This document shows positions 1-64,000 of a stretch of DNA of 64,000 nucleotides, piece by piece. Location of the stretch: contig NZ_CP079800.1 in the NCBI RefSeq assembly GCF_028869115.1, positions 1,240,001 to 1,304,000 of the forward strand. The letters are read 5' to 3'. Each line of letters starts with the position of its first letter. Within the stretch, counting starts at the first letter, position 1. The notes beneath the pieces were generated by a model. The model searched no databases, had not been told where the DNA came from, and saw only the letters and a list, made by a program, of their open reading frames with translations. The position numbers were made by a program, and so were the translations under genes. The DNA is from Pseudemcibacter aquimaris. GTDB taxonomy: Bacteria > Pseudomonadota > Alphaproteobacteria > Sphingomonadales > Emcibacteraceae.

Positions 1-2483
1 GACAAAGTTACGTAGAAGAAGATTTTGAAAATATTGTCGTACATAAAGGGGCGGACGGCACACGTGTTTTATTAAAAGATGTTGCGACCATTAAGGATGA
101 TTTTGAACAGAATAAATATCAGCTAAGTATGGATGGTCGCCGTGCAACAAGCCTTAGGGTGATTGCAGGCGATAATCCGGATACGGTAAAGCTAAGCCGT
201 GACGTTAATAAATTCCTTGATGATGTGGTAAGACCCTCATTACCAGAGGGCACAGAAGTTATCGTTTATAATGATAATTCTGAAAGTTTTGCAAGCAGAT
301 TGAATATGATGCTTTGGAATTTAATTTCCGGTCTTGCCTTGGTTTTCATTGGGCTTAGTTTGTTTTTGACGCCTGCTTTGGCCGGTTGGGTTTGTGTGGG
401 CATATTGGTTTCCTTTATGGGGACTTTCTTTATGTTGCCGTATCTTGATATGTCCTTAAATATGATTAGTCTGTTTTCATTTATTCTCATATTGGGGATT
501 GTGGTGGATGATGCGATTATTGTTGGTGAAAATGTTCATAGGCAAAATCAGAAAGGCTTCCTTGGTGAAGAGGGGGCCATTAAAGGGGCAACAATGATTG
601 CCAAGCCTGTGATATTTTCTGCTATTACGACCATGATATTCTTTTCACCGATGATGTTTGTTGAAGGCTTTATCAAACAAGTCGTGATTTATATTCCTGT
701 TGTTGTGATTTTAACGCTTTCTTTCTCACTGTTTGAAAGTTTGCTTATCTTGCCATCGCATTTGCGTCATGGTTACAGCAGTGTTCCCGGCAGATTAAAC
801 CGCATGGTGACGGCATTTTTTGAATTCTTTGGAATTCGTAAGATATTCGCATATTTAAGAGGAAAAGCGGCAGCAGGTCTTAGTTACTTTGTTGAAAATT
901 TTTATTTGCCATCACTTTATGCGGTTTTAAAACGCAAAGGCATGGCCATTGCGTCTTTTATCTGTGCATTCATGATATTCGTTTCACTGCAGCTTGGTGG
1001 TATCGTTGGTTCTGCATTTATGGTCAATATTCCAGGGGATAGAATTTTTGTTGTTGTCGACTATCCGATGGGTGCGCCATATGAAGATCTGGTGAATGCT
1101 ATGACAGAACTTGAAAAGTCAGCAGAGCTTTTGAAAATTGATCTTGAAAAAGAATTCCCCGGCGAAGAAATAATTCATCATATTGAGGCAAGTACAAACC
1201 ATGGCCAAGCGCAAGCATTTGTGAATTTATATCTTAAACCGTCCGAGGACCGTGAACTTACAATCGGTGATATCGTAAGCAGATGGCGTGCGTTTGAACC
1301 TTATATTCCGGATGCTAAAAACATCAGTTGGGACGAGGGGGGCGGTTCAACACGCCTTAATGTTCGCTTATCATCCGCTGACATTGCCCAATTGGAAGAG
1401 GCAAAACAGGAAATGAGAGATAAGTTCTCATCATATTCCAGTGTGTTTTATGTAACCGATACCGGGGCGGCGGCTGAATCAGAAGCGGTATTAAAATTAT
1501 TACCAAAGGGCGAGAATTTAAATTTGAGCCTTGCTGATCTTGGCCGTCAGGTAAGGCAAGCCTTTTACGGCGAAGAAGTTCAACGTATTCCACGCGGTGC
1601 TGATGACGTAAAAGTAATGGTGCGCTTGCCGGAAAGTGACAGACGTTCATTTGATACGCTTGATCAATTAAGAATAAGAACACCTGATGGGTTAGAGGTG
1701 CCATTTAATTCGGTAGCAACCGTAACATATCGGCCAGCGCCCACACAGATTATCAGAAATGGGCGTCAGCGTAATGTGGATGTCATCGGTATTATCGGTG
1801 AAGAAAATAAAACGGATGTTGCAAACATCGTTAGCGATATGCGTGACGGCTTTTTTCAGGAAATGGAAGAAAAATACCCGAATGTCGACGTCTCATTTGC
1901 AGGCGGGCAGGAAGAACAAGATGACTTTATGCAGTCACTCGCCATTAATTTTATCATTGGCCTGTTCATTGTTTATTGTTTGATGGCGGTTGCCTTTAAA
2001 TCATATTCCCAGCCGTTTATCATTATGATGGCGATACCGTTTGGTTATATGGGTTCAATCGTAGGGCATATCGTACTTGGGTATGATATCACGATCTTCT
2101 CCGTTCTTGGGATTGTTGCCGCGGCTGGTGTTGTTGTGAATGATAACTTGGTTTTACTGGATTATATCAATAAGTTACGTGAACGTGGGCAATCCGTATA
2201 TGATGCCGTTACATACGCAGCCGGGGAACGGTTTAGAGCGATTTTCTTAACATCCTTTACTACTTTCCTTGGGCTTGTTCCTTTAATGCTTGAACAAAGC
2301 GCGCAAGCAAGAGAGATGGTCCCAACCGTTGTTTCATTAGCGTTTGGGGTGCTGTTTGCAACGACAGTAACATTGTTCTTGGTACCAGTTTTATATTTAT
2401 CCATTGTGGGCTTTAAAAGAAGAGCATCTAATCTTTTCTCTAAGAATAATGCAGTTAACCAAGAAGCATCAGTTGGTGAATAA
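1..2483 (+). CDS. RND efflux transporter inner-membrane subunit (AcrB/HAE1 type), 5' end missing
   Basis: The reading frame is already open at base 3, so the gene starts upstream of the window; about 826 codons are visible and relatives are about 1030-1050 residues long. The product is a proton-driven inner-membrane pump that works with a periplasmic adaptor and an outer-membrane channel. Visible support: hydrophobic helices grouped as in RND pumps, the TM4 motif VVDDAIIVGEN near nt 500-530 with the paired Asp of the proton relay, and the C-terminal VVNDNLVLLDYINKLR segment. A large periplasmic loop lies between the two membrane blocks. The adaptor gene is presumably upstream and out of view. 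The MarR-GNAT gene follows after a short gap that holds a palindrome. The family is certain; the substrate cannot be read from sequence. Confidence 0.95.
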   Translation, partial: QSYVEEDFENIVVHKGADGTRVLLKDVATIKDDFEQNKYQLSMDGRRATSLRVIAGDNPDTVKLSRDVNKFLDDVVRPSLPEGTEVIVYNDNSESFASRLNMMLWNLISGLALVFIGLSLFLTPALAGWVCVGILVSFMGTFFMLPYLDMSLNMISLFSFILILGIVVDDAIIVGENVHRQNQKGFLGEEGAIKGATMIAKPVIFSAITTMIFFSPMMFVEGFIKQVVIYIPVVVILTLSFSLFESLLILPSHLRHGYSSVPGRLNRMVTAFFEFFGIRKIFAYLRGKAAAGLSYFVENFYLPSLYAVLKRKGMAIASFICAFMIFVSLQLGGIVGSAFMVNIPGDRIFVVVDYPMGAPYEDLVNAMTELEKSAELLKIDLEKEFPGEEIIHHIEASTNHGQAQAFVNLYLKPSEDRELTIGDIVSRWRAFEPYIPDAKNISWDEGGGSTRLNVRLSSADIAQLEEAKQEMRDKFSSYSSVFYVTDTGAAAESEAVLKLLPKGENLNLSLADLGRQVRQAFYGEEVQRIPRGADDVKVMVRLPESDRRSFDTLDQLRIRTPDGLEVPFNSVATVTYRPAPTQIIRNGRQRNVDVIGIIGEENKTDVANIVSDMRDGFFQEMEEKYPNVDVSFAGGQEEQDDFMQSLAINFIIGLFIVYCLMAVAFKSYSQPFIIMMAIPFGYMGSIVGHIVLGYDITIFSVLGIVAAAGVVVNDNLVLLDYINKLRERGQSVYDAVTYAAGERFRAIFLTSFTTFLGLVPLMLEQSAQAREMVPTVVSLAFGVLFATTVTLFLVPVLYLSIVGFKRRASNLFSKNNAVNQEASVGE

Positions 2484-2503
2484 AATTCAAATTGCGAATT
2501 GTG

Positions 2504-2538
2504 AAATAATATAGTTGCAATATACAACTATATTATTT
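2504..2538. promoter_or_regulatory. Perfect 14-bp inverted repeat, candidate MarR operator
   Basis: The arms at 2504-2517 and 2525-2538 are exact reverse complements around a 7-base spacer, with the core TAGTTG...CAACTA. It lies 27 nt before the ATG of the MarR-GNAT gene and just after the efflux-pump stop. MarR dimers bind palindromes of about this size, so autoregulation is the simplest reading. A factor-independent terminator for the pump gene is possible, but the arms are AT-rich and only a short T-run follows. Confidence 0.6.
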
Positions 2539-2565
2539 ATCTTTCTTTTTAATAAAGGAAAGACG

Positions 2566-3522
2566 ATGACAACAGCAATTAATCAAAAGCTCTTACATAA
2601 TATTAGACGCACTACTCGTGAAATGGTGCGTAAATTTGGTTTTATGAACAGAACCCTTGCAGGGACTGATTATTCGCCAAGCGCGGTACATGCACTGCTT
2701 GAAATTGATGAAAGGGGTTCTTGTACTGCAAAATGGTTGTCAGAAAGATTATATCTCGAGAAATCATCCATTAGCAGGATGTTGAAAACATTACTTAAAA
2801 ATGATGAGATTGAAGAATATAAATCAGAAAATGATGGCCGTGAAAAATTGATACGGTTAAGTGCAAAGGGTAAAAAGACTGTCTCAGGTATCCATGCATT
2901 TGGTAACAATCATGCCTCATACGCTTTATCAAAAATGGATAGCGATGACAGGCAAATAGTGATGAACGGGTTGGAACTATACACATCAGCATTATCGCCG
3001 GATAGGGAAGTTATCACGAATAATGAAGTTACTTTCCATAGTGGCTATACCGATGAATTGATTGGTAGCGTTACTTCGCTTCATTCAAGGATATATAGCG
3101 ATATTGCTGGCTTTGGGGCCTATTTCGAAGCGCTGGTTGGTAAATACTATTCTGAATTTATCATGCGACTTGATAATCCAAAAAATGAAACATGGTATGC
3201 GGTGCTAAATGGTAATATCATTGGCAGCATTTCTATCGATGGAGACGATCTGGATAAGGGGCAGGCACATTTAAGATGGTTTGTCGTTGATCCAACCATT
3301 CAATCTAAAGGAACTGGAAAACAGCTATTGCAAATGGCAATGGATTTTTGTGATGAACAGGGGGTTGATGAAGTGCATCTTTGGACATTTAAAGGTTTGG
3401 ATGCCGCAAGGTCACTATATGAACGTCACGGATTTAAATTAGTGATAGAAGAGTGGGGCAATAGATACGGTAAAAAGGTATTAGAGCGAAAATACATCCG
3501 CTCTAACCCATTAAGAAATTAA
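2566..3522 (+). CDS. MarR-family regulator fused to GNAT N-acetyltransferase
   Basis: The start is the ATG at 2566, preceded by AAAGGAAAG; an in-frame TTG at 2515 lies inside the palindrome and is unlikely. This gives 318 residues. Residues about 1-140 form a MarR winged helix (the SSISRMLKTLLKNDEI recognition region and a DGREKLIRLS wing). Residues about 150-310 form a GNAT fold with the acetyl-CoA motif VDPTIQSKGTGKQLL and a C-terminal ARSLYERHGF segment. Such fusions are a known family with mostly unknown acceptors. The efflux pump upstream and the palindrome at 2504-2538 suggest a drug- or metabolite-responsive regulator. The last 4 nt overlap the convergent Sel1 gene. Confidence 0.9.
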   Translation: MTTAINQKLLHNIRRTTREMVRKFGFMNRTLAGTDYSPSAVHALLEIDERGSCTAKWLSERLYLEKSSISRMLKTLLKNDEIEEYKSENDGREKLIRLSAKGKKTVSGIHAFGNNHASYALSKMDSDDRQIVMNGLELYTSALSPDREVITNNEVTFHSGYTDELIGSVTSLHSRIYSDIAGFGAYFEALVGKYYSEFIMRLDNPKNETWYAVLNGNIIGSISIDGDDLDKGQAHLRWFVVDPTIQSKGTGKQLLQMAMDFCDEQGVDEVHLWTFKGLDAARSLYERHGFKLVIEEWGNRYGKKVLERKYIRSNPLRN

Positions 3523-4259
3523 TCCATTTGTTGCTGCGGTGCTCGGAAGCCTGCATATTCAAAGCTTCTCATTAACCCTTTATTGGCACGTGCGGATAGT
3601 TCTGTTTCTTCTACTGTCCAATTTGCAATAAATGCATCACTTGTTTGAATGTCTTCTGCGCTCATATTTTCTTCGATTTGTGTAATGACGCCAGCATATT
3701 GAGCACCCGTAGCTTCGCCGACAGTATTGATAAATAATTTTAAGTACCCACGCGATTTGATCATGTCACGAGCAGTCATATCACCGCGAAAATAAAGAAG
3801 CGATAATGTTTGATATGCCATTGGGTGGCCTTGTTTCGCTGCACGTTCCATATAACGGGCACCCATAGTACCATTACTGAAATTAAGGTACATCACACCA
3901 ATATCATATTCGGCCATTGAATAGCCTGCCTGCGCAGATTTTTTGATGGTTCTGAAGGCACTTTCTGCATCTGATTCTGCGACGTCTTCATGTTTTCCGG
4001 CGTAAAAAGCACCGAGTTCATATGCGGCGAGGGGGTCATTTTTATTGGCAGCAATTTTAAACCAACGAAATGCTTCTTTCGCGTCCTGCTCTACACCGAT
4101 ACCATTGCTATAAAACATGCCTAGATGATAGGCGGCTTCTGCTTCGCCAGTGTTTGCCATTTCTGTAATCTTCTTAAACAGCGGTGTAATATCCTGTTCC
4201 TGCGCAATAGCAGAATTTCCAAGAAGAATGATAAATATCGCAGCAATAAATTTTTTCAT
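3519..4259 (-). CDS. Secreted Sel1-repeat (TPR-like) protein
   Basis: This 246-residue protein begins with a signal peptide (MKKFIAAIFIILLGNSAIAQ) and is followed by Sel1-type repeats of about 36 residues, for example AAYHLGMFYSNGIGVEQDAKEAFRWFKIAA and the next A-YELGAFYAG unit. Sel1 repeats form curved helical solenoids that bind partner proteins, so a periplasmic scaffold role is likely, but no partner can be named. It is the last gene of the minus-strand run, 8 nt after ychF. Its 3' end overlaps the MarR-GNAT gene by 4 nt. A second Sel1 protein lies at 30594-31250. Confidence 0.85.
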   Translation of the reverse strand: MKKFIAAIFIILLGNSAIAQEQDITPLFKKITEMANTGEAEAAYHLGMFYSNGIGVEQDAKEAFRWFKIAANKNDPLAAYELGAFYAGKHEDVAESDAESAFRTIKKSAQAGYSMAEYDIGVMYLNFSNGTMGARYMERAAKQGHPMAYQTLSLLYFRGDMTARDMIKSRGYLKLFINTVGEATGAQYAGVITQIEENMSAEDIQTSDAFIANWTVEETELSARANKGLMRSFEYAGFRAPQQQMD

Positions 4260-4267
4260 AAATTTTC

Positions 4268-5371
4268 CTAATTTGCGAAACGGAATAATAAAACATCGCC
4301 ATCTTGTACGATATATTCTTTGCCCTCGAGACGCATTTTACCATTATCCTTGGCCCCGTTTTCACCGTTATGTTCGATGTAATCGTCATAGGCGATTGTC
4401 TCTGCGCGAATGAATCCTGTTTCAAAATCAGTATGTATTACACCAGCAGCTTGTGGCGCTTTTGTGTCCTGTGTAATTGTCCAGGCGCGGGCCTCATTTG
4501 GTCCTGCTGTGAAATAAGTGATTAACTGAAGCAGATCATAACCAGCGCGAATAACACGGCCAAGGCCCGTTTCACCAAGACCAAGGTCTTCAAGGAATGC
4601 TTTTTGTTCTTCTTCGTCATCAAGTTGCGCGATCTCGGCTTCGAGTGCCGCACTAATGACAACGCATTCAGCAGCTTCATTGGCCGCTTTTTCAGCGACA
4701 CGTGCGCTTAGTTCATTTCCGTCTGCGGCGTCATCTTCAGATACGTTACAAACATACAGAACTGATTTTGTCGTGATCAGTTGAAGCTCTTTGAGCAATT
4801 TTGCTTCTTCTTCGTCGGCAACTTCCGTTTTACGGGCAGGGAGGCCATCTTCAAGAACCTTAAGTACGCGTTCAACCATTTCCATGATTTTCTTGGCTTC
4901 TTTATCCTGACCACGGATGCGGCGTTCTAGCCCGCTTTTACGTTTTTCAAGGCTTTCCATATCTGAAAGCATCAGTTCTGTTTCAACTGTTTCTGCGTCG
5001 GCGATTGGATCGATCACGCCTTCTACGTGGGTGATGTCGTCATCTTCAAAACAGCGTAAAACATGAATAATCGCGTCCACCTCGCGGATGTTGCCAAGGA
5101 ACTGGTTTCCAAGGCCTTCGCCCTTTGATGCGCCACGTACAAGGCCAGCAATATCAACGAACGATAGTTGAGTAGGGATCACCTGTTTTGATGTGGCGAT
5201 TTCTGCAATTTTATTAAGGCGTGGATCCGGTACAGGTACTTGTCCCACATTCGGTTCAATCGTACAGAAAGGATAGTTTGCCGCTGCCGCTTGCGCAGTG
5301 TTTGTAAGCGCGTTAAACAGCGTTGATTTACCAACGTTGGGAAGTCCAACAATACCACATTTAAATCCCAT
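4268..5371 (-). CDS. ychF: Ribosome-binding ATPase YchF (Obg-like family)
   Basis: The 367 residues match the normal YchF length. The P-loop GLPNVGKST is at residues 9-17, switch II is [19 protein letters not shown], and the usual NKxD base-specificity motif is replaced by NVSED, which is why this family prefers ATP to GTP. A helical coiled-coil insert (about 130-200) and a C-terminal TGS domain (about 280-365) follow. YchF binds ribosomes and takes part in redox/stress control of translation. The gene sits 5 nt after pth, an order common in proteobacteria. Confidence 0.97.
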
Positions 5372-5376
5372 AATAA

Positions 5377-5958
5377 TTAATCCTTTTTGTTCGGTTTCAA
5401 TATCAAACCGACTTCATTTAGAAAATCTGCGCCTTCGCCGCTTTTTAATTTGTCAGCACTGCGCCCGACTGCATCAATGAGTGGCTCTAGCCATGTGCGT
5501 TCGGCATTGGAAAAATTGCCAAGTACATGCCCATTAACCCGTGCTTTATCGCCTGGATGGCCAATACCCATTCGGATGCGGTTATAATTTTTATTTATAT
5601 ACTGATCCAAAGATTTAAGCCCGTTATGACCAGCGTTGCCGCCACCAAGTTTATATCTGATTTTTCCGGCAGGAAGATCAAGTTCATCATAAAACACGAA
5701 AATATCTTCTGATGGTATTTTATAAAATCTTGCGGCTTCGGATACTGATTTACCGGACAAATTCATGAATGTCATCGGTTTTAAAATCAGTGCTTTTTCA
5801 CTTCCAAGGCGGCCTTCTGATAGGAGCCCCTGAAATTTTGACTTTGGTTCAGAAAAATTATGGCGATAGATGATTTCATCTACCGCCATAAATCCAATAT
5901 TATGCCGGTTGTGTTCATATTGTTTGCCGGGATTTCCCAGCCCTACGAGCAGCAACAT
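5377..5958 (-). CDS. pth: Peptidyl-tRNA hydrolase
   Basis: This enzyme of 193 residues cleaves peptidyl-tRNA released from stalled ribosomes, recycling the tRNA. The N-terminal LLLVGLGNPGKQYEHNRHNIGF carries the catalytic His (residue 19) and the Asn beside it; the FYDELDLPAGKIRYKLGG segment carries the catalytic Asp, and NAGHNGLKS is conserved. The length is normal. It lies between rplY and ychF, the usual prs-rplY-pth-ychF arrangement, probably one transcript. Confidence 0.97.
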   Translation of the reverse strand: MLLLVGLGNPGKQYEHNRHNIGFMAVDEIIYRHNFSEPKSKFQGLLSEGRLGSEKALILKPMTFMNLSGKSVSEAARFYKIPSEDIFVFYDELDLPAGKIRYKLGGGNAGHNGLKSLDQYINKNYNRIRMGIGHPGDKARVNGHVLGNFSNAERTWLEPLIDAVGRSADKLKSGEGADFLNEVGLILKPNKKD

Positions 5959-5980
5959 GGCATTATCCTTTTAGAGGGTC

Positions 5981-6637
5981 TTATTCAGCGTCCTCAGATT
6001 TTTGTGAAGTCGCTTCAACTTCTACGCTATGCTCTTCATCAGACTCTGCTTCTTCAGATTCAGCAGACTTAAGTCCGCTTGGTGCAGAAATTGTAGCAAC
6101 AGTGAAGTCACGGTCATCAATCGTTGGTGTCACACCTTCTGGTAATTTAACAGAAGAAATGTGAATACTGTCACCAAGCTCAGCACCTGTAAGGTCGATT
6201 TCAATTGATTCCGGAATTGCATTCGCAGGACATTCAAATTCAACTTCGTGACGAACGATGTTCACGATACCGCCTTGACGGATGCCTGGGCAGTCGTCTT
6301 CGTTGATTACGTGTACTGGGATGTTAATGTTAATTGTTGCATTCTTCGATAGACGAAGGAAGTCAATATGCATTGGCCAGTCAGAAATAGGGTGTAGTTG
6401 AACATCACGTGGAATAACCATTTCTTTTTTACCTTCAACTTCAACGTCGTACGTTGTTGAAAGGAAAGAACCAGTGTTCATTTGCTTAACGATCTCCACG
6501 CGATCAACGCTGATAGAAACGGCATCTTTTTTGTCGCCATAAATGACGGCAGGAAGACGACCTTCTCTACGCATTGCACGAGAGGACCCCTTACCCGCTT
6601 TTGTGCGTACTTCTGCTTTAATAACTGTATTAGCCAT
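5981..6637 (-). CDS. rplY: 50S ribosomal protein L25 (TL5/CTC form)
   Basis: The 218-residue protein has the long two-domain form: an N-terminal L25 domain that binds 5S rRNA (about 1-95, with the conserved GKGSSRAMRREGRLPAVIYG start) and a C-terminal beta domain (about 96-185), ending in an acidic Glu/Ser tail. The long form is usual in alphaproteobacteria. It follows prs with a 163-nt gap that contains two inverted repeats, so it may also have its own promoter or leader. Confidence 0.96.
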   Translation of the reverse strand: MANTVIKAEVRTKAGKGSSRAMRREGRLPAVIYGDKKDAVSISVDRVEIVKQMNTGSFLSTTYDVEVEGKKEMVIPRDVQLHPISDWPMHIDFLRLSKNATININIPVHVINEDDCPGIRQGGIVNIVRHEVEFECPANAIPESIEIDLTGAELGDSIHISSVKLPEGVTPTIDDRDFTVATISAPSGLKSAESEEAESDEEHSVEVEATSQKSEDAE

Positions 6638-6697
6638 TATAATTCTCCGATAATAAATATATGTTCATGATACCAGCCTCCAGGGGTGCCAATATCA

Positions 6698-6729
6698 AAG
6701 GGCCTGTGATCATATTGATACAGACCCTT
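6698..6729 (-). other. Hairpin in the prs-rplY gap
   Basis: Bases 6698-6712 and 6716-6729 pair with one mismatch and one bulge (AAGGG-CTGT-ATCA against TGAT-ACAG-CCCTT). It lies 61 nt upstream of the rplY ATG. There is only a weak T-run on the minus strand, so it could be a leader structure or a weak attenuator. Nothing in the sequence assigns a function. Confidence 0.4.
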
Positions 6730-6759
6730 ATGAGCGCCGCTTTTAACGCTAAATGATAT

Positions 6760-6786
6760 AAAACTCAATAGTTTTTTTGAGTTTTT
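6760..6786 (-). terminator. Possible weak terminator after prs
   Basis: AAAACTCAA (6760-6768) and TTGAGTTTT (6777-6785) form an AT-rich stem with T-rich flanks on both strands, 15 nt past the prs stop. The stem is weak, so read-through into rplY is likely. Confidence 0.35.
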
Positions 6787-6800
6787 ATGTGAATAATTTT

Positions 6801-7739
6801 CTAATTAAACAGTACAGAAACAGAGCTTTCTTCGTGAATGCGTCTGATCGCCTTCGCGAATAGCGGGGCAATTGTAATCTGTATTAGTTTTTTACAGCCT
6901 TTAACGGCATCTGTCGCACAGATGGAATCAGTGGTAACAACATGTTCCATTGCCGATTTATTGATGCGGTCAATTGCTGGTCCGGATAGCACGCCGTGCG
7001 ATACATAAGCACTAACGGATTTTGCACCACCATGTTCAATAAGGGCACCGGCCGCATTGCAAAGTGTTCCCGCACTATCAACAATGTCATCAACAAATAC
7101 GCAGTGGTATCCTTTAACATCACCGATCACATTCATCACTTCGGAAACGCCTGCTTTTTCACGGCGCTTATCAATGATCGCTAGTGGAACATCAAGACGG
7201 CTTGCATATGCACGGGCACGAACCACACCACCAACGTCAGGTGAAACAACCATCAGTTTTTCTTCTTTTGCGTAACGTTTCTGCATGTCTTCTACAAGAA
7301 CAGGGGACGCAAATAGATTATCAGTTGGAATATCAAAGAAACCTTGGATCTGACCAGCATGGAGATCCATTGTCAGAACCTTGTCTGCCCCAGCAGTGGT
7401 AATCAGGTTTGAAACCAGTTTCGCACTGATCGGTGTGCGTGGTCCAGGTTTTCTATCCTGACGGGCATATCCAAAATATGGAATAACGGCAACGATACGT
7501 TTTGCGGATGCACGTTTTAACGCGTCGATAATAATCAACAATTCCATTAAATTGTCATTGGTTGGATATGATGTGGGTTGAATTACATATACATCTTCCC
7601 CACGGACGTTTTCTTGAATTTCTACCCAGATTTCTTCATCAGAAAATCGCTTGATATTGGCTTTGGTAAGTTCCATCCCGAGATGGTTGGCGATAGATTC
7701 AGCAAGAGGATAATTGCTGTTCCCGGAAATAATCTTCAT
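6801..7739 (-). CDS. prs: Ribose-phosphate pyrophosphokinase (PRPP synthetase)
   Basis: This 312-residue enzyme makes PRPP from ribose 5-phosphate and ATP, feeding nucleotide, histidine and tryptophan synthesis. Visible support: the N-terminal [18 protein letters not shown], the [17 protein letters not shown] flexible-loop region, the metal-binding [18 protein letters not shown], and the PRPP-binding loop [13 protein letters not shown]. Length and motifs are those of class I enzymes. It heads the prs-rplY-pth-ychF group. Confidence 0.97.
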
Positions 7740-7822
7740 TTTTTACAATGTCCCATTAAAAGTCACCCGAAATTACACTGCATCTTATACAGATTCTTTT
7801 TTAAAAAGCGACTCTGAATATC

Positions 7823-8569
7823 TTATTTCTGTAAAATAATTGAAATCTGGCGGCCGTAATCGTTTTCATTTAAATGTGTTTTACGGCGATAGCTGAAAAA
7901 ATCATTCTTTTTGTCGTATGTGTCGATGTTTAGAGCATCAATTAAACCTATTCCACATCCTTTAAGTTTATCAAATACATAACCAGAAAGATCAAACATA
8001 TGGTGATCCGGATTGTTTGATGAAAGGAAATATTTTTCGTTATCAATTGCGTTGAAAAAATCTGGACCAACTTCATAAGAATTTTGTGCGATACAGGGAC
8101 CAATTACGGCCGTAATATTTTTTCGATTTGCCCCAAGAACACACATTTTATCAACTGTATTATCAAGCACACCAGTATGTGCACCTTTCCAACCTGCGTG
8201 AGCAGCCCCAATGACCCCTGCATTTGCATCGGCAAAAAGAACAGGTGCGCAATCGGCGGTCACAACGCTTAAGGCAATGTCTCGTCTATCAGTCACAATG
8301 CCGTCTGCGTCAGCAATTTCATAATTTTCATCATAAACAACCACTTTATTACTATGGATTTGATGAAGCTCGATAAGTTTGGCATTTTTAGAAAACGTAG
8401 AACAGGCGAGGCTGCGGTTCTTTAGGATCGTGTCTTTATGATCACCTGAATATGTCCCGCAATTTAAAGAGGCGTAAATTCCGTCGGAATGGCCACCAGT
8501 TCGCTTGAAAAAACCATGTTTGATACTGTTATTCTGGCTTAAAGGTTTACTGATAACAAAATCCGCCAT
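7823..8569 (-). CDS. pgeF: Peptidoglycan editing factor / laccase-domain protein (YfiH family)
   Basis: The 248 residues span the whole family domain. The conserved metal-site residues are visible: HQIHSNKV, the Cys of TADCAPVLFAD, and the His of GAAHAGWKG, followed by IGPCIAQNSYEVG. In E. coli the homologue removes mis-incorporated serine from peptidoglycan precursors; others show purine nucleoside or polyphenol oxidase activity. The start codon overlaps the stop of the methyltransferase gene by one base, indicating translational coupling. Confidence 0.93.
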   Translation of the reverse strand: MADFVISKPLSQNNSIKHGFFKRTGGHSDGIYASLNCGTYSGDHKDTILKNRSLACSTFSKNAKLIELHQIHSNKVVVYDENYEIADADGIVTDRRDIALSVVTADCAPVLFADANAGVIGAAHAGWKGAHTGVLDNTVDKMCVLGANRKNITAVIGPCIAQNSYEVGPDFFNAIDNEKYFLSSNNPDHHMFDLSGYVFDKLKGCGIGLIDALNIDTYDKKNDFFSYRRKTHLNENDYGRQISIILQK

Positions 8570-9672
8570 TAAAAACCCGCCATTTCATATTTTTCTGATG
8601 AAAGTGCACATACTTTAAACAGTTCACCCATTTCTTCTGGTGATGTTAATCGGTGAAGGCCGCTTTTAATATCATTTGCTTGTTGATCGCTGGCGGCACT
8701 CAGTAAGGTTGCGGCTCGCTGATCAATGCCCATATTTTTTAAGAAAGCGCCTTGGGTCGTGGGGCCTGCTGCGTATATGCCAACTTCACGGGCAATATCA
8801 CAGGTTTTTATAAAGTTTACATGGGCAGATAGGTCGGCATGCCCCGGGTTATCAAAAATACCTGTGAACTTGTGATCTTCTACTGCCTGTAATGTTTCAC
8901 CGGTTTGGTATTTGTCGTATCCATAATCAATGAAAAGTGCAGCGCCACGATGTTTTTTGAAATACTTACTGATTTCATATGTGATAAATTCACCCATTGG
9001 GCAGGTTTCAATAACGCTATACATTTCTGCATCATCATAGTCACTTGGTAACTTTACATCTTGAACAGGGAAAGGGGAAAGTGAATAAGATAAACCTTCA
9101 CCGCTTTCATCTGTATTTATCATACGCTCATGCCAACCAAGATCGGATTTTTGGAATTGCCTGATGGGCAGTGCATCAAGGAATTCATTGCCGATAATAA
9201 AGGTGGCAGCAAAGCCATCATCCTTGGCTGTTTGATCCAGTGCGTTTTTGACACTATCGTGCCAATATTTATTATTTGGATATGCAGATAATTTCTGTTT
9301 TTGTTGTTCTTTTAATGCGCTTGATGCCTCAACAAAATGTAAATCTATTTTATTAAGAAAATCCGGTAATGCATTGACGCTACGCAATAAATCGGACATT
9401 AATGTCCCGCGTCCGGGGCCAAGTTCGATTAAATGAACTTTACTAGGGCTTCCCATTTTTAACCAAAGATCCGCAAACCATAATCCAATAAGTTCGCCGA
9501 ACATCTGGCTTATTTCCGGGGCGGTAATAAAATCCCCTTTGGTACCAAATGGTGTCTGCTTTGCGTAATACCCATGCTGTGGGTTCGTCAGTGCTTCCGT
9601 CATATAAGCGCTAACTGTCATGGGACCGTGCAGCCTGATAAGACTAATTAAATGGTCTTTTAAGGCGGTCAT
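8569..9672 (-). CDS. SAM-dependent methyltransferase, MidA/NDUFAF7 family
   Basis: The 367-residue protein has the family N-terminus (MTVSAYMTEALTNPQHGYY), the SAM-binding motif VHLIELGPGRGTLMSDLL near residue 80-95, and GNEFLDALPIRQF. The mitochondrial homologue NDUFAF7 methylates a subunit of respiratory complex I during assembly, and a similar role is plausible here but unproven in bacteria. It is coupled to lgt (4-nt overlap) and pgeF (1-nt overlap), a trio conserved in alphaproteobacteria. Confidence 0.92.
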   Translation of the reverse strand: MTALKDHLISLIRLHGPMTVSAYMTEALTNPQHGYYAKQTPFGTKGDFITAPEISQMFGELIGLWFADLWLKMGSPSKVHLIELGPGRGTLMSDLLRSVNALPDFLNKIDLHFVEASSALKEQQKQKLSAYPNNKYWHDSVKNALDQTAKDDGFAATFIIGNEFLDALPIRQFQKSDLGWHERMINTDESGEGLSYSLSPFPVQDVKLPSDYDDAEMYSVIETCPMGEFITYEISKYFKKHRGAALFIDYGYDKYQTGETLQAVEDHKFTGIFDNPGHADLSAHVNFIKTCDIAREVGIYAAGPTTQGAFLKNMGIDQRAATLLSAASDQQANDIKSGLHRLTSPEEMGELFKVCALSSEKYEMAGF

Positions 9673-10487
9673 ATGGACTGTTTCCTAGGGCGGAATATCA
9701 GATATAAACCAAACATAATCATTGGTGCGCTTAATAGCTGCCCCATGGTGATGGCTTCTGTACCAAATAGGAAACCAATATGGCTATCAGGTTCACGGAA
9801 CTGTTCAACGAATGTGCGTGCTGCTGCGTACCCGATGATGAATAATCCGGTCAATAATCCCGGCTTGTGGCGTGCTTTAGTGAAATTATAGAGGACAAAT
9901 AAAACAAGGAATAATAATAACCCTTCGAGCATGGCTTCATATAGCTGACTTGGGTGGCGTGGTAGTGGGCCGCCATTTGGGAAAACCATTCCAATTGATG
10001 CATCCGTCACACGGCCATATAATTCACCATTAATAAAATTTGCAAAGCGGCCAAGCATCAACCCAATCGGGCTTGCGCATGCGATGATATCGGCAAATCT
10101 GAAAAGTGGGATTTTATGGTGCCTCGCAAATAAGATGGTTGCAACGCAAACCCCAAGAAAACCACCATGAAATGACATGCCGCCATCCCAAATGGCAAAA
10201 GCATCACCAAGGTTTTCAGCGTAATATGATGCATTATAAAAGAGAACGTATCCAATACGGCCGCCAAGCACGATCCCCATCATGGCCCAGAAAATATAAT
10301 CACTAATATGTTCTTGTGTGCAGGGGGCAGGTTTAACCCTAATCAGGCGGGACATATAATACCATGCGAATATTAATCCCCCGAGATAAGAAAGCGAATA
10401 CCAGCGAATCGCCAAAGGGCCGATTTCTAATAAAATTGGATCAATATTGGGATAATTCAGTGCCGAGAATAATAAATATTCAGTCAT
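9669..10487 (-). CDS. lgt: Prolipoprotein diacylglyceryl transferase
   Basis: This inner-membrane enzyme of 272 residues transfers diacylglycerol from phosphatidylglycerol to the lipobox cysteine of prolipoproteins, the first step of lipoprotein maturation. It shows about seven membrane segments, the HGGFLGV segment with the essential His, and the Lgt signature GRFANFINGELYGR. Lipoproteins elsewhere in the window (57034-57696, and probably 44072-45499) would be its clients. It is the first gene of the minus-strand run and is divergent from ubiK. Confidence 0.97.
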   Translation of the reverse strand: MTEYLLFSALNYPNIDPILLEIGPLAIRWYSLSYLGGLIFAWYYMSRLIRVKPAPCTQEHISDYIFWAMMGIVLGGRIGYVLFYNASYYAENLGDAFAIWDGGMSFHGGFLGVCVATILFARHHKIPLFRFADIIACASPIGLMLGRFANFINGELYGRVTDASIGMVFPNGGPLPRHPSQLYEAMLEGLLLFLVLFVLYNFTKARHKPGLLTGLFIIGYAAARTFVEQFREPDSHIGFLFGTEAITMGQLLSAPMIMFGLYLIFRPRKQSI

Positions 10488-10669
10488 TTACGAAAACCAT
10501 TTTTCTTATAAGATCAAGCGAAACAAAGCATTACAGCCTGCTATCAGGATATTGAAATGTTGTCCCATATTTAATGTCACTTGGCAACCGATAAATGTTG
10601 CGTCATATTGCAGTTAAATGACGGTAATATTTACCACCCTGAAAATTTGAATTGATTTAGGATTTAATC

Positions 10670-10936
10670 GTGCAATCAGACAATAAAATTCTTAGTGACC
10701 TTGCAAGACTGGGTCAAAGCGCAGCGGGTACCCTTCACGGTGTTAAGGCAGAGGTGGAAAACCAAGTAAAAACGCGTCTTGAAAGCGTGCTACAGGACAT
10801 GGACCTAGTTAGCCGTGAAGAATTTGAAGTTGTGCGTGAAATGGCTGTTACTGCCCGTACAGAAAATGAAGAGCTTAAAGCCATTATTGAAAAGCTTCAA
10901 AAAGATATCAGTGCACTAAAGAAAAAGAAGAAATAA
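10670..10936 (+). CDS. ubiK: Ubiquinone biosynthesis accessory factor UbiK (BMFP domain)
   Basis: The 88-residue protein starts at a GTG with AGGAT upstream. It has the UbiK/YqiC layout: an N-terminal amphipathic segment (KILSDLARLGQSAAGTLHGVK) and a C-terminal coiled coil (VSREEFEVVREMA...) ending in a lysine run. In E. coli UbiK forms a complex with UbiJ and helps aerobic coenzyme Q synthesis. It begins a plus-strand run with the YbjN-like gene, proC and the flavoprotein. Confidence 0.88.
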   Translation: MQSDNKILSDLARLGQSAAGTLHGVKAEVENQVKTRLESVLQDMDLVSREEFEVVREMAVTARTENEELKAIIEKLQKDISALKKKKK

Positions 10937-10940
10937 AAAA

Positions 10941-11441
10941 ATGCTATCTGTATCAGGTTTAAATGAAGAGCGGATCAACCCGCTTGACACTCTTGAGTTA
11001 ATCGTAAGCCAGAATGAATGGCCCTATGAACGCATGGGGAACGAGGAAATTGTTGCGGCCATCTCCGGCGATTGGTGTGATTTTCACCTACGTTATTTGT
11101 GGCTCGATGATCAAAATATCTTGCAATGCGCTGGTCAAATGGATGTTAAGGTACAAGACAAGAAACGTGCTGATATTCTTGAACTATTAACAGAATTGAA
11201 TGAACGTCTTGATGTCGGCCATTTTTCAATCTGGAGCGATGATAACAGCATCATGTTTCGATATTCATTGTTACCACCGACCAATAGTGCAGATATGGCA
11301 GCGGCATGTGAACTGGTCACACGCACAATTATTGCCGAAATAAACAGATACTTTCCTGTATTCCAATTTGTAATCTGGGGCGGGAAAAGTCCGGCAGAAG
11401 CGATCGAAGCAGCGATGCTAGAAACCGTCGGTAACGCATAA
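10941..11441 (+). CDS. YbjN domain-containing protein
   Basis: The 166-residue soluble protein begins 4 nt after ubiK. It has the type-III-secretion-chaperone-like alpha/beta pattern of the YbjN family: NEWPYERMGNEEIVAAISGDWCDFHLRYLW, then LLTELNERLDVGHFSIWSDD and MFRYSLL. YbjN proteins are linked to stress tolerance and regulation, without an established biochemical activity. In alphaproteobacteria this gene commonly sits just before proC, as here (11-nt gap). Confidence 0.85.
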   Translation: MLSVSGLNEERINPLDTLELIVSQNEWPYERMGNEEIVAAISGDWCDFHLRYLWLDDQNILQCAGQMDVKVQDKKRADILELLTELNERLDVGHFSIWSDDNSIMFRYSLLPPTNSADMAAACELVTRTIIAEINRYFPVFQFVIWGGKSPAEAIEAAMLETVGNA

Positions 11442-11452
11442 AGGAAAATTCC

Positions 11453-12289
11453 ATGAGCAACCTATCCACAATCACAGCCGAAAACCCTTTAGTGTTAATT
11501 GGTTGTGGGAAAATGGGTGGTTCCATGCTTGCCGGATGGTTGAAAGAGGGACTTTCCCCTGATGCCGTACAAATTGTCGATCCGTTTCTTGATCCGGTAA
11601 GGAAAAGTTTCCCTGAACTTGGAAATTTACATGAAGCTGTTGATGGTTTAGGGCAATCGTTAAAACCATCATTTGTGATAATGGCAGTGAAGCCGCAAAT
11701 GATGAATGATGCGCTTGCAGCGCTTAAAGAACATGACCTGTCATCAGCCGTCGTTATGTCTGTAGCAGCAGGCAAAACAATTCATTATTTCGAAGATCAT
11801 TTGGGCCTGGATCAAGCAATTGTGCGTGCTATGCCAAATACGCCAGCGGCAATCGGTAAGGGAATTACCGTTTGTGTTGCAAACGGACCAGTTAGTGATG
11901 CCGCGAAAAATATTTGTAGTACGCTGCTTGAAACGGTCGGTGATGTTGAATGGATTGATGACGAAGCCTTAATGGATGCTGTCACAGCATTAAGCGGTAG
12001 CGGACCCGCATATGTGTTCTATATGGCGGAAGCCATGGCCGCAGCCGGTGAAGCCATTGGCTTATCACCGGAATTAAGTCAGAAGCTTGCCAGACAGACC
12101 GTGGCTGGCGCAGGGGGGCTTTTGGAAGAAAGTGATGAAACCGCATCAAAATTACGTGAAAATGTCACAAGCCCCGGCGGCACAACAGCAGCGGCCCTTG
12201 ATGTGTTGATGTCGGAAGAGGGGATCGCACGGATCATTCGCCGCGCCATGCAGGAAGCCAAAAACCGATCTAAAGAGCTGGCCGGATAA
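11453..12289 (+). CDS. proC: Pyrroline-5-carboxylate reductase
   Basis: This 278-residue enzyme catalyses the last step of proline synthesis, NAD(P)H-dependent reduction of pyrroline-5-carboxylate. The N-terminal Rossmann motif is VLIGCGKMGGSMLAGWL, RAMPNTPAAIGKG contacts the cofactor, and the C-terminal signature is ALSGSGPAYVFYMAEAM followed by SPGGTTAAAL. The stop overlaps the start of the following flavoprotein gene by one base (TAATG), so the two are translationally coupled. Confidence 0.97.
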   Translation: MSNLSTITAENPLVLIGCGKMGGSMLAGWLKEGLSPDAVQIVDPFLDPVRKSFPELGNLHEAVDGLGQSLKPSFVIMAVKPQMMNDALAALKEHDLSSAVVMSVAAGKTIHYFEDHLGLDQAIVRAMPNTPAAIGKGITVCVANGPVSDAAKNICSTLLETVGDVEWIDDEALMDAVTALSGSGPAYVFYMAEAMAAAGEAIGLSPELSQKLARQTVAGAGGLLEESDETASKLRENVTSPGGTTAAALDVLMSEEGIARIIRRAMQEAKNRSKELAG

Positions 12290-13470
12290 TGGCTAATCAG
12301 TATGATGTAATCATCATTGGCGGTGGCGCAGCTGGTCTTATGTGCGCAATTGAGGCCGGTAAACGCGGGCGTAGCGTTCTTGTGATTGAAAAGGGGAAGT
12401 CCATTGCCGGAAAAATCCGGATTTCCGGTGGCGGCAGGTGTAATTTCACCAATATCCATTGCACCCATAATGATTTTATATCAGAAAATCCGCATTTTCA
12501 TAAATCGGCATTAAAACGATATGGTCCATATGATTTTATTGATCTGGTTGAAAAGCATGGCATTGCCTATCATGAAAAAACGTTGGGCCAGCAATTTTGC
12601 GATGACGGATCGGGTAAAATCATCGGTATGTTGCTTGATGAATGTGATGCAGCGGGTGTTGAGATCAAATTAAATGCCGAAGTTTTAAAGGTATCCTGTA
12701 AGGAAGATCAATTTGAATTGATGATTGAGGGAACGTCATATGAATGTGCATCACTTGTCATTGCATCTGGTGGGCCGTCCATCCCGAAAATGGGGGCAAC
12801 TGGTTTTGGATATGATGTTGCCAGACAATTTGGTCTAAAAATCGTTGATCCTGTGCCGGCGCTCGTGCCCCTGACATTCGGCGAAGATTATATTTTTGCC
12901 TTACGTGAACTACGTGGTGTTTCGCAAGAAGTTATTGTTAAATGCGGCAAAAAGTCATTCCGTGAAGCGCTTCTTTTTACCTATAAAGGGTTAAGCGGTC
13001 CTGCAATTTTGCAGATATCATCTTATTGGCGTAGTGGTCAGGAAATTATCATTAATCTTGCGCCGGGTACCGACGTGTTTGATTTATTAAAATCGGTAAA
13101 AGAAGAAAACCCGAAACAGGAAGTACAGACAACACTGGCGTCAATCTTGCCAAAACGGCTCGCGCAATACTTATGTGAAAAGTCCAAAGCAGAGGGAAGG
13201 TTGGCCGATTTATCCCATAAGAAATTACAAACTCTGGCAACGCTTGTGAATGAATGGCATCTTACGCCAAAAGGCACAGAAGGGTTTGCAACGGCGGAAG
13301 TCACCCGCGGCGGTGTTAGTACCGATGAATTATCATCAAAAACATTTGAAGCCAAAAAGCAGGATGGCCTATATTTTATTGGAGAAGTGGTCGATGTAAC
13401 GGGGCATCTAGGCGGCTTCAATTTCCAGTGGGCTTGGGCATCGGGTCACGCCGCAGGTCAGTTCGTGTGA
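12289..13470 (+). CDS. NAD(P)/FAD-dependent oxidoreductase, BaiN/HI0933 family
   Basis: The 393-residue flavoprotein has the dinucleotide motif VIIIGGGAAGLMCAIEAG, the family hallmark ISGGGRCNFTNI, SGGPSIPKMGATG in the middle, and the C-terminal GEVVDVTGHLGGFNFQWAW that closes the FAD site. Homologues are annotated as YhiN or aminoacetone-oxidase-family proteins; BaiN reduces bile-acid intermediates in gut bacteria, so the name does not establish the reaction here. It ends the ubiK-proC run and is followed by a palindromic repeat. Confidence 0.9.
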   Translation: MANQYDVIIIGGGAAGLMCAIEAGKRGRSVLVIEKGKSIAGKIRISGGGRCNFTNIHCTHNDFISENPHFHKSALKRYGPYDFIDLVEKHGIAYHEKTLGQQFCDDGSGKIIGMLLDECDAAGVEIKLNAEVLKVSCKEDQFELMIEGTSYECASLVIASGGPSIPKMGATGFGYDVARQFGLKIVDPVPALVPLTFGEDYIFALRELRGVSQEVIVKCGKKSFREALLFTYKGLSGPAILQISSYWRSGQEIIINLAPGTDVFDLLKSVKEENPKQEVQTTLASILPKRLAQYLCEKSKAEGRLADLSHKKLQTLATLVNEWHLTPKGTEGFATAEVTRGGVSTDELSSKTFEAKKQDGLYFIGEVVDVTGHLGGFNFQWAWASGHAAGQFV

Positions 13471-13482
13471 CTTCCTGCCACC

Positions 13483-13564
13483 GTCATACCCCGGCTTGAC
13501 CGGGGTATCCATATCAATAAAAATTTCTCATGTAATGGATTGCCCGATCAAGTCGGGCAATGAC
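13483..13564. repeat. Dispersed palindromic repeat, copy A
   Basis: The left arm GTCATaCCCCGG...CCGGGGtATCCAT and the right arm, read on the other strand, GTCATtGCCCGA...TCGGGCaATCCAT, match apart from paired changes that keep each stem intact. The element lies between a stop codon and the end of the convergent MarR gene. It belongs to the same family as 32293-32403, 34368-34467 and 47602-47687. Confidence 0.8.
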
Positions 13565-13596
13565 TAACTTTTAAAGATTTTGTTTAAGAGTGGGGT

Positions 13597-14100
13597 TTAA
13601 GATTTTGATTTAAAAATAGATTTTAATATTTCTGATCTGTCATTTTCATTGATTAGTACACTTAAAACTTTCCAAAAACCTTCAGTGGCTTCTACGCCGC
13701 TTTCCTTACATGCTTTAAGAACTTGGTCCTTCTGATAGGTGGAAACTTCAGCGAGTAACTCTTGCCCCTTATCCGTTAAATATAGCAGCCGCTGACGGCG
13801 GTCTTCTTCGCCAATTTTTTGTGTGATATAATCCTGATCAATCAGTGTACTTAAAACGCGTGAAAGGCTCTGTTTAGTGATGTTCAGAACCTTAAGAAGT
13901 TCCGCAACCGTCATCCCCGGATTTCCACTTACGAAAAAGATAACCCGGTGGTGCGCACGGCCAAATCCGTACTTTTGCAAAAAGTCATCCGGCCAGGCGA
14001 TAAAGTCACGGTAAGCGAAATAAAGAAGTTCCGTACTTTTTAAAAAAAGTTCGTCATCATTGATGTCAGATAATTCATTTTTAAAATTTATGTCAGTCAT
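13597..14100 (-). CDS. MarR-family transcriptional regulator
   Basis: I place the start at the ATG at 14100 (167 residues); an in-frame TTG at 14136 has no better ribosome site. The winged helix is clear: MTVAELLKVLNITKQSLSRVLSTLIDQDYI is helix-turn-helix, EDRRQRLLYLTDKGQELL is the wing. Ligand unknown. It is divergent from ilvE, an arrangement common in alphaproteobacteria. Its start codon lies inside an inverted repeat (14089-14109) that also covers the -35 box of the likely ilvE promoter, so it probably represses itself and ilvE. The same 12-base element occurs before the aminotransferase at 44072-45499. Confidence 0.92.
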   Translation of the reverse strand: MTDINFKNELSDINDDELFLKSTELLYFAYRDFIAWPDDFLQKYGFGRAHHRVIFFVSGNPGMTVAELLKVLNITKQSLSRVLSTLIDQDYITQKIGEEDRRQRLLYLTDKGQELLAEVSTYQKDQVLKACKESGVEATEGFWKVLSVLINENDRSEILKSIFKSKS

Positions 14101-14130
14101 GTTGACATATTTTAAAGGCGGTGATAAAAA
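14089..14130 (+). promoter_or_regulatory. Likely ilvE promoter with overlapping MarR operator
   Basis: TATGTCA (14089-14095) and TGACATA (14103-14109) form a perfect inverted repeat with a 7-base spacer. TTGACA at 14102-14107 and TAAAAA at 14125-14130 are 17 nt apart, a good vegetative promoter pair for ilvE. A repressor bound to the repeat would cover the -35 box and the start codon of the MarR gene. Confidence 0.6.
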
Positions 14131-14165
14131 TATCAAGTATAAAAACTACAAAGGATTCTAAAAGT

Positions 14166-15047
14166 ATGTCGATCATCCCATTTGACGACCGTGACGGTGT
14201 AATCTGGTATAACGGTGAACTTATTGATTGGCGCGATGCCAATTTCCATGTTCTTTCGCATGCGCTTCATTATGGTAGCTGTGTTTTTGAAGGACAGCGC
14301 GCATATGGCGGTAAAATTTTCAAACTTCATGAACATAGTGAACGTCTGATTAAATCCGGTGAAATTCTGGGTATGGATATTCCATATACTGCGGATGAAC
14401 TTGATGCTGCTGCGGACGAGGTGGTTGCTGCTAATAATCTTGTGGATGCGTATGTTCGTCCAGTTGCATGGCGCGGTTCAGAAATGATGGGCGTTGCAAC
14501 AAAAGGATCAAAAGTTCACGTTGCAATCGCAGCATGGGAATGGCCATCATATTTCGGTGAAGAAGCCAAGAAAAAAGGCCTTCGTCTTGAAATCGCGAAA
14601 TGGCGTCGCCCTGCACCAGATACAGCACCGACCGCATCAAAAGCAGCCGGTCTTTACATGATTGCGTCTCTTTGTAAGGATGCATCAACGGAAAATGGTT
14701 TTGATGATGCGCTTATGCTTGATTATCGTGGTCAGGTTGCGGAAGCCACTGGCGCTAACATCTTTTTCTTAAAAGACGGTAAGTTACACACACCAACACC
14801 GGATTGTTTCCTGGACGGTATTACTCGCCGTACGGCCATTGATCTTGCGACAAAACGCGGAATCGAGGTTATCGAACGCGCGATTATGCCAGAAGAAATG
14901 GCGGATTTCGAACAAGCATTCATTACTGGAACAGCGGCGGAAATCACGCCACTATCACAAATTGCTGATTACACATTCGAAGTTGGCGAGGTATGCATGA
15001 ATATGGTTCGTGATTATGATGATCTGGTGAATGGTCGCCAGACTTAA
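14166..15047 (+). CDS. ilvE: Branched-chain amino acid aminotransferase
   Basis: The ATG at 14166 follows AAGGA with 10 nt spacing and gives 293 residues, the usual length. This PLP enzyme of fold class IV interconverts leucine, isoleucine and valine with their 2-oxo acids. Visible support: the early VLSHALHYGSCVFEGQRAY, the PLP-lysine region APTASKAAGLYMIASL, and the EATGANIFFLKDGKL strand-turn with the conserved Glu. Followed by a clear terminator. It is divergent from a MarR gene that probably controls it. Confidence 0.96.
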   Translation: MSIIPFDDRDGVIWYNGELIDWRDANFHVLSHALHYGSCVFEGQRAYGGKIFKLHEHSERLIKSGEILGMDIPYTADELDAAADEVVAANNLVDAYVRPVAWRGSEMMGVATKGSKVHVAIAAWEWPSYFGEEAKKKGLRLEIAKWRRPAPDTAPTASKAAGLYMIASLCKDASTENGFDDALMLDYRGQVAEATGANIFFLKDGKLHTPTPDCFLDGITRRTAIDLATKRGIEVIERAIMPEEMADFEQAFITGTAAEITPLSQIADYTFEVGEVCMNMVRDYDDLVNGRQT

Positions 15048-15074
15048 TTGTTGAGCAAATAATGTATAGAGAAG

Positions 15075-15098
15075 GGCGGCCAATGGGTCGCCTTTTTT
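15075..15098 (+). terminator. Intrinsic terminator of ilvE
   Basis: GGCGGCC (15075-15081) pairs with GGTCGCC (15086-15092) around AATG and is followed by six T. Confidence 0.85.
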
Positions 15099-15165
15099 AT
15101 TGCTTGTTTGAGGGATGTGCGTTTAATATTGCTTTGGCAAAATGATTTTTTTAAAGGGGGGGATT

Positions 15166-16983
15166 GTGTTTAAAACCTTTACTTTGTTAGCATTATTTTT
15201 TTCTGTTGTGTTTAATTCTGCTTATGCAGAGGAAAAACTGCATAGAAATTACTATAAAATACTTAGAGACGGGAAATATGATGAGCAAATTGAAATTGCT
15301 CATAAAATACGTGAGGAAAGTGTTTACAGTAAATCTATTGAAAAAACATTGCTGCGTTTGTTGAAGCGAAGTAAAGACAAGAAAAGCAGTAAAGCATTTC
15401 TAGAAACTTATATATCAATTGTAGATGATCCATCAAAACATAATAAAGCCTATAAAGAATATATTGATAATGCTTTTAATTTAAAGGCGCGACGTGGGGA
15501 TAGTTTTTTTCAACTTAGATCATCTTTTCTATTGGGGCTTGCTGATATTGAAATTATCCCTGAGAGTTTACTAGATTTCTTGCTAAATCCTAAGGGGCAT
15601 AAAAATTTAAGTGAATCTATGCGGTATGGAATATTAAGGGAGATATTTAAAAATGACCCGAAAAAAGCAGAAAGAATAGTTCCTGATTTAAATAAAAACC
15701 CTGAAGCGTATTTAAGTTTATTAAGAGAAATGTCTGCTGAAGATTTAAAGTTGTATGAGGTTGAAATTAGAAACGTTTCTGAACGTGCCCCTAGTAATGC
15801 ACTATATATTTTGCAAAAAGCGAAATTAATAACGGAGCAAGAAATTGATTTGGCTTTAAAAACAGTTAGGCCATTTGAATTGTCACAATTGTTTTTAGAA
15901 ATCAAAGATAACAATGATATCGCCGTAGAATTACTGCTGGAATATTCAGCGCAATACCCTAAGGCAAAAAATAAAATTTTCGAATTAATAGGTAATGGTA
16001 ATTTTTTCCTTGTTAAAAAAGCTCTTAAAAATAAGTCGTTAGATGATTTTTCATTGAAAAGTGATTTGTTGAAATTATTGATGGAAAAATTGGCCGACAC
16101 TAAATTTCAAAATCCAATTTTTGTAAGTAATATTTGTTCATATCTTGACAACTTTGATATCAGTAATAGTGATTATATTGATACGTTAGTATACCGCTCG
16201 AGGTTTTCCAGAACAGCACTTGAAAGTGCAAGTTGTACCTTGGCATTGAATAATGTTACTAAACTTACACCAGAGATGAAGAGTTATATTGAACAGGTAA
16301 GTAACTATGATTTAGAGGTTGAAATTGAAAAAATAGAAAAGTTAGCTGAAAATACAAAGCCAATGAGTACATATATGTCTTTTTCAGGGGGTAACCTGTA
16401 TTCTTATGATGTCTACAACCCCGTAAATGGGCCAAATTTTTCTCTTTTGTACCTAGCTGGGTTAATGTTGGAACATTCTACAGAAAAAGCCAAAGCATTA
16501 GAAATTATATACAGGTATCATAACGCGAAGGTGGCGTTTGTTCCTCATAATGATGATTTTCAAGTTGGGTTAAGTTCTATGTTAAATATTGAAATACCTG
16601 TGAAAATATTAGGAACTCGTTCCCGAATAAATTATATAATAGATGTTACTCCAATGAATTTAATTGCTAACTATTTGTATGAAAAAGACTATCAAAAATG
16701 GGAAGATTTTATTTTTGAAAATCTGAAATCAGATGATGAACATAAACTTATCAATGCTAGTATTTTAATAGATCAGTTTAAGGTAGGTTTACCGGAGACA
16801 TTTACCAAAGTTTTAATTGCCAATGCAAAAGAATATGAAAGTTCTAAAGTTGCATACATTCGGGCTCTTAAATATGTAACAGATAATCCAGAAAAAATTA
16901 CTTTCCTAAAAAATGAAGCTGAAGATGAACGTTCACCATATAAAAATCTGTCAGCTGAAATTTTGGGGTATAAGAAAGAATAA
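15166..16983 (+). CDS. Orphan secreted helical protein, AT-rich
   Basis: I do not recognise this gene. The GTG at 15166 has a strong AAAGGGGGGGA upstream and gives 605 residues; the ATG at 15142 (613 residues) is the alternative. Residues 1-21 are a signal peptide ending in NSAYA. The rest is Lys/Glu/Asn-rich and mostly helical, with recurring helix pairs (for example LLRLLKRSKDKKSSKAFLETY and LKTVRPFELSQLFLEI) that suggest a HEAT- or TPR-like solenoid. There are no membrane segments after the signal peptide. It is clearly more AT-rich in codon use than ilvE and parC on either side and stands alone after the ilvE terminator, so recent acquisition is likely. Confidence 0.75.
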   Translation: MFKTFTLLALFFSVVFNSAYAEEKLHRNYYKILRDGKYDEQIEIAHKIREESVYSKSIEKTLLRLLKRSKDKKSSKAFLETYISIVDDPSKHNKAYKEYIDNAFNLKARRGDSFFQLRSSFLLGLADIEIIPESLLDFLLNPKGHKNLSESMRYGILREIFKNDPKKAERIVPDLNKNPEAYLSLLREMSAEDLKLYEVEIRNVSERAPSNALYILQKAKLITEQEIDLALKTVRPFELSQLFLEIKDNNDIAVELLLEYSAQYPKAKNKIFELIGNGNFFLVKKALKNKSLDDFSLKSDLLKLLMEKLADTKFQNPIFVSNICSYLDNFDISNSDYIDTLVYRSRFSRTALESASCTLALNNVTKLTPEMKSYIEQVSNYDLEVEIEKIEKLAENTKPMSTYMSFSGGNLYSYDVYNPVNGPNFSLLYLAGLMLEHSTEKAKALEIIYRYHNAKVAFVPHNDDFQVGLSSMLNIEIPVKILGTRSRINYIIDVTPMNLIANYLYEKDYQKWEDFIFENLKSDDEHKLINASILIDQFKVGLPETFTKVLIANAKEYESSKVAYIRALKYVTDNPEKITFLKNEAEDERSPYKNLSAEILGYKKE

Positions 16984-16992
16984 TTAAATACT

Positions 16993-17547
16993 CTAAAAAT
17001 CCTCAGCCAGATAGGCCCATCTTTCATGGTCTTTATAGTCACTGCCGATTTTTAAGAACTTTCTTGAAAATCCCTCGTGTGTGAAGCCACATGATTTAAC
17101 GAGAGCGATGGAGGATAGGTTATCCGGTTGCACGTTTACTTCTACACGGTTTAAGCCTACCTTTTTAAAGGCATGATCAAGCATTAACAGGATGCCTTCT
17201 TTCATGTACCCTTTGCCACACATGTTTTCTTCTGCGTAATAACCAAGTGTCGCGGTACTGAATGGATCAAGGCGAATGCTGTTCAGGTTGATGACACCAA
17301 CAAAATCATTGCTTTCGTTGGTATGGACAAATGCGCCGAGGGTGCGGCCCATTTTCATGCGTCTTAAATATTGGTCGTAATAAGATGGATCGGTTGATAC
17401 ATAAACCCAAGGTTCGTGAAATTTCTTGTTCCGCTCAACAAAATCCACAAAAGTTTTTTTATGCATGTTCGCAGGAAGCTGCAGATGAACATGTTCACCC
17501 ATGGCCAGGATCTGTGCATCAGGCTTTAAAAGCGGAACAAATTTCAT
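16993..17547 (-). CDS. GNAT N-acetyltransferase, RimJ/RimL type
   Basis: The 184-residue protein has the RimJ/RimL pattern: FVGVINLNSIRLDPFSTATLGYYAEENMCGKGYMKEGILLMLDHAF is the acetyl-CoA core with the Q/RxxGxG-like CGKGYM turn, and VNVQPDNLSSIALVKSCGFTHEGFSRKFLKIG the C-terminal strand. Relatives acetylate the N-terminal residue of ribosomal proteins or modify toxins and amino acids. The substrate is not readable. It lies 34 nt before parC on the same strand. Confidence 0.9.
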   Translation of the reverse strand: MKFVPLLKPDAQILAMGEHVHLQLPANMHKKTFVDFVERNKKFHEPWVYVSTDPSYYDQYLRRMKMGRTLGAFVHTNESNDFVGVINLNSIRLDPFSTATLGYYAEENMCGKGYMKEGILLMLDHAFKKVGLNRVEVNVQPDNLSSIALVKSCGFTHEGFSRKFLKIGSDYKDHERWAYLAEDF

Positions 17548-17581
17548 TTTTTCTCACTAAAACAAGTGTTTAGTATCAGAT

Positions 17582-19819
17582 CTACCGCGAGAATTTATTG
17601 TTTGACGGGAAACCATGTGGTGGCATACGTCCAACCTGTCCACGTTTTCCAGTCCACGCCATTAGATCGGTTTCTGTGCGGGTTTTACCGCCGCGCATTT
17701 CCCAGCTTAAGCCATCTTCGAGCTTAAAGGAAATAATATCGCCAAGACCGCCACCTTTATATTTCTGTAAGATAGCGCCGCGACCACGGGTCATTTCCGG
17801 CATTTGATCAATTGGATAAACCAATAATTTACGGTTCAAGCCACAAATGGCAATGTGATCGTGTCCTTCTTCGATGACGCGGGCAAGTACGGCTTTATTG
17901 GCGCCGTCCTCGGTATTCATGACCTGTTTTCCGTTCTTGGTACTGGCGACAACCTTATCGGATTCTGCCATGAAGCCGCGGCCTGTTTCAGCGGCTACGA
18001 TGATTTTGGTGCCCGGATCATGTACGAATAATGAAACGATGTCTTCGTCGTTGCCAAGGTCGATCATTAATCTGACCGGTTCACCATGGCCGCGTCCACC
18101 CGGCAGTTTATCAGCGCCAATGGTGTAAAAACGACCGTTTGTTGCAAACAGTAGAACCTTGTCTGTTGTTTGACAGTGGAATGCGAATTTTAACTCGTCG
18201 CCTTCTTTAAATTTGATTTTGTCATCAATGGCAACGTGGCCTTTCATCGCACGGATCCAGCCTTTTTTCGAACAAATCACTGTAACAGGTTCTTTTTCGA
18301 TCATGGCTTCCAGTGGGATTACGGCTGCTTCTGGTGCATCTGCGAAATCGGTCCTGCGGGTGCCAATTTCGGTTTTTTTGCCGAATTTTTTGCGTAGTTC
18401 CCTGATGTCATCACCAATAACGGTCCAACGTTTTTCTTCGCTATCCAATAATTCAAGCAAATATGCTTTTTCCTCTTCAAGGCCAGCATATTCCGTTTTG
18501 ATTTCCATCTCTTCTAACTTACGAAGGGAACGAAGGCGCATATTTAAGATCGCGTCCGCTTGAACTTCGGTCAGATTAAATGTTTCCATCAAACATTTTT
18601 TAACATGATCTTCTTCGCGTATGATGCGGATGACTTCATCAAGATTAAGATAAGCAATCAGGTAACCACCAAGAACCTCTAGCCTATGATCAATTTTTTC
18701 AAGACGGAATTTCGAACGGCGGATCAGAACATCCTGCCTGTGATCAAGGAAAGCTTGTAATACTTCGCGTAAATTCATAACACGCGGCAGGTTGCCACCT
18801 TCAAGCACATTCATGTTAAGTGAAAAACGGCTTTCCAGATCGGTCAGCTTAAACAAGCTTTCCATCAGCATGTCCGGTTCGATCGTGCGGTTTTTTGGTT
18901 CCAGTACAATACGGATATCTTCTGAACTTTCGTCCATGACATCACCGAGGATCGGTAACTTTTTCTGATAAATCAGATCAGCAATTTTTTCGATCAGGCG
19001 TGATTTTTGAACCTGATATGGAATTTCCGTGACAATGATTTGATACATGCCACGGGTGCCTTCTTCGACGTGCCATTTTGCGCGCATTCGGAAACTGCCG
19101 CGGCCGGTTTCATAGGCTTGAATGATATTTTCACGGGGTTCAACGATTGTACCGCCCGTTGGGAAATCCGGCCCTTGAACATATTCAACAAGTGTTGCCG
19201 TTCTGGCATTCGGCGTTTTAATAAGATGAAGTAACGCCTGACAAATCTCATCGACATTGTGTGGTGGAATACTGGTTGCCATACCAACCGCGATACCCAT
19301 TGCACCATTAGCAAGCAGGTTCGGAAAGTTCGCCGGCATTACCGTAGGTTCTTCTTCCTCACCATCATATGTTTCGCGGAAATCAACCGTGTCTTTATCG
19401 ATGTCTTCCATAAGTGCGGTTGCGATTTCGGTCATGCGCGCTTCTGTGTAACGCATGGCGGCCGCATTATCGCCGTCAATGTTACCGAAGTTACCCTGAC
19501 CATCCACAAGTGGGTATCTGACTGCAAATTCTTGCGATAGGCGTACCATCGCATCATATACCGATTGATCACCATGGGGGTGATATTTACCGATCACATC
19601 GCCAACCACACGGGCACATTTTTTAAAGCCGGTGTCCGGGTTCAATTTCAATTGACGCATCGCAAAAAGCAAACGGCGGTGAACAGGTTTTAAACCGTCA
19701 CGCACGTCCGGCAATGAACGGGACATAATGGTTGATAATGCATATGAAAGATAACGGTCCCCCAGAGTATCACCGAGCGGAGCGTTTAAAATCGTGTCTT
19801 CAGTTGTTACAGTATTCAT
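17582..19819 (-). CDS. parC: DNA topoisomerase IV subunit A
   Basis: This 745-residue subunit forms the DNA-cleaving half of topoisomerase IV, which separates linked daughter chromosomes. The N-terminal [20 protein letters not shown], the [18 protein letters not shown] region and the catalytic-Tyr segment [11 protein letters not shown] are all present, followed by the C-terminal beta-pinwheel repeats ([23 protein letters not shown]). At the position of E. coli Ser80 there is Gln, which I regard as normal for alphaproteobacterial ParC. The parE gene is not in the window. Confidence 0.97.
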
Positions 19820-19876
19820 GAAGGTTACTATAACAATCTGATTGTCAGATTAAAGCTTAAAATGATGAAAATTAAA

Positions 19877-21535
19877 CTATTCTGCTACGGCTTGGTCAGT
19901 TGCTTTACCGCGTGAGTTTTTCGCAAGCATTTCGCCTTGCTTTTTATCTTTCATCAGTTCGCGTGCTTTTTCATATTGTGGATCATTCCAGAAAATAAGA
20001 CATCCGTTACAACCACGGCCGCAACATCCCTCAACACCGATGCGTGGTGTTTTAAATTTGCGGTCTTGGTTGGATTCTTCGATGCTTTCAACAAGCTTAT
20101 CACGCATTTCGAAATAGCGTTTCTCGGATCCTTTACCGAGTTCCATTTTAAGACCTTCTTTATCGAATTTAAGACGATCCCATTGTTCCTTGGTAAGGGC
20201 ACGTTCTTTACGAACCACTGACATTTCAGGGAACTGGCGGATCAGTTCTTCTGTTTCTTGATCAAACCACGCAAATGGAATACGGACCATTGGTTTTTGG
20301 CCAGCATTTACAACCGTTGTGGTTACATTTTTGGTGATGTCTTCAAATTCATAAATGCGAAGCAGCATTGTTTCGCGAGATTTTGGTGAAATAAATTCAA
20401 GAACGTCACCGGCTTCGATACGGTTCTTTACTTCGAAAATAAAGGCATCTTCTTCAACCTTGGCAATTAATCCTGCAAATTCCCACTCGGCGAGTGTGGA
20501 TGTGTTTTCAAAGTTATGTGCGTGATTGGTCAGGCGACCCTCGTGGAAGGCGAGGGTATAACCACGGCCCTGAACGGTGTTTAGTTCTTCCATATACGGG
20601 GCTGGGTCCCAATTTTCAGGATCGGCGTAATAATCATCAATGGCCATACGGTATGCGCGCGCAACAAGTGCCACATAATATTGGCTTTTGTTTCTGCCTT
20701 CGACCTTAAGACTATCAACACCAATTCGCAGATAGTCATCAAGTTTTGGCATTAGGCATAAATCTTTAGAATTCAGGATATATGATCCACGCTCATCTTC
20801 CTGAATTGGCATCAATTCACCTTCGCGGATGCCTTCTTCAAGTAAGAATTCAAACATATCACGTGTATGTTCATTAAGTTCCAGGTCCTGAATGGTGCCG
20901 TCTTTAAGTTTCATGTGAACTTTATAGTTCCAACGACAACTATTTGAGCAGTTCCCTTGGTTTGCACCACGTTCAGACATAAAGTTTGAGAGCATACAGC
21001 GACCGGAATATGTCATGCACATGGCACCATGAACGAATGCTTCCAGTTTAATATCTGGGCATTCTTCACGGATTTCGGTTAGCTCTTCAAATGAAACTTC
21101 GCGGGCAAGCACGCAAAGCTTCGCACCTTGTTCTTCCCAGAATTTAACACTTAACCATGAACAGATATTGGCTTGTGTTGAAATATGAAGTTCCAAATCA
21201 GGGGCGTGTTGTTTCACATATTGGAAAACACCAGGGTCAGCGATAATAACGCCATCTGGCTGAACTTTACGGACTGTTTCAACATATTGCTTTAATTTCG
21301 GGACGTCTTTGTTATGGGAAAACAGGTTAAGCGTCAGGTAAACACGTACACCATGTTCGTGGGCAAATTCGATGCCCTCAACCACGTCTTCCAGACTAAA
21401 GTCCGACTTTGTACGTAACGACATATCAGGCGTGCCAAGATAGACAGCGTCAGCGCCATAAAGCACAGCCATTTTTAATTTTTGCAGATTACCAGCAGGC
21501 ATCAGCAGTTCTGAACGTTCCGGACGAATACCCAT
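19877..21535 (-). CDS. U32 peptidase-family protein, TrhP/YegQ-like with Cys-rich C-terminus
   Basis: The 552 residues are longer than E. coli YegQ/TrhP (about 453). The N-terminal TIM-barrel part starts with RSELLMPAGNLQKLKMAVLYGADAVYLG, and the U32 signature is EAFVHGAMCMTYSGRCMLS, followed by CSNSCRWNY. TrhP proteins hydroxylate tRNA uridine-34 using prephenate and carry an Fe-S cluster, and collagenase activity has been reported for other U32 members. Unusual is the last 45 residues, with GCCGRGCNGCLIFWNDP: four cysteines that could hold metal. It lies between recO and parC on the same strand. The tRNA-modification role is an inference from family. Confidence 0.85.
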   Translation of the reverse strand: MGIRPERSELLMPAGNLQKLKMAVLYGADAVYLGTPDMSLRTKSDFSLEDVVEGIEFAHEHGVRVYLTLNLFSHNKDVPKLKQYVETVRKVQPDGVIIADPGVFQYVKQHAPDLELHISTQANICSWLSVKFWEEQGAKLCVLAREVSFEELTEIREECPDIKLEAFVHGAMCMTYSGRCMLSNFMSERGANQGNCSNSCRWNYKVHMKLKDGTIQDLELNEHTRDMFEFLLEEGIREGELMPIQEDERGSYILNSKDLCLMPKLDDYLRIGVDSLKVEGRNKSQYYVALVARAYRMAIDDYYADPENWDPAPYMEELNTVQGRGYTLAFHEGRLTNHAHNFENTSTLAEWEFAGLIAKVEEDAFIFEVKNRIEAGDVLEFISPKSRETMLLRIYEFEDITKNVTTTVVNAGQKPMVRIPFAWFDQETEELIRQFPEMSVVRKERALTKEQWDRLKFDKEGLKMELGKGSEKRYFEMRDKLVESIEESNQDRKFKTPRIGVEGCCGRGCNGCLIFWNDPQYEKARELMKDKKQGEMLAKNSRGKATDQAVAE

Positions 21536-21594
21536 TTTATTACCCTGTAAATTTCAATTTCTGGCGCCTGTATACTGGAAAAGAATGGCTTTGT

Positions 21595-22323
21595 CTAAGG
21601 AATATGGTCAAGAAGCATACGTCTTGCCTGCGGTATTTTTTTGCCAAATGGCGCAAGCATATGACGTTCCATGAAAAATTCGGTTAAATGAAAACCATCG
21701 AGCACGTCTTGCGCCGGAATATTATCGCGTTTTTTTAATAAAAAGGCGGGCAGAGGCAGCATTTTATCATGATATGGTTTGCCCGCATCACGGCTCACAG
21801 CACGGCCGGATTTTGGTGAAACATAAATCAGATCATCAGTAATACCAGTCGCAGCACAACACTCAAGATTCAATCCAAAACCCAGTTCACCAAGAAGCCC
21901 CAGTTCCCATTGGGTGAGTAGAGGTCCCCAGTTGGTGATATCATCTTTTGCGGCCTCTAATGCATCCATGAAAGCAATAAATCCATCAAGCAATAATGCA
22001 TGTGGTTCATTTTCTGCCATTGCCACGGTTAATAGGCTTGAGCAGCTGTTAAGGGCCGCCAGTTTTCCCGGTGAATAAAGAAAGGATACTGCACGGGCGT
22101 TTTTAAGTTCTACACTATAAGTACCAAGATGGGTTTCAAGGCGTCCGCGCCAAGTCACATCAACTTCGTTACCCGGTTGAATGTTGCCGCGTTGGCGTCT
22201 TCCCATGCCCCCCTTAACAATACCGGAATGGCGACCATGTTCACGTGTAAAGACATCAATAATGGCATCAAATTCACCATATTTTCTTAAATTTAAAATA
22301 ATGCCATTGTCATGCCATTCCAT
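21595..22323 (-). CDS. recO: DNA repair protein RecO
   Basis: The 242-residue protein works with RecF and RecR to load RecA onto gapped DNA. The N-terminal OB fold is clear (EWHDNGIILNLRKYGEFDAIIDVFTREHGRHSGIVKGGMGRR), followed by a helical domain with FGLNLECCAATG where zinc-binding Cys are found in other RecO proteins; only part of that motif is present. Length is normal. It precedes the U32 gene by 59 nt. Confidence 0.93.
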   Translation of the reverse strand: MEWHDNGIILNLRKYGEFDAIIDVFTREHGRHSGIVKGGMGRRQRGNIQPGNEVDVTWRGRLETHLGTYSVELKNARAVSFLYSPGKLAALNSCSSLLTVAMAENEPHALLLDGFIAFMDALEAAKDDITNWGPLLTQWELGLLGELGFGLNLECCAATGITDDLIYVSPKSGRAVSRDAGKPYHDKMLPLPAFLLKKRDNIPAQDVLDGFHLTEFFMERHMLAPFGKKIPQARRMLLDHIP

Positions 22324-22500
22324 TTGGGTATCCTGTCTTTTAAAACAGGCTTATCATAATTCAGCGTTTCTGATTTTGTAAGCAAAGAATTGTTTAATAG
22401 ATAAAATTATGGTTAAAGAAAAATTAAGGTATCCCGGGTATTTTACATTCGGGTTTATAAATAAAAATAATAATAAAAAAAGTATTGAAGGGTATAACTC

Positions 22501-23613
22501 TTGCGTCAGGTGAATAATAAATTCTTAGCGGCGATTATCGAAGCAACACCGAATGCAGTCTATATTAAAGACGAAGACGGTGTTTATCTTATGATCAATG
22601 AAAAAGGGGCACAATCCGTTGGTAAAACGGTAGAAGATTTTCTTGGTAAAGACGATACCGAAGTATTTCCGCCTGAACTTGCGAAAAAAGTGATGGCGTT
22701 AGACAGAAGTGTTTTCGAGGGGGAATCATTTAATGGTGAAGAAAGAGTTGATGATTATATCGTCTTTTTAAGTCATAAATTTATCCTAGAAGATGAAGAA
22801 ACCAACGAAAGAGTGTTGGTTGGCATTTCAACGGACATATCGGAATTAAAGAAAACCGAAGAAGAATTATCTGAAGCCCGCATAAAAGCTGACGAAGCCA
22901 ACAAGCATAAAAGCACATTCTTGCAAAATATGTCCCATGAATTAAGAACGCCATTAAACGCAATCATTGGCTTTTCTAGCATTCTTTCCGGCGAAAGCGG
23001 TGCAGACGATGAAATGTTTAAGGCAAATTTTAAGGAATATGCCAAGCTTATTAATTCAAGCGGTGTTCATTTGCTGGCGATTATTAATGACTTGCTTGAT
23101 CTTTCAAAAATCGAAGCAGGGGAGCAGGAATTTAACGAAAATACTGTCGATGTCTGTTACGAGGTAGAATCCTGTATTCAGACATTAAGAGCAATGGCAA
23201 TTCAAAATGATATTACCATTATCGAAGAATTCCCAGAAGATGACATTTTGATCCGGGGCGACGAAAAAATCTTGCGGCAAATGGTTTATAACTTGTTATC
23301 CAATGCGGTTAAATATTCTTATCACGATGGGGAAGTGACAGTACGTCTTCGCCATAGAAATAGCGGCGGGCTTGATATTTCCATTATTGATAAAGGGATT
23401 GGCATGTCCGCAGATGATCTGCACACAGCTATGATCCCGTTTAGAAGATCATCACAGGTAAAAGATTCAGAGATTACAGGAACCGGACTTGGTCTGCCAC
23501 TTGTGGATGCATTTATTAAATTGTTCCAAGGTCACCTCGAAATTCAAAGCGAGCGCGGCATCGGGACATCCGCAACGCTTCATTTCCCACCGGAACGATC
23601 CATCGAGGAATAA
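22501..23613 (+). CDS. Cytoplasmic PAS-domain sensor histidine kinase
   Basis: The start is a TTG at 22501, chosen because GAAGGG (22487-22492) is spaced 8 nt from it; the in-frame GTG at 22510 is too far. The 370 residues hold a PAS domain (about 8-115, ATPNAVYIKDEDGVYLMINEKG), a short coiled coil, HisKA with the phospho-acceptor His at about 146 in NMSHELRTPLNAIIGFS, and HATPase_c with N box LLSNAVKYS, DKGIGMS and GTGLGLPLV. There is no membrane segment and no adjacent response regulator, so the partner and signal are unknown. It converges on lexA. Confidence 0.93.
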   Translation: MRQVNNKFLAAIIEATPNAVYIKDEDGVYLMINEKGAQSVGKTVEDFLGKDDTEVFPPELAKKVMALDRSVFEGESFNGEERVDDYIVFLSHKFILEDEETNERVLVGISTDISELKKTEEELSEARIKADEANKHKSTFLQNMSHELRTPLNAIIGFSSILSGESGADDEMFKANFKEYAKLINSSGVHLLAIINDLLDLSKIEAGEQEFNENTVDVCYEVESCIQTLRAMAIQNDITIIEEFPEDDILIRGDEKILRQMVYNLLSNAVKYSYHDGEVTVRLRHRNSGGLDISIIDKGIGMSADDLHTAMIPFRRSSQVKDSEITGTGLGLPLVDAFIKLFQGHLEIQSERGIGTSATLHFPPERSIEE

Positions 23614-23621
23614 ATCTGAAA

Positions 23622-24290
23622 TTAATACTGTCTGATTAATCCAACAAGCTTGCCTTGAATGCGTACGCGATTGGCTGGGTAAACTTGTGTTTCAAAATCG
23701 CGGTTTGATGGCTCAAGCGCCACATCAGGGCCACGTTTTTGTAGTGTTTTTAATGTTGCCTCTTCCTCGTCGACAAGGGCAACAACAATTTCACCGGTTC
23801 TGGCATTATCGCAACGTTCAATAACAACACGGTCACCATCCAAAATGCCGGCTTCAATCATACTATCACCATCAACATCAAGTGCATAATAACTACCCGC
23901 ACCAAGCATTGCAGCAGGAACGCCAATATTTTCATATTGTTCTAGTGCCTCTATCGGTGTACCAGCAGCAATTTTTCCGTGAAGCGGAATTTCAGTCGTT
24001 TGCGGATCAACGTTGCCGCCTTTATTACCGAAATCCGGCTTAAACAGGTTGCTTTCCTGTGACACGTTTTCTTCATCATCCGGAAGTTTAATAACCTCAA
24101 GCGCGCGTGCACGATTAGGGAGGCGGCGAATAAATCCGCGTTCTTCAAGCGCATTAATAAGACGGTGAATGCCGGATTTTGATTTAAGATCGAGCGCGAC
24201 TTTCATTTCTTCAAATGATGGTGCGATACCATCTTCATGAAGTTTATCGTGAATGAGCATAAGCAAAGTATGTTGCTTTTTCGTAAGCAT
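23622..24290 (-). CDS. lexA: LexA repressor
   Basis: The 222-residue SOS repressor has the N-terminal winged helix ([19 protein letters not shown]... [17 protein letters not shown]), the self-cleavage Ala-Gly bond in [11 protein letters not shown], the catalytic Ser in [11 protein letters not shown] and the Lys in [10 protein letters not shown]. RecA-stimulated self-cleavage relieves repression of SOS genes. It lies at the end of the trpGDC-moaC-moeA-lexA run typical of alphaproteobacteria, with its own promoter region at 24291-24369. Confidence 0.97.
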
Positions 24291-24317
24291 AGAAAGTCTC
24301 CCGCATAATCCAGTTAT

Positions 24318-24331
24318 GTTCTTTTATGTTC
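24318..24331 (-). promoter_or_regulatory. Possible LexA box upstream of lexA
   Basis: Two GTTC tetramers at 24318-24321 and 24328-24331 lie 28-41 nt upstream of the lexA ATG. The known alphaproteobacterial SOS box is GTTC-N7-GTTC; the spacing here is 6, not 7. A second pair, GAAC at 24352 and 24364, has spacing 8. Autoregulation is expected on general grounds, but the box itself is not canonical. Confidence 0.35.
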
Positions 24332-24369
24332 TATTTTTATTCTTCTGTCAAGAACAAAAATGAGAACAC

Positions 24370-25560
24370 TTATATAAGCACTATTTTAACGAGATCGCCT
24401 GCTTTGGCCTCTGGTGCGCTAACGTCACGGATAAGCAGGCAATTGGCATCGGACATGGTTTTTAGGCGGGCGCTTCCTTGGTTGAAACTTGCATCTACTG
24501 ATTTTGTGCCGTCTTCATTTTCCCGATAGATGGCACGCATGTAATTCATGCGGCCACTGCCAGCGCGGATGTCATGGTCAACTGTTGCCATACTTGTTGG
24601 ATAACCAACACCATCCAACCCTTGCATTTTATTCATGGCGGGAAGCATGAAGTTTGCAAAACAAACATATGAACTGGATGGATTGCCAGGCATGCCAAAA
24701 TAGCGAATACTATTAAAGTCACCATAAACAATTGGTTTGCCAGGTTGCATGGCCACTTTCCAAAAATCGACCTTAAGGCCCGCTTCTTTTAAAACATCTT
24801 GAATGATATCATAATCACCAACGGAAACCCCGCCGATGGAAACAAAAATATCCACATCTTTAACAAGGGCGATTTTCGTTTGAACGTCTTTTAGTGTGTC
24901 TTTTGCTGTGCCAAGATTTATGGGAATGCCGCCGTTTTCTTCAACCAGTGCCATGAATAGCGGAACATTGGAATTGACGATTTTATCGGGGCCAATTTCT
25001 GATCCGACTTCCAAAAGTTCATCGCCTGTGGAAAGTATGGCGACTTTTGGCTGGCGGTATACGCTTATTTCAGCAACATTTCCTGCTGCAAGCAGGGCAA
25101 TTTGTCTTGCGCCAATTTTGGTGCCTTTTGTTACCAGCACATCACCGTTTTTAAAATCACCACCTGCAGCGCGGATGTTTGATCCTTTGGCCTTGCAATC
25201 ATTAATGATGATCTGGTCACCGTTACGTGTGACATTTTCCTGAATGACGACGGTATCGGCGCCATCAACCATTGGTGCGCCGGTAAATATTCGTGCGGCT
25301 TCGCCGTTTTCAATTGTGCCATCAAATGAATTTCCCGCTTGTGATTCACCAATGACGGTAAGAGGTTTATCAATGTCATCATACTTAACCGCATATCCGT
25401 CCATGGCGGATGCAGCAAATGGTGGTTGGGTCAGGTTGGATGTAATGTCATTTGCAGTAACGCGCCCCAGTGCATCATTTAAATGAATGGTTTCAGTATC
25501 CAGTTCATTTGTGGAATTTAAAATTGTTTCAAGTGCTTCTGGGACGGGGAGGAGTGACAT
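24370..25560 (-). CDS. moeA: Molybdopterin molybdenumtransferase
   Basis: The ATG at 25560 has GGATTAA upstream and starts just after the moaC stop, giving 396 residues; an in-frame GTG at 25596 would overlap moaC. MoeA inserts molybdate into adenylylated molybdopterin. The molybdopterin-binding segment SIGGVSVGDYD, the AMDGYAVKYDD N-terminal region, LSTGDELLEVGSEI and GMPGNPSSSYVCF are visible. It follows moaC in the trp-moa operon. Confidence 0.96.
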   Translation of the reverse strand: MSLLPVPEALETILNSTNELDTETIHLNDALGRVTANDITSNLTQPPFAASAMDGYAVKYDDIDKPLTVIGESQAGNSFDGTIENGEAARIFTGAPMVDGADTVVIQENVTRNGDQIIINDCKAKGSNIRAAGGDFKNGDVLVTKGTKIGARQIALLAAGNVAEISVYRQPKVAILSTGDELLEVGSEIGPDKIVNSNVPLFMALVEENGGIPINLGTAKDTLKDVQTKIALVKDVDIFVSIGGVSVGDYDIIQDVLKEAGLKVDFWKVAMQPGKPIVYGDFNSIRYFGMPGNPSSSYVCFANFMLPAMNKMQGLDGVGYPTSMATVDHDIRAGSGRMNYMRAIYRENEDGTKSVDASFNQGSARLKTMSDANCLLIRDVSAPEAKAGDLVKIVLI

Positions 25561-25564
25561 AAAT

Positions 25565-26041
25565 TTAATCCGCGTTAAAGGTTCCTGACTTGCCACCGGA
25601 TTTATGGGTTAATCTGACATCAGTAATACGCATGGCTTTATCGACGGCTTTACACATATCATATATGGCAAGTCCTGCGACGGATACGGCGGCGAGTGCC
25701 TCCATCTCAATCCCTGTACGGCCATAAAGACTCGCTGTCGCGGTGATGTCCACGCAACTTTCCTGTTCATTACTTTCCAGATCAACCTGTACATTTTGTA
25801 TCGGTAGCGGATGACATAAAGGAATAAGATCAGCCGTTTTCTTCGCGGCCATAATACCGGCAAGGCGGGCAACCGTATAAACATCACCTTTTTTAACGCC
25901 GCCCGCTTCAATAAGCGCAAGCGTTTCTTTCGCCATATATATGCGACCTTTGGCAACGGCAATGCGTTTTGTTTCGGCCTTTTCCGAAACATCAACCATG
26001 CTTGCGCGGCCTTCGGCATCAAGGTGTGTTAGGTCTGACAT
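25565..26041 (-). CDS. moaC: Cyclic pyranopterin monophosphate synthase
   Basis: This 158-residue enzyme makes cyclic pyranopterin monophosphate, the first stable molybdenum-cofactor intermediate, after MoaA. The metal/active-site region GIMAAKKTADLIPLCHPLPI and the C-terminal EMEALAAVSVAGLAIYDMCKAVD are conserved, as are the catalytic lysines in the LTHKSGGKSG tail. Length is normal. moaA is not in the window. Confidence 0.97.
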   Translation of the reverse strand: MSDLTHLDAEGRASMVDVSEKAETKRIAVAKGRIYMAKETLALIEAGGVKKGDVYTVARLAGIMAAKKTADLIPLCHPLPIQNVQVDLESNEQESCVDITATASLYGRTGIEMEALAAVSVAGLAIYDMCKAVDKAMRITDVRLTHKSGGKSGTFNAD

Positions 26042-26094
26042 ATTCTTATCCTTCGTTCACAAGACTATCAGGGATAGCCCCTTAAAACTTGATC

Positions 26095-26892
26095 TTAGTC
26101 ATTAAATAACAATTTTTTCGTCGCTTGTTCCACGTCGTCCTGACGCATTAATGATTCACCGATCAGGAAGCTATTGATACCACAAGCATCATTTAACATT
26201 TTAAGATCATCATAAGTGAAAATACCGCTTTCGCTGACCAGTGTTTTGTTTTTATCAACAAGTTTCGCTAGCTCGACTGTGGTATCAAGGGTCACTTCAA
26301 ATGTTTTTAAATTGCGATTATTGATACCCAGAAGTGGTGATTTTAATTTATGGGCGCGCTCTGTTTCCTCTGCGTCATGTACTTCCACAAGTACGTCCAA
26401 CCCTTGTTCGATGGCGGTTTGTTCAAGTTCAGCACATAAAACATCATCAATCATTGCCATGATGATCAAAATACAATCTGCCCCTAATGCGCGGGCCTCA
26501 ACGATTTGGTATGGGTCAACCATGAAATCCTTGCGTAACGCCGGAAGGGATACTGCGTTCCGTGCCGCGACCAGATATTCATCGGCCCCTTGGAAATATG
26601 GAACATCGGTTAATACACTTAAACAACTTGATCCACCGGCTTCATATGCCTTCGCCAGGGCAGGCGGGTCAAAATCATGTCGGATAAGGCCCTTGCTCGG
26701 GCTTGCTTTTTTAATCTCGGTAATCAGGCCGAATTTACCGTCCGCTTTCGCGTTTAACAGGTTTTGGTGAAAACCACGAACCGGGCTTGCCTCTTTTGCT
26801 GCCTTGTCCAGGTCAGAAAGCGAGCGTTCTTTTTTACATTTCGCCACGTGTTCACGCGTTGTTGCGGCGATCTTTGCTAAAATATCACTCAT
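26095..26892 (-). CDS. trpC: Indole-3-glycerol phosphate synthase
   Basis: I place the start at the ATG at 26892 (265 residues, [16 protein letters not shown]); the longer upstream frame runs deep into trpD. The start overlaps the trpD stop by 8 nt. This TIM-barrel enzyme of tryptophan synthesis converts CdRP to indole-3-glycerol phosphate. Support: [10 protein letters not shown], the catalytic-Lys segment [26 protein letters not shown] and [12 protein letters not shown]. Confidence 0.96.
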
Positions 26893-27934
26893 CTTCGTCT
26901 TCTTCTGATACTGGTGGTTCTTCGTTCGACATTGTAATCCATGCGTCAAGCTTTGCTTTTGCCTTGCCGCTATCGATCACATCGGCTGCGATTTCGACAC
27001 CGTTTTTAAGGTCGGTTGCCTTTCCGGATACAACAAGTGCCGCTGCGGTGTTTAACAGCACGATATCGCGGTATGCGTTTTTCTCGCCATTCATCACAGC
27101 AATTAGCGCAGCTGCGTTAAATTCTGCGTCACCGCCTTCAATGTCTTTAAGGCTTGCTGTTTCAAGTCCGGCGTCCGCAGGTGAAATGGTAAATTCGGTC
27201 ACCTTACCATCTTTATATTCGGCCACATGGGTTTCACCCGTGATGGTAATTTCATCAAGTCCATCTGAACCGGTTACGACCCAAACATGTTCCGACCCAA
27301 GGCGGCCAAGAACTTCAGCCATTGGGCGGTTCCATTTTTTATCAAAAACACCGATCACTTGAAATTTGGTTTCCGCCGGATTGGATAGCGGGCCGATCAG
27401 GTTGAAAATAGTACGTGTGCCAAGGGATGCACGCGCAGGGCCAACATGACGTGCCGCGCTATGGTGGCGGGTTGCCATCAAGAAGCTAATCCCCAGTTCA
27501 TCAAGGCATTTTTTAACGATAACCATGTCGGCATCAATATTTATACCCAGCGTTTCAAGCACATCGGCACTGCCGGATTTACTGGATACGGCGCGGTTGC
27601 CGTGTTTTGCAACCGGAACACCACATGCCGCGAGGACAATCGCCGCCGCCGTTGAAATATTATAGGTACCCGCAGTATCACCGCCAGTGCCACAAGTATC
27701 AACCGCGCCCTCTGGCGCTTTAATGGTTGTGGCTTTTGAACGCATGGCTTCCACAGCGCCGGTGATTTCATCCAGTTTTTCACCGCGCACGCGCAGCGCC
27801 ATTAAAAATGCGCCGATCTGTGGCCCGGTCGCGTCACCATTCATCATATATCCGAATGCTTCGCGGGCCTCTTCCCGTGATAAATCATTGCCGCCCGCAA
27901 GGTGGGCAATGGTTTTCTTAAAATCAAGCGACAT
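26885..27934 (-). CDS. trpD: Anthranilate phosphoribosyltransferase
   Basis: The ATG at 27934 with GGGGGG upstream gives 349 residues; an in-frame ATG at 27949 would remove that ribosome site. The gene overlaps trpG by 11 nt. It joins anthranilate to PRPP. Conserved motifs: the PRPP loop [36 protein letters not shown] and [21 protein letters not shown] Glu/Pro tail ([12 protein letters not shown]) at the C-terminus is extra. Confidence 0.96.
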
Positions 27935-28523
27935 TTCTGCGCCCCCCATTATGATTATTGGCAAGGTCGATGAAATTCTTTAACAGATCATGACCATGTT
28001 CAGATGCAATGCTTTCCGGATGGAATTGTACGCCGTGAACGGGATGTTCTTTATGGGATAGCCCCATGATTAAACCGTCTGCGGTTTCCGATGTAATTTC
28101 AAGACAGTCCGGAACGCTTTCCCGTTCAACAATCAGTGAATGATAACGGGTGGCATTAAACGGATTTTTAAAACCATTAAAGATGGTTTTGTTTTCATGG
28201 CTGATCGGGCTGATTTTGCCGTGCATTAAATATGGCGCGCGGATGACCTTACCGCCGTAAACCTGACCGATGGATTGGTGGCCAAGACAGACACCAAGAA
28301 TGGGAATGTCGGCCCCCAGTTTTTCGATAATTTCCATGCAAATGCCCGCTTCATCCGGGGTGCATGGGCCGGGGGAAAGAATAATTCCTTCCGGGTTTTT
28401 GGCGCGGATTTCATCCGTGGTGATTTCATCATTACGGTAAACATCAACATCTACCCCGATTTCACCGAGGTAGTGATAAAGATTATAGGTAAAACTGTCG
28501 TAGTTATCGATCAGTATATACAT
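27924..28523 (-). CDS. trpG: Anthranilate synthase component II (glutamine amidotransferase)
   Basis: The 199-residue class I amidotransferase supplies ammonia to anthranilate synthase. Nucleophile Cys in [17 protein letters not shown], the His-Glu pair in [13 protein letters not shown], and [18 protein letters not shown] at the start are present. It begins the trpG-D-C-moaC-moeA operon, with SD AAAAGGG. trpE, which commonly precedes it, is absent here and must lie elsewhere; instead a divergent hydrolase gene starts 102 nt away. The protein may also serve folate synthesis as PabA. Confidence 0.95.
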
Positions 28524-28624
28524 CCGGAAAACACCCTTTTGAAAAAAATATCATTCCTTTTACAAAAGAAGCGGCGTAAGGTACAACACTAAATTCGAAA
28601 TATAAGCAAAAATAGGGGAGAATA

Positions 28625-30493
28625 ATGCAACAACTTGCAAAAATTCTGTTAATTCCACTTGTGCTGATGGTCGCTGGCGTCGCTAATGCCGATGATTATG
28701 ATGTGCGTGAACATTATACCAAGCATGAATATGCCATTCCCATGCGGGACGGTACAAAAGTATTCACCGCCGTTTATACGCCAAAGGATAAATCGCGCGA
28801 ATATCCGTTTTTGATGGTGAAAACACCATATTCCATTAGCCCGTATGGCGTGGATAATTACCCAACCCAGCTTGGGCCAAGCGGCGGTGATAACCGTTTC
28901 GCAAAAGAAGGGTATATTTTCGTCTATCAAGACGTGCGTGGTCGATATATGTCGGAAGGTGAATTTAAAAACATGACACCGCATATCGCCGATAAAAAAG
29001 GGCCAAACGATGTGGACGAAAGTTCCGATATGTATGATACGGTGGAATACCTGCTTGAAAATGTGAAAGGCCACAATGGCAAAGTCGGTATTTTCGGCAT
29101 CAGTTACCGTGGCTTTTACGCGGCGGCGTCCGTGATCGATAGCCACCCTGCGATTAAAGCATCAAGTCCGCAGGCCCCAATGGCCGACATTTATTATGGT
29201 GATGATTTCCATCACCGCGGTGCGTTTTTCTTACTCGATGCGTTTCGTTTCTTCCGTGGGTTTGATCAGGAACATAATAACCCGACCAAACAGGGTAAAC
29301 GTGATACTTTCCAATTCCCGGGCAATGATGCTTATAAATTCTTCCTTGAACTTGGTGCGCTTCACAATGTGAATGACAAGATTTTCAAGGGCGAAAGCCA
29401 GTTCTGGAACAGATTGATGGAACACCCGAATTATGATGAATTCTGGCAGAGCCGTCATATCGTACCGCATCTTAAGAACGTGAATGCAAACGTGATGACC
29501 GTAATCGGTTCATTCGATGCAGAGGATAGCTACGGCGGTACCGCCATTTATGAGGGTATCGAGAAAAACAATCCGGGCATCGACAATATGTTGGTGCGTG
29601 GCCCATGGTTCCATGGTGGCTGGGTGCGTTCTGATGGTACCAACCTTGGTAACGTGCGCTTTAATTCGCAGACATCGAAATTCTATAAAGAAAATATCGA
29701 TCTTAAATTCTTTAATCATTATCTTAAGGGCGGGCCGGATCATGAATTACCGGAAATGCTTGCCTTTTATACCGGTGAAAATGAATGGCGCGAACATAGC
29801 GAATGGCCAGCCGCAGAAGCAGAGCCAAAAACATTCTATATGACCGATACGGGCGGTATTTCAAATGATAAACCGACCGGTGACGGATATGACGAATGGG
29901 TCAGTGACCCTGCGAACCCGGTACCATACACACGTGCCATCACAAATGGCAGATCCCGTGAATATATGGTTGAAGATCAACGTTTTGTTGAAGGCCGTCC
30001 TGACGTGATGGTTTATGAAACAGAGGTCCTAACCGAAGATTTGACCATGTCTGGCCCGATTGTGGCGGATTTATATGTGTCAACAACCGGAACAGATGCG
30101 GATTTCGTGGTTAAGGTCATTGACGTGTTCCCGAATGATTTCCCGGAACATGAAAATAAATACATGGATGTGCCAATGCCGGGTTACCAAATGATGGTAC
30201 GTGGTGAAGTGATCCGCGGTAAATACCGCAACAGCATGGAAACACCGGAACCCTTTACCCCGGGTGAGGTCACACAGGTGAAATTCACATTGCCGGATAT
30301 CACCCATACATTCAAACAAGGCCACAAATTGATGATCCAAATCCAAAGCTCATGGTTCCCGCTGGTTGACCGCAACCCGCAACAGTTCCTGAATATCTAT
30401 GAAGCCAAGGACGAAGACTACATCAAAGCCACCCACCAGATACACACCTCGGACGAATACCCGAGCAGTATCACGGTTGGGGTTATTGAGTAG
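28625..30493 (+). CDS. Secreted CocE/NonD hydrolase (X-Pro dipeptidyl-peptidase S15 family), copy 1
   Basis: The 622-residue protein starts with a signal peptide (to VANA, about residue 22) after AGGGGAG. The alpha/beta-hydrolase part has the nucleophile Ser160 in GISYRGFYAA, the likely acid Asp298 in SFDAED and the His330 in PWFHGGW, spaced as in CocE. A jelly-roll domain follows (about 400-622). Family members hydrolyse esters, beta-lactam side chains or X-Pro peptides; the substrate is unknown here, and export suggests scavenging of extracellular peptides or esters. It is very similar to 32479-34353 (both contain AITNGRSREYMVEDQRF). A terminator follows. Confidence 0.92.
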   Translation: MQQLAKILLIPLVLMVAGVANADDYDVREHYTKHEYAIPMRDGTKVFTAVYTPKDKSREYPFLMVKTPYSISPYGVDNYPTQLGPSGGDNRFAKEGYIFVYQDVRGRYMSEGEFKNMTPHIADKKGPNDVDESSDMYDTVEYLLENVKGHNGKVGIFGISYRGFYAAASVIDSHPAIKASSPQAPMADIYYGDDFHHRGAFFLLDAFRFFRGFDQEHNNPTKQGKRDTFQFPGNDAYKFFLELGALHNVNDKIFKGESQFWNRLMEHPNYDEFWQSRHIVPHLKNVNANVMTVIGSFDAEDSYGGTAIYEGIEKNNPGIDNMLVRGPWFHGGWVRSDGTNLGNVRFNSQTSKFYKENIDLKFFNHYLKGGPDHELPEMLAFYTGENEWREHSEWPAAEAEPKTFYMTDTGGISNDKPTGDGYDEWVSDPANPVPYTRAITNGRSREYMVEDQRFVEGRPDVMVYETEVLTEDLTMSGPIVADLYVSTTGTDADFVVKVIDVFPNDFPEHENKYMDVPMPGYQMMVRGEVIRGKYRNSMETPEPFTPGEVTQVKFTLPDITHTFKQGHKLMIQIQSSWFPLVDRNPQQFLNIYEAKDEDYIKATHQIHTSDEYPSSITVGVIE

Positions 30494-30506
30494 ATATAAT
30501 TCAAAT

Positions 30507-30540
30507 ATCGGGATCGCTTAGGCGGTCCCGATGCCTTTTT
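30507..30540 (+). terminator. Intrinsic terminator after CocE copy 1
   Basis: CGGGATCGC (30509-30517) pairs with GCGGTCCCG (30522-30530) around a 4-base loop, extended by two A-T pairs on each side, and is followed by TTTTT. Confidence 0.85.
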
Positions 30541-30593
30541 ATGGTCATTTTTATGAATAAGATTAATTAAGGCGATAAATTCATTGGGGAAAT

Positions 30594-31250
30594 ATGCAGA
30601 GAAGTATTGCAATAATTATTAGTTTTATTGTTTTAGGTACAATGTCATCACAAATGACACTGGCCGCGCCACCATGTGCAAAAACACTGCCGGACAATCT
30701 TGAGCGCTATGCTGAAAGATTTACTTTCCTTGATCAACAAGAAGATCAAGCAGCATTGTACGGATATTATCGATGCTTAACGGGTCGTGATCATATTGAA
30801 GGCCAATACCGCCGCGGCCTTGCCTATGAAATGGGTTGGGGGGTTAAGAAGAATATGAAAAAAGCTGCCTATTGGTACAAAATGGCTGCTGATGGGGATT
30901 ATATTTATTCACGCACAGTTAATGGAATAGTAGAGCCTAGGTTTCGCAAGGGGGTAATAGTAGGTCACGCTGCAGCGCGTTATCGATTTGGTCTGATGTA
31001 TTTGGAAGGACGTGGAAAAGAAATGGATAAAGCTTATTCAGTGATTTGGTTTAGCCGGGCTGCTAAACAGGGGCATGCCGATGCGCAGTATCAACTAGGT
31101 CTTTTATTGATCAAACCTAAATCGCCTATCGAAGGTATCGTATACAATATTGATAAGGCAAAATACTGGCTCAGTGAATCAGCTAAGCAGGGGCATGTTG
31201 AGGCAATAAAGGTATTGACGAATTTGAACGAATTGGAAAAACAAAAGTAG
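30594..31250 (+). CDS. Secreted Sel1-repeat protein
   Basis: The 218-residue protein begins with a hydrophobic signal (MQRSIAIIISFIVLGTMSS, cleavage near residue 26 after LAA) and contains Sel1 units: RRGLAYEMGWGVKKNMKKAAYWYKMAA, ARYRFGLMYLEGRGKEMDKAYSVIWFSRAA and AQYQLGLLL...KAKYWLSESA. It is probably a periplasmic adaptor. It starts 54 nt after the terminator of the CocE gene and 14 nt before the next gene, so it is likely cotranscribed with 31264-32190. It is only distantly like the Sel1 protein at 3519-4259. Confidence 0.83.
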   Translation: MQRSIAIIISFIVLGTMSSQMTLAAPPCAKTLPDNLERYAERFTFLDQQEDQAALYGYYRCLTGRDHIEGQYRRGLAYEMGWGVKKNMKKAAYWYKMAADGDYIYSRTVNGIVEPRFRKGVIVGHAAARYRFGLMYLEGRGKEMDKAYSVIWFSRAAKQGHADAQYQLGLLLIKPKSPIEGIVYNIDKAKYWLSESAKQGHVEAIKVLTNLNELEKQK

Positions 31251-31263
31251 TTAGGTATTAAAT

Positions 31264-32190
31264 ATGATATTTTTTAGCGTTCTCTTCATTTGGATATTAA
31301 TCTTTTTTGTCTGGAATTTCATCAGTAAAAAGATGTCAAATTTTACTTTTTCAAGATTGAAGAACGTGCGTTGGTCCATGGTGCAACGTTATCCTAAATT
31401 TCTAGAGGTGATTATAAAATTATTTTACTTATTTTTACCTATAATGTTTTTCAACATTTTTAATAAATATAAAGAAATAACATTTGAATATGTTTGTGAA
31501 TCTGACAGTGGGTATAGAAATAATGCTACAAAAATAACCTCTATATTAAATTGGAATAGAGGATACGGAACGCAGAAATATTTAGAAAACACCAACTTTA
31601 CAAATACAGGCAATATGCTGAGATATATTGTTTTACACAGCGTGGAATTTGTGGAGTTTGTAGTGGAAAAACCGTACTATGGTCTTGATAAGGAAATTAT
31701 TGAAGCAGGTAATTATAGAGCCAAATATTATCCTGAAGACACTTTTGAATGCTTGGAAACTGAATATATGTATCCTAATTATATGGAATACATTAACGAA
31801 AGTTCGAAGCGATTTAAAGAACATGGTTTTCCACTTAAAGATACTAGTGGAAAATGTATAGGTATTGAAAAAGTAGATAAATTAGAAGCTAAATATCAAT
31901 TTAGAAGTGAAATTCATGTAAAAGAAACATCAAGCTATGGACATTCTTTAAATATAGTTCGAACCCGTTTAATTAACAGAGAATCTGAAGGAATCGTCAA
32001 TCAATTTCAGAATGTATCAATTAGTTCAAATGAGGGTTTGAATTATTTGTTTTTAGGTTATAGAGCTAATTTTTATGGTAATTGCAATTCCTTAAATAGG
32101 TTAGTTAGAGATTTCAAAAACAATCGTGATTTAAATAACGTGTCTGAACGTTATATTGTCGAGAGAGGTTTTTTTGACTTTGGTCTTTAA
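31264..32190 (+). CDS. Orphan AT-rich membrane-anchored protein
   Basis: I do not recognise this 308-residue protein. Two hydrophobic segments lie at about residues 3-20 and 46-66, with a basic stretch between them; the remaining 240 residues are polar and would be on the outside if the two helices cross the membrane. Seven Cys, some probably disulfide-bonded (YVCESDSG, TFECLETEY, GKCIGIE, GNCNSLN), support an oxidising location. The codon usage is far more AT-rich than the flanking hydrolases, suggesting transfer together with or beside the Sel1 gene. A palindromic repeat follows about 100 nt later. Confidence 0.75.
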   Translation: MIFFSVLFIWILIFFVWNFISKKMSNFTFSRLKNVRWSMVQRYPKFLEVIIKLFYLFLPIMFFNIFNKYKEITFEYVCESDSGYRNNATKITSILNWNRGYGTQKYLENTNFTNTGNMLRYIVLHSVEFVEFVVEKPYYGLDKEIIEAGNYRAKYYPEDTFECLETEYMYPNYMEYINESSKRFKEHGFPLKDTSGKCIGIEKVDKLEAKYQFRSEIHVKETSSYGHSLNIVRTRLINRESEGIVNQFQNVSISSNEGLNYLFLGYRANFYGNCNSLNRLVRDFKNNRDLNNVSERYIVERGFFDFGL

Positions 32191-32292
32191 TTGGATAATG
32201 TGGTCTAATAGATGCTTCAAAATAAGAGTGAAGCGAGCCTAAATAAAGACTATGGATTAGGGGGACACAATTCTTAATAATAGAATCTCCCT

Positions 32293-32403
32293 GTCATGCC
32301 CGTGGAAACGAGCATCCATATGAAGTGTATAGATTTATCAGTATTAGACACGGGTTCCTGATTATTTCCTCGGGGCGTAGCCCCTCGGATCGGGAATGAT
32401 GGT
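32293..32403. repeat. Dispersed palindromic repeat, copy B (divergent, longer)
   Basis: It begins GTCATgCCCG...GCATCCAT like the other copies and ends GGGAATGAtgg. The right half carries an extra hairpin, GGGGC-GTA-GCCCC, flanked by GGGTTCCTGAT and ATCGGGAATGA. It lies between the AT-rich orphan and CocE copy 2. The central 40 nt do not pair well. Confidence 0.65.
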
Positions 32404-32478
32404 ATTGTAGTGGCTGGCTATTGACCAACCCGGCAATCTCACCTATCGTTTTGGTATCAATAATTGTGGGAGAAAATC

Positions 32479-34353
32479 ATGACGGGGTTAAGGGCTTTAT
32501 TTATCGGTATATTGGTCATCACGCTGCCATTTGTGGCGGTGGCGCAAGGGTCGGATTATGACGCGCGGGAAGATTATACCAAATATGAATATCAAATTCC
32601 CATGCGTGATGGGGTTAAGCTGTTTACTGCCGTTTATGTGCCCAAGGATAAATCGCGCGACTATCCGTTTTTGATGAAACGCACGCCATATTCGGTGCGC
32701 CCGTATGGGGTTGATAATTATCCGAACTTTCTTGGCCCTGTCAGCTTTGACCATCATTATGAAAAATCGGGTTATATTTTCGTTTCACAAGACGGTCGTG
32801 GCCGCTGGATGAGTGAGGGTGTATATGAGGAAATGTCGCCCCATAACCCTGATAAAAGATCGGATCAGGATACGGACGAAAGCACCGATATGTATGATAC
32901 GGTGGAGTGGCTCTTAAAAAATATTCCGAATAACAATGGCCGTGTCGGTATCTGGGGCATTTCGTACCCCGGATTTTACACCGCCGCCAGCATCATCGAC
33001 AGCCATCCTGCGATTAAGGCCGCATCCCCACAAGCGGCCATTGGTGATATGTTTATCGGTGATGATGATCATCATAATGGCGCGCTTTTCTTGCTGGATA
33101 CGTTCCGATTTTATGGTTCATGGCGGGTTGATCATGATAACCCGACCAAAAGCAATGCACCGCGCATTCCCATTCCCCATGATGATGCCTACCGCTTTTT
33201 CCTTGAAATGGGGGCGCTGCATAATGTGAATGATAAATATTTTAAGGGCAGAAGTCCCTTTTGGAATTCATTAATGGAACATGGTGATTATGATGAATTT
33301 TGGCAGCGCCGCAACATCATCCCGCATATGAATGGTATCACCACCAATGTGCTGAATGTTTATGGTTCCTTTGATGCAGAGGACGCATACGGTCCCAACA
33401 AAATTTATCAACATATCGAGGAAAACAATAAAGGCATCAATAACATGTATGTGCGCGGTCCGTGGTATCATGGTGGCTGGGTCAGGGCAGAGGGGGATTA
33501 CCTTGGTAACGTGCCATTTGCGCAAAAAACATCACGCTTTTATCAAAAGGAAATCGAACATAAATTTTTCGATTATTACTTAAAAGACGAAGGGGAAATG
33601 GACCTGCCAGAGGTTTATTCATATTACAGCGGATCAAACGAATGGCGTACTCATGAACAGTGGCCACCGGCCGCCGCAGAACCATTCACGCTATATTTAA
33701 ATGATGATGGCGGTTTATCAGGGGAAAAACCAAGCGGCGAGGGTAGTGATGATTATGTATCCGATCCCGCCAATCCGGTGCCATTCACCCGCGCTATCAC
33801 AAACGGCAGATCCCGTGAATATATGGTTGAGGACCAACGTTTCGCGTCCCGCCGTCCGGATGTGCTGACCTATCAAAGTGAGGTTTTAACAGAAGATGTA
33901 ACCCTCGCGGGGCCAATCATTGCGGATTTGTTTGTTTCAATCACGGGAACGGATGCGGATTTCATGGTGAAACTCATTGATGTATTCCCGGATGATTTTC
34001 CGGAACATGAAAATAAACATATGGATGTGCCCATGAATGGTTATCAAATGATGGTACGGGGTGATATTTTCCGTGGAAAATACCGCAATAGTTTCGAAAA
34101 CCCGGAAGCCTTTACCCCCGGTGAAGTGACAAATGTGAAATATGAATTAAATGATATTTCACATACGTTTAAGCAGGGACACCGCATTATGGTGCAAATC
34201 CAAAGTTCATGGTTCCCGCTTGCGGATAGAAACCCGCAGCAGTTTATGGATATCTATAGTGCCCGTGACGAGGATTACATCCGTGCGACCCACACCATTC
34301 ACCGCAGTGCTGAATATCCGACCAGTATAACTGTTGGGCGTTTGCCGAATTAG
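32479..34353 (+). CDS. Secreted CocE/NonD hydrolase (S15 family), copy 2
   Basis: The ATG at 32479 has GGGAG upstream (a TTG 15 nt earlier is unlikely) and gives 624 residues. It has a signal peptide ending near AVAQ, nucleophile Ser162 in GISYPGFYTA, Asp299 in SFDAED and His331 in PWYHGGW. It aligns with copy 1 over the whole length without large gaps, including the C-terminal jelly roll (FKQGHRIMVQIQSSWFPLADRN). The duplication may broaden substrate range. It is separated from copy 1 by the Sel1 protein, the membrane orphan and a repeat. Confidence 0.92.
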   Translation: MTGLRALFIGILVITLPFVAVAQGSDYDAREDYTKYEYQIPMRDGVKLFTAVYVPKDKSRDYPFLMKRTPYSVRPYGVDNYPNFLGPVSFDHHYEKSGYIFVSQDGRGRWMSEGVYEEMSPHNPDKRSDQDTDESTDMYDTVEWLLKNIPNNNGRVGIWGISYPGFYTAASIIDSHPAIKAASPQAAIGDMFIGDDDHHNGALFLLDTFRFYGSWRVDHDNPTKSNAPRIPIPHDDAYRFFLEMGALHNVNDKYFKGRSPFWNSLMEHGDYDEFWQRRNIIPHMNGITTNVLNVYGSFDAEDAYGPNKIYQHIEENNKGINNMYVRGPWYHGGWVRAEGDYLGNVPFAQKTSRFYQKEIEHKFFDYYLKDEGEMDLPEVYSYYSGSNEWRTHEQWPPAAAEPFTLYLNDDGGLSGEKPSGEGSDDYVSDPANPVPFTRAITNGRSREYMVEDQRFASRRPDVLTYQSEVLTEDVTLAGPIIADLFVSITGTDADFMVKLIDVFPDDFPEHENKHMDVPMNGYQMMVRGDIFRGKYRNSFENPEAFTPGEVTNVKYELNDISHTFKQGHRIMVQIQSSWFPLADRNPQQFMDIYSARDEDYIRATHTIHRSAEYPTSITVGRLPN

Positions 34354-34367
34354 AAACTGCCTCTATT

Positions 34368-34467
34368 GTCATTCCAAACTTGATTTGGAATCCACGGAAT
34401 CCTTAATGGTAATAAAGATTTGTCCATTGAGATGATCTCATGGATTCCAAATCAAGTTTGGAATGAC
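34368..34467. repeat. Dispersed palindromic repeat, copy C (perfect)
   Basis: Bases 34368-34394 and 34441-34467 are exact reverse complements over 27 nt. Each arm is itself a hairpin (TTCCAAA-CTTGA-TTTGGAA), so the element can fold as two small hairpins or one long stem with a 46-nt loop. It lies 15 nt after the stop of CocE copy 2. Confidence 0.85.
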
Positions 34468-34507
34468 GGGTTCTTGGTGGTTGACCTGAGTTATATATTT
34501 TCATATC

Positions 34508-34523
34508 TTTTGTGATCACAAAA
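34508..34523. promoter_or_regulatory. 16-bp perfect palindrome before the dioxygenase gene
   Basis: TTTTGTGATCACAAAA is its own reverse complement and ends 16 nt before the TTG start of the dioxygenase gene. Close variants occur at 45530-45540 and 51509-51522, each just upstream of a gene. It is probably an operator of an unidentified regulator; it is not a spaced CRP site. Confidence 0.5.
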
Positions 34524-34539
34524 TTAAAAGGGCAGTAAA

Positions 34540-35328
34540 TTGATTAAAAGATTTGGTAAAGACGCAGCATCGGAAGATATTCTGAAAACATTGATGGCGG
34601 ATGGTGCCGTTATTGTAGAAAATCAGGTAAGCCATAATTTAGTAGATAAAGTGACCACCGAATTACGCCCGCATTTCGATGAGGTGGGTGATAAATTCCA
34701 GAATGATTTTAATGGCTATAGTACCTTACGCGTGGCGGGGGTTCTTGCCTGTTCCCGTACTGCGGCGGATTTGTTGGCCCATGACCGTGTTATGGATATG
34801 GCCGATGGGGTATTAAAACCTAATTGCAGTAGTTACCGTATCGGTAGCAGCGTTGCCATTGAAATCCACCCGGCGGAAGCCGACCAAGTCCTTCACCGCG
34901 ATGATGAAATTTATCCGGTGCGTCTTCCGTTTGAAATGCAGATTAGTGCCATGTGGGCGTTAACCGATTTTACCGAAGAAAACGGTGCAACGCGCGTGGT
35001 ACCAGGCAGTCATGATATGCGTGAAATTGACACGATCACAGATGATCAGGTGACACAGGCCGCCATGCCGAAAGGGTCGGTTCTTTTTTATCTGGGGTCA
35101 TCGGTTCACAGCGGTGGTTCAAACAGAAGCGATGCACCGCGTATAGGGCTTGTTACGACATATAGCCTTGGATGGTTAAGACAGGAAGAAAACGCATACC
35201 TAACCATCCCGAAAGAGGTAATCGATACATACCCTGACCATATCCGCCGCCTTGTGGGGTATCAAGGGCACGCGCCAAGTTTGGGTCTTTATCCCGGTGA
35301 TCCGGATGGTCTTTGGTATGATGCATAA
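34540..35328 (+). CDS. Phytanoyl-CoA dioxygenase family protein
   Basis: The start is a TTG at 34540, supported by AAGGG at 34528-34532 with 7 nt spacing; the next ATG would delete 18 residues of a conserved N-terminus. The 262 residues show the Fe(II)/2-oxoglutarate jelly roll: HRDDEIYPV supplies the His-x-Asp iron ligands, SSVHSGGSNRSD the distal His, and RIGLVTTYSLGW the 2-oxoglutarate-binding Arg region. Family members hydroxylate lipids, amino acids or small metabolites. Its neighbours, the two secreted hydrolases, do not define the substrate. Confidence 0.88.
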   Translation: MIKRFGKDAASEDILKTLMADGAVIVENQVSHNLVDKVTTELRPHFDEVGDKFQNDFNGYSTLRVAGVLACSRTAADLLAHDRVMDMADGVLKPNCSSYRIGSSVAIEIHPAEADQVLHRDDEIYPVRLPFEMQISAMWALTDFTEENGATRVVPGSHDMREIDTITDDQVTQAAMPKGSVLFYLGSSVHSGGSNRSDAPRIGLVTTYSLGWLRQEENAYLTIPKEVIDTYPDHIRRLVGYQGHAPSLGLYPGDPDGLWYDA

Positions 35329-35440
35329 ATAAAAGTAAGGTTATCTTCTTATTTTCATTCAAGTTTTAATCTTTATTAGCAACTTGTAAAAGTTTGTAAT
35401 ATATTAAAATAGCTAACGTAGTTGCTGACTAGAGAGTATA

Positions 35441-36355
35441 ATGAATAATAAGAAAGACCAATCCATCGCAGAAAAGGCGGAAGAGCTTTACGAAGCTATA
35501 CTTGATATGCTTTTTCCAAAACGCGTCGCACAGCGAAAAATACAGATGGAAAAGCAGCGCAAACGCGCCGCTGAAAAAAAAGCAGCAGCAGACGAGGCAG
35601 AAAAAGAACGTAAGCATAAGGCAAGGGTGTCGGGCCGAGGTATTTTCTGGAACAAAAGGCCATATCATCCATCGATGGGCGCCAATTACCGCGATTTATT
35701 AACGGCGATTGGTGTCGATAGTCGCAGAACGACCCGCATTTATCATCCGCGCTGCGGTACTGATATGTGTACAATCGCGGAACGAAGTGGGCCGTACATT
35801 CAATATTATATTCCGCCAGATGACAATACGACGGAAATTGCAAAGAATATCGCGTTCAATCAATTGACCAATAAAATTGACCGAATTTCTGATATTATTG
35901 AGCTTTATGAAAGGGCGGCATTTTGTCACTTATTCCCTATCGTCAACACACCGGATATGGAATTCGAGGAATTTTGTAAAAACCTTTATAATAAAACCGT
36001 TGATGATGGTTATATCATCGTATCAGAATTCGTTCCGGTTGAGGGCGAAGAAAGCATCTTAGATAAACATGATTTTGTGTTTCCATATGATAGAACACCA
36101 AAGGTTGTTTTAAGACAAAAATTCTTGGAATCACGCGAACATGATCATTCCGAACATTGGGAAGAAATTCTTGATGGACGACTAAAGGAAATGCAATCCG
36201 AAGTATGTTTGGAAAGCCTGCCAGAAGACATTGACCTTTTAAAAGGATTTCATGACGAACTTAAACGCTGGATCGTGATTTTGAAACTTATTCAGGATAA
36301 GAAAATCCGCGTCCTGACCCGCGTTTATAAACGAGAAGCAAAAGCCATTAGATAA
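35441..36355 (+). CDS. Orphan cytoplasmic protein with N-terminal coiled coil
   Basis: I do not recognise this 304-residue protein. It has no signal peptide or membrane segment. Residues about 28-62 are a highly charged Lys/Arg/Ala/Glu helix (RKIQMEKQRKRAAEKKAAAD) likely to form a coiled coil. The middle has RIYHPRCGTDMCTIAERSG, and the C-terminal third is helical (YDRTPKVVLRQKFLESREH...). It stands alone with a shared terminator at its 3' end. An export-independent, protein- or nucleic-acid-binding role would fit, but nothing in the sequence proves it. Confidence 0.75.
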   Translation: MNNKKDQSIAEKAEELYEAILDMLFPKRVAQRKIQMEKQRKRAAEKKAAADEAEKERKHKARVSGRGIFWNKRPYHPSMGANYRDLLTAIGVDSRRTTRIYHPRCGTDMCTIAERSGPYIQYYIPPDDNTTEIAKNIAFNQLTNKIDRISDIIELYERAAFCHLFPIVNTPDMEFEEFCKNLYNKTVDDGYIIVSEFVPVEGEESILDKHDFVFPYDRTPKVVLRQKFLESREHDHSEHWEEILDGRLKEMQSEVCLESLPEDIDLLKGFHDELKRWIVILKLIQDKKIRVLTRVYKREAKAIR

Positions 36356-36363
36356 TAAAAAAA

Positions 36364-36390
36364 GGCCCCGCAAATTTGCAGGGCCTTATT
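36364..36390. terminator. Bidirectional terminator between convergent genes
   Basis: GGCCCCGCAAA (36364-36374) pairs with TTTGCAGGGCC (36375-36385) with one mismatch. A T-rich tail follows on the plus strand, and seven A just before it give a strong T-run on the minus strand. Confidence 0.85.
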
Positions 36391-36408
36391 TCATTCAGTA
36401 TATTTGAA

Positions 36409-37740
36409 TTAAAGCGCGTTACAGGCTTTTTCAATGGCCATTAGCGCACCATGCAGTTTCTTGTGCGTTGTACCAAGGTTCATTCGCATAAAGCCAACAC
36501 CTGTACGACCATAGTTTTCACCAGGATTGATGTTAACGCCCGCTTTTTGAATGAAGAATTTCTTCATCATGTCACCAACACGGTCGTCGCCTTCTGGGCT
36601 ACCCAGTTTTTCCGCAAGTTTTGAACAATCAAGCCATGCAAGGTAAGTACCTTCATGAACTTTATAATCAATAAGCGGTAGTTTTTCTGCGCAGAATTTC
36701 TCAAGGAAATGTGCGTTCGCGTCCATATATGCCTGCATGTCATCCATATATGTTTCACCATGTTTATAGGCGGCGTTAGATGCGATTGTACCCATTGTAT
36801 TTAGAAGAGCACGTTGGTGGTTACCGATCTTTTGAATACGATCCAGCAGTTCTTTATTATCAGAGAACATATAACCTGTACGGTGCGCCGCAAGGTTAAA
36901 TGATTTACTTGTTGATTTAAGCGTGATGCTGTTCATAGCATAAGCGTCACCAAGTGATGCATATGGCACATATTTCGCGTGCTTATTCACAAAGTCACAG
37001 TGAATTTCGTCAGCGATCATCAGCGCGTTATATTGGTTTGCAAGATCACCAAGTTTACGAAGTTGGTCCGCTGTCCAGCAGTTACCGGTTGGGTTTTGCG
37101 GGTTACAAAGGATAATGACTTTTGCGCCTTCTTTTAATAGGCGTTCTGTATCATCATAATCGAAATCATAAACACCATCTTTATAGATCAGGTCACTTTC
37201 TGCAAGTTCACAAAGTGCGTTTGGAATTACGCCGAAGAAACTTGAATAGTTTGGTGTGTGAAGAATTACTTTATCACCCGGCTCACATACTGTGCGAAGG
37301 GCACTTGAAACACCATCAAGAACACCGATACAGTTTTTAATGGTGGATGGATCAACGTCCTGATCGTAACGTTTCTTGTTCCATTTAACGATGTTTTCTT
37401 TGTAATCCGCTGGCGGTGCTTCATAACCCCAGTTATGGTGATTAAGGCGTTTTTGTAGTGCTGCTGTAATGTGTGGCAATGTACGGAAATCCATGTCCGC
37501 AACCCCCATTGGGTATGGAACTTCGTATGGGCGCGCACCTTTACGGATGGCGTCCCATTTAAAATCACCGGAACCGATACGGTTAAATTCTTCGTTAAGA
37601 TCATATGCCATTGACATGGACATATGCCCCATCCCCCTTGCTGAAGCCGCTGTTGTTGGAAGGCTTGCTGCACCAGCCATAAATGTGGCGGCCCCAGCAC
37701 CTTTCATAAACAGACGACGATCTAGTTTAGAGTTGCTCAT
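36409..37740 (-). CDS. Tat-exported PatB/MalY-like PLP enzyme (C-S lyase/aminotransferase), copy 1
   Basis: The 443-residue protein begins with a twin-arginine signal (DRRLFMKGAGAATFMAGAA). The PLP fold type I part resembles PatB/MalY cystathionine beta-lyases: GVADMDFRTLPHI near the start, LCNPQNPTGNCW, DEIHCDFV and the PLP-binding Lys279 in STSKSFN, plus the C-terminal NPGENYGRTGVGFMRMNLG. PatB/MalY enzymes cleave C-S bonds of cystathionine-like substrates; class I aminotransferase activity is the alternative. Export would place it in the periplasm with PLP loaded before transport. It lies downstream of dapE on the same strand; two paralogues follow at 42579 and 44072. Confidence 0.9.
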   Translation of the reverse strand: MSNSKLDRRLFMKGAGAATFMAGAASLPTTAASARGMGHMSMSMAYDLNEEFNRIGSGDFKWDAIRKGARPYEVPYPMGVADMDFRTLPHITAALQKRLNHHNWGYEAPPADYKENIVKWNKKRYDQDVDPSTIKNCIGVLDGVSSALRTVCEPGDKVILHTPNYSSFFGVIPNALCELAESDLIYKDGVYDFDYDDTERLLKEGAKVIILCNPQNPTGNCWTADQLRKLGDLANQYNALMIADEIHCDFVNKHAKYVPYASLGDAYAMNSITLKSTSKSFNLAAHRTGYMFSDNKELLDRIQKIGNHQRALLNTMGTIASNAAYKHGETYMDDMQAYMDANAHFLEKFCAEKLPLIDYKVHEGTYLAWLDCSKLAEKLGSPEGDDRVGDMMKKFFIQKAGVNINPGENYGRTGVGFMRMNLGTTHKKLHGALMAIEKACNAL

Positions 37741-37830
37741 AAATAATGCTCCCGTAAAAAGTGAAAAATATATTGTTTACCGATACCCTTTATTATTGTT
37801 GTTTTTAGGAGTAAACGAGGCAGAGGTTGC

Positions 37831-37864
37831 AACAATGTAACATTGTTGTCAATGTAAACATTGA
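37831..37864. promoter_or_regulatory. Two adjacent palindromes upstream of Tat aminotransferase copy 1
   Basis: AACAATGT-A-ACATTGTT (37831-37847) and TCAATGT-AA-ACATTGA (37849-37864) are both perfect inverted repeats, one base apart, 91-124 nt upstream of the gene start. TGTCAATGT at 37847-37855 also occurs at 43992-44000 upstream of copy 2. They are likely binding sites for a dimeric regulator. Confidence 0.5.
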
Positions 37865-37874
37865 AGGCAAAAAT

Positions 37875-39005
37875 TTATGAGAAAAATTTTCTAATTATGG
37901 ATAAATATATATTCTTTAATAGAATAATATCACTGATTTTGGCACTTTCGTTGACTTTGTGAATGGTTTTGTTTGTAAGGCCAAATTCAACCACAGGGCA
38001 GTAATTCTTAATAAATCGTGCGTCCGATGTACCGCCCGTGGTGCTTAAATTGGGGGTAAAGTTGGTATGCTCTTTAATCGCATCAACAATTGTTTCAGTA
38101 AGCAATCCTTCTGGTGTTAAAAATGAATCTCCGGAAACGTTGATGTCAAGGTCGTATTTAAGACCGCTTTCATCGCAAAGTTCATAAAGCCATTTTGTTA
38201 AACTTTCCGGTGAATGTTCATTGTTAAAACGAATGTTGAATTTTGCAGTTGCATTCATTGGGATGACATTACTTGCTTTATTACCGACATCAATTGAAAC
38301 AATTTCTAGGTTACTGGCGTCAAAGAATTCATTACCGTTATCAAGCGTCGTATTGGCGAGCTTATCTAACAATGACACTAATCCCGGAATTGGATTATTT
38401 GCAAGATGTGGATAAGCAACATGTCCTTGTGTGCCAAATATGGTCAATGTGCCATTAAGGCTGCCACGGCGGCCAACTTTAACCATGTCACCGATCTTAT
38501 TTACATTTGTTGGTTCACCAACGATGCAATAATCAGGAACTTGGTCATTTTCTTCTAGCCATTTTAACATTTTAATGGTGCCGTTGATCGCGGGGCCTTC
38601 TTCATCACCGGTGATCAACAGTGACACTGATCCATCAAAATCATCAAGTTCTGATACGGCGGCGGTGAATGCCGCGATAGAGCACTTCATATCACTGGTG
38701 CCGCGCCCATATAAAATGTCACCTTCTATGACTGCATCAAATGGGGCATGTTTCCATTCATCCATATTGCCTGCTGGTACGACATCTGTGTGTCCTGCAT
38801 AACAAATATGTGGTTTTCCATTTCCCTTTCGGGCGTAAAGGTTATCAATATCTGGTGTGTCATCATCCGAAAATGGTAATCTGGTGCATTCAAAGCCCAT
38901 AGACGATAATGCCTTTTCAAGGACATCAAGCGCCCCGGCGTCACGTGGTGTAACGCTGGGGCAGCGAATTAAATCCTGTGATAAAACAATCGGATCAATG
39001 GGCAT
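37875..39005 (-). CDS. dapE: Succinyl-diaminopimelate desuccinylase
   Basis: This 376-residue zinc enzyme removes succinate from N-succinyl-LL-DAP in the succinylase branch of lysine/DAP synthesis. Motifs: HICYAGHTDVVPAG with a metal His and Asp, GRGTSDMKCSIAAF with the bridging Asp, TGDEEGPA with the catalytic Glu pair, and the C-terminal TGGTSDARFI. It is 2 nt after dapD, so translation is probably coupled. Confidence 0.96.
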   Translation of the reverse strand: MPIDPIVLSQDLIRCPSVTPRDAGALDVLEKALSSMGFECTRLPFSDDDTPDIDNLYARKGNGKPHICYAGHTDVVPAGNMDEWKHAPFDAVIEGDILYGRGTSDMKCSIAAFTAAVSELDDFDGSVSLLITGDEEGPAINGTIKMLKWLEENDQVPDYCIVGEPTNVNKIGDMVKVGRRGSLNGTLTIFGTQGHVAYPHLANNPIPGLVSLLDKLANTTLDNGNEFFDASNLEIVSIDVGNKASNVIPMNATAKFNIRFNNEHSPESLTKWLYELCDESGLKYDLDINVSGDSFLTPEGLLTETIVDAIKEHTNFTPNLSTTGGTSDARFIKNYCPVVEFGLTNKTIHKVNESAKISDIILLKNIYLSIIRKFFS

Positions 39006-39007
39006 TG

Positions 39008-39853
39008 TTAATCCCGCAAGAGATCATTGATCGATGTTTTCGATCTGGTGCGTTCATCAACACGTTTTACGATGACGGCTGCATAAAGCGCCGGACCAGG
39101 TGTACCATCTGCCAGTGGTTTGCCGGGTAGGGTGCCAGGAACAACAACGCTGTATGCCGGAACACGGCCCATGAAAATTTCACCACTTTCACGGTCGATG
39201 ATTTTTGTGGATGCGCCTATAAATACACCCATGCTTAACACAGCACCTTCTTCAACAATTACGCCTTCGGCGACTTCTGATCTTGCGCCGATAAAGCAAT
39301 TATCCTCGATAATCACTGGGCCAGCTTGTAATGGTTCAAGAACGCCGCCAATACCAACGCCGCCGGAAATGTGAACGTTTTTACCAATTTGTGCACATGA
39401 CCCAACGGTCGCCCATGTATCAATCATGGTGCCTTCGTCAACATAAGCACCAAGATTTACAAATGATGGCATTAATACAACATTCGGCGCGATATAAGCG
39501 GAATGGCGGACAACCGCGTTCGGAACTGCGCGAAAACCAGCGGCGTCGAATTCTTCAGTTGTCCATCCTTCGAATTTTGATGGGACCTTATCAAACCAGC
39601 CGGATTTTTTGCCCGGGCCACCTGGAATTTTCACCATTGGATTTAAACGGAATGATAATAATACGGCTTTTTTAAGCCATTGATTTACAAGCCATTCATC
39701 ATTTTCTTTTGATGCAACGCGGGCTTTGCCGCTATCCATCATGTTAAGTGCTTCGTTTACGGCTTCACGGATTTCACCTGTTGTGTCCGTTGATAATGTG
39801 TCGCGGTCTTCCCATGCTTGATTGATGGTCGCGATTAATGTCTGATCTGACAT
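39008..39853 (-). CDS. dapD: Tetrahydrodipicolinate N-succinyltransferase
   Basis: The 281-residue enzyme transfers succinyl from succinyl-CoA to tetrahydrodipicolinate. It has the N-terminal helical domain, the left-handed beta helix of hexapeptide repeats (about 100-240, for example [20 protein letters not shown]) and the [22 protein letters not shown] stretch of the active site. It lies between dapA and dapE in the same direction. Confidence 0.97.
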
Positions 39854-39885
39854 TTCTTTCTTCCTTATTAATTTCAGTATTGATG

Positions 39886-40764
39886 TTAGCTTAAAAGTCC
39901 GGCTGTCGCCATTGCTTCTTTCACTTTAATTTCTGTTTCTTTCGTGATTGGCGTTAATGGTAAACGCATTTCATCACTGCAAAGTCCAAGCAATTTGGCC
40001 GCATATTTAACCGGGCCGGGGCTAGGTTCAATAAACATCACATCATGAAGTGCGGTTAATTTATCTTGAATTTCAAGTGCACGAACATAATCGCCATTTA
40101 GTGTGGCATCTTGAAATTCAGCAACTAACTTCGGTGCAATATTTGCCGTAACAGATATACATCCACGACCACCATGTGCATTAAAGGCAAGGGCGGTTTG
40201 ATCTTCACCAGAAAGCTGAATGAAATCTTTACCCGATGACATGCGCTGTAAAGGTACGCGTGCAAGGTTTCCTGTTGCATCTTTAATACCGACAATATTT
40301 TCAAGTTCGTTATAACATCTTGTGATGGTTTCAACGGTCATATCAACAACGCTTCTACCCGGGATGTTATAGATGAAAATTGGAATATCTGTTGCATCAC
40401 AAATTGCCTTGAAATGCTGAAACATTCCTTCCTGTGATGGTTTGTTATAATAAGGTGTAACCACAAGTGCTGCGTCGGCGCCTGCTTTTTCAGCGGCCTT
40501 GGTAAGTCCAATTGCTTCATTGGTGGAATTGGAACCAGTGCCTGCAATAACCGGCACGCGTCCGGCTGCTTCGTCAACACATACTTCGATCACGCGTTCA
40601 TGTTCCGGATGATCCATAGTCGGGGACTCTCCTGTCGTGCCACAAGGCACGAGCCCCTTCGATCCCTGTTCAATATGCCATGAGATCATCTTTCGAAACG
40701 TACTTTCGGCAAAAAGTCCATTTTCAAAAGGTGTGATCAGGGCAGGTATTGAACCAGCGAACAT
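39886..40764 (-). CDS. dapA: 4-hydroxy-tetrahydrodipicolinate synthase
   Basis: This 292-residue TIM-barrel aldolase condenses pyruvate with aspartate semialdehyde, committing carbon to lysine and DAP. Conserved: [14 protein letters not shown], the Tyr of [13 protein letters not shown], and the Schiff-base Lys in [12 protein letters not shown]. It is the first gene of the dapA-dapD-dapE operon and is divergent from dapB across a 194-nt gap that holds an inverted repeat (TGCCTAA/TTAGGCA, 40808-40836). Confidence 0.97.
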
Positions 40765-40958
40765 TATTTTTCTCCAGATAATAAAAAAGTTTAAATTGTA
40801 AATGAAATGCCTAAGGTACTAACTAAAAATTAGGCAGAACGTGAATTACCCATGAATTACAGCCAAAATAAGGCAATTACAACACTTATTAATTTCAATT
40901 TGTATTCTTAAGAATAATAGATCATAACTGTTTCATTGAATTGTTGGAGATATGAATA

Positions 40959-41771
40959 ATGTCACGCGTAAAAATCGGAATTATAGGCTGTATGGGACGA
41001 ATGGGAAAGGCGTTAACGGCGGCTGTGCTTGATAGTGAAAAAGCTTTTCTCGTTGGTGCAACTGTAAGGGCAGGACATAACGCTGTTGGTTCTAATTTAA
41101 AACACCCTGAAACAGGTGCAGTTACCAATATTAAGATCACTGAAGATGTAAAAGAAGTGATTGAAAAATCAGATGTAATTCTTGATTTTACATCACCAGA
41201 GATGACGTTGGAAGTCGCTGAAATGGCGGCTAAATCAAATGCTTCCCTAGTAATTGGTACGACGGGCCTTTCAAAGGATGATGAAAATTTATTGCAAGAT
41301 ATTTCCAGTAAAATTGCCATTGTTTATAGTTCAAATTATTCAGCGGGTGTAAATCTTATGATGCATTTGACGAAATTGGCTGCATCAACACTTGATGAAA
41401 ATTTTGATATTGAAATTGTTGAAATGCATCACCGTCATAAAGTTGATGCACCATCCGGCACTGCATTATCCATTGGCCATGCCGCGGCTGAGGGTAGGGG
41501 AAAGAAACTTGATGATGTTATGGACGCTGGTCGTAACGGTATCACAAGCGAACGTAAAAAAGGTGATATCGGATTTGCCGTTTTACGTGGCGGTAATGTT
41601 GCAGGCGAGCATACAGTTAGTTTTAACGCCGATGATGAAAGAATTGAAATTACGCATAAAGCAGGGGACAGAGCAATTTTTGCCAGAGGGGCGGTAAAAG
41701 CCGCGCTTTGGTTAACGAATAAAGACGTGGGGCTTTATGACATGTGTGATGTGCTTGGGTTAAAGGCATAA
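40959..41771 (+). CDS. dapB: 4-hydroxy-tetrahydrodipicolinate reductase
   Basis: The 270-residue enzyme reduces the DapA product with NAD(P)H. N-terminal KIGIIGCMGRMGKALTAAV is the dinucleotide site, IGTTGLSKDD is conserved, and EMHHRHKVDAPSGTALSIG carries the active-site His and Lys. Together with dapA, dapD and dapE it gives most of the succinylase route; dapC and dapF are not in the window. Confidence 0.97.
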   Translation: MSRVKIGIIGCMGRMGKALTAAVLDSEKAFLVGATVRAGHNAVGSNLKHPETGAVTNIKITEDVKEVIEKSDVILDFTSPEMTLEVAEMAAKSNASLVIGTTGLSKDDENLLQDISSKIAIVYSSNYSAGVNLMMHLTKLAASTLDENFDIEIVEMHHRHKVDAPSGTALSIGHAAAEGRGKKLDDVMDAGRNGITSERKKGDIGFAVLRGGNVAGEHTVSFNADDERIEITHKAGDRAIFARGAVKAALWLTNKDVGLYDMCDVLGLKA

Positions 41772-41775
41772 AAAA

Positions 41776-41810
41776 AGCCCCGCCGGAGTATTAATGGCGA
41801 GGCTTCTTTA
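41776..41810 (+). terminator. Terminator of dapB, possibly bidirectional
   Basis: AAGCCCCGCC (41776-41785) pairs with GGCGAGGCTT (41797-41806) with one mismatch and is followed by CTTT; a run of A precedes it on the plus strand, giving T on the minus strand for the convergent TonB-like gene. Confidence 0.75.
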
Positions 41811-41833
41811 CTATGTACTATGTACTGACTAGC

Positions 41834-42199
41834 TTATTGAAGGGCCCATGCTAGTGGAACAGACATTGTAAGCTGTGCATCTGATGCTGCAGATGGTGGA
41901 GTTGGAAGTGATACACGCTTAAGGATCTTGCCAACTTCACGGTCTAGAACGTCGTGACCTGATGAAGATACGATGTTGTGAGCAACAATGTTACCGTCAC
42001 GGTCAAGTTTAATTTCTACTGTTAGCTTGCCTTCTAATTCTTTACGAAGAGCAGCACGTGGGTATGTTTGCTTCTTAGCGATTTCTTGTGTTACTTGCTT
42101 CTGCCAGCCGCTAACGTCCGCTGCGTTTGCTGTGCCTGAGAAACCTGCTACTGCGATGAATGCTGCTACTAATACTGATACAATTGACTTAATACTCAT
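41834..42199 (-). CDS. Periplasmic TonB C-terminal-domain protein
   Basis: The 121-residue protein has a signal peptide cleaved after TANA (about residue 26) and then a TonB C-terminal domain: YPRAALRKELEGKLTVEIKLDRDGNI and SSGHDVLDREVGKILKRVSLP. It lacks the N-terminal anchor helix and the proline-rich linker of a true energy transducer, so it is a free periplasmic domain that could bind a receptor or cell-wall component. It stands alone with a long AT-rich upstream region and converges with dapB. Confidence 0.82.
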   Translation of the reverse strand: MSIKSIVSVLVAAFIAVAGFSGTANAADVSGWQKQVTQEIAKKQTYPRAALRKELEGKLTVEIKLDRDGNIVAHNIVSSSGHDVLDREVGKILKRVSLPTPPSAASDAQLTMSVPLAWALQ

Positions 42200-42578
42200 G
42201 TTAAATTCTCCAAAATTTACTCTTAACTTACGTGTTTAAAATCTATCACCCAACCGGGTTTGTTTCGATGAATAGGTTTTTACGTGGCAATAGTAACCAA
42301 AAAGTTAATGATAAAATTTTACCTTTTTATTTTTTGCTAAATTCGTGGAAATTGATTAGTTTATTGTTATCTAAAATAGAAAATATTTTCAATTTTTGTT
42401 TTTAAAATAGAATTTAATTATACAAATGTTATGTTGTTACATTGTTTGTTGTAATAATATTACGTATTCGCGAAAAATGTAAAAAAATGCAATAAAAATG
42501 CAATAAAAATGAAAAAAAACCCCGCAACCTATTGCGGGGCTTAAATTGGTTAACGGTTGTTAACTATTTCAGTGAATT
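42200..42578. other. AT-rich intergenic region between TonB-like gene and Tat aminotransferase copy 2
   Basis: I see no gene in this 379-nt stretch. Near 42200-42240 it holds the leader of the TonB-like gene. 42422-42475 is AT-rich with short palindromic bits around ATGTTGTTACATTG. 42482-42511 contains a short direct repeat of AAAAATGCAAT. A terminator occupies 42512-42539. Confidence 0.6.
42512..42539 (-). terminator. Intrinsic terminator of Tat aminotransferase copy 2
   Basis: CCCCGCAA (42520-42527) pairs perfectly with TTGCGGGG (42532-42539) around CCTA; eight A at 42512-42519 give a minus-strand T-run. Confidence 0.9.
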
Positions 42579-43922
42579 TTATAGTGCGTCAATCGCTGCT
42601 TTCATTGCATTTAATGCATTATGAAGCTTGCGGTGAGTGGTCCCAAGATTCATTCTCATATACCCTTCACCGTTCTTGCCGTAGTTCTCACCAGGGTTCA
42701 AATTGACGCCCGCTTTTTCAATAAAGAATTTCTGTAGCATGTCGCCAACGCGTTTACCGTCTTCTGGATTGCCGAGCTTTTTGGCTATTGCAGAACATTC
42801 GATAAAGGCAAGGTATGTACCTTCATGAACCTTATATTTAATGTCAGGAATGTTCTCTGATAGATATTTCTCAAGGAAATGACAGTTTGCATCCATATAT
42901 GACTGCATATCATCCATATATGTTGCGCCGTGCTTGTATGCTGCATTACAGGCGATCATGCCTAACGCGTTTAATGAACCGCGTTGATGGCCGTTCTTTT
43001 TAAGCGTGTCAATATATTCCTGATTGTCAGAGAACATATAACCGACGCGTTGAGCCGCAAGGTTGAATGATTTACTTGTTGATTTAAGCGTAAAGCTGTT
43101 TTGTGCATATTTTTCACCAAGTGATGCATATGGCACATACTTCGCATGTTTGTTTACAAAGTCACAGTGGATTTCATCAGCAACAACGAGAACACCTTTA
43201 TCAAGACACAGATCACCCATTGCACGCATTTCATCCGCTGTCCAGCAGTTACCAGTTGGATTTTGCGGGTTACAGAACAACATTACTTTAACGCCATGTT
43301 CGTCAATTTGCGCAGCCATTGCATCGAGATCCATTTCCCAACGGCCATCATTAAGCACAAGCGGGTTTTCAATGGTTTGGAACTGTGCGTTTCTAATCAC
43401 GCTAAAGAAACCTGAATAACCCGGTGTATGAATAATCACAGGGGCACCAGTTGGGTTATATGATTTTAGAATGGACAGCACGCCATCAAGTACGCCAAGA
43501 CAGTTAAGAATACTGCCCGGCTTTACGTCTTGATTATAACGTTTTTTATTCCAGTCAATAATGTTTTCATAATAATCGGCTGGCGCTGGCTGATAACCCC
43601 AGTTTTGATGCGCCATACGTTTCATCAGTGCTTCTGTAATATGTGGTAGTGTTCTGAAGTCCATATCAGCAACACCCATCGGGTAGGGCACGTCAAACGG
43701 GCGTGCACGGCGACGGATTCCGTCCCATTTGCTGTCACCGGAACCGATACGGTTGAATTCTTCGTTAAGGTCATATGCCATTGACATTGAAGAATGGCCC
43801 ATGCCTTTCGCATTTGCAGATGTTGAAATTGCTGTTCCCGATGCAAGTGCGCTGCCGAATAATGCAGTGGCACCAGCCCCCTTCATAAAGAAACGACGAT
43901 TTAGTTTTGAAGTTTCAGTCAT
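42579..43922 (-). CDS. Tat-exported PatB/MalY-like PLP enzyme, copy 2
   Basis: The ATG at 43922 with GGGAGC upstream gives 447 residues; the longer frame (to 44006) has no ribosome site. It has a twin-arginine signal (NRRFFMKGAGATALFGSA), then the same fold type I layout as copy 1: MGVADMDFRTLPHI, FCNPQNPTGNCW, DEIHCDFVNKHAKYVPYASLG, PLP Lys284 in STSKSFN, and NPGENYGKNGEGYMRMNLG. Whole blocks are identical to copy 1 (36409-37740), so the two are recent duplicates separated by the dap genes. Likely a periplasmic C-S lyase or aminotransferase. Confidence 0.9.
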   Translation of the reverse strand: MTETSKLNRRFFMKGAGATALFGSALASGTAISTSANAKGMGHSSMSMAYDLNEEFNRIGSGDSKWDGIRRRARPFDVPYPMGVADMDFRTLPHITEALMKRMAHQNWGYQPAPADYYENIIDWNKKRYNQDVKPGSILNCLGVLDGVLSILKSYNPTGAPVIIHTPGYSGFFSVIRNAQFQTIENPLVLNDGRWEMDLDAMAAQIDEHGVKVMLFCNPQNPTGNCWTADEMRAMGDLCLDKGVLVVADEIHCDFVNKHAKYVPYASLGEKYAQNSFTLKSTSKSFNLAAQRVGYMFSDNQEYIDTLKKNGHQRGSLNALGMIACNAAYKHGATYMDDMQSYMDANCHFLEKYLSENIPDIKYKVHEGTYLAFIECSAIAKKLGNPEDGKRVGDMLQKFFIEKAGVNLNPGENYGKNGEGYMRMNLGTTHRKLHNALNAMKAAIDAL

Positions 43923-44006
43923 GTTGTTTGCTCCCATTATTTTAATATATTGATTAATGAATGGTGTGAGATTGCTATAACATTCGCGGGCTGTCAATGT
44001 TTGCAT

Positions 44007-44044
44007 AAAAAAATGCGGTTAAATCAATAATGATCTAACCGCAT
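44007..44044 (-). terminator. Intrinsic terminator of Tat aminotransferase copy 3
   Basis: ATGCGGTTA (44013-44021) pairs with TAACCGCAT (44036-44044), continued inside by ATCA/TGAT; seven A at 44007-44013 give the minus-strand T-run. The motif TGTCAATGT at 43992-44000, shared with the promoter region of copy 1, lies just beside it, upstream of copy 2. Confidence 0.85.
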
Positions 44045-44071
44045 AAAGTTGGGACATGAAGTTTGAAATTA

Positions 44072-45499
44072 TTATAAAGTCTTTACCGCTGCTTCTAGGT
44101 TCTCTAAAGCCTTTTGAAGTTGTGCGCGGTTGGTCGCGAGGTTCATACGCATGTATCCTTCGCCACCTTTACCGTAATTGGCACCAGGGTTAATATCGAT
44201 ACGGGCATTATCAAGAACCCATTCTTTCATATAACGACCCGGAGGATATGTTTTAATGTGCTCAACGCCGAAGAAGTCCGTTTCCGTTACATTGTTTTCT
44301 GTATTATATGCTGTCAATTCAGCGGCCTTCGTTGTTGCATCAAGTTTTGTTGCAAGTTCACGACAATCAAGAAACGCCAGATAAGTACCCTCATGGGCTT
44401 GATAATTGACCATAGGAATGCGTTCTGTGATGAATTTTTCAGCGAACTTCATATTTTCGGTCAAATAAGCATTTTGTTCGTCAATATAATCATCGCCGTG
44501 TTTTAACGCTTCGTTTGAGGCAATCATACCCATAATATTAAGTAACAGACGTTGATGACCACCTTTAAGCACTTTGTCTATATATTCACGGTTATGCGAG
44601 AACATATAACCAGTTCGGTGCGCCGCAAGGTTAAATGACTTACTGGTTGATTTTAAACTGATGCTGTTTTGTGCATATTCTTCACCAAGGTCGGCATATG
44701 GAACATATTTATTGTCCCCCATCACGAAATCACAGTGAATTTCATCGGCGATCACAAGGCATCCATATTGATTACAAAGATCGCCCATGCGTTTTAACTC
44801 ATCTGCGGTCCAGCAATTCCCCGTCGGGTTTTGCGGGTTACACAGGATGAATAACTTAATGCCGCTGGCAAGCTTTGTTTCGAAATCTTCCCAATTAATT
44901 TCCCAGCGACCGTTATCTGTTTTGGTCATTTCGCTTTCGGCTTCATGCATGTTTGCCTGATGAATAGTGGTAAAGAAACTGGAATAGTTTGGCGTGACAA
45001 GTAATACTTCATCACCTTCTTTCCCGAATGACATTAGGATGGAAAGAACACCATCAAGAACACCAACACAGTTCAGAATATTTCCTTGTGGGACATCGGC
45101 GTTATAGCGACGTTTGTTCCATGCTACGATGTTTGATGGGTAATCAAGTGGCGGTAATTCATAACCCCAGTTTTCTGTTTCAAGACGTTTTTTAAGGGCG
45201 CTTGTGACTTGTGGTAATGTTCTGAAATCCATGTCGGCTATGCCCATGCCAACATCAAGTTGCTTGCCCGGGTTTAACATTTTTATCATGTCGAATTTGA
45301 CACTGTTGGTATTGTTGCGGTCATATCCGGCGTCGAAATTAACCTGATTGTCCATGGAAAGTGCCGCACCATCAGTGGTGCTGTTATTATTATTTTGTGG
45401 TTCCTGCGAACATGCGGTGAGTGCTGTTGTTCCGACTGCGCTGCCTAATAATGCAGCGGTGCCGGTCCCCTTCATAAACATACGTCTACTAAATTTCAT
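44072..45499 (-). CDS. Tat-exported PatB/MalY-like PLP enzyme with lipobox, copy 3
   Basis: The 475-residue protein has a twin-arginine signal (SRRMFMKGTGTAALLGSA) that ends in a lipobox-like TALTAC, so it is probably a lipoprotein on the periplasmic face. The fold type I part follows: GMGIADMDFRTLPQV, LCNPQNPTGNCW, DEIHCDFVMGDNKYVPYADLG, PLP Lys287 in STSKSFN. Near the C-terminus it has about 25 extra residues (TAYNTENNVTETDFFG region) absent from copies 1 and 2. Its upstream region carries two copies of the element found at the MarR/ilvE promoter. Substrate unknown. Confidence 0.9.
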   Translation of the reverse strand: MKFSRRMFMKGTGTAALLGSAVGTTALTACSQEPQNNNNSTTDGAALSMDNQVNFDAGYDRNNTNSVKFDMIKMLNPGKQLDVGMGIADMDFRTLPQVTSALKKRLETENWGYELPPLDYPSNIVAWNKRRYNADVPQGNILNCVGVLDGVLSILMSFGKEGDEVLLVTPNYSSFFTTIHQANMHEAESEMTKTDNGRWEINWEDFETKLASGIKLFILCNPQNPTGNCWTADELKRMGDLCNQYGCLVIADEIHCDFVMGDNKYVPYADLGEEYAQNSISLKSTSKSFNLAAHRTGYMFSHNREYIDKVLKGGHQRLLLNIMGMIASNEALKHGDDYIDEQNAYLTENMKFAEKFITERIPMVNYQAHEGTYLAFLDCRELATKLDATTKAAELTAYNTENNVTETDFFGVEHIKTYPPGRYMKEWVLDNARIDINPGANYGKGGEGYMRMNLATNRAQLQKALENLEAAVKTL

Positions 45500-45529
45500 A
45501 AATATAATCCTTACTTTTCCCTATCAATA

Positions 45530-45598
45530 TTTTGTGATCATGTTTTTAGCAACTAATGTTATTGGTGTCAACATGATGTAATTGCTGTCAACATGACA
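45530..45598 (-). promoter_or_regulatory. Promoter and repeated operator of Tat aminotransferase copy 3
   Basis: ATTG(G/C)TGTCAACATGA occurs at 45561-45576 and again at 45581-45596, exactly 20 bp apart (two helical turns). On the minus strand the proximal copy supplies TTGACA (45571-45566), with TAAAAA (45548-45543) 17 nt downstream, a plausible -35/-10 pair. TTTTGTGATCA at 45530-45540 lies near the expected transcription start. The 12-base TGTCAACATGAC is shared with the MarR/ilvE region. Confidence 0.55.
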
Positions 45599-45700
45599 AA
45601 AAAATGACACTGAAAATAAATAAGGTGACTTTTTCCTATGAAGCGTGAAAAATGAATACTATAAAATAAATAAGAATGATTCACAGAAGGCCGTTTTTGA

Positions 45701-46879
45701 ATGGATAATAGTATGTCACATAATGATAAAAGCGAAAGCGGCGAAAATAACAAATCACAACGGCGGCGAGGGAACAGACGCCTCAACAATAAAAAAAACA
45801 ACCGCAATAAACAGAATTCCCAACAAAAACAGCATGTATATGGCGTTGTTGATCTGGGGACCAACAACTGTCGTTTGCTTGTTGCTGTGCCGCAGCATGG
45901 TGGTTTTCGTGTGATTGATAGCTTTTCCCGTATCGTCAGACTGGGGGAAGGATTAAAAGAAGAGAAAAGAATTTCTGATCATGCGACGGAAAGAACCGTT
46001 TCCGCGCTAAAGGTTTGTATGGATAAAATGCGCCGCCGTGGGGTAACGCGCATGTGGAATGTGGCAACACAAGCATGTCGTGAGGCAGAAAACGGTGATC
46101 ATTTTGTAAAAACCATCGAAGAAAAAGTAAAAATCAAACTTGATATCATTGATCCGCAGGAAGAAGCCCGCCTTGCGGTAATGGGTTGTAAGGCTTTACT
46201 TGATACGGATTATAACCGCGGTATCGTTTTTGATATTGGTGGCGGTAGTACGGAAATCATCTGGATCGAATTTAATGAAAAGAGAGTGCCGCAGATTATT
46301 GACTGGATTTCAATCCCGCTTGGTGTTGTAAATCTGTCCGAAGAGTACGGCACGGAAAAAGTATTGCCCGCCGAACATTATGAAGAAATGAAAGAACGTG
46401 TGAAAGAACATATTGAACCGTTCGAAAAGAAACACAATGTCAGTGAACATATTAATAGCAATAAAGTGCAATTGATGGGTACCAGCGGTACAGTTACCAC
46501 ATTAACCAGTATGCATTTAAATCAGGCTGTTTATGACCGCAACGAGGTCGACGGGGCATGGATGAAAAGCAAGGACCTTGTTGGGCTTTGTAATGATCTG
46601 GCGAAACTTGATTATAAAGAAAGACTGGCACTTAATAATATTGGTAATGACCGTGCGGAACTGGTTGTTGCAGGATGTGCTATATTTGATGCGATTATTG
46701 ATGTCTGGCCGATTGAAGATTGCCGTGTCGCCGACCGTGGTATTCGCGAAGGAATGCTCCATCATTTAATGGACGAACAGCGCCGCATTAATAAAGCCAA
46801 TCGCAGAAGACGTTCCAGAAAACGTTATTATTTAAAGCGTAAGAATAAAGATAAAAAGGAGCAGGTTTCAGATGATTAA
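45701..46879 (+). CDS. Ppx/GppA phosphatase family protein
   Basis: The 392-residue protein has the sugar-kinase/hsp70-like fold of exopolyphosphatase and pppGpp phosphatase: YGVVDLGTNNCRLLVA, SRIVRLGEGL, IDPQEEARLA and GIVFDIGGGSTEIIW. It has only the core domains, without the C-terminal HD-type region of E. coli Ppx, the usual short form in alphaproteobacteria. Residues 1-45 are an extra Asn/Lys/Arg-rich, low-complexity extension, and the C-terminus is also very basic. It overlaps rlmE by 8 nt, the common alphaproteobacterial pairing. Confidence 0.92.
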   Translation: MDNSMSHNDKSESGENNKSQRRRGNRRLNNKKNNRNKQNSQQKQHVYGVVDLGTNNCRLLVAVPQHGGFRVIDSFSRIVRLGEGLKEEKRISDHATERTVSALKVCMDKMRRRGVTRMWNVATQACREAENGDHFVKTIEEKVKIKLDIIDPQEEARLAVMGCKALLDTDYNRGIVFDIGGGSTEIIWIEFNEKRVPQIIDWISIPLGVVNLSEEYGTEKVLPAEHYEEMKERVKEHIEPFEKKHNVSEHINSNKVQLMGTSGTVTTLTSMHLNQAVYDRNEVDGAWMKSKDLVGLCNDLAKLDYKERLALNNIGNDRAELVVAGCAIFDAIIDVWPIEDCRVADRGIREGMLHHLMDEQRRINKANRRRRSRKRYYLKRKNKDKKEQVSDD

Positions 46880-47585
46880 AAAACCAAAGCTCAGTAAAAC
46901 AGGTAAAGTAAGACGCCTTGACCCGCGCGGCATTGTCCGCGGTGAAAAAGAGCGTGTAAAAACCGCAAGATACAGAAAATCCGGTTCAACAAGATGGCTT
47001 CACCGTCAATTAAATGACCCATATGTGGCTGCAGCCAAGCGTGACGGATACCGAAGCCGTGCGGCATATAAATTAATCGAACTGGATGAACGTTTTAAAT
47101 TTTTACATGGTGTTCATACGGTGGTGGATCTGGGTGCTGCGCCCGGTGGTTGGACGCAGGTCGCGCGTCAACAATGCGCCGGTGATGTTACAATCATTGG
47201 TATTGATTTGCTTGAGGTTGACCCAATCCCATGCGCTACATTTTTACAGATGGATTTTACCACTGATGAGGCCGAAGCCGAACTGCTTGATTTAATCGAT
47301 AACCCTATTGATTTGGTGATGTCCGATATGGCCGCGGCAACCACGGGGCATCAAAACACCGACTATATCCGCACACAGGGCCTTGTCGAAATCGCATTTG
47401 ATTTCGCGAAAAAAGTGCTCGCGAAAAATGGCACATTCGTCGCCAAGGTTTTCCGCGGTGGCGCAGATAATGATTTACTCGAAGAAATCAAAAAACACTT
47501 CAAAACCGTCCGCCACTTTAAGCCACCAGCCAGCCGGAGCGAGAGTAAAGAGACTTATCTGGTCGCTCAAGGGTTTAAGGGGTAG
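46872..47585 (+). CDS. rlmE: 23S rRNA (uridine-2552-2'-O)-methyltransferase
   Basis: This 237-residue FtsJ/RrmJ enzyme methylates U2552 in the ribosomal A site. The SAM motif is VVDLGAAPGGWTQVA; YRSRAAYKLIELDERF, VMSDMAAATTGHQNTD and GTFVAKVFRGG carry the K-D-K-E catalytic set. The first 40 residues are Lys/Arg-rich, longer than in E. coli. Its ATG lies inside the end of the ppx-like gene, so it is probably translated by coupling. A palindromic repeat follows. Confidence 0.95.
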   Translation: MIKKPKLSKTGKVRRLDPRGIVRGEKERVKTARYRKSGSTRWLHRQLNDPYVAAAKRDGYRSRAAYKLIELDERFKFLHGVHTVVDLGAAPGGWTQVARQQCAGDVTIIGIDLLEVDPIPCATFLQMDFTTDEAEAELLDLIDNPIDLVMSDMAAATTGHQNTDYIRTQGLVEIAFDFAKKVLAKNGTFVAKVFRGGADNDLLEEIKKHFKTVRHFKPPASRSESKETYLVAQGFKG

Positions 47586-47601
47586 GTGTGTTTTTTATCT
47601 C

Positions 47602-47687
47602 GTCATACTCGGACTTGTTCCGAGTATCTTATTGGTTGCATCAATAAATACCATTAAGGAGATTCTCGGAACAAGTCCGAGAATGAC
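47602..47687. repeat. Dispersed palindromic repeat, copy D
   Basis: The left arm GTCATaCTCGGA...TCCGAGtATCT and the right arm, on the other strand, GTCATtCTCGGA...TCCGAGaATCT, differ by a pair of compensating substitutions that preserve each hairpin. It lies between rlmE and the convergent MASE3-like kinase. Confidence 0.85.
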
Positions 47688-47711
47688 ATTTCAGGGAGTG
47701 GTGTTAAAATT

Positions 47712-49268
47712 TCAGCCTTTCGGCACCGTAAGTGTAAAGGTCGTGCCATTGCCGGGTGTGCTGCTTACAGTAATGGTGCCGCCGTGTAGTTCAACGAGTT
47801 TCTTTGTGATAGCAAGGCCCAGTCCAATGCCGCCGATGTAACGTGTTGATGTGCTGTCAACTTGTGTGAACCAGTTGAAAATGTGCCCTTTGGCATCAAG
47901 GTCAATACCGCATCCGGTATCAGATATGGATATTTCAATAAACGGTCCGACCTCTTTTGTGCTGATGTCGATAATGCCTTGTTCTGTAAATTTAATGGCA
48001 TTGCTTAAGAGTTTATCAAAAATTTCCAACAATTTTTCTTCGTCGGCGTAAACGTCGCTGTCAACAAAATTGCTGGTTAGGGTTAAACCCTTGTCATTTA
48101 ATTTATATGAATGATGTCTGATTGCGTTTTGTGCCACTTGTTTTAAACTGATATTGCTGGGCGATATGGTCATCATGCCCGCTTCTAATCTTGAGAAATC
48201 AAGTAGGTCTCCAATTAATGTCAAAAGTCGCTTGCCAGAATTATCCATTTTACCGACATATTTTTTAAGTTCTGAAAAACAATTTTCCACAAGTCTGGAA
48301 ATGTAATCCATATCACCGGATTTTTGTTCTAATGCCTCAAGTAATTTTTTTGTTGAGGGTAGGCGTTCCGGATGAGCAAGAATTGGCGAATAACCGAGTA
48401 TTATTGTTAACGGAGTTCTTAATTCGTGGCTCATCATGTTCAGAAATTCTGATTTCGTACGGTTTGCGAGTTCTGCTTGCCTATAAATCCTGTTTAAATC
48501 GAATAACAATGCCACTAATATCACAAGATAACTTGCCATTTTTAAAAGGTGGGAAATCGATGAGATTGCATCAAAAGTTTCCGCTGAAAACGGGATATAA
48601 AAACATTGGACAGCAAAATTAATAATCAATGAAATGGCCAGGCAAAATTCAATGGTGTTATTGTCCCATTCGTGTCTGTATAAAAATCCGAATAACGCCC
48701 CACCAAAAAGAAAAGCGGGTATTAATTCAAGTGGCCGTGCAAAACCAAGTAGGCTGTATAATTCCGGCACAATTGGCGTATATGCAAAGAATAAAAATAC
48801 TAAAACGGTCGAAAAAATAGCAATCGTTAAATATAATTTTTCCTTTAAGGGTGTGTCCTTATATGATTTGTTTAAAAGAAAAATCATGCTGATGAATAGT
48901 GTGATGGATAAATACATCCGCGGTGCAAGCCAGCTCCAGGGAAAGCGGAAAATAATGCTATCCGGTGCGGATTGGGTTAGCGCGAAATGGGCAATAAGTC
49001 CGTGAAATGCATCAAGAAATGCGGTGCCGATAAAACCGGCACCAATGAAAAAGATCAAATTTTCTTTTCTGGAATAATATCTGACCATCGCCATAAGCCC
49101 GACGAATAATGCAAGAAGTGTCGATATAACTTCGACAAGTGAATGTGATGTTAAGCTGCCCTTCCATTGAAGGGAAGGTGTGATGATCGCCCCAATCAAT
49201 AAAAGTATAAATACGGAAAATAATATTATTGCCCGTTCATTGGTTTTTTTATTGTTTTCATTTTCCAA
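47712..49268 (-). CDS. Sensor histidine kinase with MASE3-like membrane domain
   Basis: The 518 residues start with about eight hydrophobic helices (residues 13-255); FFIGAGFIGTAFLDAFHGLIAHF resembles the MASE3 motif with its Asp and His. A short coiled linker leads to HisKA with the phospho-acceptor His281 in MMSHELRTPLTIILGYS, then HATPase_c with KLLSNAIKFT, ISDTGCGIDLD and IGGIGLGLAITKK. MASE3 ligands are unknown. The protein ends with HATPase_c and no receiver. No response regulator is adjacent. Confidence 0.9.
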   Translation of the reverse strand: MENENNKKTNERAIILFSVFILLLIGAIITPSLQWKGSLTSHSLVEVISTLLALFVGLMAMVRYYSRKENLIFFIGAGFIGTAFLDAFHGLIAHFALTQSAPDSIIFRFPWSWLAPRMYLSITLFISMIFLLNKSYKDTPLKEKLYLTIAIFSTVLVFLFFAYTPIVPELYSLLGFARPLELIPAFLFGGALFGFLYRHEWDNNTIEFCLAISLIINFAVQCFYIPFSAETFDAISSISHLLKMASYLVILVALLFDLNRIYRQAELANRTKSEFLNMMSHELRTPLTIILGYSPILAHPERLPSTKKLLEALEQKSGDMDYISRLVENCFSELKKYVGKMDNSGKRLLTLIGDLLDFSRLEAGMMTISPSNISLKQVAQNAIRHHSYKLNDKGLTLTSNFVDSDVYADEEKLLEIFDKLLSNAIKFTEQGIIDISTKEVGPFIEISISDTGCGIDLDAKGHIFNWFTQVDSTSTRYIGGIGLGLAITKKLVELHGGTITVSSTPGNGTTFTLTVPKG

Positions 49269-49320
49269 TTGGTGTTCTCACCCTTTCAATGTTTTAAATA
49301 TATATTTAAAATACATGATA

Positions 49321-49420
49321 GTAAATAAATAAAGGCCCGGAATTACTTAAATAGTAACCCGGGCCGTAAGTTTGTATGTCTGTTAGGGGGAACGAGGGGG
49401 GAGGAAATCAGACATACTAT
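49321..49420 (-). ncRNA. Possible sRNA: anti-Shine-Dalgarno hairpin plus terminator (cuckoo/CcsR-like)
   Basis: On the minus strand a 9-bp stem, GTATGTCTG/CAGACATAC (49417-49409 with 49382-49374), closes a 26-base loop containing TTTCCTCCCCCC and CGTTCCCCC. This CCTCC core is complementary to a Shine-Dalgarno sequence. Immediately after comes a strong terminator (49365-49334: GGCCCGG paired with CCGGGCC and AGTAA with TTACT) and a T-rich tail to 49321. The order of small basic ORF, anti-SD loop hairpin and terminator matches the described layout of alphaproteobacterial CcsR/cuckoo RNAs. Expression is not shown by sequence alone. Confidence 0.5.
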
Positions 49421-49426
49421 GGAATT

Positions 49427-49549
49427 TTAGAATGAAAAATTATAGCGTTTTGGCGTCTCGATCGAATATGAAACTCTGCCCATTCTTCTGGAACGTCTTC
49501 TTGATCTTTGACGACGATTGATGCTTTTTCTTTTCAGTAACACCATCAT
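49427..49549 (-). CDS. Small Arg-rich ORF upstream of the sRNA-like hairpin
   Basis: This 40-residue ORF is too short for most gene callers. The first of two adjacent ATG codons, at 49549, has AAAGG six nt upstream. The product is extremely basic, with INRRQRSRRRSRRMGR in the middle and a C-terminal ETPKRYNFSF. A longer version from an ATG at 49585 (52 residues) lacks a ribosome site. It does not show the DUF1127 signature of the proteins encoded with known CcsR RNAs. It overlaps the broken end of the LysR gene on the other strand. No clear promoter was found. It may be a leader ORF of the sRNA or spurious. Confidence 0.45.
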   Translation of the reverse strand: MMVLLKRKSINRRQRSRRRSRRMGRVSYSIETPKRYNFSF

Positions 49550-50279
49550 TGCTGCCTTTGTACGACGCTTAATTTTGCATGACATCGATCATCTGTGTGA
49601 TACGGCGAAACTTGCCAGTAAATCTCTTGGTGGGATCATCCACCTTGGTGTTCCGCCATCATTTGGACCGTATTTATTACCGTTTATTATTCCAAGGCTG
49701 CATAAGGACTTCCCGGATTTAAAATTACATATTACCGAAGCTCCACCAAGGGAACTTGAAATCGGCCTTGATCAGGGGAAATATGATTTACTGTTATCAT
49801 CGACACCAGCATTGATGGCAGAACTGAATTGCATGACCTTGATAGAAGAGCCGCTGATGGTTGGGCTTTCCCCGGAAAATAAACTTGCTGAAAAAGATAC
49901 GCTGGTGGGTGAGGATTTATCAGGGCAAAAGGTCATGACCCTCGGTGTTGGTCATCAGCTTTATGAGCAGGCGCAATCGATTTCAACACAGTATGGTTGC
50001 CAGATCATGAGCGAATATGAAGGTACCAGCTTAGACGCGTTAAAACATATGGTGGTGATGAATATGGGGATCAGTTTTTTTCCGGCTCTTTATGCCATAT
50101 CCGATATTGAAAAGGATGATGATATTATCGCGCTACCATTTAAAGGGGGAACGATCAAAAGATCGCTTGGGCTAATCTGGCGACGGACCAGCCCAAGAAT
50201 TAAAGATTTCCATGTCATCGCCGACATTATTAAATCCGCCGTTAAAGAACGATTTGATGATGTGGTGATAGTTAAATGA
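49518..50279 (+). pseudogene. 5'-truncated LysR-type regulator (OxyR-like effector domain only)
   Basis: The frame opens at a TTG at 49518, with an in-frame TGA at 49509 upstream. The residues from RLILHDIDHLCDTAKLASKSLGG onward match an OxyR-like LysR protein from its linker helix to the C-terminus (GVPPSFGPYLLPFIIPRLHKDFPDLKLHITEAP, then MGISFFPALYAISD). The roughly 70-residue winged-helix DNA-binding domain is missing; I find no HTH in any frame of the 200 nt upstream. There is no ribosome site. It is probably a decayed regulator, whose 5' end was replaced by the small-ORF/sRNA unit. The convergent MFS gene may have been its target. Confidence 0.75.
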
Positions 50280-50287
50280 ATTATGGG

Positions 50288-51487
50288 TTACTCGGCAACG
50301 GCAACATTCAAATGTTTTCTGATGTTTAGCCCGACAAACAGGTAAATCAGAAACGCACCCATTGCCATTGAGCCACAAACTACAAACATCATGTGATATC
50401 CCATGCCAAATTCAAGCATACTGGCGGCCACATTGGGGCCAAGGAATTGACCAAAACCAATAACAGCAGGGACGAGTGCTGCGAGCATGCCGCTGCGGTC
50501 CATGTGAGCGATCATCGCCGCCTGATAAATATCAATGAATGTCCATAAGGTCATGAAGGCAAAAAGACTTATAACCAGTGTCGTTTCACTAATGCCCGCA
50601 TAAAGCATAATTGCGCTTGCAGCCATAGCGAGCAGGCCAAAATATAATGGTTTAAATAGGCCGTATCTATTGGCGAAATGCGCCAGCACGCAGCCGATAA
50701 TGGCAAATATCGATGACCAAGTCAGAACAGGTGTGATGAATGATTGTGCAAGCCCGTCACTAAGGGCCGCCAGTTCGATGTAGGTGTAATAACCACCGAT
50801 ATTAATGTAATAAAGACATATTGCCGATAAACACATAACGGGCAATATTTTCGGTACTTTCCAGTTCACTGCTTTTTCTGTTGCCATTTCCAGGTCATTA
50901 AGTTCTTTTTCATTAAGCGGGTGCTTGGGAATAAAAAGCACCAACCCCGCTATTAAGACACCCAGAATGATGAAGACAATATAAATCCCATTCATAGATA
51001 ATTGCGGCAAAAAATGAAGCGCTGCCGCGGTGGAAAATGCAAACCCAAACAGTTCAAGGTTAAAGGCAAAAACCGGGTTTGTAGCGCCACTTAACGTCGC
51101 TGCCGCAACTCCGCAGAAAAGCCCGCTGGCGATACCGGAAAACAGACGCAATATTAATATTTCCTGATAAGTGCCAAGCACCATACATAAAATATTGGCC
51201 CCCAGATAAAGTACAAGTGCGCTGTAAATAATATGCCATCTATTGATGCGGCTCACAAAAAAGGCGCTGAGTACAGCGCCAATTGCTAGTCCACCCATGT
51301 CTGCGCCCCAAATGCGGCCGACCTCGACTTCACTAAAGCCTGCCTTGGCCACAAGAGCCGTACTTAAAACGGGCACACTGACCGTCACATTATACCCGAT
51401 CAGTGCGATTGCGACCGCTGCGAGCAAACAGCTCCAGCGATCAAACGGATTACTTTTGGCTGCCCCTGCATCCACATTATTTGACAT
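50288..51487 (-). CDS. Major facilitator superfamily transporter
   Basis: The 399 residues hold about twelve membrane helices in two halves. The first half has VEVGRIWGADMGGLAIGAVLSAFFVSRINRWHI, a relative of the MFS loop 2-3 motif, and ANILCMVLGTYQEILILRLFSGIASGLFCG in TM4. The substrate is unknown. It ends 9 nt from the truncated LysR gene, which converges on it. A TGTGATCACA palindrome lies 25 nt upstream of its start, in the gap to COX15. Confidence 0.9.
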   Translation of the reverse strand: MSNNVDAGAAKSNPFDRWSCLLAAVAIALIGYNVTVSVPVLSTALVAKAGFSEVEVGRIWGADMGGLAIGAVLSAFFVSRINRWHIIYSALVLYLGANILCMVLGTYQEILILRLFSGIASGLFCGVAAATLSGATNPVFAFNLELFGFAFSTAAALHFLPQLSMNGIYIVFIILGVLIAGLVLFIPKHPLNEKELNDLEMATEKAVNWKVPKILPVMCLSAICLYYINIGGYYTYIELAALSDGLAQSFITPVLTWSSIFAIIGCVLAHFANRYGLFKPLYFGLLAMAASAIMLYAGISETTLVISLFAFMTLWTFIDIYQAAMIAHMDRSGMLAALVPAVIGFGQFLGPNVAASMLEFGMGYHMMFVVCGSMAMGAFLIYLFVGLNIRKHLNVAVAE

Positions 51488-51508
51488 ATTTCTGAACCCT
51501 ATATTTTA

Positions 51509-51522
51509 TTTTGTGATCACAT
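51509..51522. promoter_or_regulatory. TGTGATCACA palindrome between MFS gene and COX15
   Basis: TTTTGTGATCACAT at 51509-51522 shares the first 13 bases of the 16-bp palindrome at 34508-34523. It is 22 nt upstream of the MFS ATG and about 140 nt upstream of COX15, so the MFS gene is the more likely target. Confidence 0.4.
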
Positions 51523-51663
51523 TATAGCGATAATTACAGTTTGACCAGATAAAAAAGTGTGCGGGTGTCAAGCAAGAGTATGGAATATCGCGAAATTATT
51601 TCAATTACTGGCTTTTTTTCTTAATACAAATGATCTATAAAATTTGCCATTAAGCCTAGAAAA

Positions 51664-52710
51664 ATGAGTTTAGCCGTGAATAGTTACATTAAAGCCAAAG
51701 ATAGAAATAACCGCCATATTGCCATGTGGCTTTTTGTGGTGTGTGCCTTTGTATTTGCCATGATTGTGGTTGGCGGGATTACGCGGTTAACTGAATCCGG
51801 GCTTAGTATGGTGAACTGGAAACCGATTAGCGGTATTATTCCACCGTTAAATGAGGCCGAATGGATGGCTGAATTTGATGCTTATAAAGAATATCCAGAA
51901 TATCAAAAAGTCAATATGGGCATGACCCTTGATGAATTTAAGAATATTTTCTTCTGGGAATATTCGCATCGTGTACTTGGTCGTTTGATTGGTATCGTAT
52001 TCGCGGTGCCGTTTTTCTTTTTTCTTTGGCGTAAGAAAGTCAAACGCGCGCTAAAGCCGCATTTATGGACATTACTTGTACTTGGTGGGTGTCAGGGAGT
52101 GCTGGGCTGGTACATGGTGATGAGCGGGCTTGTTGACCGACCGGATGTATCGCATTACCGTTTAACCGCCCACTTGGGTCTTGCGGTTATAATTTATATT
52201 TATGCATTCTGGATCGCGATGAAGCTTATTATGCCGGTGCGTGAACATGTTCCAAATAAACCTGTGGGGTTAGCGACAACATATGTTGTTCTGATATTTA
52301 TTCAAATTCTGTTGGGGGGTATGGTTGCCGGAACCAATGCAGGGCTTGTCAGTGATACTTGGCCGTTGATGTTCGGGCAATTGATCCCGGATGGCTTATT
52401 TGCCAATGGATCGGTTCTTGCAAATATGCTTGATAATCCACTTACCATTCATTTTGAACATCGCACCTTTGCATACATCGTATCAATTGTTGCTTTGGGT
52501 TTATGGTGGGAACTTAAATCCGATGGCAGACGAAGTGTCCGTTTTGCAGCGAACCTTGTCGTGCTGACGGTACTTGGCCAATTTGCACTTGGTGTTTTAA
52601 CCATTATGAATATGGTTGCCATTCCAATTGCGGCTGCGCATCAGGGCGGTGCGATCGTTACTTTATCGGCGTCTCTTTATCTTCTGAACCGTATCAAAGC
52701 CGAAATTTAA
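51664..52710 (+). CDS. ctaA: Heme A synthase, COX15/CtaA type
   Basis: This 348-residue inner-membrane enzyme oxidises heme O to heme A for aa3-type cytochrome oxidases. About eight helices are seen. GGITRLTESGLSMVNWKPISGIIPPLNEAEW is the conserved region; heme-binding His are in FFWEYSHRVLGRL, AHLGLAV, FEHRTFAY and AAHQGGAIV. The long type-2 (COX15) form with the periplasmic loop is the alphaproteobacterial and mitochondrial version. Its proximity to rplM-rpsI is common in this class. The first ATG at 51664 is used; a ribosome site is weak. Confidence 0.95.
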   Translation: MSLAVNSYIKAKDRNNRHIAMWLFVVCAFVFAMIVVGGITRLTESGLSMVNWKPISGIIPPLNEAEWMAEFDAYKEYPEYQKVNMGMTLDEFKNIFFWEYSHRVLGRLIGIVFAVPFFFFLWRKKVKRALKPHLWTLLVLGGCQGVLGWYMVMSGLVDRPDVSHYRLTAHLGLAVIIYIYAFWIAMKLIMPVREHVPNKPVGLATTYVVLIFIQILLGGMVAGTNAGLVSDTWPLMFGQLIPDGLFANGSVLANMLDNPLTIHFEHRTFAYIVSIVALGLWWELKSDGRRSVRFAANLVVLTVLGQFALGVLTIMNMVAIPIAAAHQGGAIVTLSASLYLLNRIKAEI

Positions 52711-52781
52711 GTGCATCATTCATAAAATTGCCTTAATATCAGATCAGTATTTATAAATATTGATTAGAGAAGGGACATGCC

Positions 52782-53270
52782 ATGAATAAATTTCTATCAG
52801 CAACAGCGATATTGATTGCAATGAATTTGATACCTGTAAACGCGACTGCGCAAGAAAGTGACCCAATTGACGATATTTTTAAACGTGTAGAAGAAGTCCG
52901 TCAGGATATTGAACGCGCACGTCGTGGCCGCGAAGAAGATTGGAACCGTGACCGCGAAGAAGACGAACGTGACTGGAACCGCCGCTGGGAAGAGGATGAG
53001 CGTGATTTTCGCCGTGAACAGGAAGAACGTCGTCGTGAATTAGAAGAACGTGAAAGAGAGTGGCGCGAAAAACGTGAAGAAAGCCGCCGTGAATGGGGCA
53101 TGGAACAAGCAGAAAAAGAACGCAAGTGGCACGAGAAAGAAATAAAGCAAGCGGAAAAAGACCGTGAAAAACTTGAAAAAGAAATGGCACGTGCGGAAAG
53201 AATGCGTAACAATCCAGGACGTGGGAATAAGAAAAATAAGCCCGGGCGTGGCAACAAACCTAATGATTAG
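52782..53270 (+). CDS. Secreted highly charged single-helix protein, copy 1
   Basis: The 162-residue protein has a signal peptide (to about residue 24, NATAQ) and then a stretch of about 100 residues almost entirely Arg, Glu, Lys, Asp and Trp, with units such as EEDERDWNRRWEEDERDF and EREWREKREESRREW. Such i/i+4 Arg-Glu patterning is typical of single alpha helices (ER/K) rather than coiled coils, as heptad hydrophobics are few. The C-terminus is Gly/Lys/Asn-rich (NPGRGNKKNKPGRG). Function is unknown. Regular Trp spacing is notable. A shorter relative follows. Confidence 0.75.
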   Translation: MNKFLSATAILIAMNLIPVNATAQESDPIDDIFKRVEEVRQDIERARRGREEDWNRDREEDERDWNRRWEEDERDFRREQEERRRELEEREREWREKREESRREWGMEQAEKERKWHEKEIKQAEKDREKLEKEMARAERMRNNPGRGNKKNKPGRGNKPND

Positions 53271-53356
53271 TTGCTAAAATAAAGTAATTGTTACTTTCAA
53301 TTATTTAGATATTCGTTAGTATTCCCTTACAAAATATAATTCTGGGGAGAATACTT

Positions 53357-53722
53357 ATGAAATTTTTTAAAACGATTATTATATTATTTGCGTCTGTTTT
53401 TTTTGTTTCCAATGCTTCATTGGCACAAGATAATGCTGATGTTGTTAACGAAGCCTTTGCAAAAGTTGAAGAAGTGCGAGCAGAGGTCGAACGTGCACGC
53501 GCGGATCGGTTAAATGAGTGGACCCAAAAGCGAGAATCTGAGCGCGAGAAATGGGAAGAAAAACGCTCGAAAGCTGAGGAAAAATGGCTTGAAAAAGAAC
53601 AAAAGCGTGCGGAACGTGAAGATGCAAAAATTGCTAAAGAGTTAGCGAAAGCGGAAGAAATCAAAAAAAATCCGACAAAAGCAAAGAAAAAGAAGAACCG
53701 CACTGGCAGTAGACCATTTTAA
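53357..53722 (+). CDS. Secreted highly charged single-helix protein, copy 2
   Basis: The 121-residue protein has a signal peptide (to about residue 23, SLAQ), then ADVVNEAFAKVEEVRAEVERAR, matching IDDIFKRVEEVRQDIERARR in copy 1, and a charged helix (WTQKRESEREKWEEKRSKAEEKW). It ends KKNPTKAKKKKNRTGSRPF, also like copy 1. The pair is a tandem duplication. It may be a periplasmic spacer, a binding helix or a charge buffer; none is shown. The cutA remnant follows within 4 nt. Confidence 0.75.
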   Translation: MKFFKTIIILFASVFFVSNASLAQDNADVVNEAFAKVEEVRAEVERARADRLNEWTQKRESEREKWEEKRSKAEEKWLEKEQKRAEREDAKIAKELAKAEEIKKNPTKAKKKKNRTGSRPF

Positions 53723-53725
53723 CCG

Positions 53726-54043
53726 ATGACAGAATATTGCACTATTTATGTGACTTGCAGAGATAAGGCTGAGGCTAAAAATATCTGTAAGTCACTTTTA
53801 TCAGAAAAACTTGTTGCGTGTGGCAATATAATTGATGGTGCAACGTCCATTTATTAATGGCAGGGCGCGCTTTGTGAAGACAATGAAGCGCTGTTGTTTT
53901 TAAAAACAATTGCTTCAAAAAGTGATGCCGTTACCCAAAAAATAAAATCCATTCATAGTTATGATGTCCCATGTATTGTGATGTGGAATATTGTGGATGG
54001 AAACCAGGATTATTTAAACTGGATTGATAGGCAAATTACTTAA
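53726..54043 (+). pseudogene. cutA: CutA divalent-ion tolerance protein gene with internal stop
   Basis: The 105-codon frame reads as a CutA1 protein: YCTIYVTCRDKAEAKNICKSLL, then LVACGNIIDGATSIY, then WQGALCEDNEALLFLKT, SYDVPCIVMWNIVDGNQDYLNWI. Codon 44, between SIY and WQG where the family has a residue such as Arg, Lys, Glu or Trp, is TAA (53855-53857). No frameshift is present and the rest of the frame is intact. It is either a recent nonsense mutation or a sequencing error. CutA trimers bind copper and are widespread. Confidence 0.8.
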
Positions 54044-54134
54044 CTATTTATACCTTTCTATGTTTAATGTTTTTTTTATTATTTGCTGCTAAGTTCTTCG
54101 AGTAGATAAGGGAAGTGATCCACTCGGTTGGTAA

Positions 54135-55758
54135 ATGATAAAAAATATAATAAAAATAGCGAAGTTAACTGCGTATTTCATGGCGTGTTTTTGGGCCAGT
54201 GAAGCGGCGTTGCTTGCGCAGAATTCAAACATCTTTCTAACGGCTGAAGAGCAGCAGTGGATTGCTGATAATCCGGTTGTACGTGCAACCTTTAAAACGG
54301 ATGTTCCACCACTTGAATTCGTGGATAATAACTTGCCAGCGGGCTTTTCTGTTGATTACCTTAATTTGGTTGCTGATAAAATCGGCTTAACGGTTGAATA
54401 TGTTCAGGGTGATAATTGGATAAGCCAGCTTGATATGGTTAAACGCGGCGAAATTGATATCGTGCACAATGCCATATATACCGAAGAAAGATCATCGTTT
54501 CTTAATTTCACCAGTCCTTACCTTGATTTGCCCATGTATTATTATGGTAAATTTGGTGACGCTACGGTCGACAATATCAATGAAATTATGAATAAGAAAA
54601 TTGGTGGCGTTACAGGTTGGGCGAGTACTTTACAATTTAAAAGGGACTACCCTGATCTTGATTTTCTGGAATATCCGTCCATGCTTGCGGCGCTTGATGC
54701 CTTGTCAATTGGTGAGGTAGAGGTCATTGCCGGTGTTTTTCCGATCACGGATTACATCATTTTACAAAATAACCATCTTGAAGTGGAAAGGGTTAGCTAT
54801 ACCCCGCTTGAAGAAATGAGGAATTTAAACGTCATACGCATGGCGACGCTTCATGAAAACCAGATACTATATTCCCTTATTCAAAAAGGCTTGGATGCTG
54901 TTACTTTAGAAGAATACAGTCAGTTGTCGGAAAAATGGTATAATCATCTTAATATTCAAAAGCCGCTAATTTTAACGCCGGAAGAATTAAACTGGATCGA
55001 AGAAAATAAAACGGTTCGTGTTGCGGCGAATGTTGACTTGGCACCAATAGAATTTGTTAATGAAAATCGTGAAATTGATGGCATATCGGCTGTTTTCTTA
55101 AATGAAATTGAAAAGAAAACCGGCCTCATTTTCGAATATGTGGGAAATAAAGATTGGGACCATGCCCTAACTATGATTAGAAATAGCGAGGCAGATATCC
55201 TTTCAGCTGCAGTGGCAACCCCGGAAAGGGAAGAATATCTCACATTCACTGATTATTATATTTCATTGAATACTATGATTTTCGCACGAGCCGGCGAAGA
55301 AATATATAGGAATATGAGATCCTTATCAGGGCGAACAGTAGCGATTGAAAGAGGCTCGCTTAAAGAATGTTTTGCCTGATCATTTGCGTAATTTAAACTT
55401 TCATGGTGACCAGATTGCGATCAGACGTGTCTTTTTAAACCTTTTATCAAATGCTGTGAAATTTTCACCAGAGGTAAGCGAGATTATATGTTCAATAGAA
55501 GAGTATGGTAAGGATCATATTAAAATAATGGTTCGTGATAAAGGGATCGGTATACCTAAAGAGAAAATAGAAGAGGTTTTAAGTCCATTTGGACAAGTTC
55601 ACGAGGTTAAGAACCTTAATCAAACTGGTACTGGTCTTGGGCTTCCTATCGTGAAAGAGCTTGTTGAGCTGCATGGGGGTGAGTTTACACTTGAAAGTGC
55701 GGTAGGTACTGGAACGGATGCCATTATACTTCTTCCTAAAGAAAAATTTTCCGTTTAA
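54135..55758 (+). pseudogene. BvgS-like sensor kinase with internal deletion and frameshift
   Basis: The first frame (54135-55379, 414 codons) has a signal peptide, one full SBP_bac_3 domain (about 35-270) and most of a second, ending at GRTVAIERGSL. The next frame (from about 55345 to 55758) encodes only the end of a histidine kinase: ARLKNVLPDHL, IRRVFLNLLSNAVKFS, RDKGIGIPK, GTGLGLPIV. Compared with the intact paralogue at 58280-60823, about 0.86 kb is missing, covering the end of SBP 2, the membrane helix and all of HisKA, and the join at about 55350-55365 shifts the frame. A secreted binding-protein fragment could still be made. Confidence 0.85.
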
Positions 55759-55916
55759 TGTAATTTCTCATGTAAATTAAGTATGTTATTTAATGGTATT
55801 ATAGTACCATAATTGTAAGTTATTGAAATATAACGAATAATTGTTGTTGATTTTATTTTTTATTGTGGCATATTGCGCGCGAATTTAATCGTAATTTTAT
55901 TTAAGGATTTATTCCA

Positions 55917-56390
55917 ATGAAAACTTACTCTGCAAAACCTGCAGATATTGAAAAAAAATGGTACGTCATCGACGCAGAAGGCCTTGTGCTTGGTCGTATG
56001 GCAGCCATTATCGCAACATACCTAAAAGGTAAGCATAAGCCTATGTATACACCTTCAATGGATTGTGGCGACAATATCATCGTAATCAATGCTGAAAAAG
56101 TAAAACTTAGCGGCAACAAAAAAGACAACAAAGTGTATTACTGGCACACTGGTCACCCTGGCGGTATTAAAGACCGTACAGCACGTGACATCCTAGAAGG
56201 TGATTACCCAGAACGCGTTGTGATGAAAGCTGTTAAGCGTATGCTTAACAATAACCCAATGGGTCGCCAGCAACTTAGAAACCTTCGTGTTTTTGCCGGC
56301 TCAACACACACACACGAAGCACAACAACCAGAAGTTCTTGATGTTGCTGCAATGAATGAAAAGAATGTAAGGGATTCATACAATGGCTGA
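55917..56390 (+). CDS. rplM: 50S ribosomal protein L13
   Basis: The 157-residue protein is a full-length L13: the N-terminal [45 protein letters not shown] and [22 protein letters not shown]. It binds 23S rRNA early in assembly. AAGGATT precedes the ATG. It overlaps rpsI by 8 nt (usual rplM-rpsI operon). A small hairpin (ATGGTA/TACCAT, 55793-55810) lies about 110 nt upstream. Confidence 0.98.
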
Positions 56391-56889
56391 TGAAAAGAAA
56401 ACATTAGAAGACCTTAAAGAGGTTGCAGTAGAAGCAGCAGCAAATGAAACAGCAGATGTGGCTGTTGAAGCCGCTGTTGAATATGTTCAGAAGCTTGATG
56501 CACAAGGTCGTGCATATGCAACTGGTAAACGTAAAGATGCGATTGCCCGTGTTTGGATTAAGCCAGGTAGCGGTAAAATCACAGTAAACGGTCGTGAAGA
56601 AGTAGTTTACTTCGCGCGTCCAACACTACGTATGATTATTGCACAAGCATTTGAAGTTGCTGATCGTGTTGATCAGTATGATGTTGTTGCAACGGTTTCT
56701 GGTGGCGGTCTTTCCGGTCAAGCTGGTGCCGTTCGTCACGGTGTAAGTAAAGCACTTACGAACTATGAACCAGAGCTTCGTTCACCACTTAAAGCCGCTG
56801 GCTTCCTAACACGTGATGCACGTGTTGTTGAACGTAAGAAATACGGTAAAGCGAAAGCGCGTCGTAGCTTCCAGTTCTCAAAACGTTAA
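56383..56889 (+). CDS. rpsI: 30S ribosomal protein S9
   Basis: The 168-residue protein is S9 with an N-terminal acidic extension of about 40 residues, typical of alphaproteobacteria. The conserved part runs from [27 protein letters not shown] to the C-terminal [17 protein letters not shown], whose last Arg reaches the P-site tRNA. Ends the operon before a terminator. Confidence 0.98.
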
Positions 56890-56912
56890 TCGTTTTATAT
56901 ACTTTTACAATC

Positions 56913-56941
56913 AAGGCTCGCGAATTTCGCGGGCCTTTTTT
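56913..56941 (+). terminator. Intrinsic terminator of rplM-rpsI
   Basis: GGCTCGCGA (from 56915) pairs with TCGCGGGCC (to 56935) with one G-T pair, followed by six T. Confidence 0.9.
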
Positions 56942-57033
56942 GTGTTTGGGTATATTTAAAAATTACTTAGCTTATTCAAAATTTTGAAAATGATGATATA
57001 ATTCTAAGAACAAAATAAAAAAGGGAAATTCTT

Positions 57034-57696
57034 ATGATGAAATCCAGTCACCGAACTTTATCATTTTTACTGGCGGGGGTAATGGTCTTATCTTCTTGCG
57101 CAACGGATCCATATACAGGAGAACGAAAAGCATCAAATGCGGGTGTTGGTGCAGGTATAGGCGCAATTGTCGGTGCAATTGGCGGTGCTATTGTAGGTGG
57201 AGATGATAAAAGAAAAGCGATGCTAATTGGTGCTGGTATTGGTGCGCTTGCTGGTGGCGGTGTTGGTTATTATATGGACCGTCAAGAAGCAAAGTTGAGA
57301 GAGCAGCTACAAAGCACGGGTGTACAAGTCGTACGTGATGGCGACAATATTATATTGAATATGCCTAGCCATATCACATTTGGATCCGATAGTTCAGATG
57401 TTAGTGGTAATTTCGCCGATGTTCTTCATTCAGTAGGGCTTGTTTTAAAAGAATATGACAAGACATATGTCGATGTACTGGGACATACAGATTCATCAGG
57501 TTCCAACGAATATAATCAGGCTTTATCCGAAAGGCGTGCATCTGCTGTTGCGGGGGTATTAATGAATGAAGGCATTATTCAGGAACGTATCGTTGTACGT
57601 GGGGTCGGTGAAGAATATCCAATCGCGGATAATGTCACCGAAAATGGCAAAGCATTAAACAGAAGAGTTGAAATTGCGCTTTCTCCGGTTGTCTAG
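57034..57696 (+). CDS. OmpA-family outer-membrane lipoprotein (YiaD-like)
   Basis: The 220-residue protein has a lipoprotein signal with the lipobox LSSC (Cys about 22), a glycine-zipper segment (GVGAGIGAIVGAIGGAIVGG, then a second GAGIGALAGGGVGYY), and a C-terminal OmpA domain with LGHTDSSGSNEYNQALSERRA that binds the DAP residue of peptidoglycan. It links the outer membrane to the cell wall. It stands as a single gene after the rpsI terminator. Confidence 0.93.
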   Translation: MMKSSHRTLSFLLAGVMVLSSCATDPYTGERKASNAGVGAGIGAIVGAIGGAIVGGDDKRKAMLIGAGIGALAGGGVGYYMDRQEAKLREQLQSTGVQVVRDGDNIILNMPSHITFGSDSSDVSGNFADVLHSVGLVLKEYDKTYVDVLGHTDSSGSNEYNQALSERRASAVAGVLMNEGIIQERIVVRGVGEEYPIADNVTENGKALNRRVEIALSPVV

Positions 57697-57808
57697 TTTT
57701 ATGATAGAATGACCGTTTGAATAGGTATCAATACCATTTATTCGTTGATGTTTTTGAAAATTGGCATAAGATTAAATGACTGGGGAACAAACATATAGGG
57801 GAAGTATG

Positions 57809-58255
57809 ATGCCAAACGATAAAATTCATCAAATAACGATTGTAGGGGCGCTGCTGTTTATCATCGGTGTGTTTTTACCACTTGCGACTATACCTGTTGT
57901 GGGTGACATTAGTTATCACCGTGTTGATAATGTATCAGCCATTATTTGTGTAATACTTGCTGCTGCCACGGCAGGATGTATTTTCATGAAAAAAGAACTT
58001 TTCACAGCCGGGGCGGCAATTGCTGTTTGGGTTGTACTGTTATGGCCAGCCATTAAAAATATTGGCGGCGGTAGCAGTGATGACGGCGGAATGTTGGGGG
58101 ACCTTATGGGAAAAGCAACAGATCCACTAGCCGATTTTGCAGCAGATTTATTCATGAATATCAATGAATTTAGCTGGGGCGGTTTTATCTTTTTAATTGG
58201 ATTGCTTGTGATGACTGTGGGAAGCATTATGACCAGTTTAAAGGCCAAAAAATAA
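57809..58255 (+). CDS. Small four-helix membrane protein, unknown
   Basis: The ATG at 57809 has AGGGGA with 6 nt spacing (148 residues); an ATG at 57806 and a longer start at 57776 also exist. Four hydrophobic helices lie at about residues 8-30, 42-62, 67-85 and 120-142, with a Gly/Ser/Asp loop (GGGSSDDGGMLGDLMG) between helices 3 and 4. I do not recognise a family. It is 24 nt upstream of the sensor kinase at 58280, so the two may be cotranscribed. Confidence 0.75.
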   Translation: MPNDKIHQITIVGALLFIIGVFLPLATIPVVGDISYHRVDNVSAIICVILAAATAGCIFMKKELFTAGAAIAVWVVLLWPAIKNIGGGSSDDGGMLGDLMGKATDPLADFAADLFMNINEFSWGGFIFLIGLLVMTVGSIMTSLKAKK

Positions 58256-58279
58256 AGCTATAGAATTGAAGTTAAACTG

Positions 58280-60823
58280 ATGCCTGTGTTCACATATACA
58301 TTAAGAATTATCACTTTAAAATTATTGTTGTTATTGACAGTGCTTTTAAATGTGACACAGGCGCAACAGCAAATTGAAAATGGGGTCCGGTTAACAGACG
58401 AAGAAAAGCGTTGGATCGAAGTTCATCCTGTAATACTCGTGACCAATGAAATGGATTGGCCGCCTCTTGATTTTGTTAGAGGGGGGAAACCTGCAGGTTT
58501 TTCAATTGATTACTTGAATTTGATTGCTGAAAAAGTTGGTCTTTCTGTTGAATATATCAATGGCTATACGTGGGCGGAATTGTTGTCCATGGTTGAAAGT
58601 GGCGAAATTGATATGGCTCACAGTCTTATTCAATCGGAAGACAGACTTGAATATATGAATTTCACAAAGCCGTATTTAAAACTGGCAACTGCATTTTATG
58701 GCCGTCCGGAAACCGGGAAAATTGAAAGTTATGAAGATTTAATCGGAAAATCTATTGGGTATGTTGATGGATCGGCAAATATCAATGATTACAGGGCCAG
58801 TTATCCTGATTTAAATTTTGTTAAATTTACGAATGTATTTGATGCGCTCGCCGGTGTTTCTGCTGGTGGGGTTGATCTTATTATCAACCGTGTTGCAACA
58901 GCAAATTATATTATTTCTCAAAATTTGATCAATAACGTAGAAGTTCTAGGCAATACATTATTTCCTGTTGTTGATGAACGGTTTCATCATAGATTTGGTG
59001 TGCGTAAAGATTGGCCAGAATTAATTACCATTCTGGAAAAAGGAATGGACGCCGTCACTGAAGAAGAATTGCGTGACTTATCGGTAAAATGGCAAGCAGA
59101 TTTCAAAAGCACAAATGTCATTGGCCTGACCGACGAAGAAAGAATATGGCTATCTGAAAACCCTGTTATCAGAATGGCCGTAGACCCAATCATTCCACCC
59201 ATTGAATATATTGATGAAAATGGGGAAATTAATGGTATTGCCAGTGAATATATCAAAATTCTGGAAAACGAGTTGGAAGTTGATTTTGTCTGGATGGGAA
59301 ATGAAACTTTTAAATCCGGTGTGGAGGCTATGAAGAATGGGGAAGCGGACGTGATGTCCGCTTTAACAGCAACGGGTGACCGTCTTGAGTATATGGATTT
59401 TACGGACAGTTATATTAATGTAACAAGTATGATTTTTGGTCGTGTTGGCGGCGAAGTGTTCGGCGATATGAATGGCCTTGAAGGAAAAACCATTGCGCAG
59501 GTTCGCGGTTTCTCTAATGTTGCGATTATGCAAGCAGCATATCCGGAACTAAACATCATCGAGGCCGATACAGTGGTCGATGCCCTAAAGCTTGTTGCGA
59601 CCGGTGCAGCGGATGCCCATATCGGAAGTATTCCGATTACTTCGCATAATATTGCTGTTTCAGGATTAACGAATTTGACGGTTGTTGGTGAAACCGAATT
59701 TTTTGGTAACGTTTCAATTGGTATTAGAAAAGATTTACCATTGCTATCAAGCGCAGTTCTAAAGGCCTTTAATGCGATTAGCGAAGATCAACACAGGGAA
59801 ATTCGTCAAAAATGGATTGCGTTACAAACGCCGGAACAAGTGGATTATTCATTTCTTTGGCTCGTAATTGCTGCGACTTTACTTTTGATATTAATTGTCG
59901 TTCTGTGGAATATCCGTCTTACAAAAGAAATTGAAAAAAGAAAGTTGGTTGAAAATGACCTGTTCGTTGCTAGGCTCGAGGCTGAAGAGGCCTTGGCGGT
60001 CGCGGAAGAGTCGCAATTGCTGGCTGAAGAGGCGCAAGCTGCAGCTGAATTTGCATTGATCGATGCAGAAGAGGCAAATGCAGCCAAATCTTCTTTTCTC
60101 GCGAATATGTCTCATGAAATTAGAACGCCCTTAAACACTATTATCGGCTTTTCTGACACAATGCTGCTTGGGGTATTTGGAAATATTACAGAACCACGAT
60201 ATGCGGATTATTTAAAAGACATTAAAGCGAGCGGGGAGCATCTATCTGTTGTTATTAATGATATACTTGATCTTTCGAAAATTGAAGCTGGCAAATGGCA
60301 GCTTTTTGAAAAGGAAATGGCACTTGATAAATGCTTGAATGATGCCATTAGAATGACTTCATCGCAGGCAAGTCTAAAAGATATTATTATTGAAAACGGT
60401 GACGGGAAAACAGGATTTTCGGTTAGTATCTTTGGTGATTATAATGCATTTAGACGTGTGTTTATTAATGTTCTTTCAAATGCGGTAAAATTCTCTAATG
60501 CTGGTGGAAAGGTATATTGTCATATTGTTCAGGAACAAGACGGCGGTGCTGCTGTAATCATTGAAGATCAAGGGGTCGGTATTTCAAAAGGTAGGATTGA
60601 ATATATTCTAAATCCATTTGAATATGCTGATGATAGTTATGGTGTTAATGATGGCAGTAGCGGGCTTAGTTTGCCGATCGTGAAAAAGCTTGTTGAATTA
60701 CATGGTGGCGGTTTCCAAATTAATAGTAAAGAGGGTATCGGTACGACCGTTACCATAAAAATTCCAGCTTCGAGGGTGCTTGCGACGCATTCATATTCTC
60801 TCATCAAAAAAGTGATTAATTGA
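58280..60823 (+). CDS. BvgS-like sensor kinase with two periplasmic SBP domains
   Basis: The 847 residues are: signal peptide (about 1-28); two SBP_bac_3 venus-flytrap domains (about 35-265 and 285-515, starting at VILVTNEMDWPPLDF and VIRMAVDPIIPPIEYI); one membrane helix (about 516-545); an Ala/Glu-rich coiled coil; HisKA with His612 in NMSHEIRTPLNTIIGFS; and HATPase_c with VLSNAVKFS and EDQGVGIS. The G2 box reads SSGLSLPIV instead of GTGLGL, so ATP-lid function may be altered. There is no PAS, receiver or HPt domain as in BvgS. Likely ligands are amino acids or similar solutes. The response regulator is not nearby. Confidence 0.92.
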   Translation: MPVFTYTLRIITLKLLLLLTVLLNVTQAQQQIENGVRLTDEEKRWIEVHPVILVTNEMDWPPLDFVRGGKPAGFSIDYLNLIAEKVGLSVEYINGYTWAELLSMVESGEIDMAHSLIQSEDRLEYMNFTKPYLKLATAFYGRPETGKIESYEDLIGKSIGYVDGSANINDYRASYPDLNFVKFTNVFDALAGVSAGGVDLIINRVATANYIISQNLINNVEVLGNTLFPVVDERFHHRFGVRKDWPELITILEKGMDAVTEEELRDLSVKWQADFKSTNVIGLTDEERIWLSENPVIRMAVDPIIPPIEYIDENGEINGIASEYIKILENELEVDFVWMGNETFKSGVEAMKNGEADVMSALTATGDRLEYMDFTDSYINVTSMIFGRVGGEVFGDMNGLEGKTIAQVRGFSNVAIMQAAYPELNIIEADTVVDALKLVATGAADAHIGSIPITSHNIAVSGLTNLTVVGETEFFGNVSIGIRKDLPLLSSAVLKAFNAISEDQHREIRQKWIALQTPEQVDYSFLWLVIAATLLLILIVVLWNIRLTKEIEKRKLVENDLFVARLEAEEALAVAEESQLLAEEAQAAAEFALIDAEEANAAKSSFLANMSHEIRTPLNTIIGFSDTMLLGVFGNITEPRYADYLKDIKASGEHLSVVINDILDLSKIEAGKWQLFEKEMALDKCLNDAIRMTSSQASLKDIIIENGDGKTGFSVSIFGDYNAFRRVFINVLSNAVKFSNAGGKVYCHIVQEQDGGAAVIIEDQGVGISKGRIEYILNPFEYADDSYGVNDGSSGLSLPIVKKLVELHGGGFQINSKEGIGTTVTIKIPASRVLATHSYSLIKKVIN

Positions 60824-61017
60824 CCTATTTGCCCTGGAATATAAGGGTTTTCTGAATAATAGTATTTCGCGAATGTTTTGAAATTAATAGTTTAACGTGT
60901 TAAACTGCGCCTCAATTAACCTAAAAATTTTATTTATTCTTGATGATTAGAAAGTATGTGCACATGTATTTTGATGTGGGTAGACTTGTTGTATTTCGTA
61001 ATAAATTATTGAATTTT

Positions 61018-63465
61018 ATGATTAAAAAACTGTTTTTATTCAGTTTTTTTGTTCTTTATCCTATTGGCGTCCTTGCGCAATCAATTGATCAGGATAATAG
61101 CTTACTTGCATCCGAAGAAATCGCCTGGATAGCACAAAACCCAATGATCCGTGCGACCAATGATATGGAATGGGAACCTTTAGATTTTGTTAGTGTGGGC
61201 AAACCTGCCGGCATATCAGTTGATTATTTAAATCTTGTAGCCAGCAAAGTTGGATTGAATGTTGAATACGTCAATGGATATACATTAGATGAAATGCTGG
61301 GAATGCTTGAAAGACGCGAAATTGATATTGCGCATGGAATTTCTGAAAGCGAAGAAAGAAGTAAATTTCTGAATTTTTCTGATACTTACTTATCAATGCC
61401 ACTTGTATATTTTGGAAGAAAAGGCGCCGATCCAATTTTATCAATTGATGATTTGAAGGGGAAAAGAATAGGTGCCATAAGCGGATGGATCGCTCTCGAT
61501 ATTTATAGGGAAAATAATCCTGATTTAAATTATGTGGAATATTCCAATGTTGGCGAGGCATTAATTGATTTATCAGCGGGGAAACTGGATGTTTTCGTCA
61601 ATATTTTGCCAGTCATTAATTATTCAGCAGATAAAAATTTTATAACTAATCTGGAAATACTGGGTAACGAAGTTATTCCGGAATTGCAATCCGGGATAAA
61701 TTTAAGACTTGCTGCTAGGAATGATCAACCGATTTTAATGTCCATTCTTAAAAAAGGCATGTCACAGGTAACAGAACAAGAATTTCAGGATATACTTGTG
61801 AAATGGCGTGCCATTATTGAAAACGATAAAGAAATCGATTTAACGATTGAAGAAAGACAATGGTTAGCTGAAAATCCTGTTATCAAAGTGGGGTTTGATC
61901 CTACAAACTCACCATTCAACATATTAGATGAAGATGGGCGCCTAAGCGGTATTTCTGGTTCATTTTTAGATATTATTGCCAAAAAGCTCAATGTGGAATT
62001 TGTCACTGCAGGAAGTCAGAACTGGAACGAGGCTATGGAGATGATCCAAAATGGTGAAGCCCATATGTTATCTGATGTTACACCAACACCAGAACGTCGA
62101 AAGATAATGACTTTTACAGATGTATATTTAAGTGTATCCAAAGTGATTTTTGCGAGAGCGGGCGGGACAGTCTATGGAAACATGGGGAGTTTATCAGGCA
62201 GAAAAATTGCCCAAGTCGCGGGATTTGCGGATACAGAATTTTTAAAACGTGATTATCCAAGTATTGAAGTTCTTGAAGTCGCGGATATTGGTGAGGCACT
62301 TGTTCTTGTTTCAAACGGTGAGGTTGATGCCTATGTCGGTGACATTCCTGCGGGGATACATAACATAACACGTGAAGGATTAACGAACATCATTGTTGCT
62401 GGAGAAGCCCCATATCAAGGGGAAAGCGCAATGGCTGCCCGCATTGATTTACCCTTACTCTCTAGTATCTTACAAAAAGCAGTGCGATCGATCACACCAG
62501 CTGAAAAAGCGGATATTGAAAGACGTTGGCTTTCTATTCAAGTAGAAAGGGCCACAGATTATTCTTTAATCTGGAAGTTAGCCTTGGGTGGTCTAGTGAT
62601 TATTTTGCTTATTTTTATATGGGCTAACAGTTTGCGTAGAGAAGTTGAGCGGCGAAAAATTGTTGAAGAAAAACTTATCAAATCTGAAAAATTGGCTCAT
62701 AAAGCTCAGTTAGAAGCTGAAGCCGCTAATGAAGCTAAGTCAGCGTTTCTCGCTAATATGTCTCATGAAATAAGAACGCCACTTAATGCAATCATTGGTT
62801 TTTCTGAGGTAATGTCACTAGGTGTATTTGGTGAAATTAAAGAACCAAAATATAAAGAATATTTACATGACATCGAAGGAAGCGGAAAGCATCTGGCGAA
62901 AGTAATTAGAGATATTCTTGATCTTTCAAAAATAGAAGCCGGAAAATGGCAATTAACTGAAAATGATTTTGATTTAAATAATTGCATAATAGATACAATT
63001 AAGATGCTTGAGCATCAGGCGGATAATAAAAATATTAGATTAACTTTTCATTCTGATATTGATCAAAATGTATTGCTTTACGGGGATGATGTCGCGATAA
63101 AAAGAATTTTGATCAATCTGATTTCTAATTCAATTAAATTTACTGAAGCTGAAGGTGAGGTGGATTGCAACCTTTCCGTTTTAAATGATGGTTGGGTCAG
63201 AATGGAAGTTATCGATAATGGGCTGGGTATTCCTGAAGATAGACTGGAATATGTGACAGTTCCTTTTGAACAAATCCAGAAAGATGAAGAATTGCAAGAA
63301 GAAGGGACAGGATTGGGGCTTTCGATTGTTAAGCAATTGGTATTAATGCACCAAGGGCGCTTTGAAATCATGAGTACTTTTGGATTAGGCACAACCGTTT
63401 TAATCGATTTTCCGCCGCAGAGAATAGCGAATAGATTAAAAACTATAAGATCCGCGGTCACATAA
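61018..63465 (+). CDS. BvgS-like sensor kinase with two periplasmic SBP domains, paralogue
   Basis: I choose the ATG at 61018 (815 residues), because MIKKLFLFSFFVLYPIGVLAQ is a proper signal peptide; starts at 60940/60943 would bury it, but no start has a good ribosome site. The layout copies 58280-60823: SBP 1 (MIRATNDMEWEPLDF), SBP 2 (VIKVGFDPTNSPFNIL), membrane helix (LIWKLALGGLVIILLIFIW), coiled coil, HisKA with His583 in NMSHEIRTPLNAIIGFS, and HATPase_c with LISNSIKFT, IDNGLGIPE and a normal GTGLGLSIV. The sequence is clearly diverged from its neighbour, so ligands may differ. Confidence 0.92.
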   Translation: MIKKLFLFSFFVLYPIGVLAQSIDQDNSLLASEEIAWIAQNPMIRATNDMEWEPLDFVSVGKPAGISVDYLNLVASKVGLNVEYVNGYTLDEMLGMLERREIDIAHGISESEERSKFLNFSDTYLSMPLVYFGRKGADPILSIDDLKGKRIGAISGWIALDIYRENNPDLNYVEYSNVGEALIDLSAGKLDVFVNILPVINYSADKNFITNLEILGNEVIPELQSGINLRLAARNDQPILMSILKKGMSQVTEQEFQDILVKWRAIIENDKEIDLTIEERQWLAENPVIKVGFDPTNSPFNILDEDGRLSGISGSFLDIIAKKLNVEFVTAGSQNWNEAMEMIQNGEAHMLSDVTPTPERRKIMTFTDVYLSVSKVIFARAGGTVYGNMGSLSGRKIAQVAGFADTEFLKRDYPSIEVLEVADIGEALVLVSNGEVDAYVGDIPAGIHNITREGLTNIIVAGEAPYQGESAMAARIDLPLLSSILQKAVRSITPAEKADIERRWLSIQVERATDYSLIWKLALGGLVIILLIFIWANSLRREVERRKIVEEKLIKSEKLAHKAQLEAEAANEAKSAFLANMSHEIRTPLNAIIGFSEVMSLGVFGEIKEPKYKEYLHDIEGSGKHLAKVIRDILDLSKIEAGKWQLTENDFDLNNCIIDTIKMLEHQADNKNIRLTFHSDIDQNVLLYGDDVAIKRILINLISNSIKFTEAEGEVDCNLSVLNDGWVRMEVIDNGLGIPEDRLEYVTVPFEQIQKDEELQEEGTGLGLSIVKQLVLMHQGRFEIMSTFGLGTTVLIDFPPQRIANRLKTIRSAVT

Positions 63466-63467
63466 AA

Positions 63468-63980
63468 TTACATCGCGCTTTTCCGCAATTTTTCGCAGGC
63501 AAGTCTAAATTTTGCAGATAAATTCATGTAAAGAACTTCTATGTCTTTATGAAGATCTTTCAGAGAAACATTTGTATCTTCTAGCATAGGCTTTAGGCAA
63601 AATGTTGTGTCCGGGTTATCAATATCTGAATGGGTTAATTCAACAACCCAGCGAGTAGATAGTGTCTTCATATTGTAAATCATATCAATCGCATTGGAAA
63701 ATGCACGTGCGTGAACAACAGATTGGCAATAAAACCAAATATTAGGTTTCTTCCATAGTTGTCCGTTTGGGTCATTGTGGCCTTCGCATGACCAACAAGG
63801 TTGGAAAATTCCTAATTTTTTAATTTCAAATACCAGTGGTGCGATGTTTTCTTCGACGGGGTGTTCAGGGGTGTTTGAAAGCATTTTAGGTGCTAGTGAA
63901 CACATTTTGTCGCAAGATTCATTGCTTTCAAATGCGCTGCAATTGCTGTTGCATATTGGGTCCTTAAGTGGACTATTCAT
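63468..63980 (-). CDS. Cys-rich orphan protein
   Basis: I do not recognise this 170-residue protein. It has no signal peptide or membrane segment. The N-terminus has CNSNC and CDKMC (four Cys within 18 residues), and QPCWSCEGHNDPNGQLWKKP follows near residue 61-80, so a metal site is plausible. The C-terminal half is helical and ends in a basic tail (FRLACEKLRKSAM). It converges on the kinase at 61018 with only 2 nt between their ends. Confidence 0.7.
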   Translation of the reverse strand: MNSPLKDPICNSNCSAFESNESCDKMCSLAPKMLSNTPEHPVEENIAPLVFEIKKLGIFQPCWSCEGHNDPNGQLWKKPNIWFYCQSVVHARAFSNAIDMIYNMKTLSTRWVVELTHSDIDNPDTTFCLKPMLEDTNVSLKDLHKDIEVLYMNLSAKFRLACEKLRKSAM

Positions 63981-64000
63981 GAAAACATGATCGATTTCAG

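Follow-up and report, generated by a model that had tools for sequence, protein, structure and literature searches.

A stem-loop and terminator behind a shortened Arg-rich frame and beside a truncated lysR: a probable deletion scar with the look of a small RNA module

The window analysed here, a stretch of 64,000 nucleotides, carries on its minus strand a short basic frame, a stem-loop and a terminator, and next to them on the plus strand an incomplete gene of the OxyR-like lysR type. Downstream on the minus strand, 47712-49268 encodes a MASE3 histidine kinase; to the right, also on the minus strand, an MFS transporter gene occupies 50288-51487. The features that concern us are the following:

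49321-49365, minus strand: intrinsic-terminator-like stem (49334-49365) with a T-rich tail, seen in the fold and at the same place in relatives
49374-49417, minus strand: 3'UTR stem-loop with a perfect 9-bp stem and a 26-nt loop (49383-49408), from the fold and shuffles
49394-49406, minus strand: C-rich segment that gives the loop its CCTCC and is not conserved (single copy; compared with relatives' loops)
49430-49549, minus strand: 40-codon Arg-rich frame, a probable C-terminal remnant of a small basic gene of the 86-aa type, from an ungapped match to the G008 gene
49562-49576, no strand: probable deletion junction, with lysR homology from about 49566 and small-gene homology to about 49573-49576
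49518-50279, plus strand: truncated OxyR-like lysR frame of 253 aa, without the helix-turn-helix part, with homology from about 49566

A sequence-only reading of this DNA had described the minus-strand features as a 40-residue Arg-rich ORF followed by a hairpin and a terminator, and had likened them to the cuckoo/CcsR small RNA modules of Rhodobacter. The ORF is present as described: the ATG at 49549 starts 40 codons that include 11 Arg and 3 Lys, an SD-like AAAGG stands 5 nt ahead of it in the DNA, and, read from a further ATG at 49585, the frame spans 52 open codons. That reading also held that the ORF is not DUF1127, and Pfam at E up to 10 indeed gives no DUF1127 for the 40-aa frame, which likewise had no Pfam DUF465 match, no NCBIfam model and no phage match.

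A search of 296 genomes of the order with the 40-aa sequence matched four at E up to 0.01. One was G008, a same-genus relative represented by an Emcibacteraceae MAG contig (E 0.0086), in which the window frame aligns without gaps to the last 50 codons of an 86-aa basic gene; 19/50 residues are identical, and none of 10000 residue shuffles matched as well. Two other genomes, G059 (E 0.0018) and G042 (E 0.0042), score slightly above G008, and there the matching Arg-rich frames fall within a GC-rich gene which by eye looks like thrS; we treated them as composition. G008 was accepted as a true relative because of synteny and the full-length match, and at its C22 locus a stem follows the stop. The 86-aa query matched seven of these genomes at E up to 0.05, among them weak matches in G045, G230, G136, G283 and G082 (E 0.003-0.037). 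In the window's own genome this query retrieved only the part corresponding to residues 39-86, and it found the lost start of the small gene nowhere else in that genome. At the DNA level, a search with 49330-49562, scoring two candidates per genome, matched 30 of the 296 at E up to 0.1; outside its own genome the matches span 20-39 nt only (best E 6.3e-4), an absence that says little because the same search missed the G008 locus. Two matches to other frames of 49430-49560 (PHROG 30063, E 0.19; Herpes_TK_C, E 0.072) were weak and taken as chance. We rejected an origin in a mobile element or phage: the region has no match in plasmids or phages, neither the 40-aa nor the 86-aa protein belongs to a PHROG family, and the 86-aa protein has no relative on a viral contig.

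The plus-strand frame contains a LysR_substrate domain and no helix-turn-helix domain. Its match to the OxyR model begins at position 69 of 305, and therefore the first ~68 residues are missing. It resembles OxyR-like LysR regulators in its effector domain, and differs from them in having no DNA-binding domain and in scoring 139, where the OxyR equivalog model demands 329. The G008 relative (90% identity) is open over 309 codons and the G001 relative (65%) over 308; both include the DNA-binding part in translation, and the DNA homology to G008 begins abruptly at 49566 and continues at 82% over 703 nt. The sequence-only reading overlooked both the missing DNA-binding domain and the truncation of the small ORF at that very point. 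Over about 238 codons the lysR remnant, 90% identical to its G008 relative, is still open, and it may have been truncated recently or may still be made.

The intact arrangement is seen at the G008 C22 locus, where a complete OxyR-like lysR diverges from the 86-aa basic gene, which lies 121 nt upstream on the other strand and has AAAGGAG upstream of its ATG. A divergent lysR/small-gene pair of the same kind is present in G001, so that the pair is intact in both of the relatives holding this lysR at 65% identity or more; among 14 loci around LysR relatives (two of them on the same contig), a clear small-gene neighbour was found only in the window, G008 and G001. Measured in G008 coordinates, the window is without about 0.45 kb: some 40 codons from the start of the small gene, the upstream region common to both genes and the helix-turn-helix part of lysR. 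Its minus-strand frame ceases to match at about codon 39-41 of the G008 small gene. Two truncated frames stand in the window in the order of their full-length homologues. Because the intact state occurs in two relatives, the window state is most simply a deletion, and from this we infer the direction of the event, from a divergent ancestor to the window. The 40-aa ORF would be a 3' remnant, because the small-gene start and the upstream region are missing relative to G008; the frame described by the sequence-only reading holds up, and its standing as a complete small gene does not. We consider it likely that the region is a deletion scar in which the tail of the small gene, its 3'UTR stem and its terminator are fused to the truncated lysR. 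Several points count against this reading: the intact pair is found in two genomes only, one of them a MAG; the window junction is read from assembled sequence and could in principle hide an assembly fault; the lysR remnant has kept its frame open; and long decay should have left the window with a poorer stem than the intact relative, yet its stem is perfect and no worse.

The stem-loop at 49374-49417 consists of GTATGTCTG, the 26-nt loop ATTTCCTCCCCCCTCGTTCCCCCTAA and CAGACATAC, confirming the perfect 9-bp stem and 26-base loop reported earlier. When the 65 nt ahead of the terminator were shuffled 2000 times with dinucleotides preserved, no perfect stem of at least 9 bp arose, and none of 1000 shuffles of a 64-nt stretch folded as well. 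A 120-nt fold reaches -31.4 kcal/mol (z -5.9, 0/200 shuffles as good), and with the ORF included, over all 229 nt, the fold stands out less (z -2.45, 2/200 shuffles as good). Behind the stem-loop, the strong intrinsic terminator of the sequence-only reading is recognizable as a stem with one bulge and a T-rich tail, and in a simple consensus scan the site at 49334-49365 is absent from the list, presumably because of the bulge. At G008 C22 the stop is followed by TTCCAT, then by GTATGTCTG-CCATTGCCAATT-CAGACATGC, then by a terminator, and terminators occupy the same place at G008 C115, G003 and G001. With the arms placed by eye at three loci (window, G008 C22 and G008 C115), all 9 of 9 pairs are standard; changes are one-sided at pairs 2 and 3 and two-sided at pair 5 (G-C to A-U in G008 C115). 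A fold lies between stop and terminator at all five loci (window, two in G008, G003, G001), with UTR limits set by hand; the numbers of shuffles as good, out of 1000, were 0 for the window, 8 and 12 for G008, 38 for G003 and 0 for G001. The stems of G003 and G001 have no sequence in common with that of the window. The anatomy of small basic ORF, stem-loop and terminator to which the sequence-only reading drew attention therefore recurs at the two G008 loci and, more loosely, in G003 and G001. The stem and terminator of the window are most likely an ordinary 3'UTR end left by the deletion.

The loop, unlike the stem, is not conserved. Its CCTCC-bearing part is a single copy in its own genome at up to 3 mismatches, the orthologous loop at G008 C22 is 12 nt long (CCATTGCCAATT) and has no CCTCC, and the loop at G008 C115 is 23 nt long (ACGTTTCCCTTCCATCGACTACT) and pyrimidine-rich (GTTTCCCTTCC). 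At the four relatives the 130 nt that follow the stop hold no CCTCC; the motif occurs within that distance at 3/51 DUF465-like sites, and among the five related loci in the window only. Related loci thus keep the stem and do not conserve the loop, and the finding which the sequence-only reading had named as speaking against it, a CCTCC loop not conserved in relatives, is what we observe for the loop. CCTCC itself is rare in the window (198/127,948 stretches of 26 nt, both strands). The window has 11 clusters of stretches that reach 14 C or more, which makes the C-rich loop unusual, not unique; by expectation, a looser match to the 13-mer, allowing 2 mismatches, turns up 0.65 times per window.

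Hairpin loops of cuckoo/CcsR RNAs bear a CCUCC anti-SD motif. A working module of that kind, with a small basic protein and a CCUCC hairpin loop pairing with the Shine-Dalgarno sequences of targets, would account for the layout, for a C-rich loop carrying CCTCC whose composition is rare in the window, and for the pyrimidine-rich loop of the second G008 locus (GTTTCCCTTCC). The CIN1 locus of Rhodobacter, ccaF1-CcsR1-4, is described as a gene for a small basic protein, hairpin RNA and an intrinsic terminator (PMC10253847; PMC8625941), with four homologous hairpin RNAs in tandem in R. sphaeroides, an RpoHI/RpoHII promoter and processing by RNase E (PMC10253847). What the window shares with it is the layout only, which closes with an intrinsic terminator (the stem at 49334-49365 and its T-rich tail). 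Unlike the Rhodobacter locus, it has one hairpin before the terminator instead of four sRNAs, as the sequence-only reading had seen; neither the 40-aa frame nor its 86-, 76- and 58-aa relatives give DUF1127 in Pfam at E up to 10; CCTCC is confined to 1/5 related 3'UTRs, its own, and is missing from the 12-nt loop of the orthologue; and the homologous upstream region and gene start are deleted. Rfam covariance models, by which the proposal could be checked, gave no family at gathering score for the region (best 19 bits against a cut-off of 100). The suggested cuckoo-like variant keeps its layout, without DUF1127, a conserved CCTCC loop, multiple hairpins or an intact gene, and we regard a working module in the window as very improbable. 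There is a slightly better, still small chance that the deletion made a new short gene, a 40-aa Arg-rich one still expressed from the ATG at 49549 with its AAAGG-type site, and that the 3' end persists as a stable RNA through read-through or a new promoter. The SD-like AAAGG 5 nt before this ATG and the intact frame, stem and terminator all suit such a gene. However, the openness of the 40-codon frame is inherited, because it predates the deletion, and no minus-strand promoter-like site was found within 49430-50640; the promoter scan is weak evidence, because shuffled sequence yields such sites just as often (9 found, 9.7 expected).

Another conceivable origin of the palindrome is an interspersed repeat, one copy of which inserted at the 3' end without any relation to the small gene. 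A palindrome whose outer arm is related, GTCYGCTTYNGGCCNRAAGCRGAC, does occur in multiple copies in two same-genus genomes (10 sites in G005, 11 in G003) and once each in two more (G002 and G012), and one G005 copy carries GTATGTCTG...CAGACAT. It is found in none of the other 9 of the 13 same-genus genomes, the window's own included; the exact pattern has 0 copies in G000 and G008, the window contains 0 copies at 3 mismatches, and in G008 C22 the stem follows the stop at the corresponding position, with matching TTCCAT flanks. A repeat origin thus appears highly unlikely to us.

A deletion scar would imply the following course of events. In the ancestor, an OxyR-like lysR would have diverged from a small DUF465/YdcH-like gene, both being read from a shared upstream region; the version of the small gene now seen in G008 carries an Arg-rich tail, and its mRNA would have ended in a stem-loop and an intrinsic terminator. 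The window genome would then have lost ~0.45 kb with the small-gene start, the shared upstream region and the DNA-binding part of lysR, so that the minus strand retains ~50 codons from the end of the gene, followed by the 3'UTR stem and terminator. For the intact relatives, the most likely role of the stem is a commonplace one in the 3'UTR: with the terminator it would shield or define the 3' end of the mRNA. In the window, stem and terminator without a start or upstream region of their own are probably either silent or active only in halting antisense read-through from the MFS gene (50288-51487). The feature is real yet mostly ordinary, a 3' remnant with stem and terminator beside a truncated lysR. 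It illustrates that a convincing sRNA-like layout can stem from a deletion fusing two divergent genes, and that one comparison with a syntenic relative settles such a case.

As a by-product, this work offers a modest lead: an undescribed group of Arg-tailed proteins that branches near DUF465 and whose genes have a structured 3'UTR. The link to DUF465/YdcH (PF04325) comes through G001, whose lysR-adjacent protein scores 36.7 bits against a Pfam cut-off of 25 and whose gene occupies the position of the G008 86-aa gene and of the window remnant. The G008 86- and 76-aa proteins and the window remnant have no DUF465 match in Pfam and no NCBIfam model, and differ from DUF465 in their basic C-terminal tail. 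A profile comparison by hhalign of three Arg-tailed with seven canonical DUF465 sequences gave 83% probability (E 8.6e-6) over 49 columns from thin alignments; membership of the small gene in DUF465 rests on the G001 score and on this comparison of modest strength. We read the Arg-tailed proteins, at four loci (the window remnant, two in G008, one in G003), as a branch near DUF465, of which the window would hold only the tail of one. For canonical genes, 47 of 67 DUF465 rows were examined, namely 46 canonical sites in the same family and the lysR-adjacent G001 gene, the other 20 being left out. A simple finder placed a terminator at 15 of the 46, a lower bound because it had missed the G008 C22 and G003 terminators visible in folds, so that 'no terminator' at the remaining 31 is to be read with that in mind. 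Six of the 15 were testable for an extra fold, and at none of the six was it significant (best 11/200 shuffles); as the test is small and the finder incomplete, the extra stem as a mark of the Arg-tailed branch is suggestive only. By analogy, an Arg-tailed DUF465-like protein, small, basic and RNA-binding, and a 3'UTR stem-loop RNA with a conserved stem and a fast-changing loop might form a ccaF1-CcsR-like module in the intact relatives, unrelated to the Rhodobacter one, which we think improbable; it rests on three stems and one compensatory change. Such a module might retarget its released 3'UTR RNA through loop changes, and that the C-rich loop of the window was one retargeted version seems just as improbable. 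Among the papers listed on DUF465, and on DUF465/YdcH together with small RNA, no title or opening abstract line mentions a DUF465-linked sRNA. Two canonical DUF465 genes lie ~1 kb apart on opposite strands in G000 (C1, positions 2863086 and 2864266), a pairing that recurs in many genomes of the family.

Two further observations concern other parts of the window. The minus-strand stretch 42516-42579 matches the Rfam family isrJ at 39.9 bits against a gathering score of 37; isrJ is at home in enterobacteria, and the match is possibly due to chance or to a similar hairpin. On the plus strand, the neighbouring frames 52782-53270 and 53357-53722 are Glu/Arg-rich with signal-like starts, and look like tandem paralogues of secreted coiled-coil proteins.
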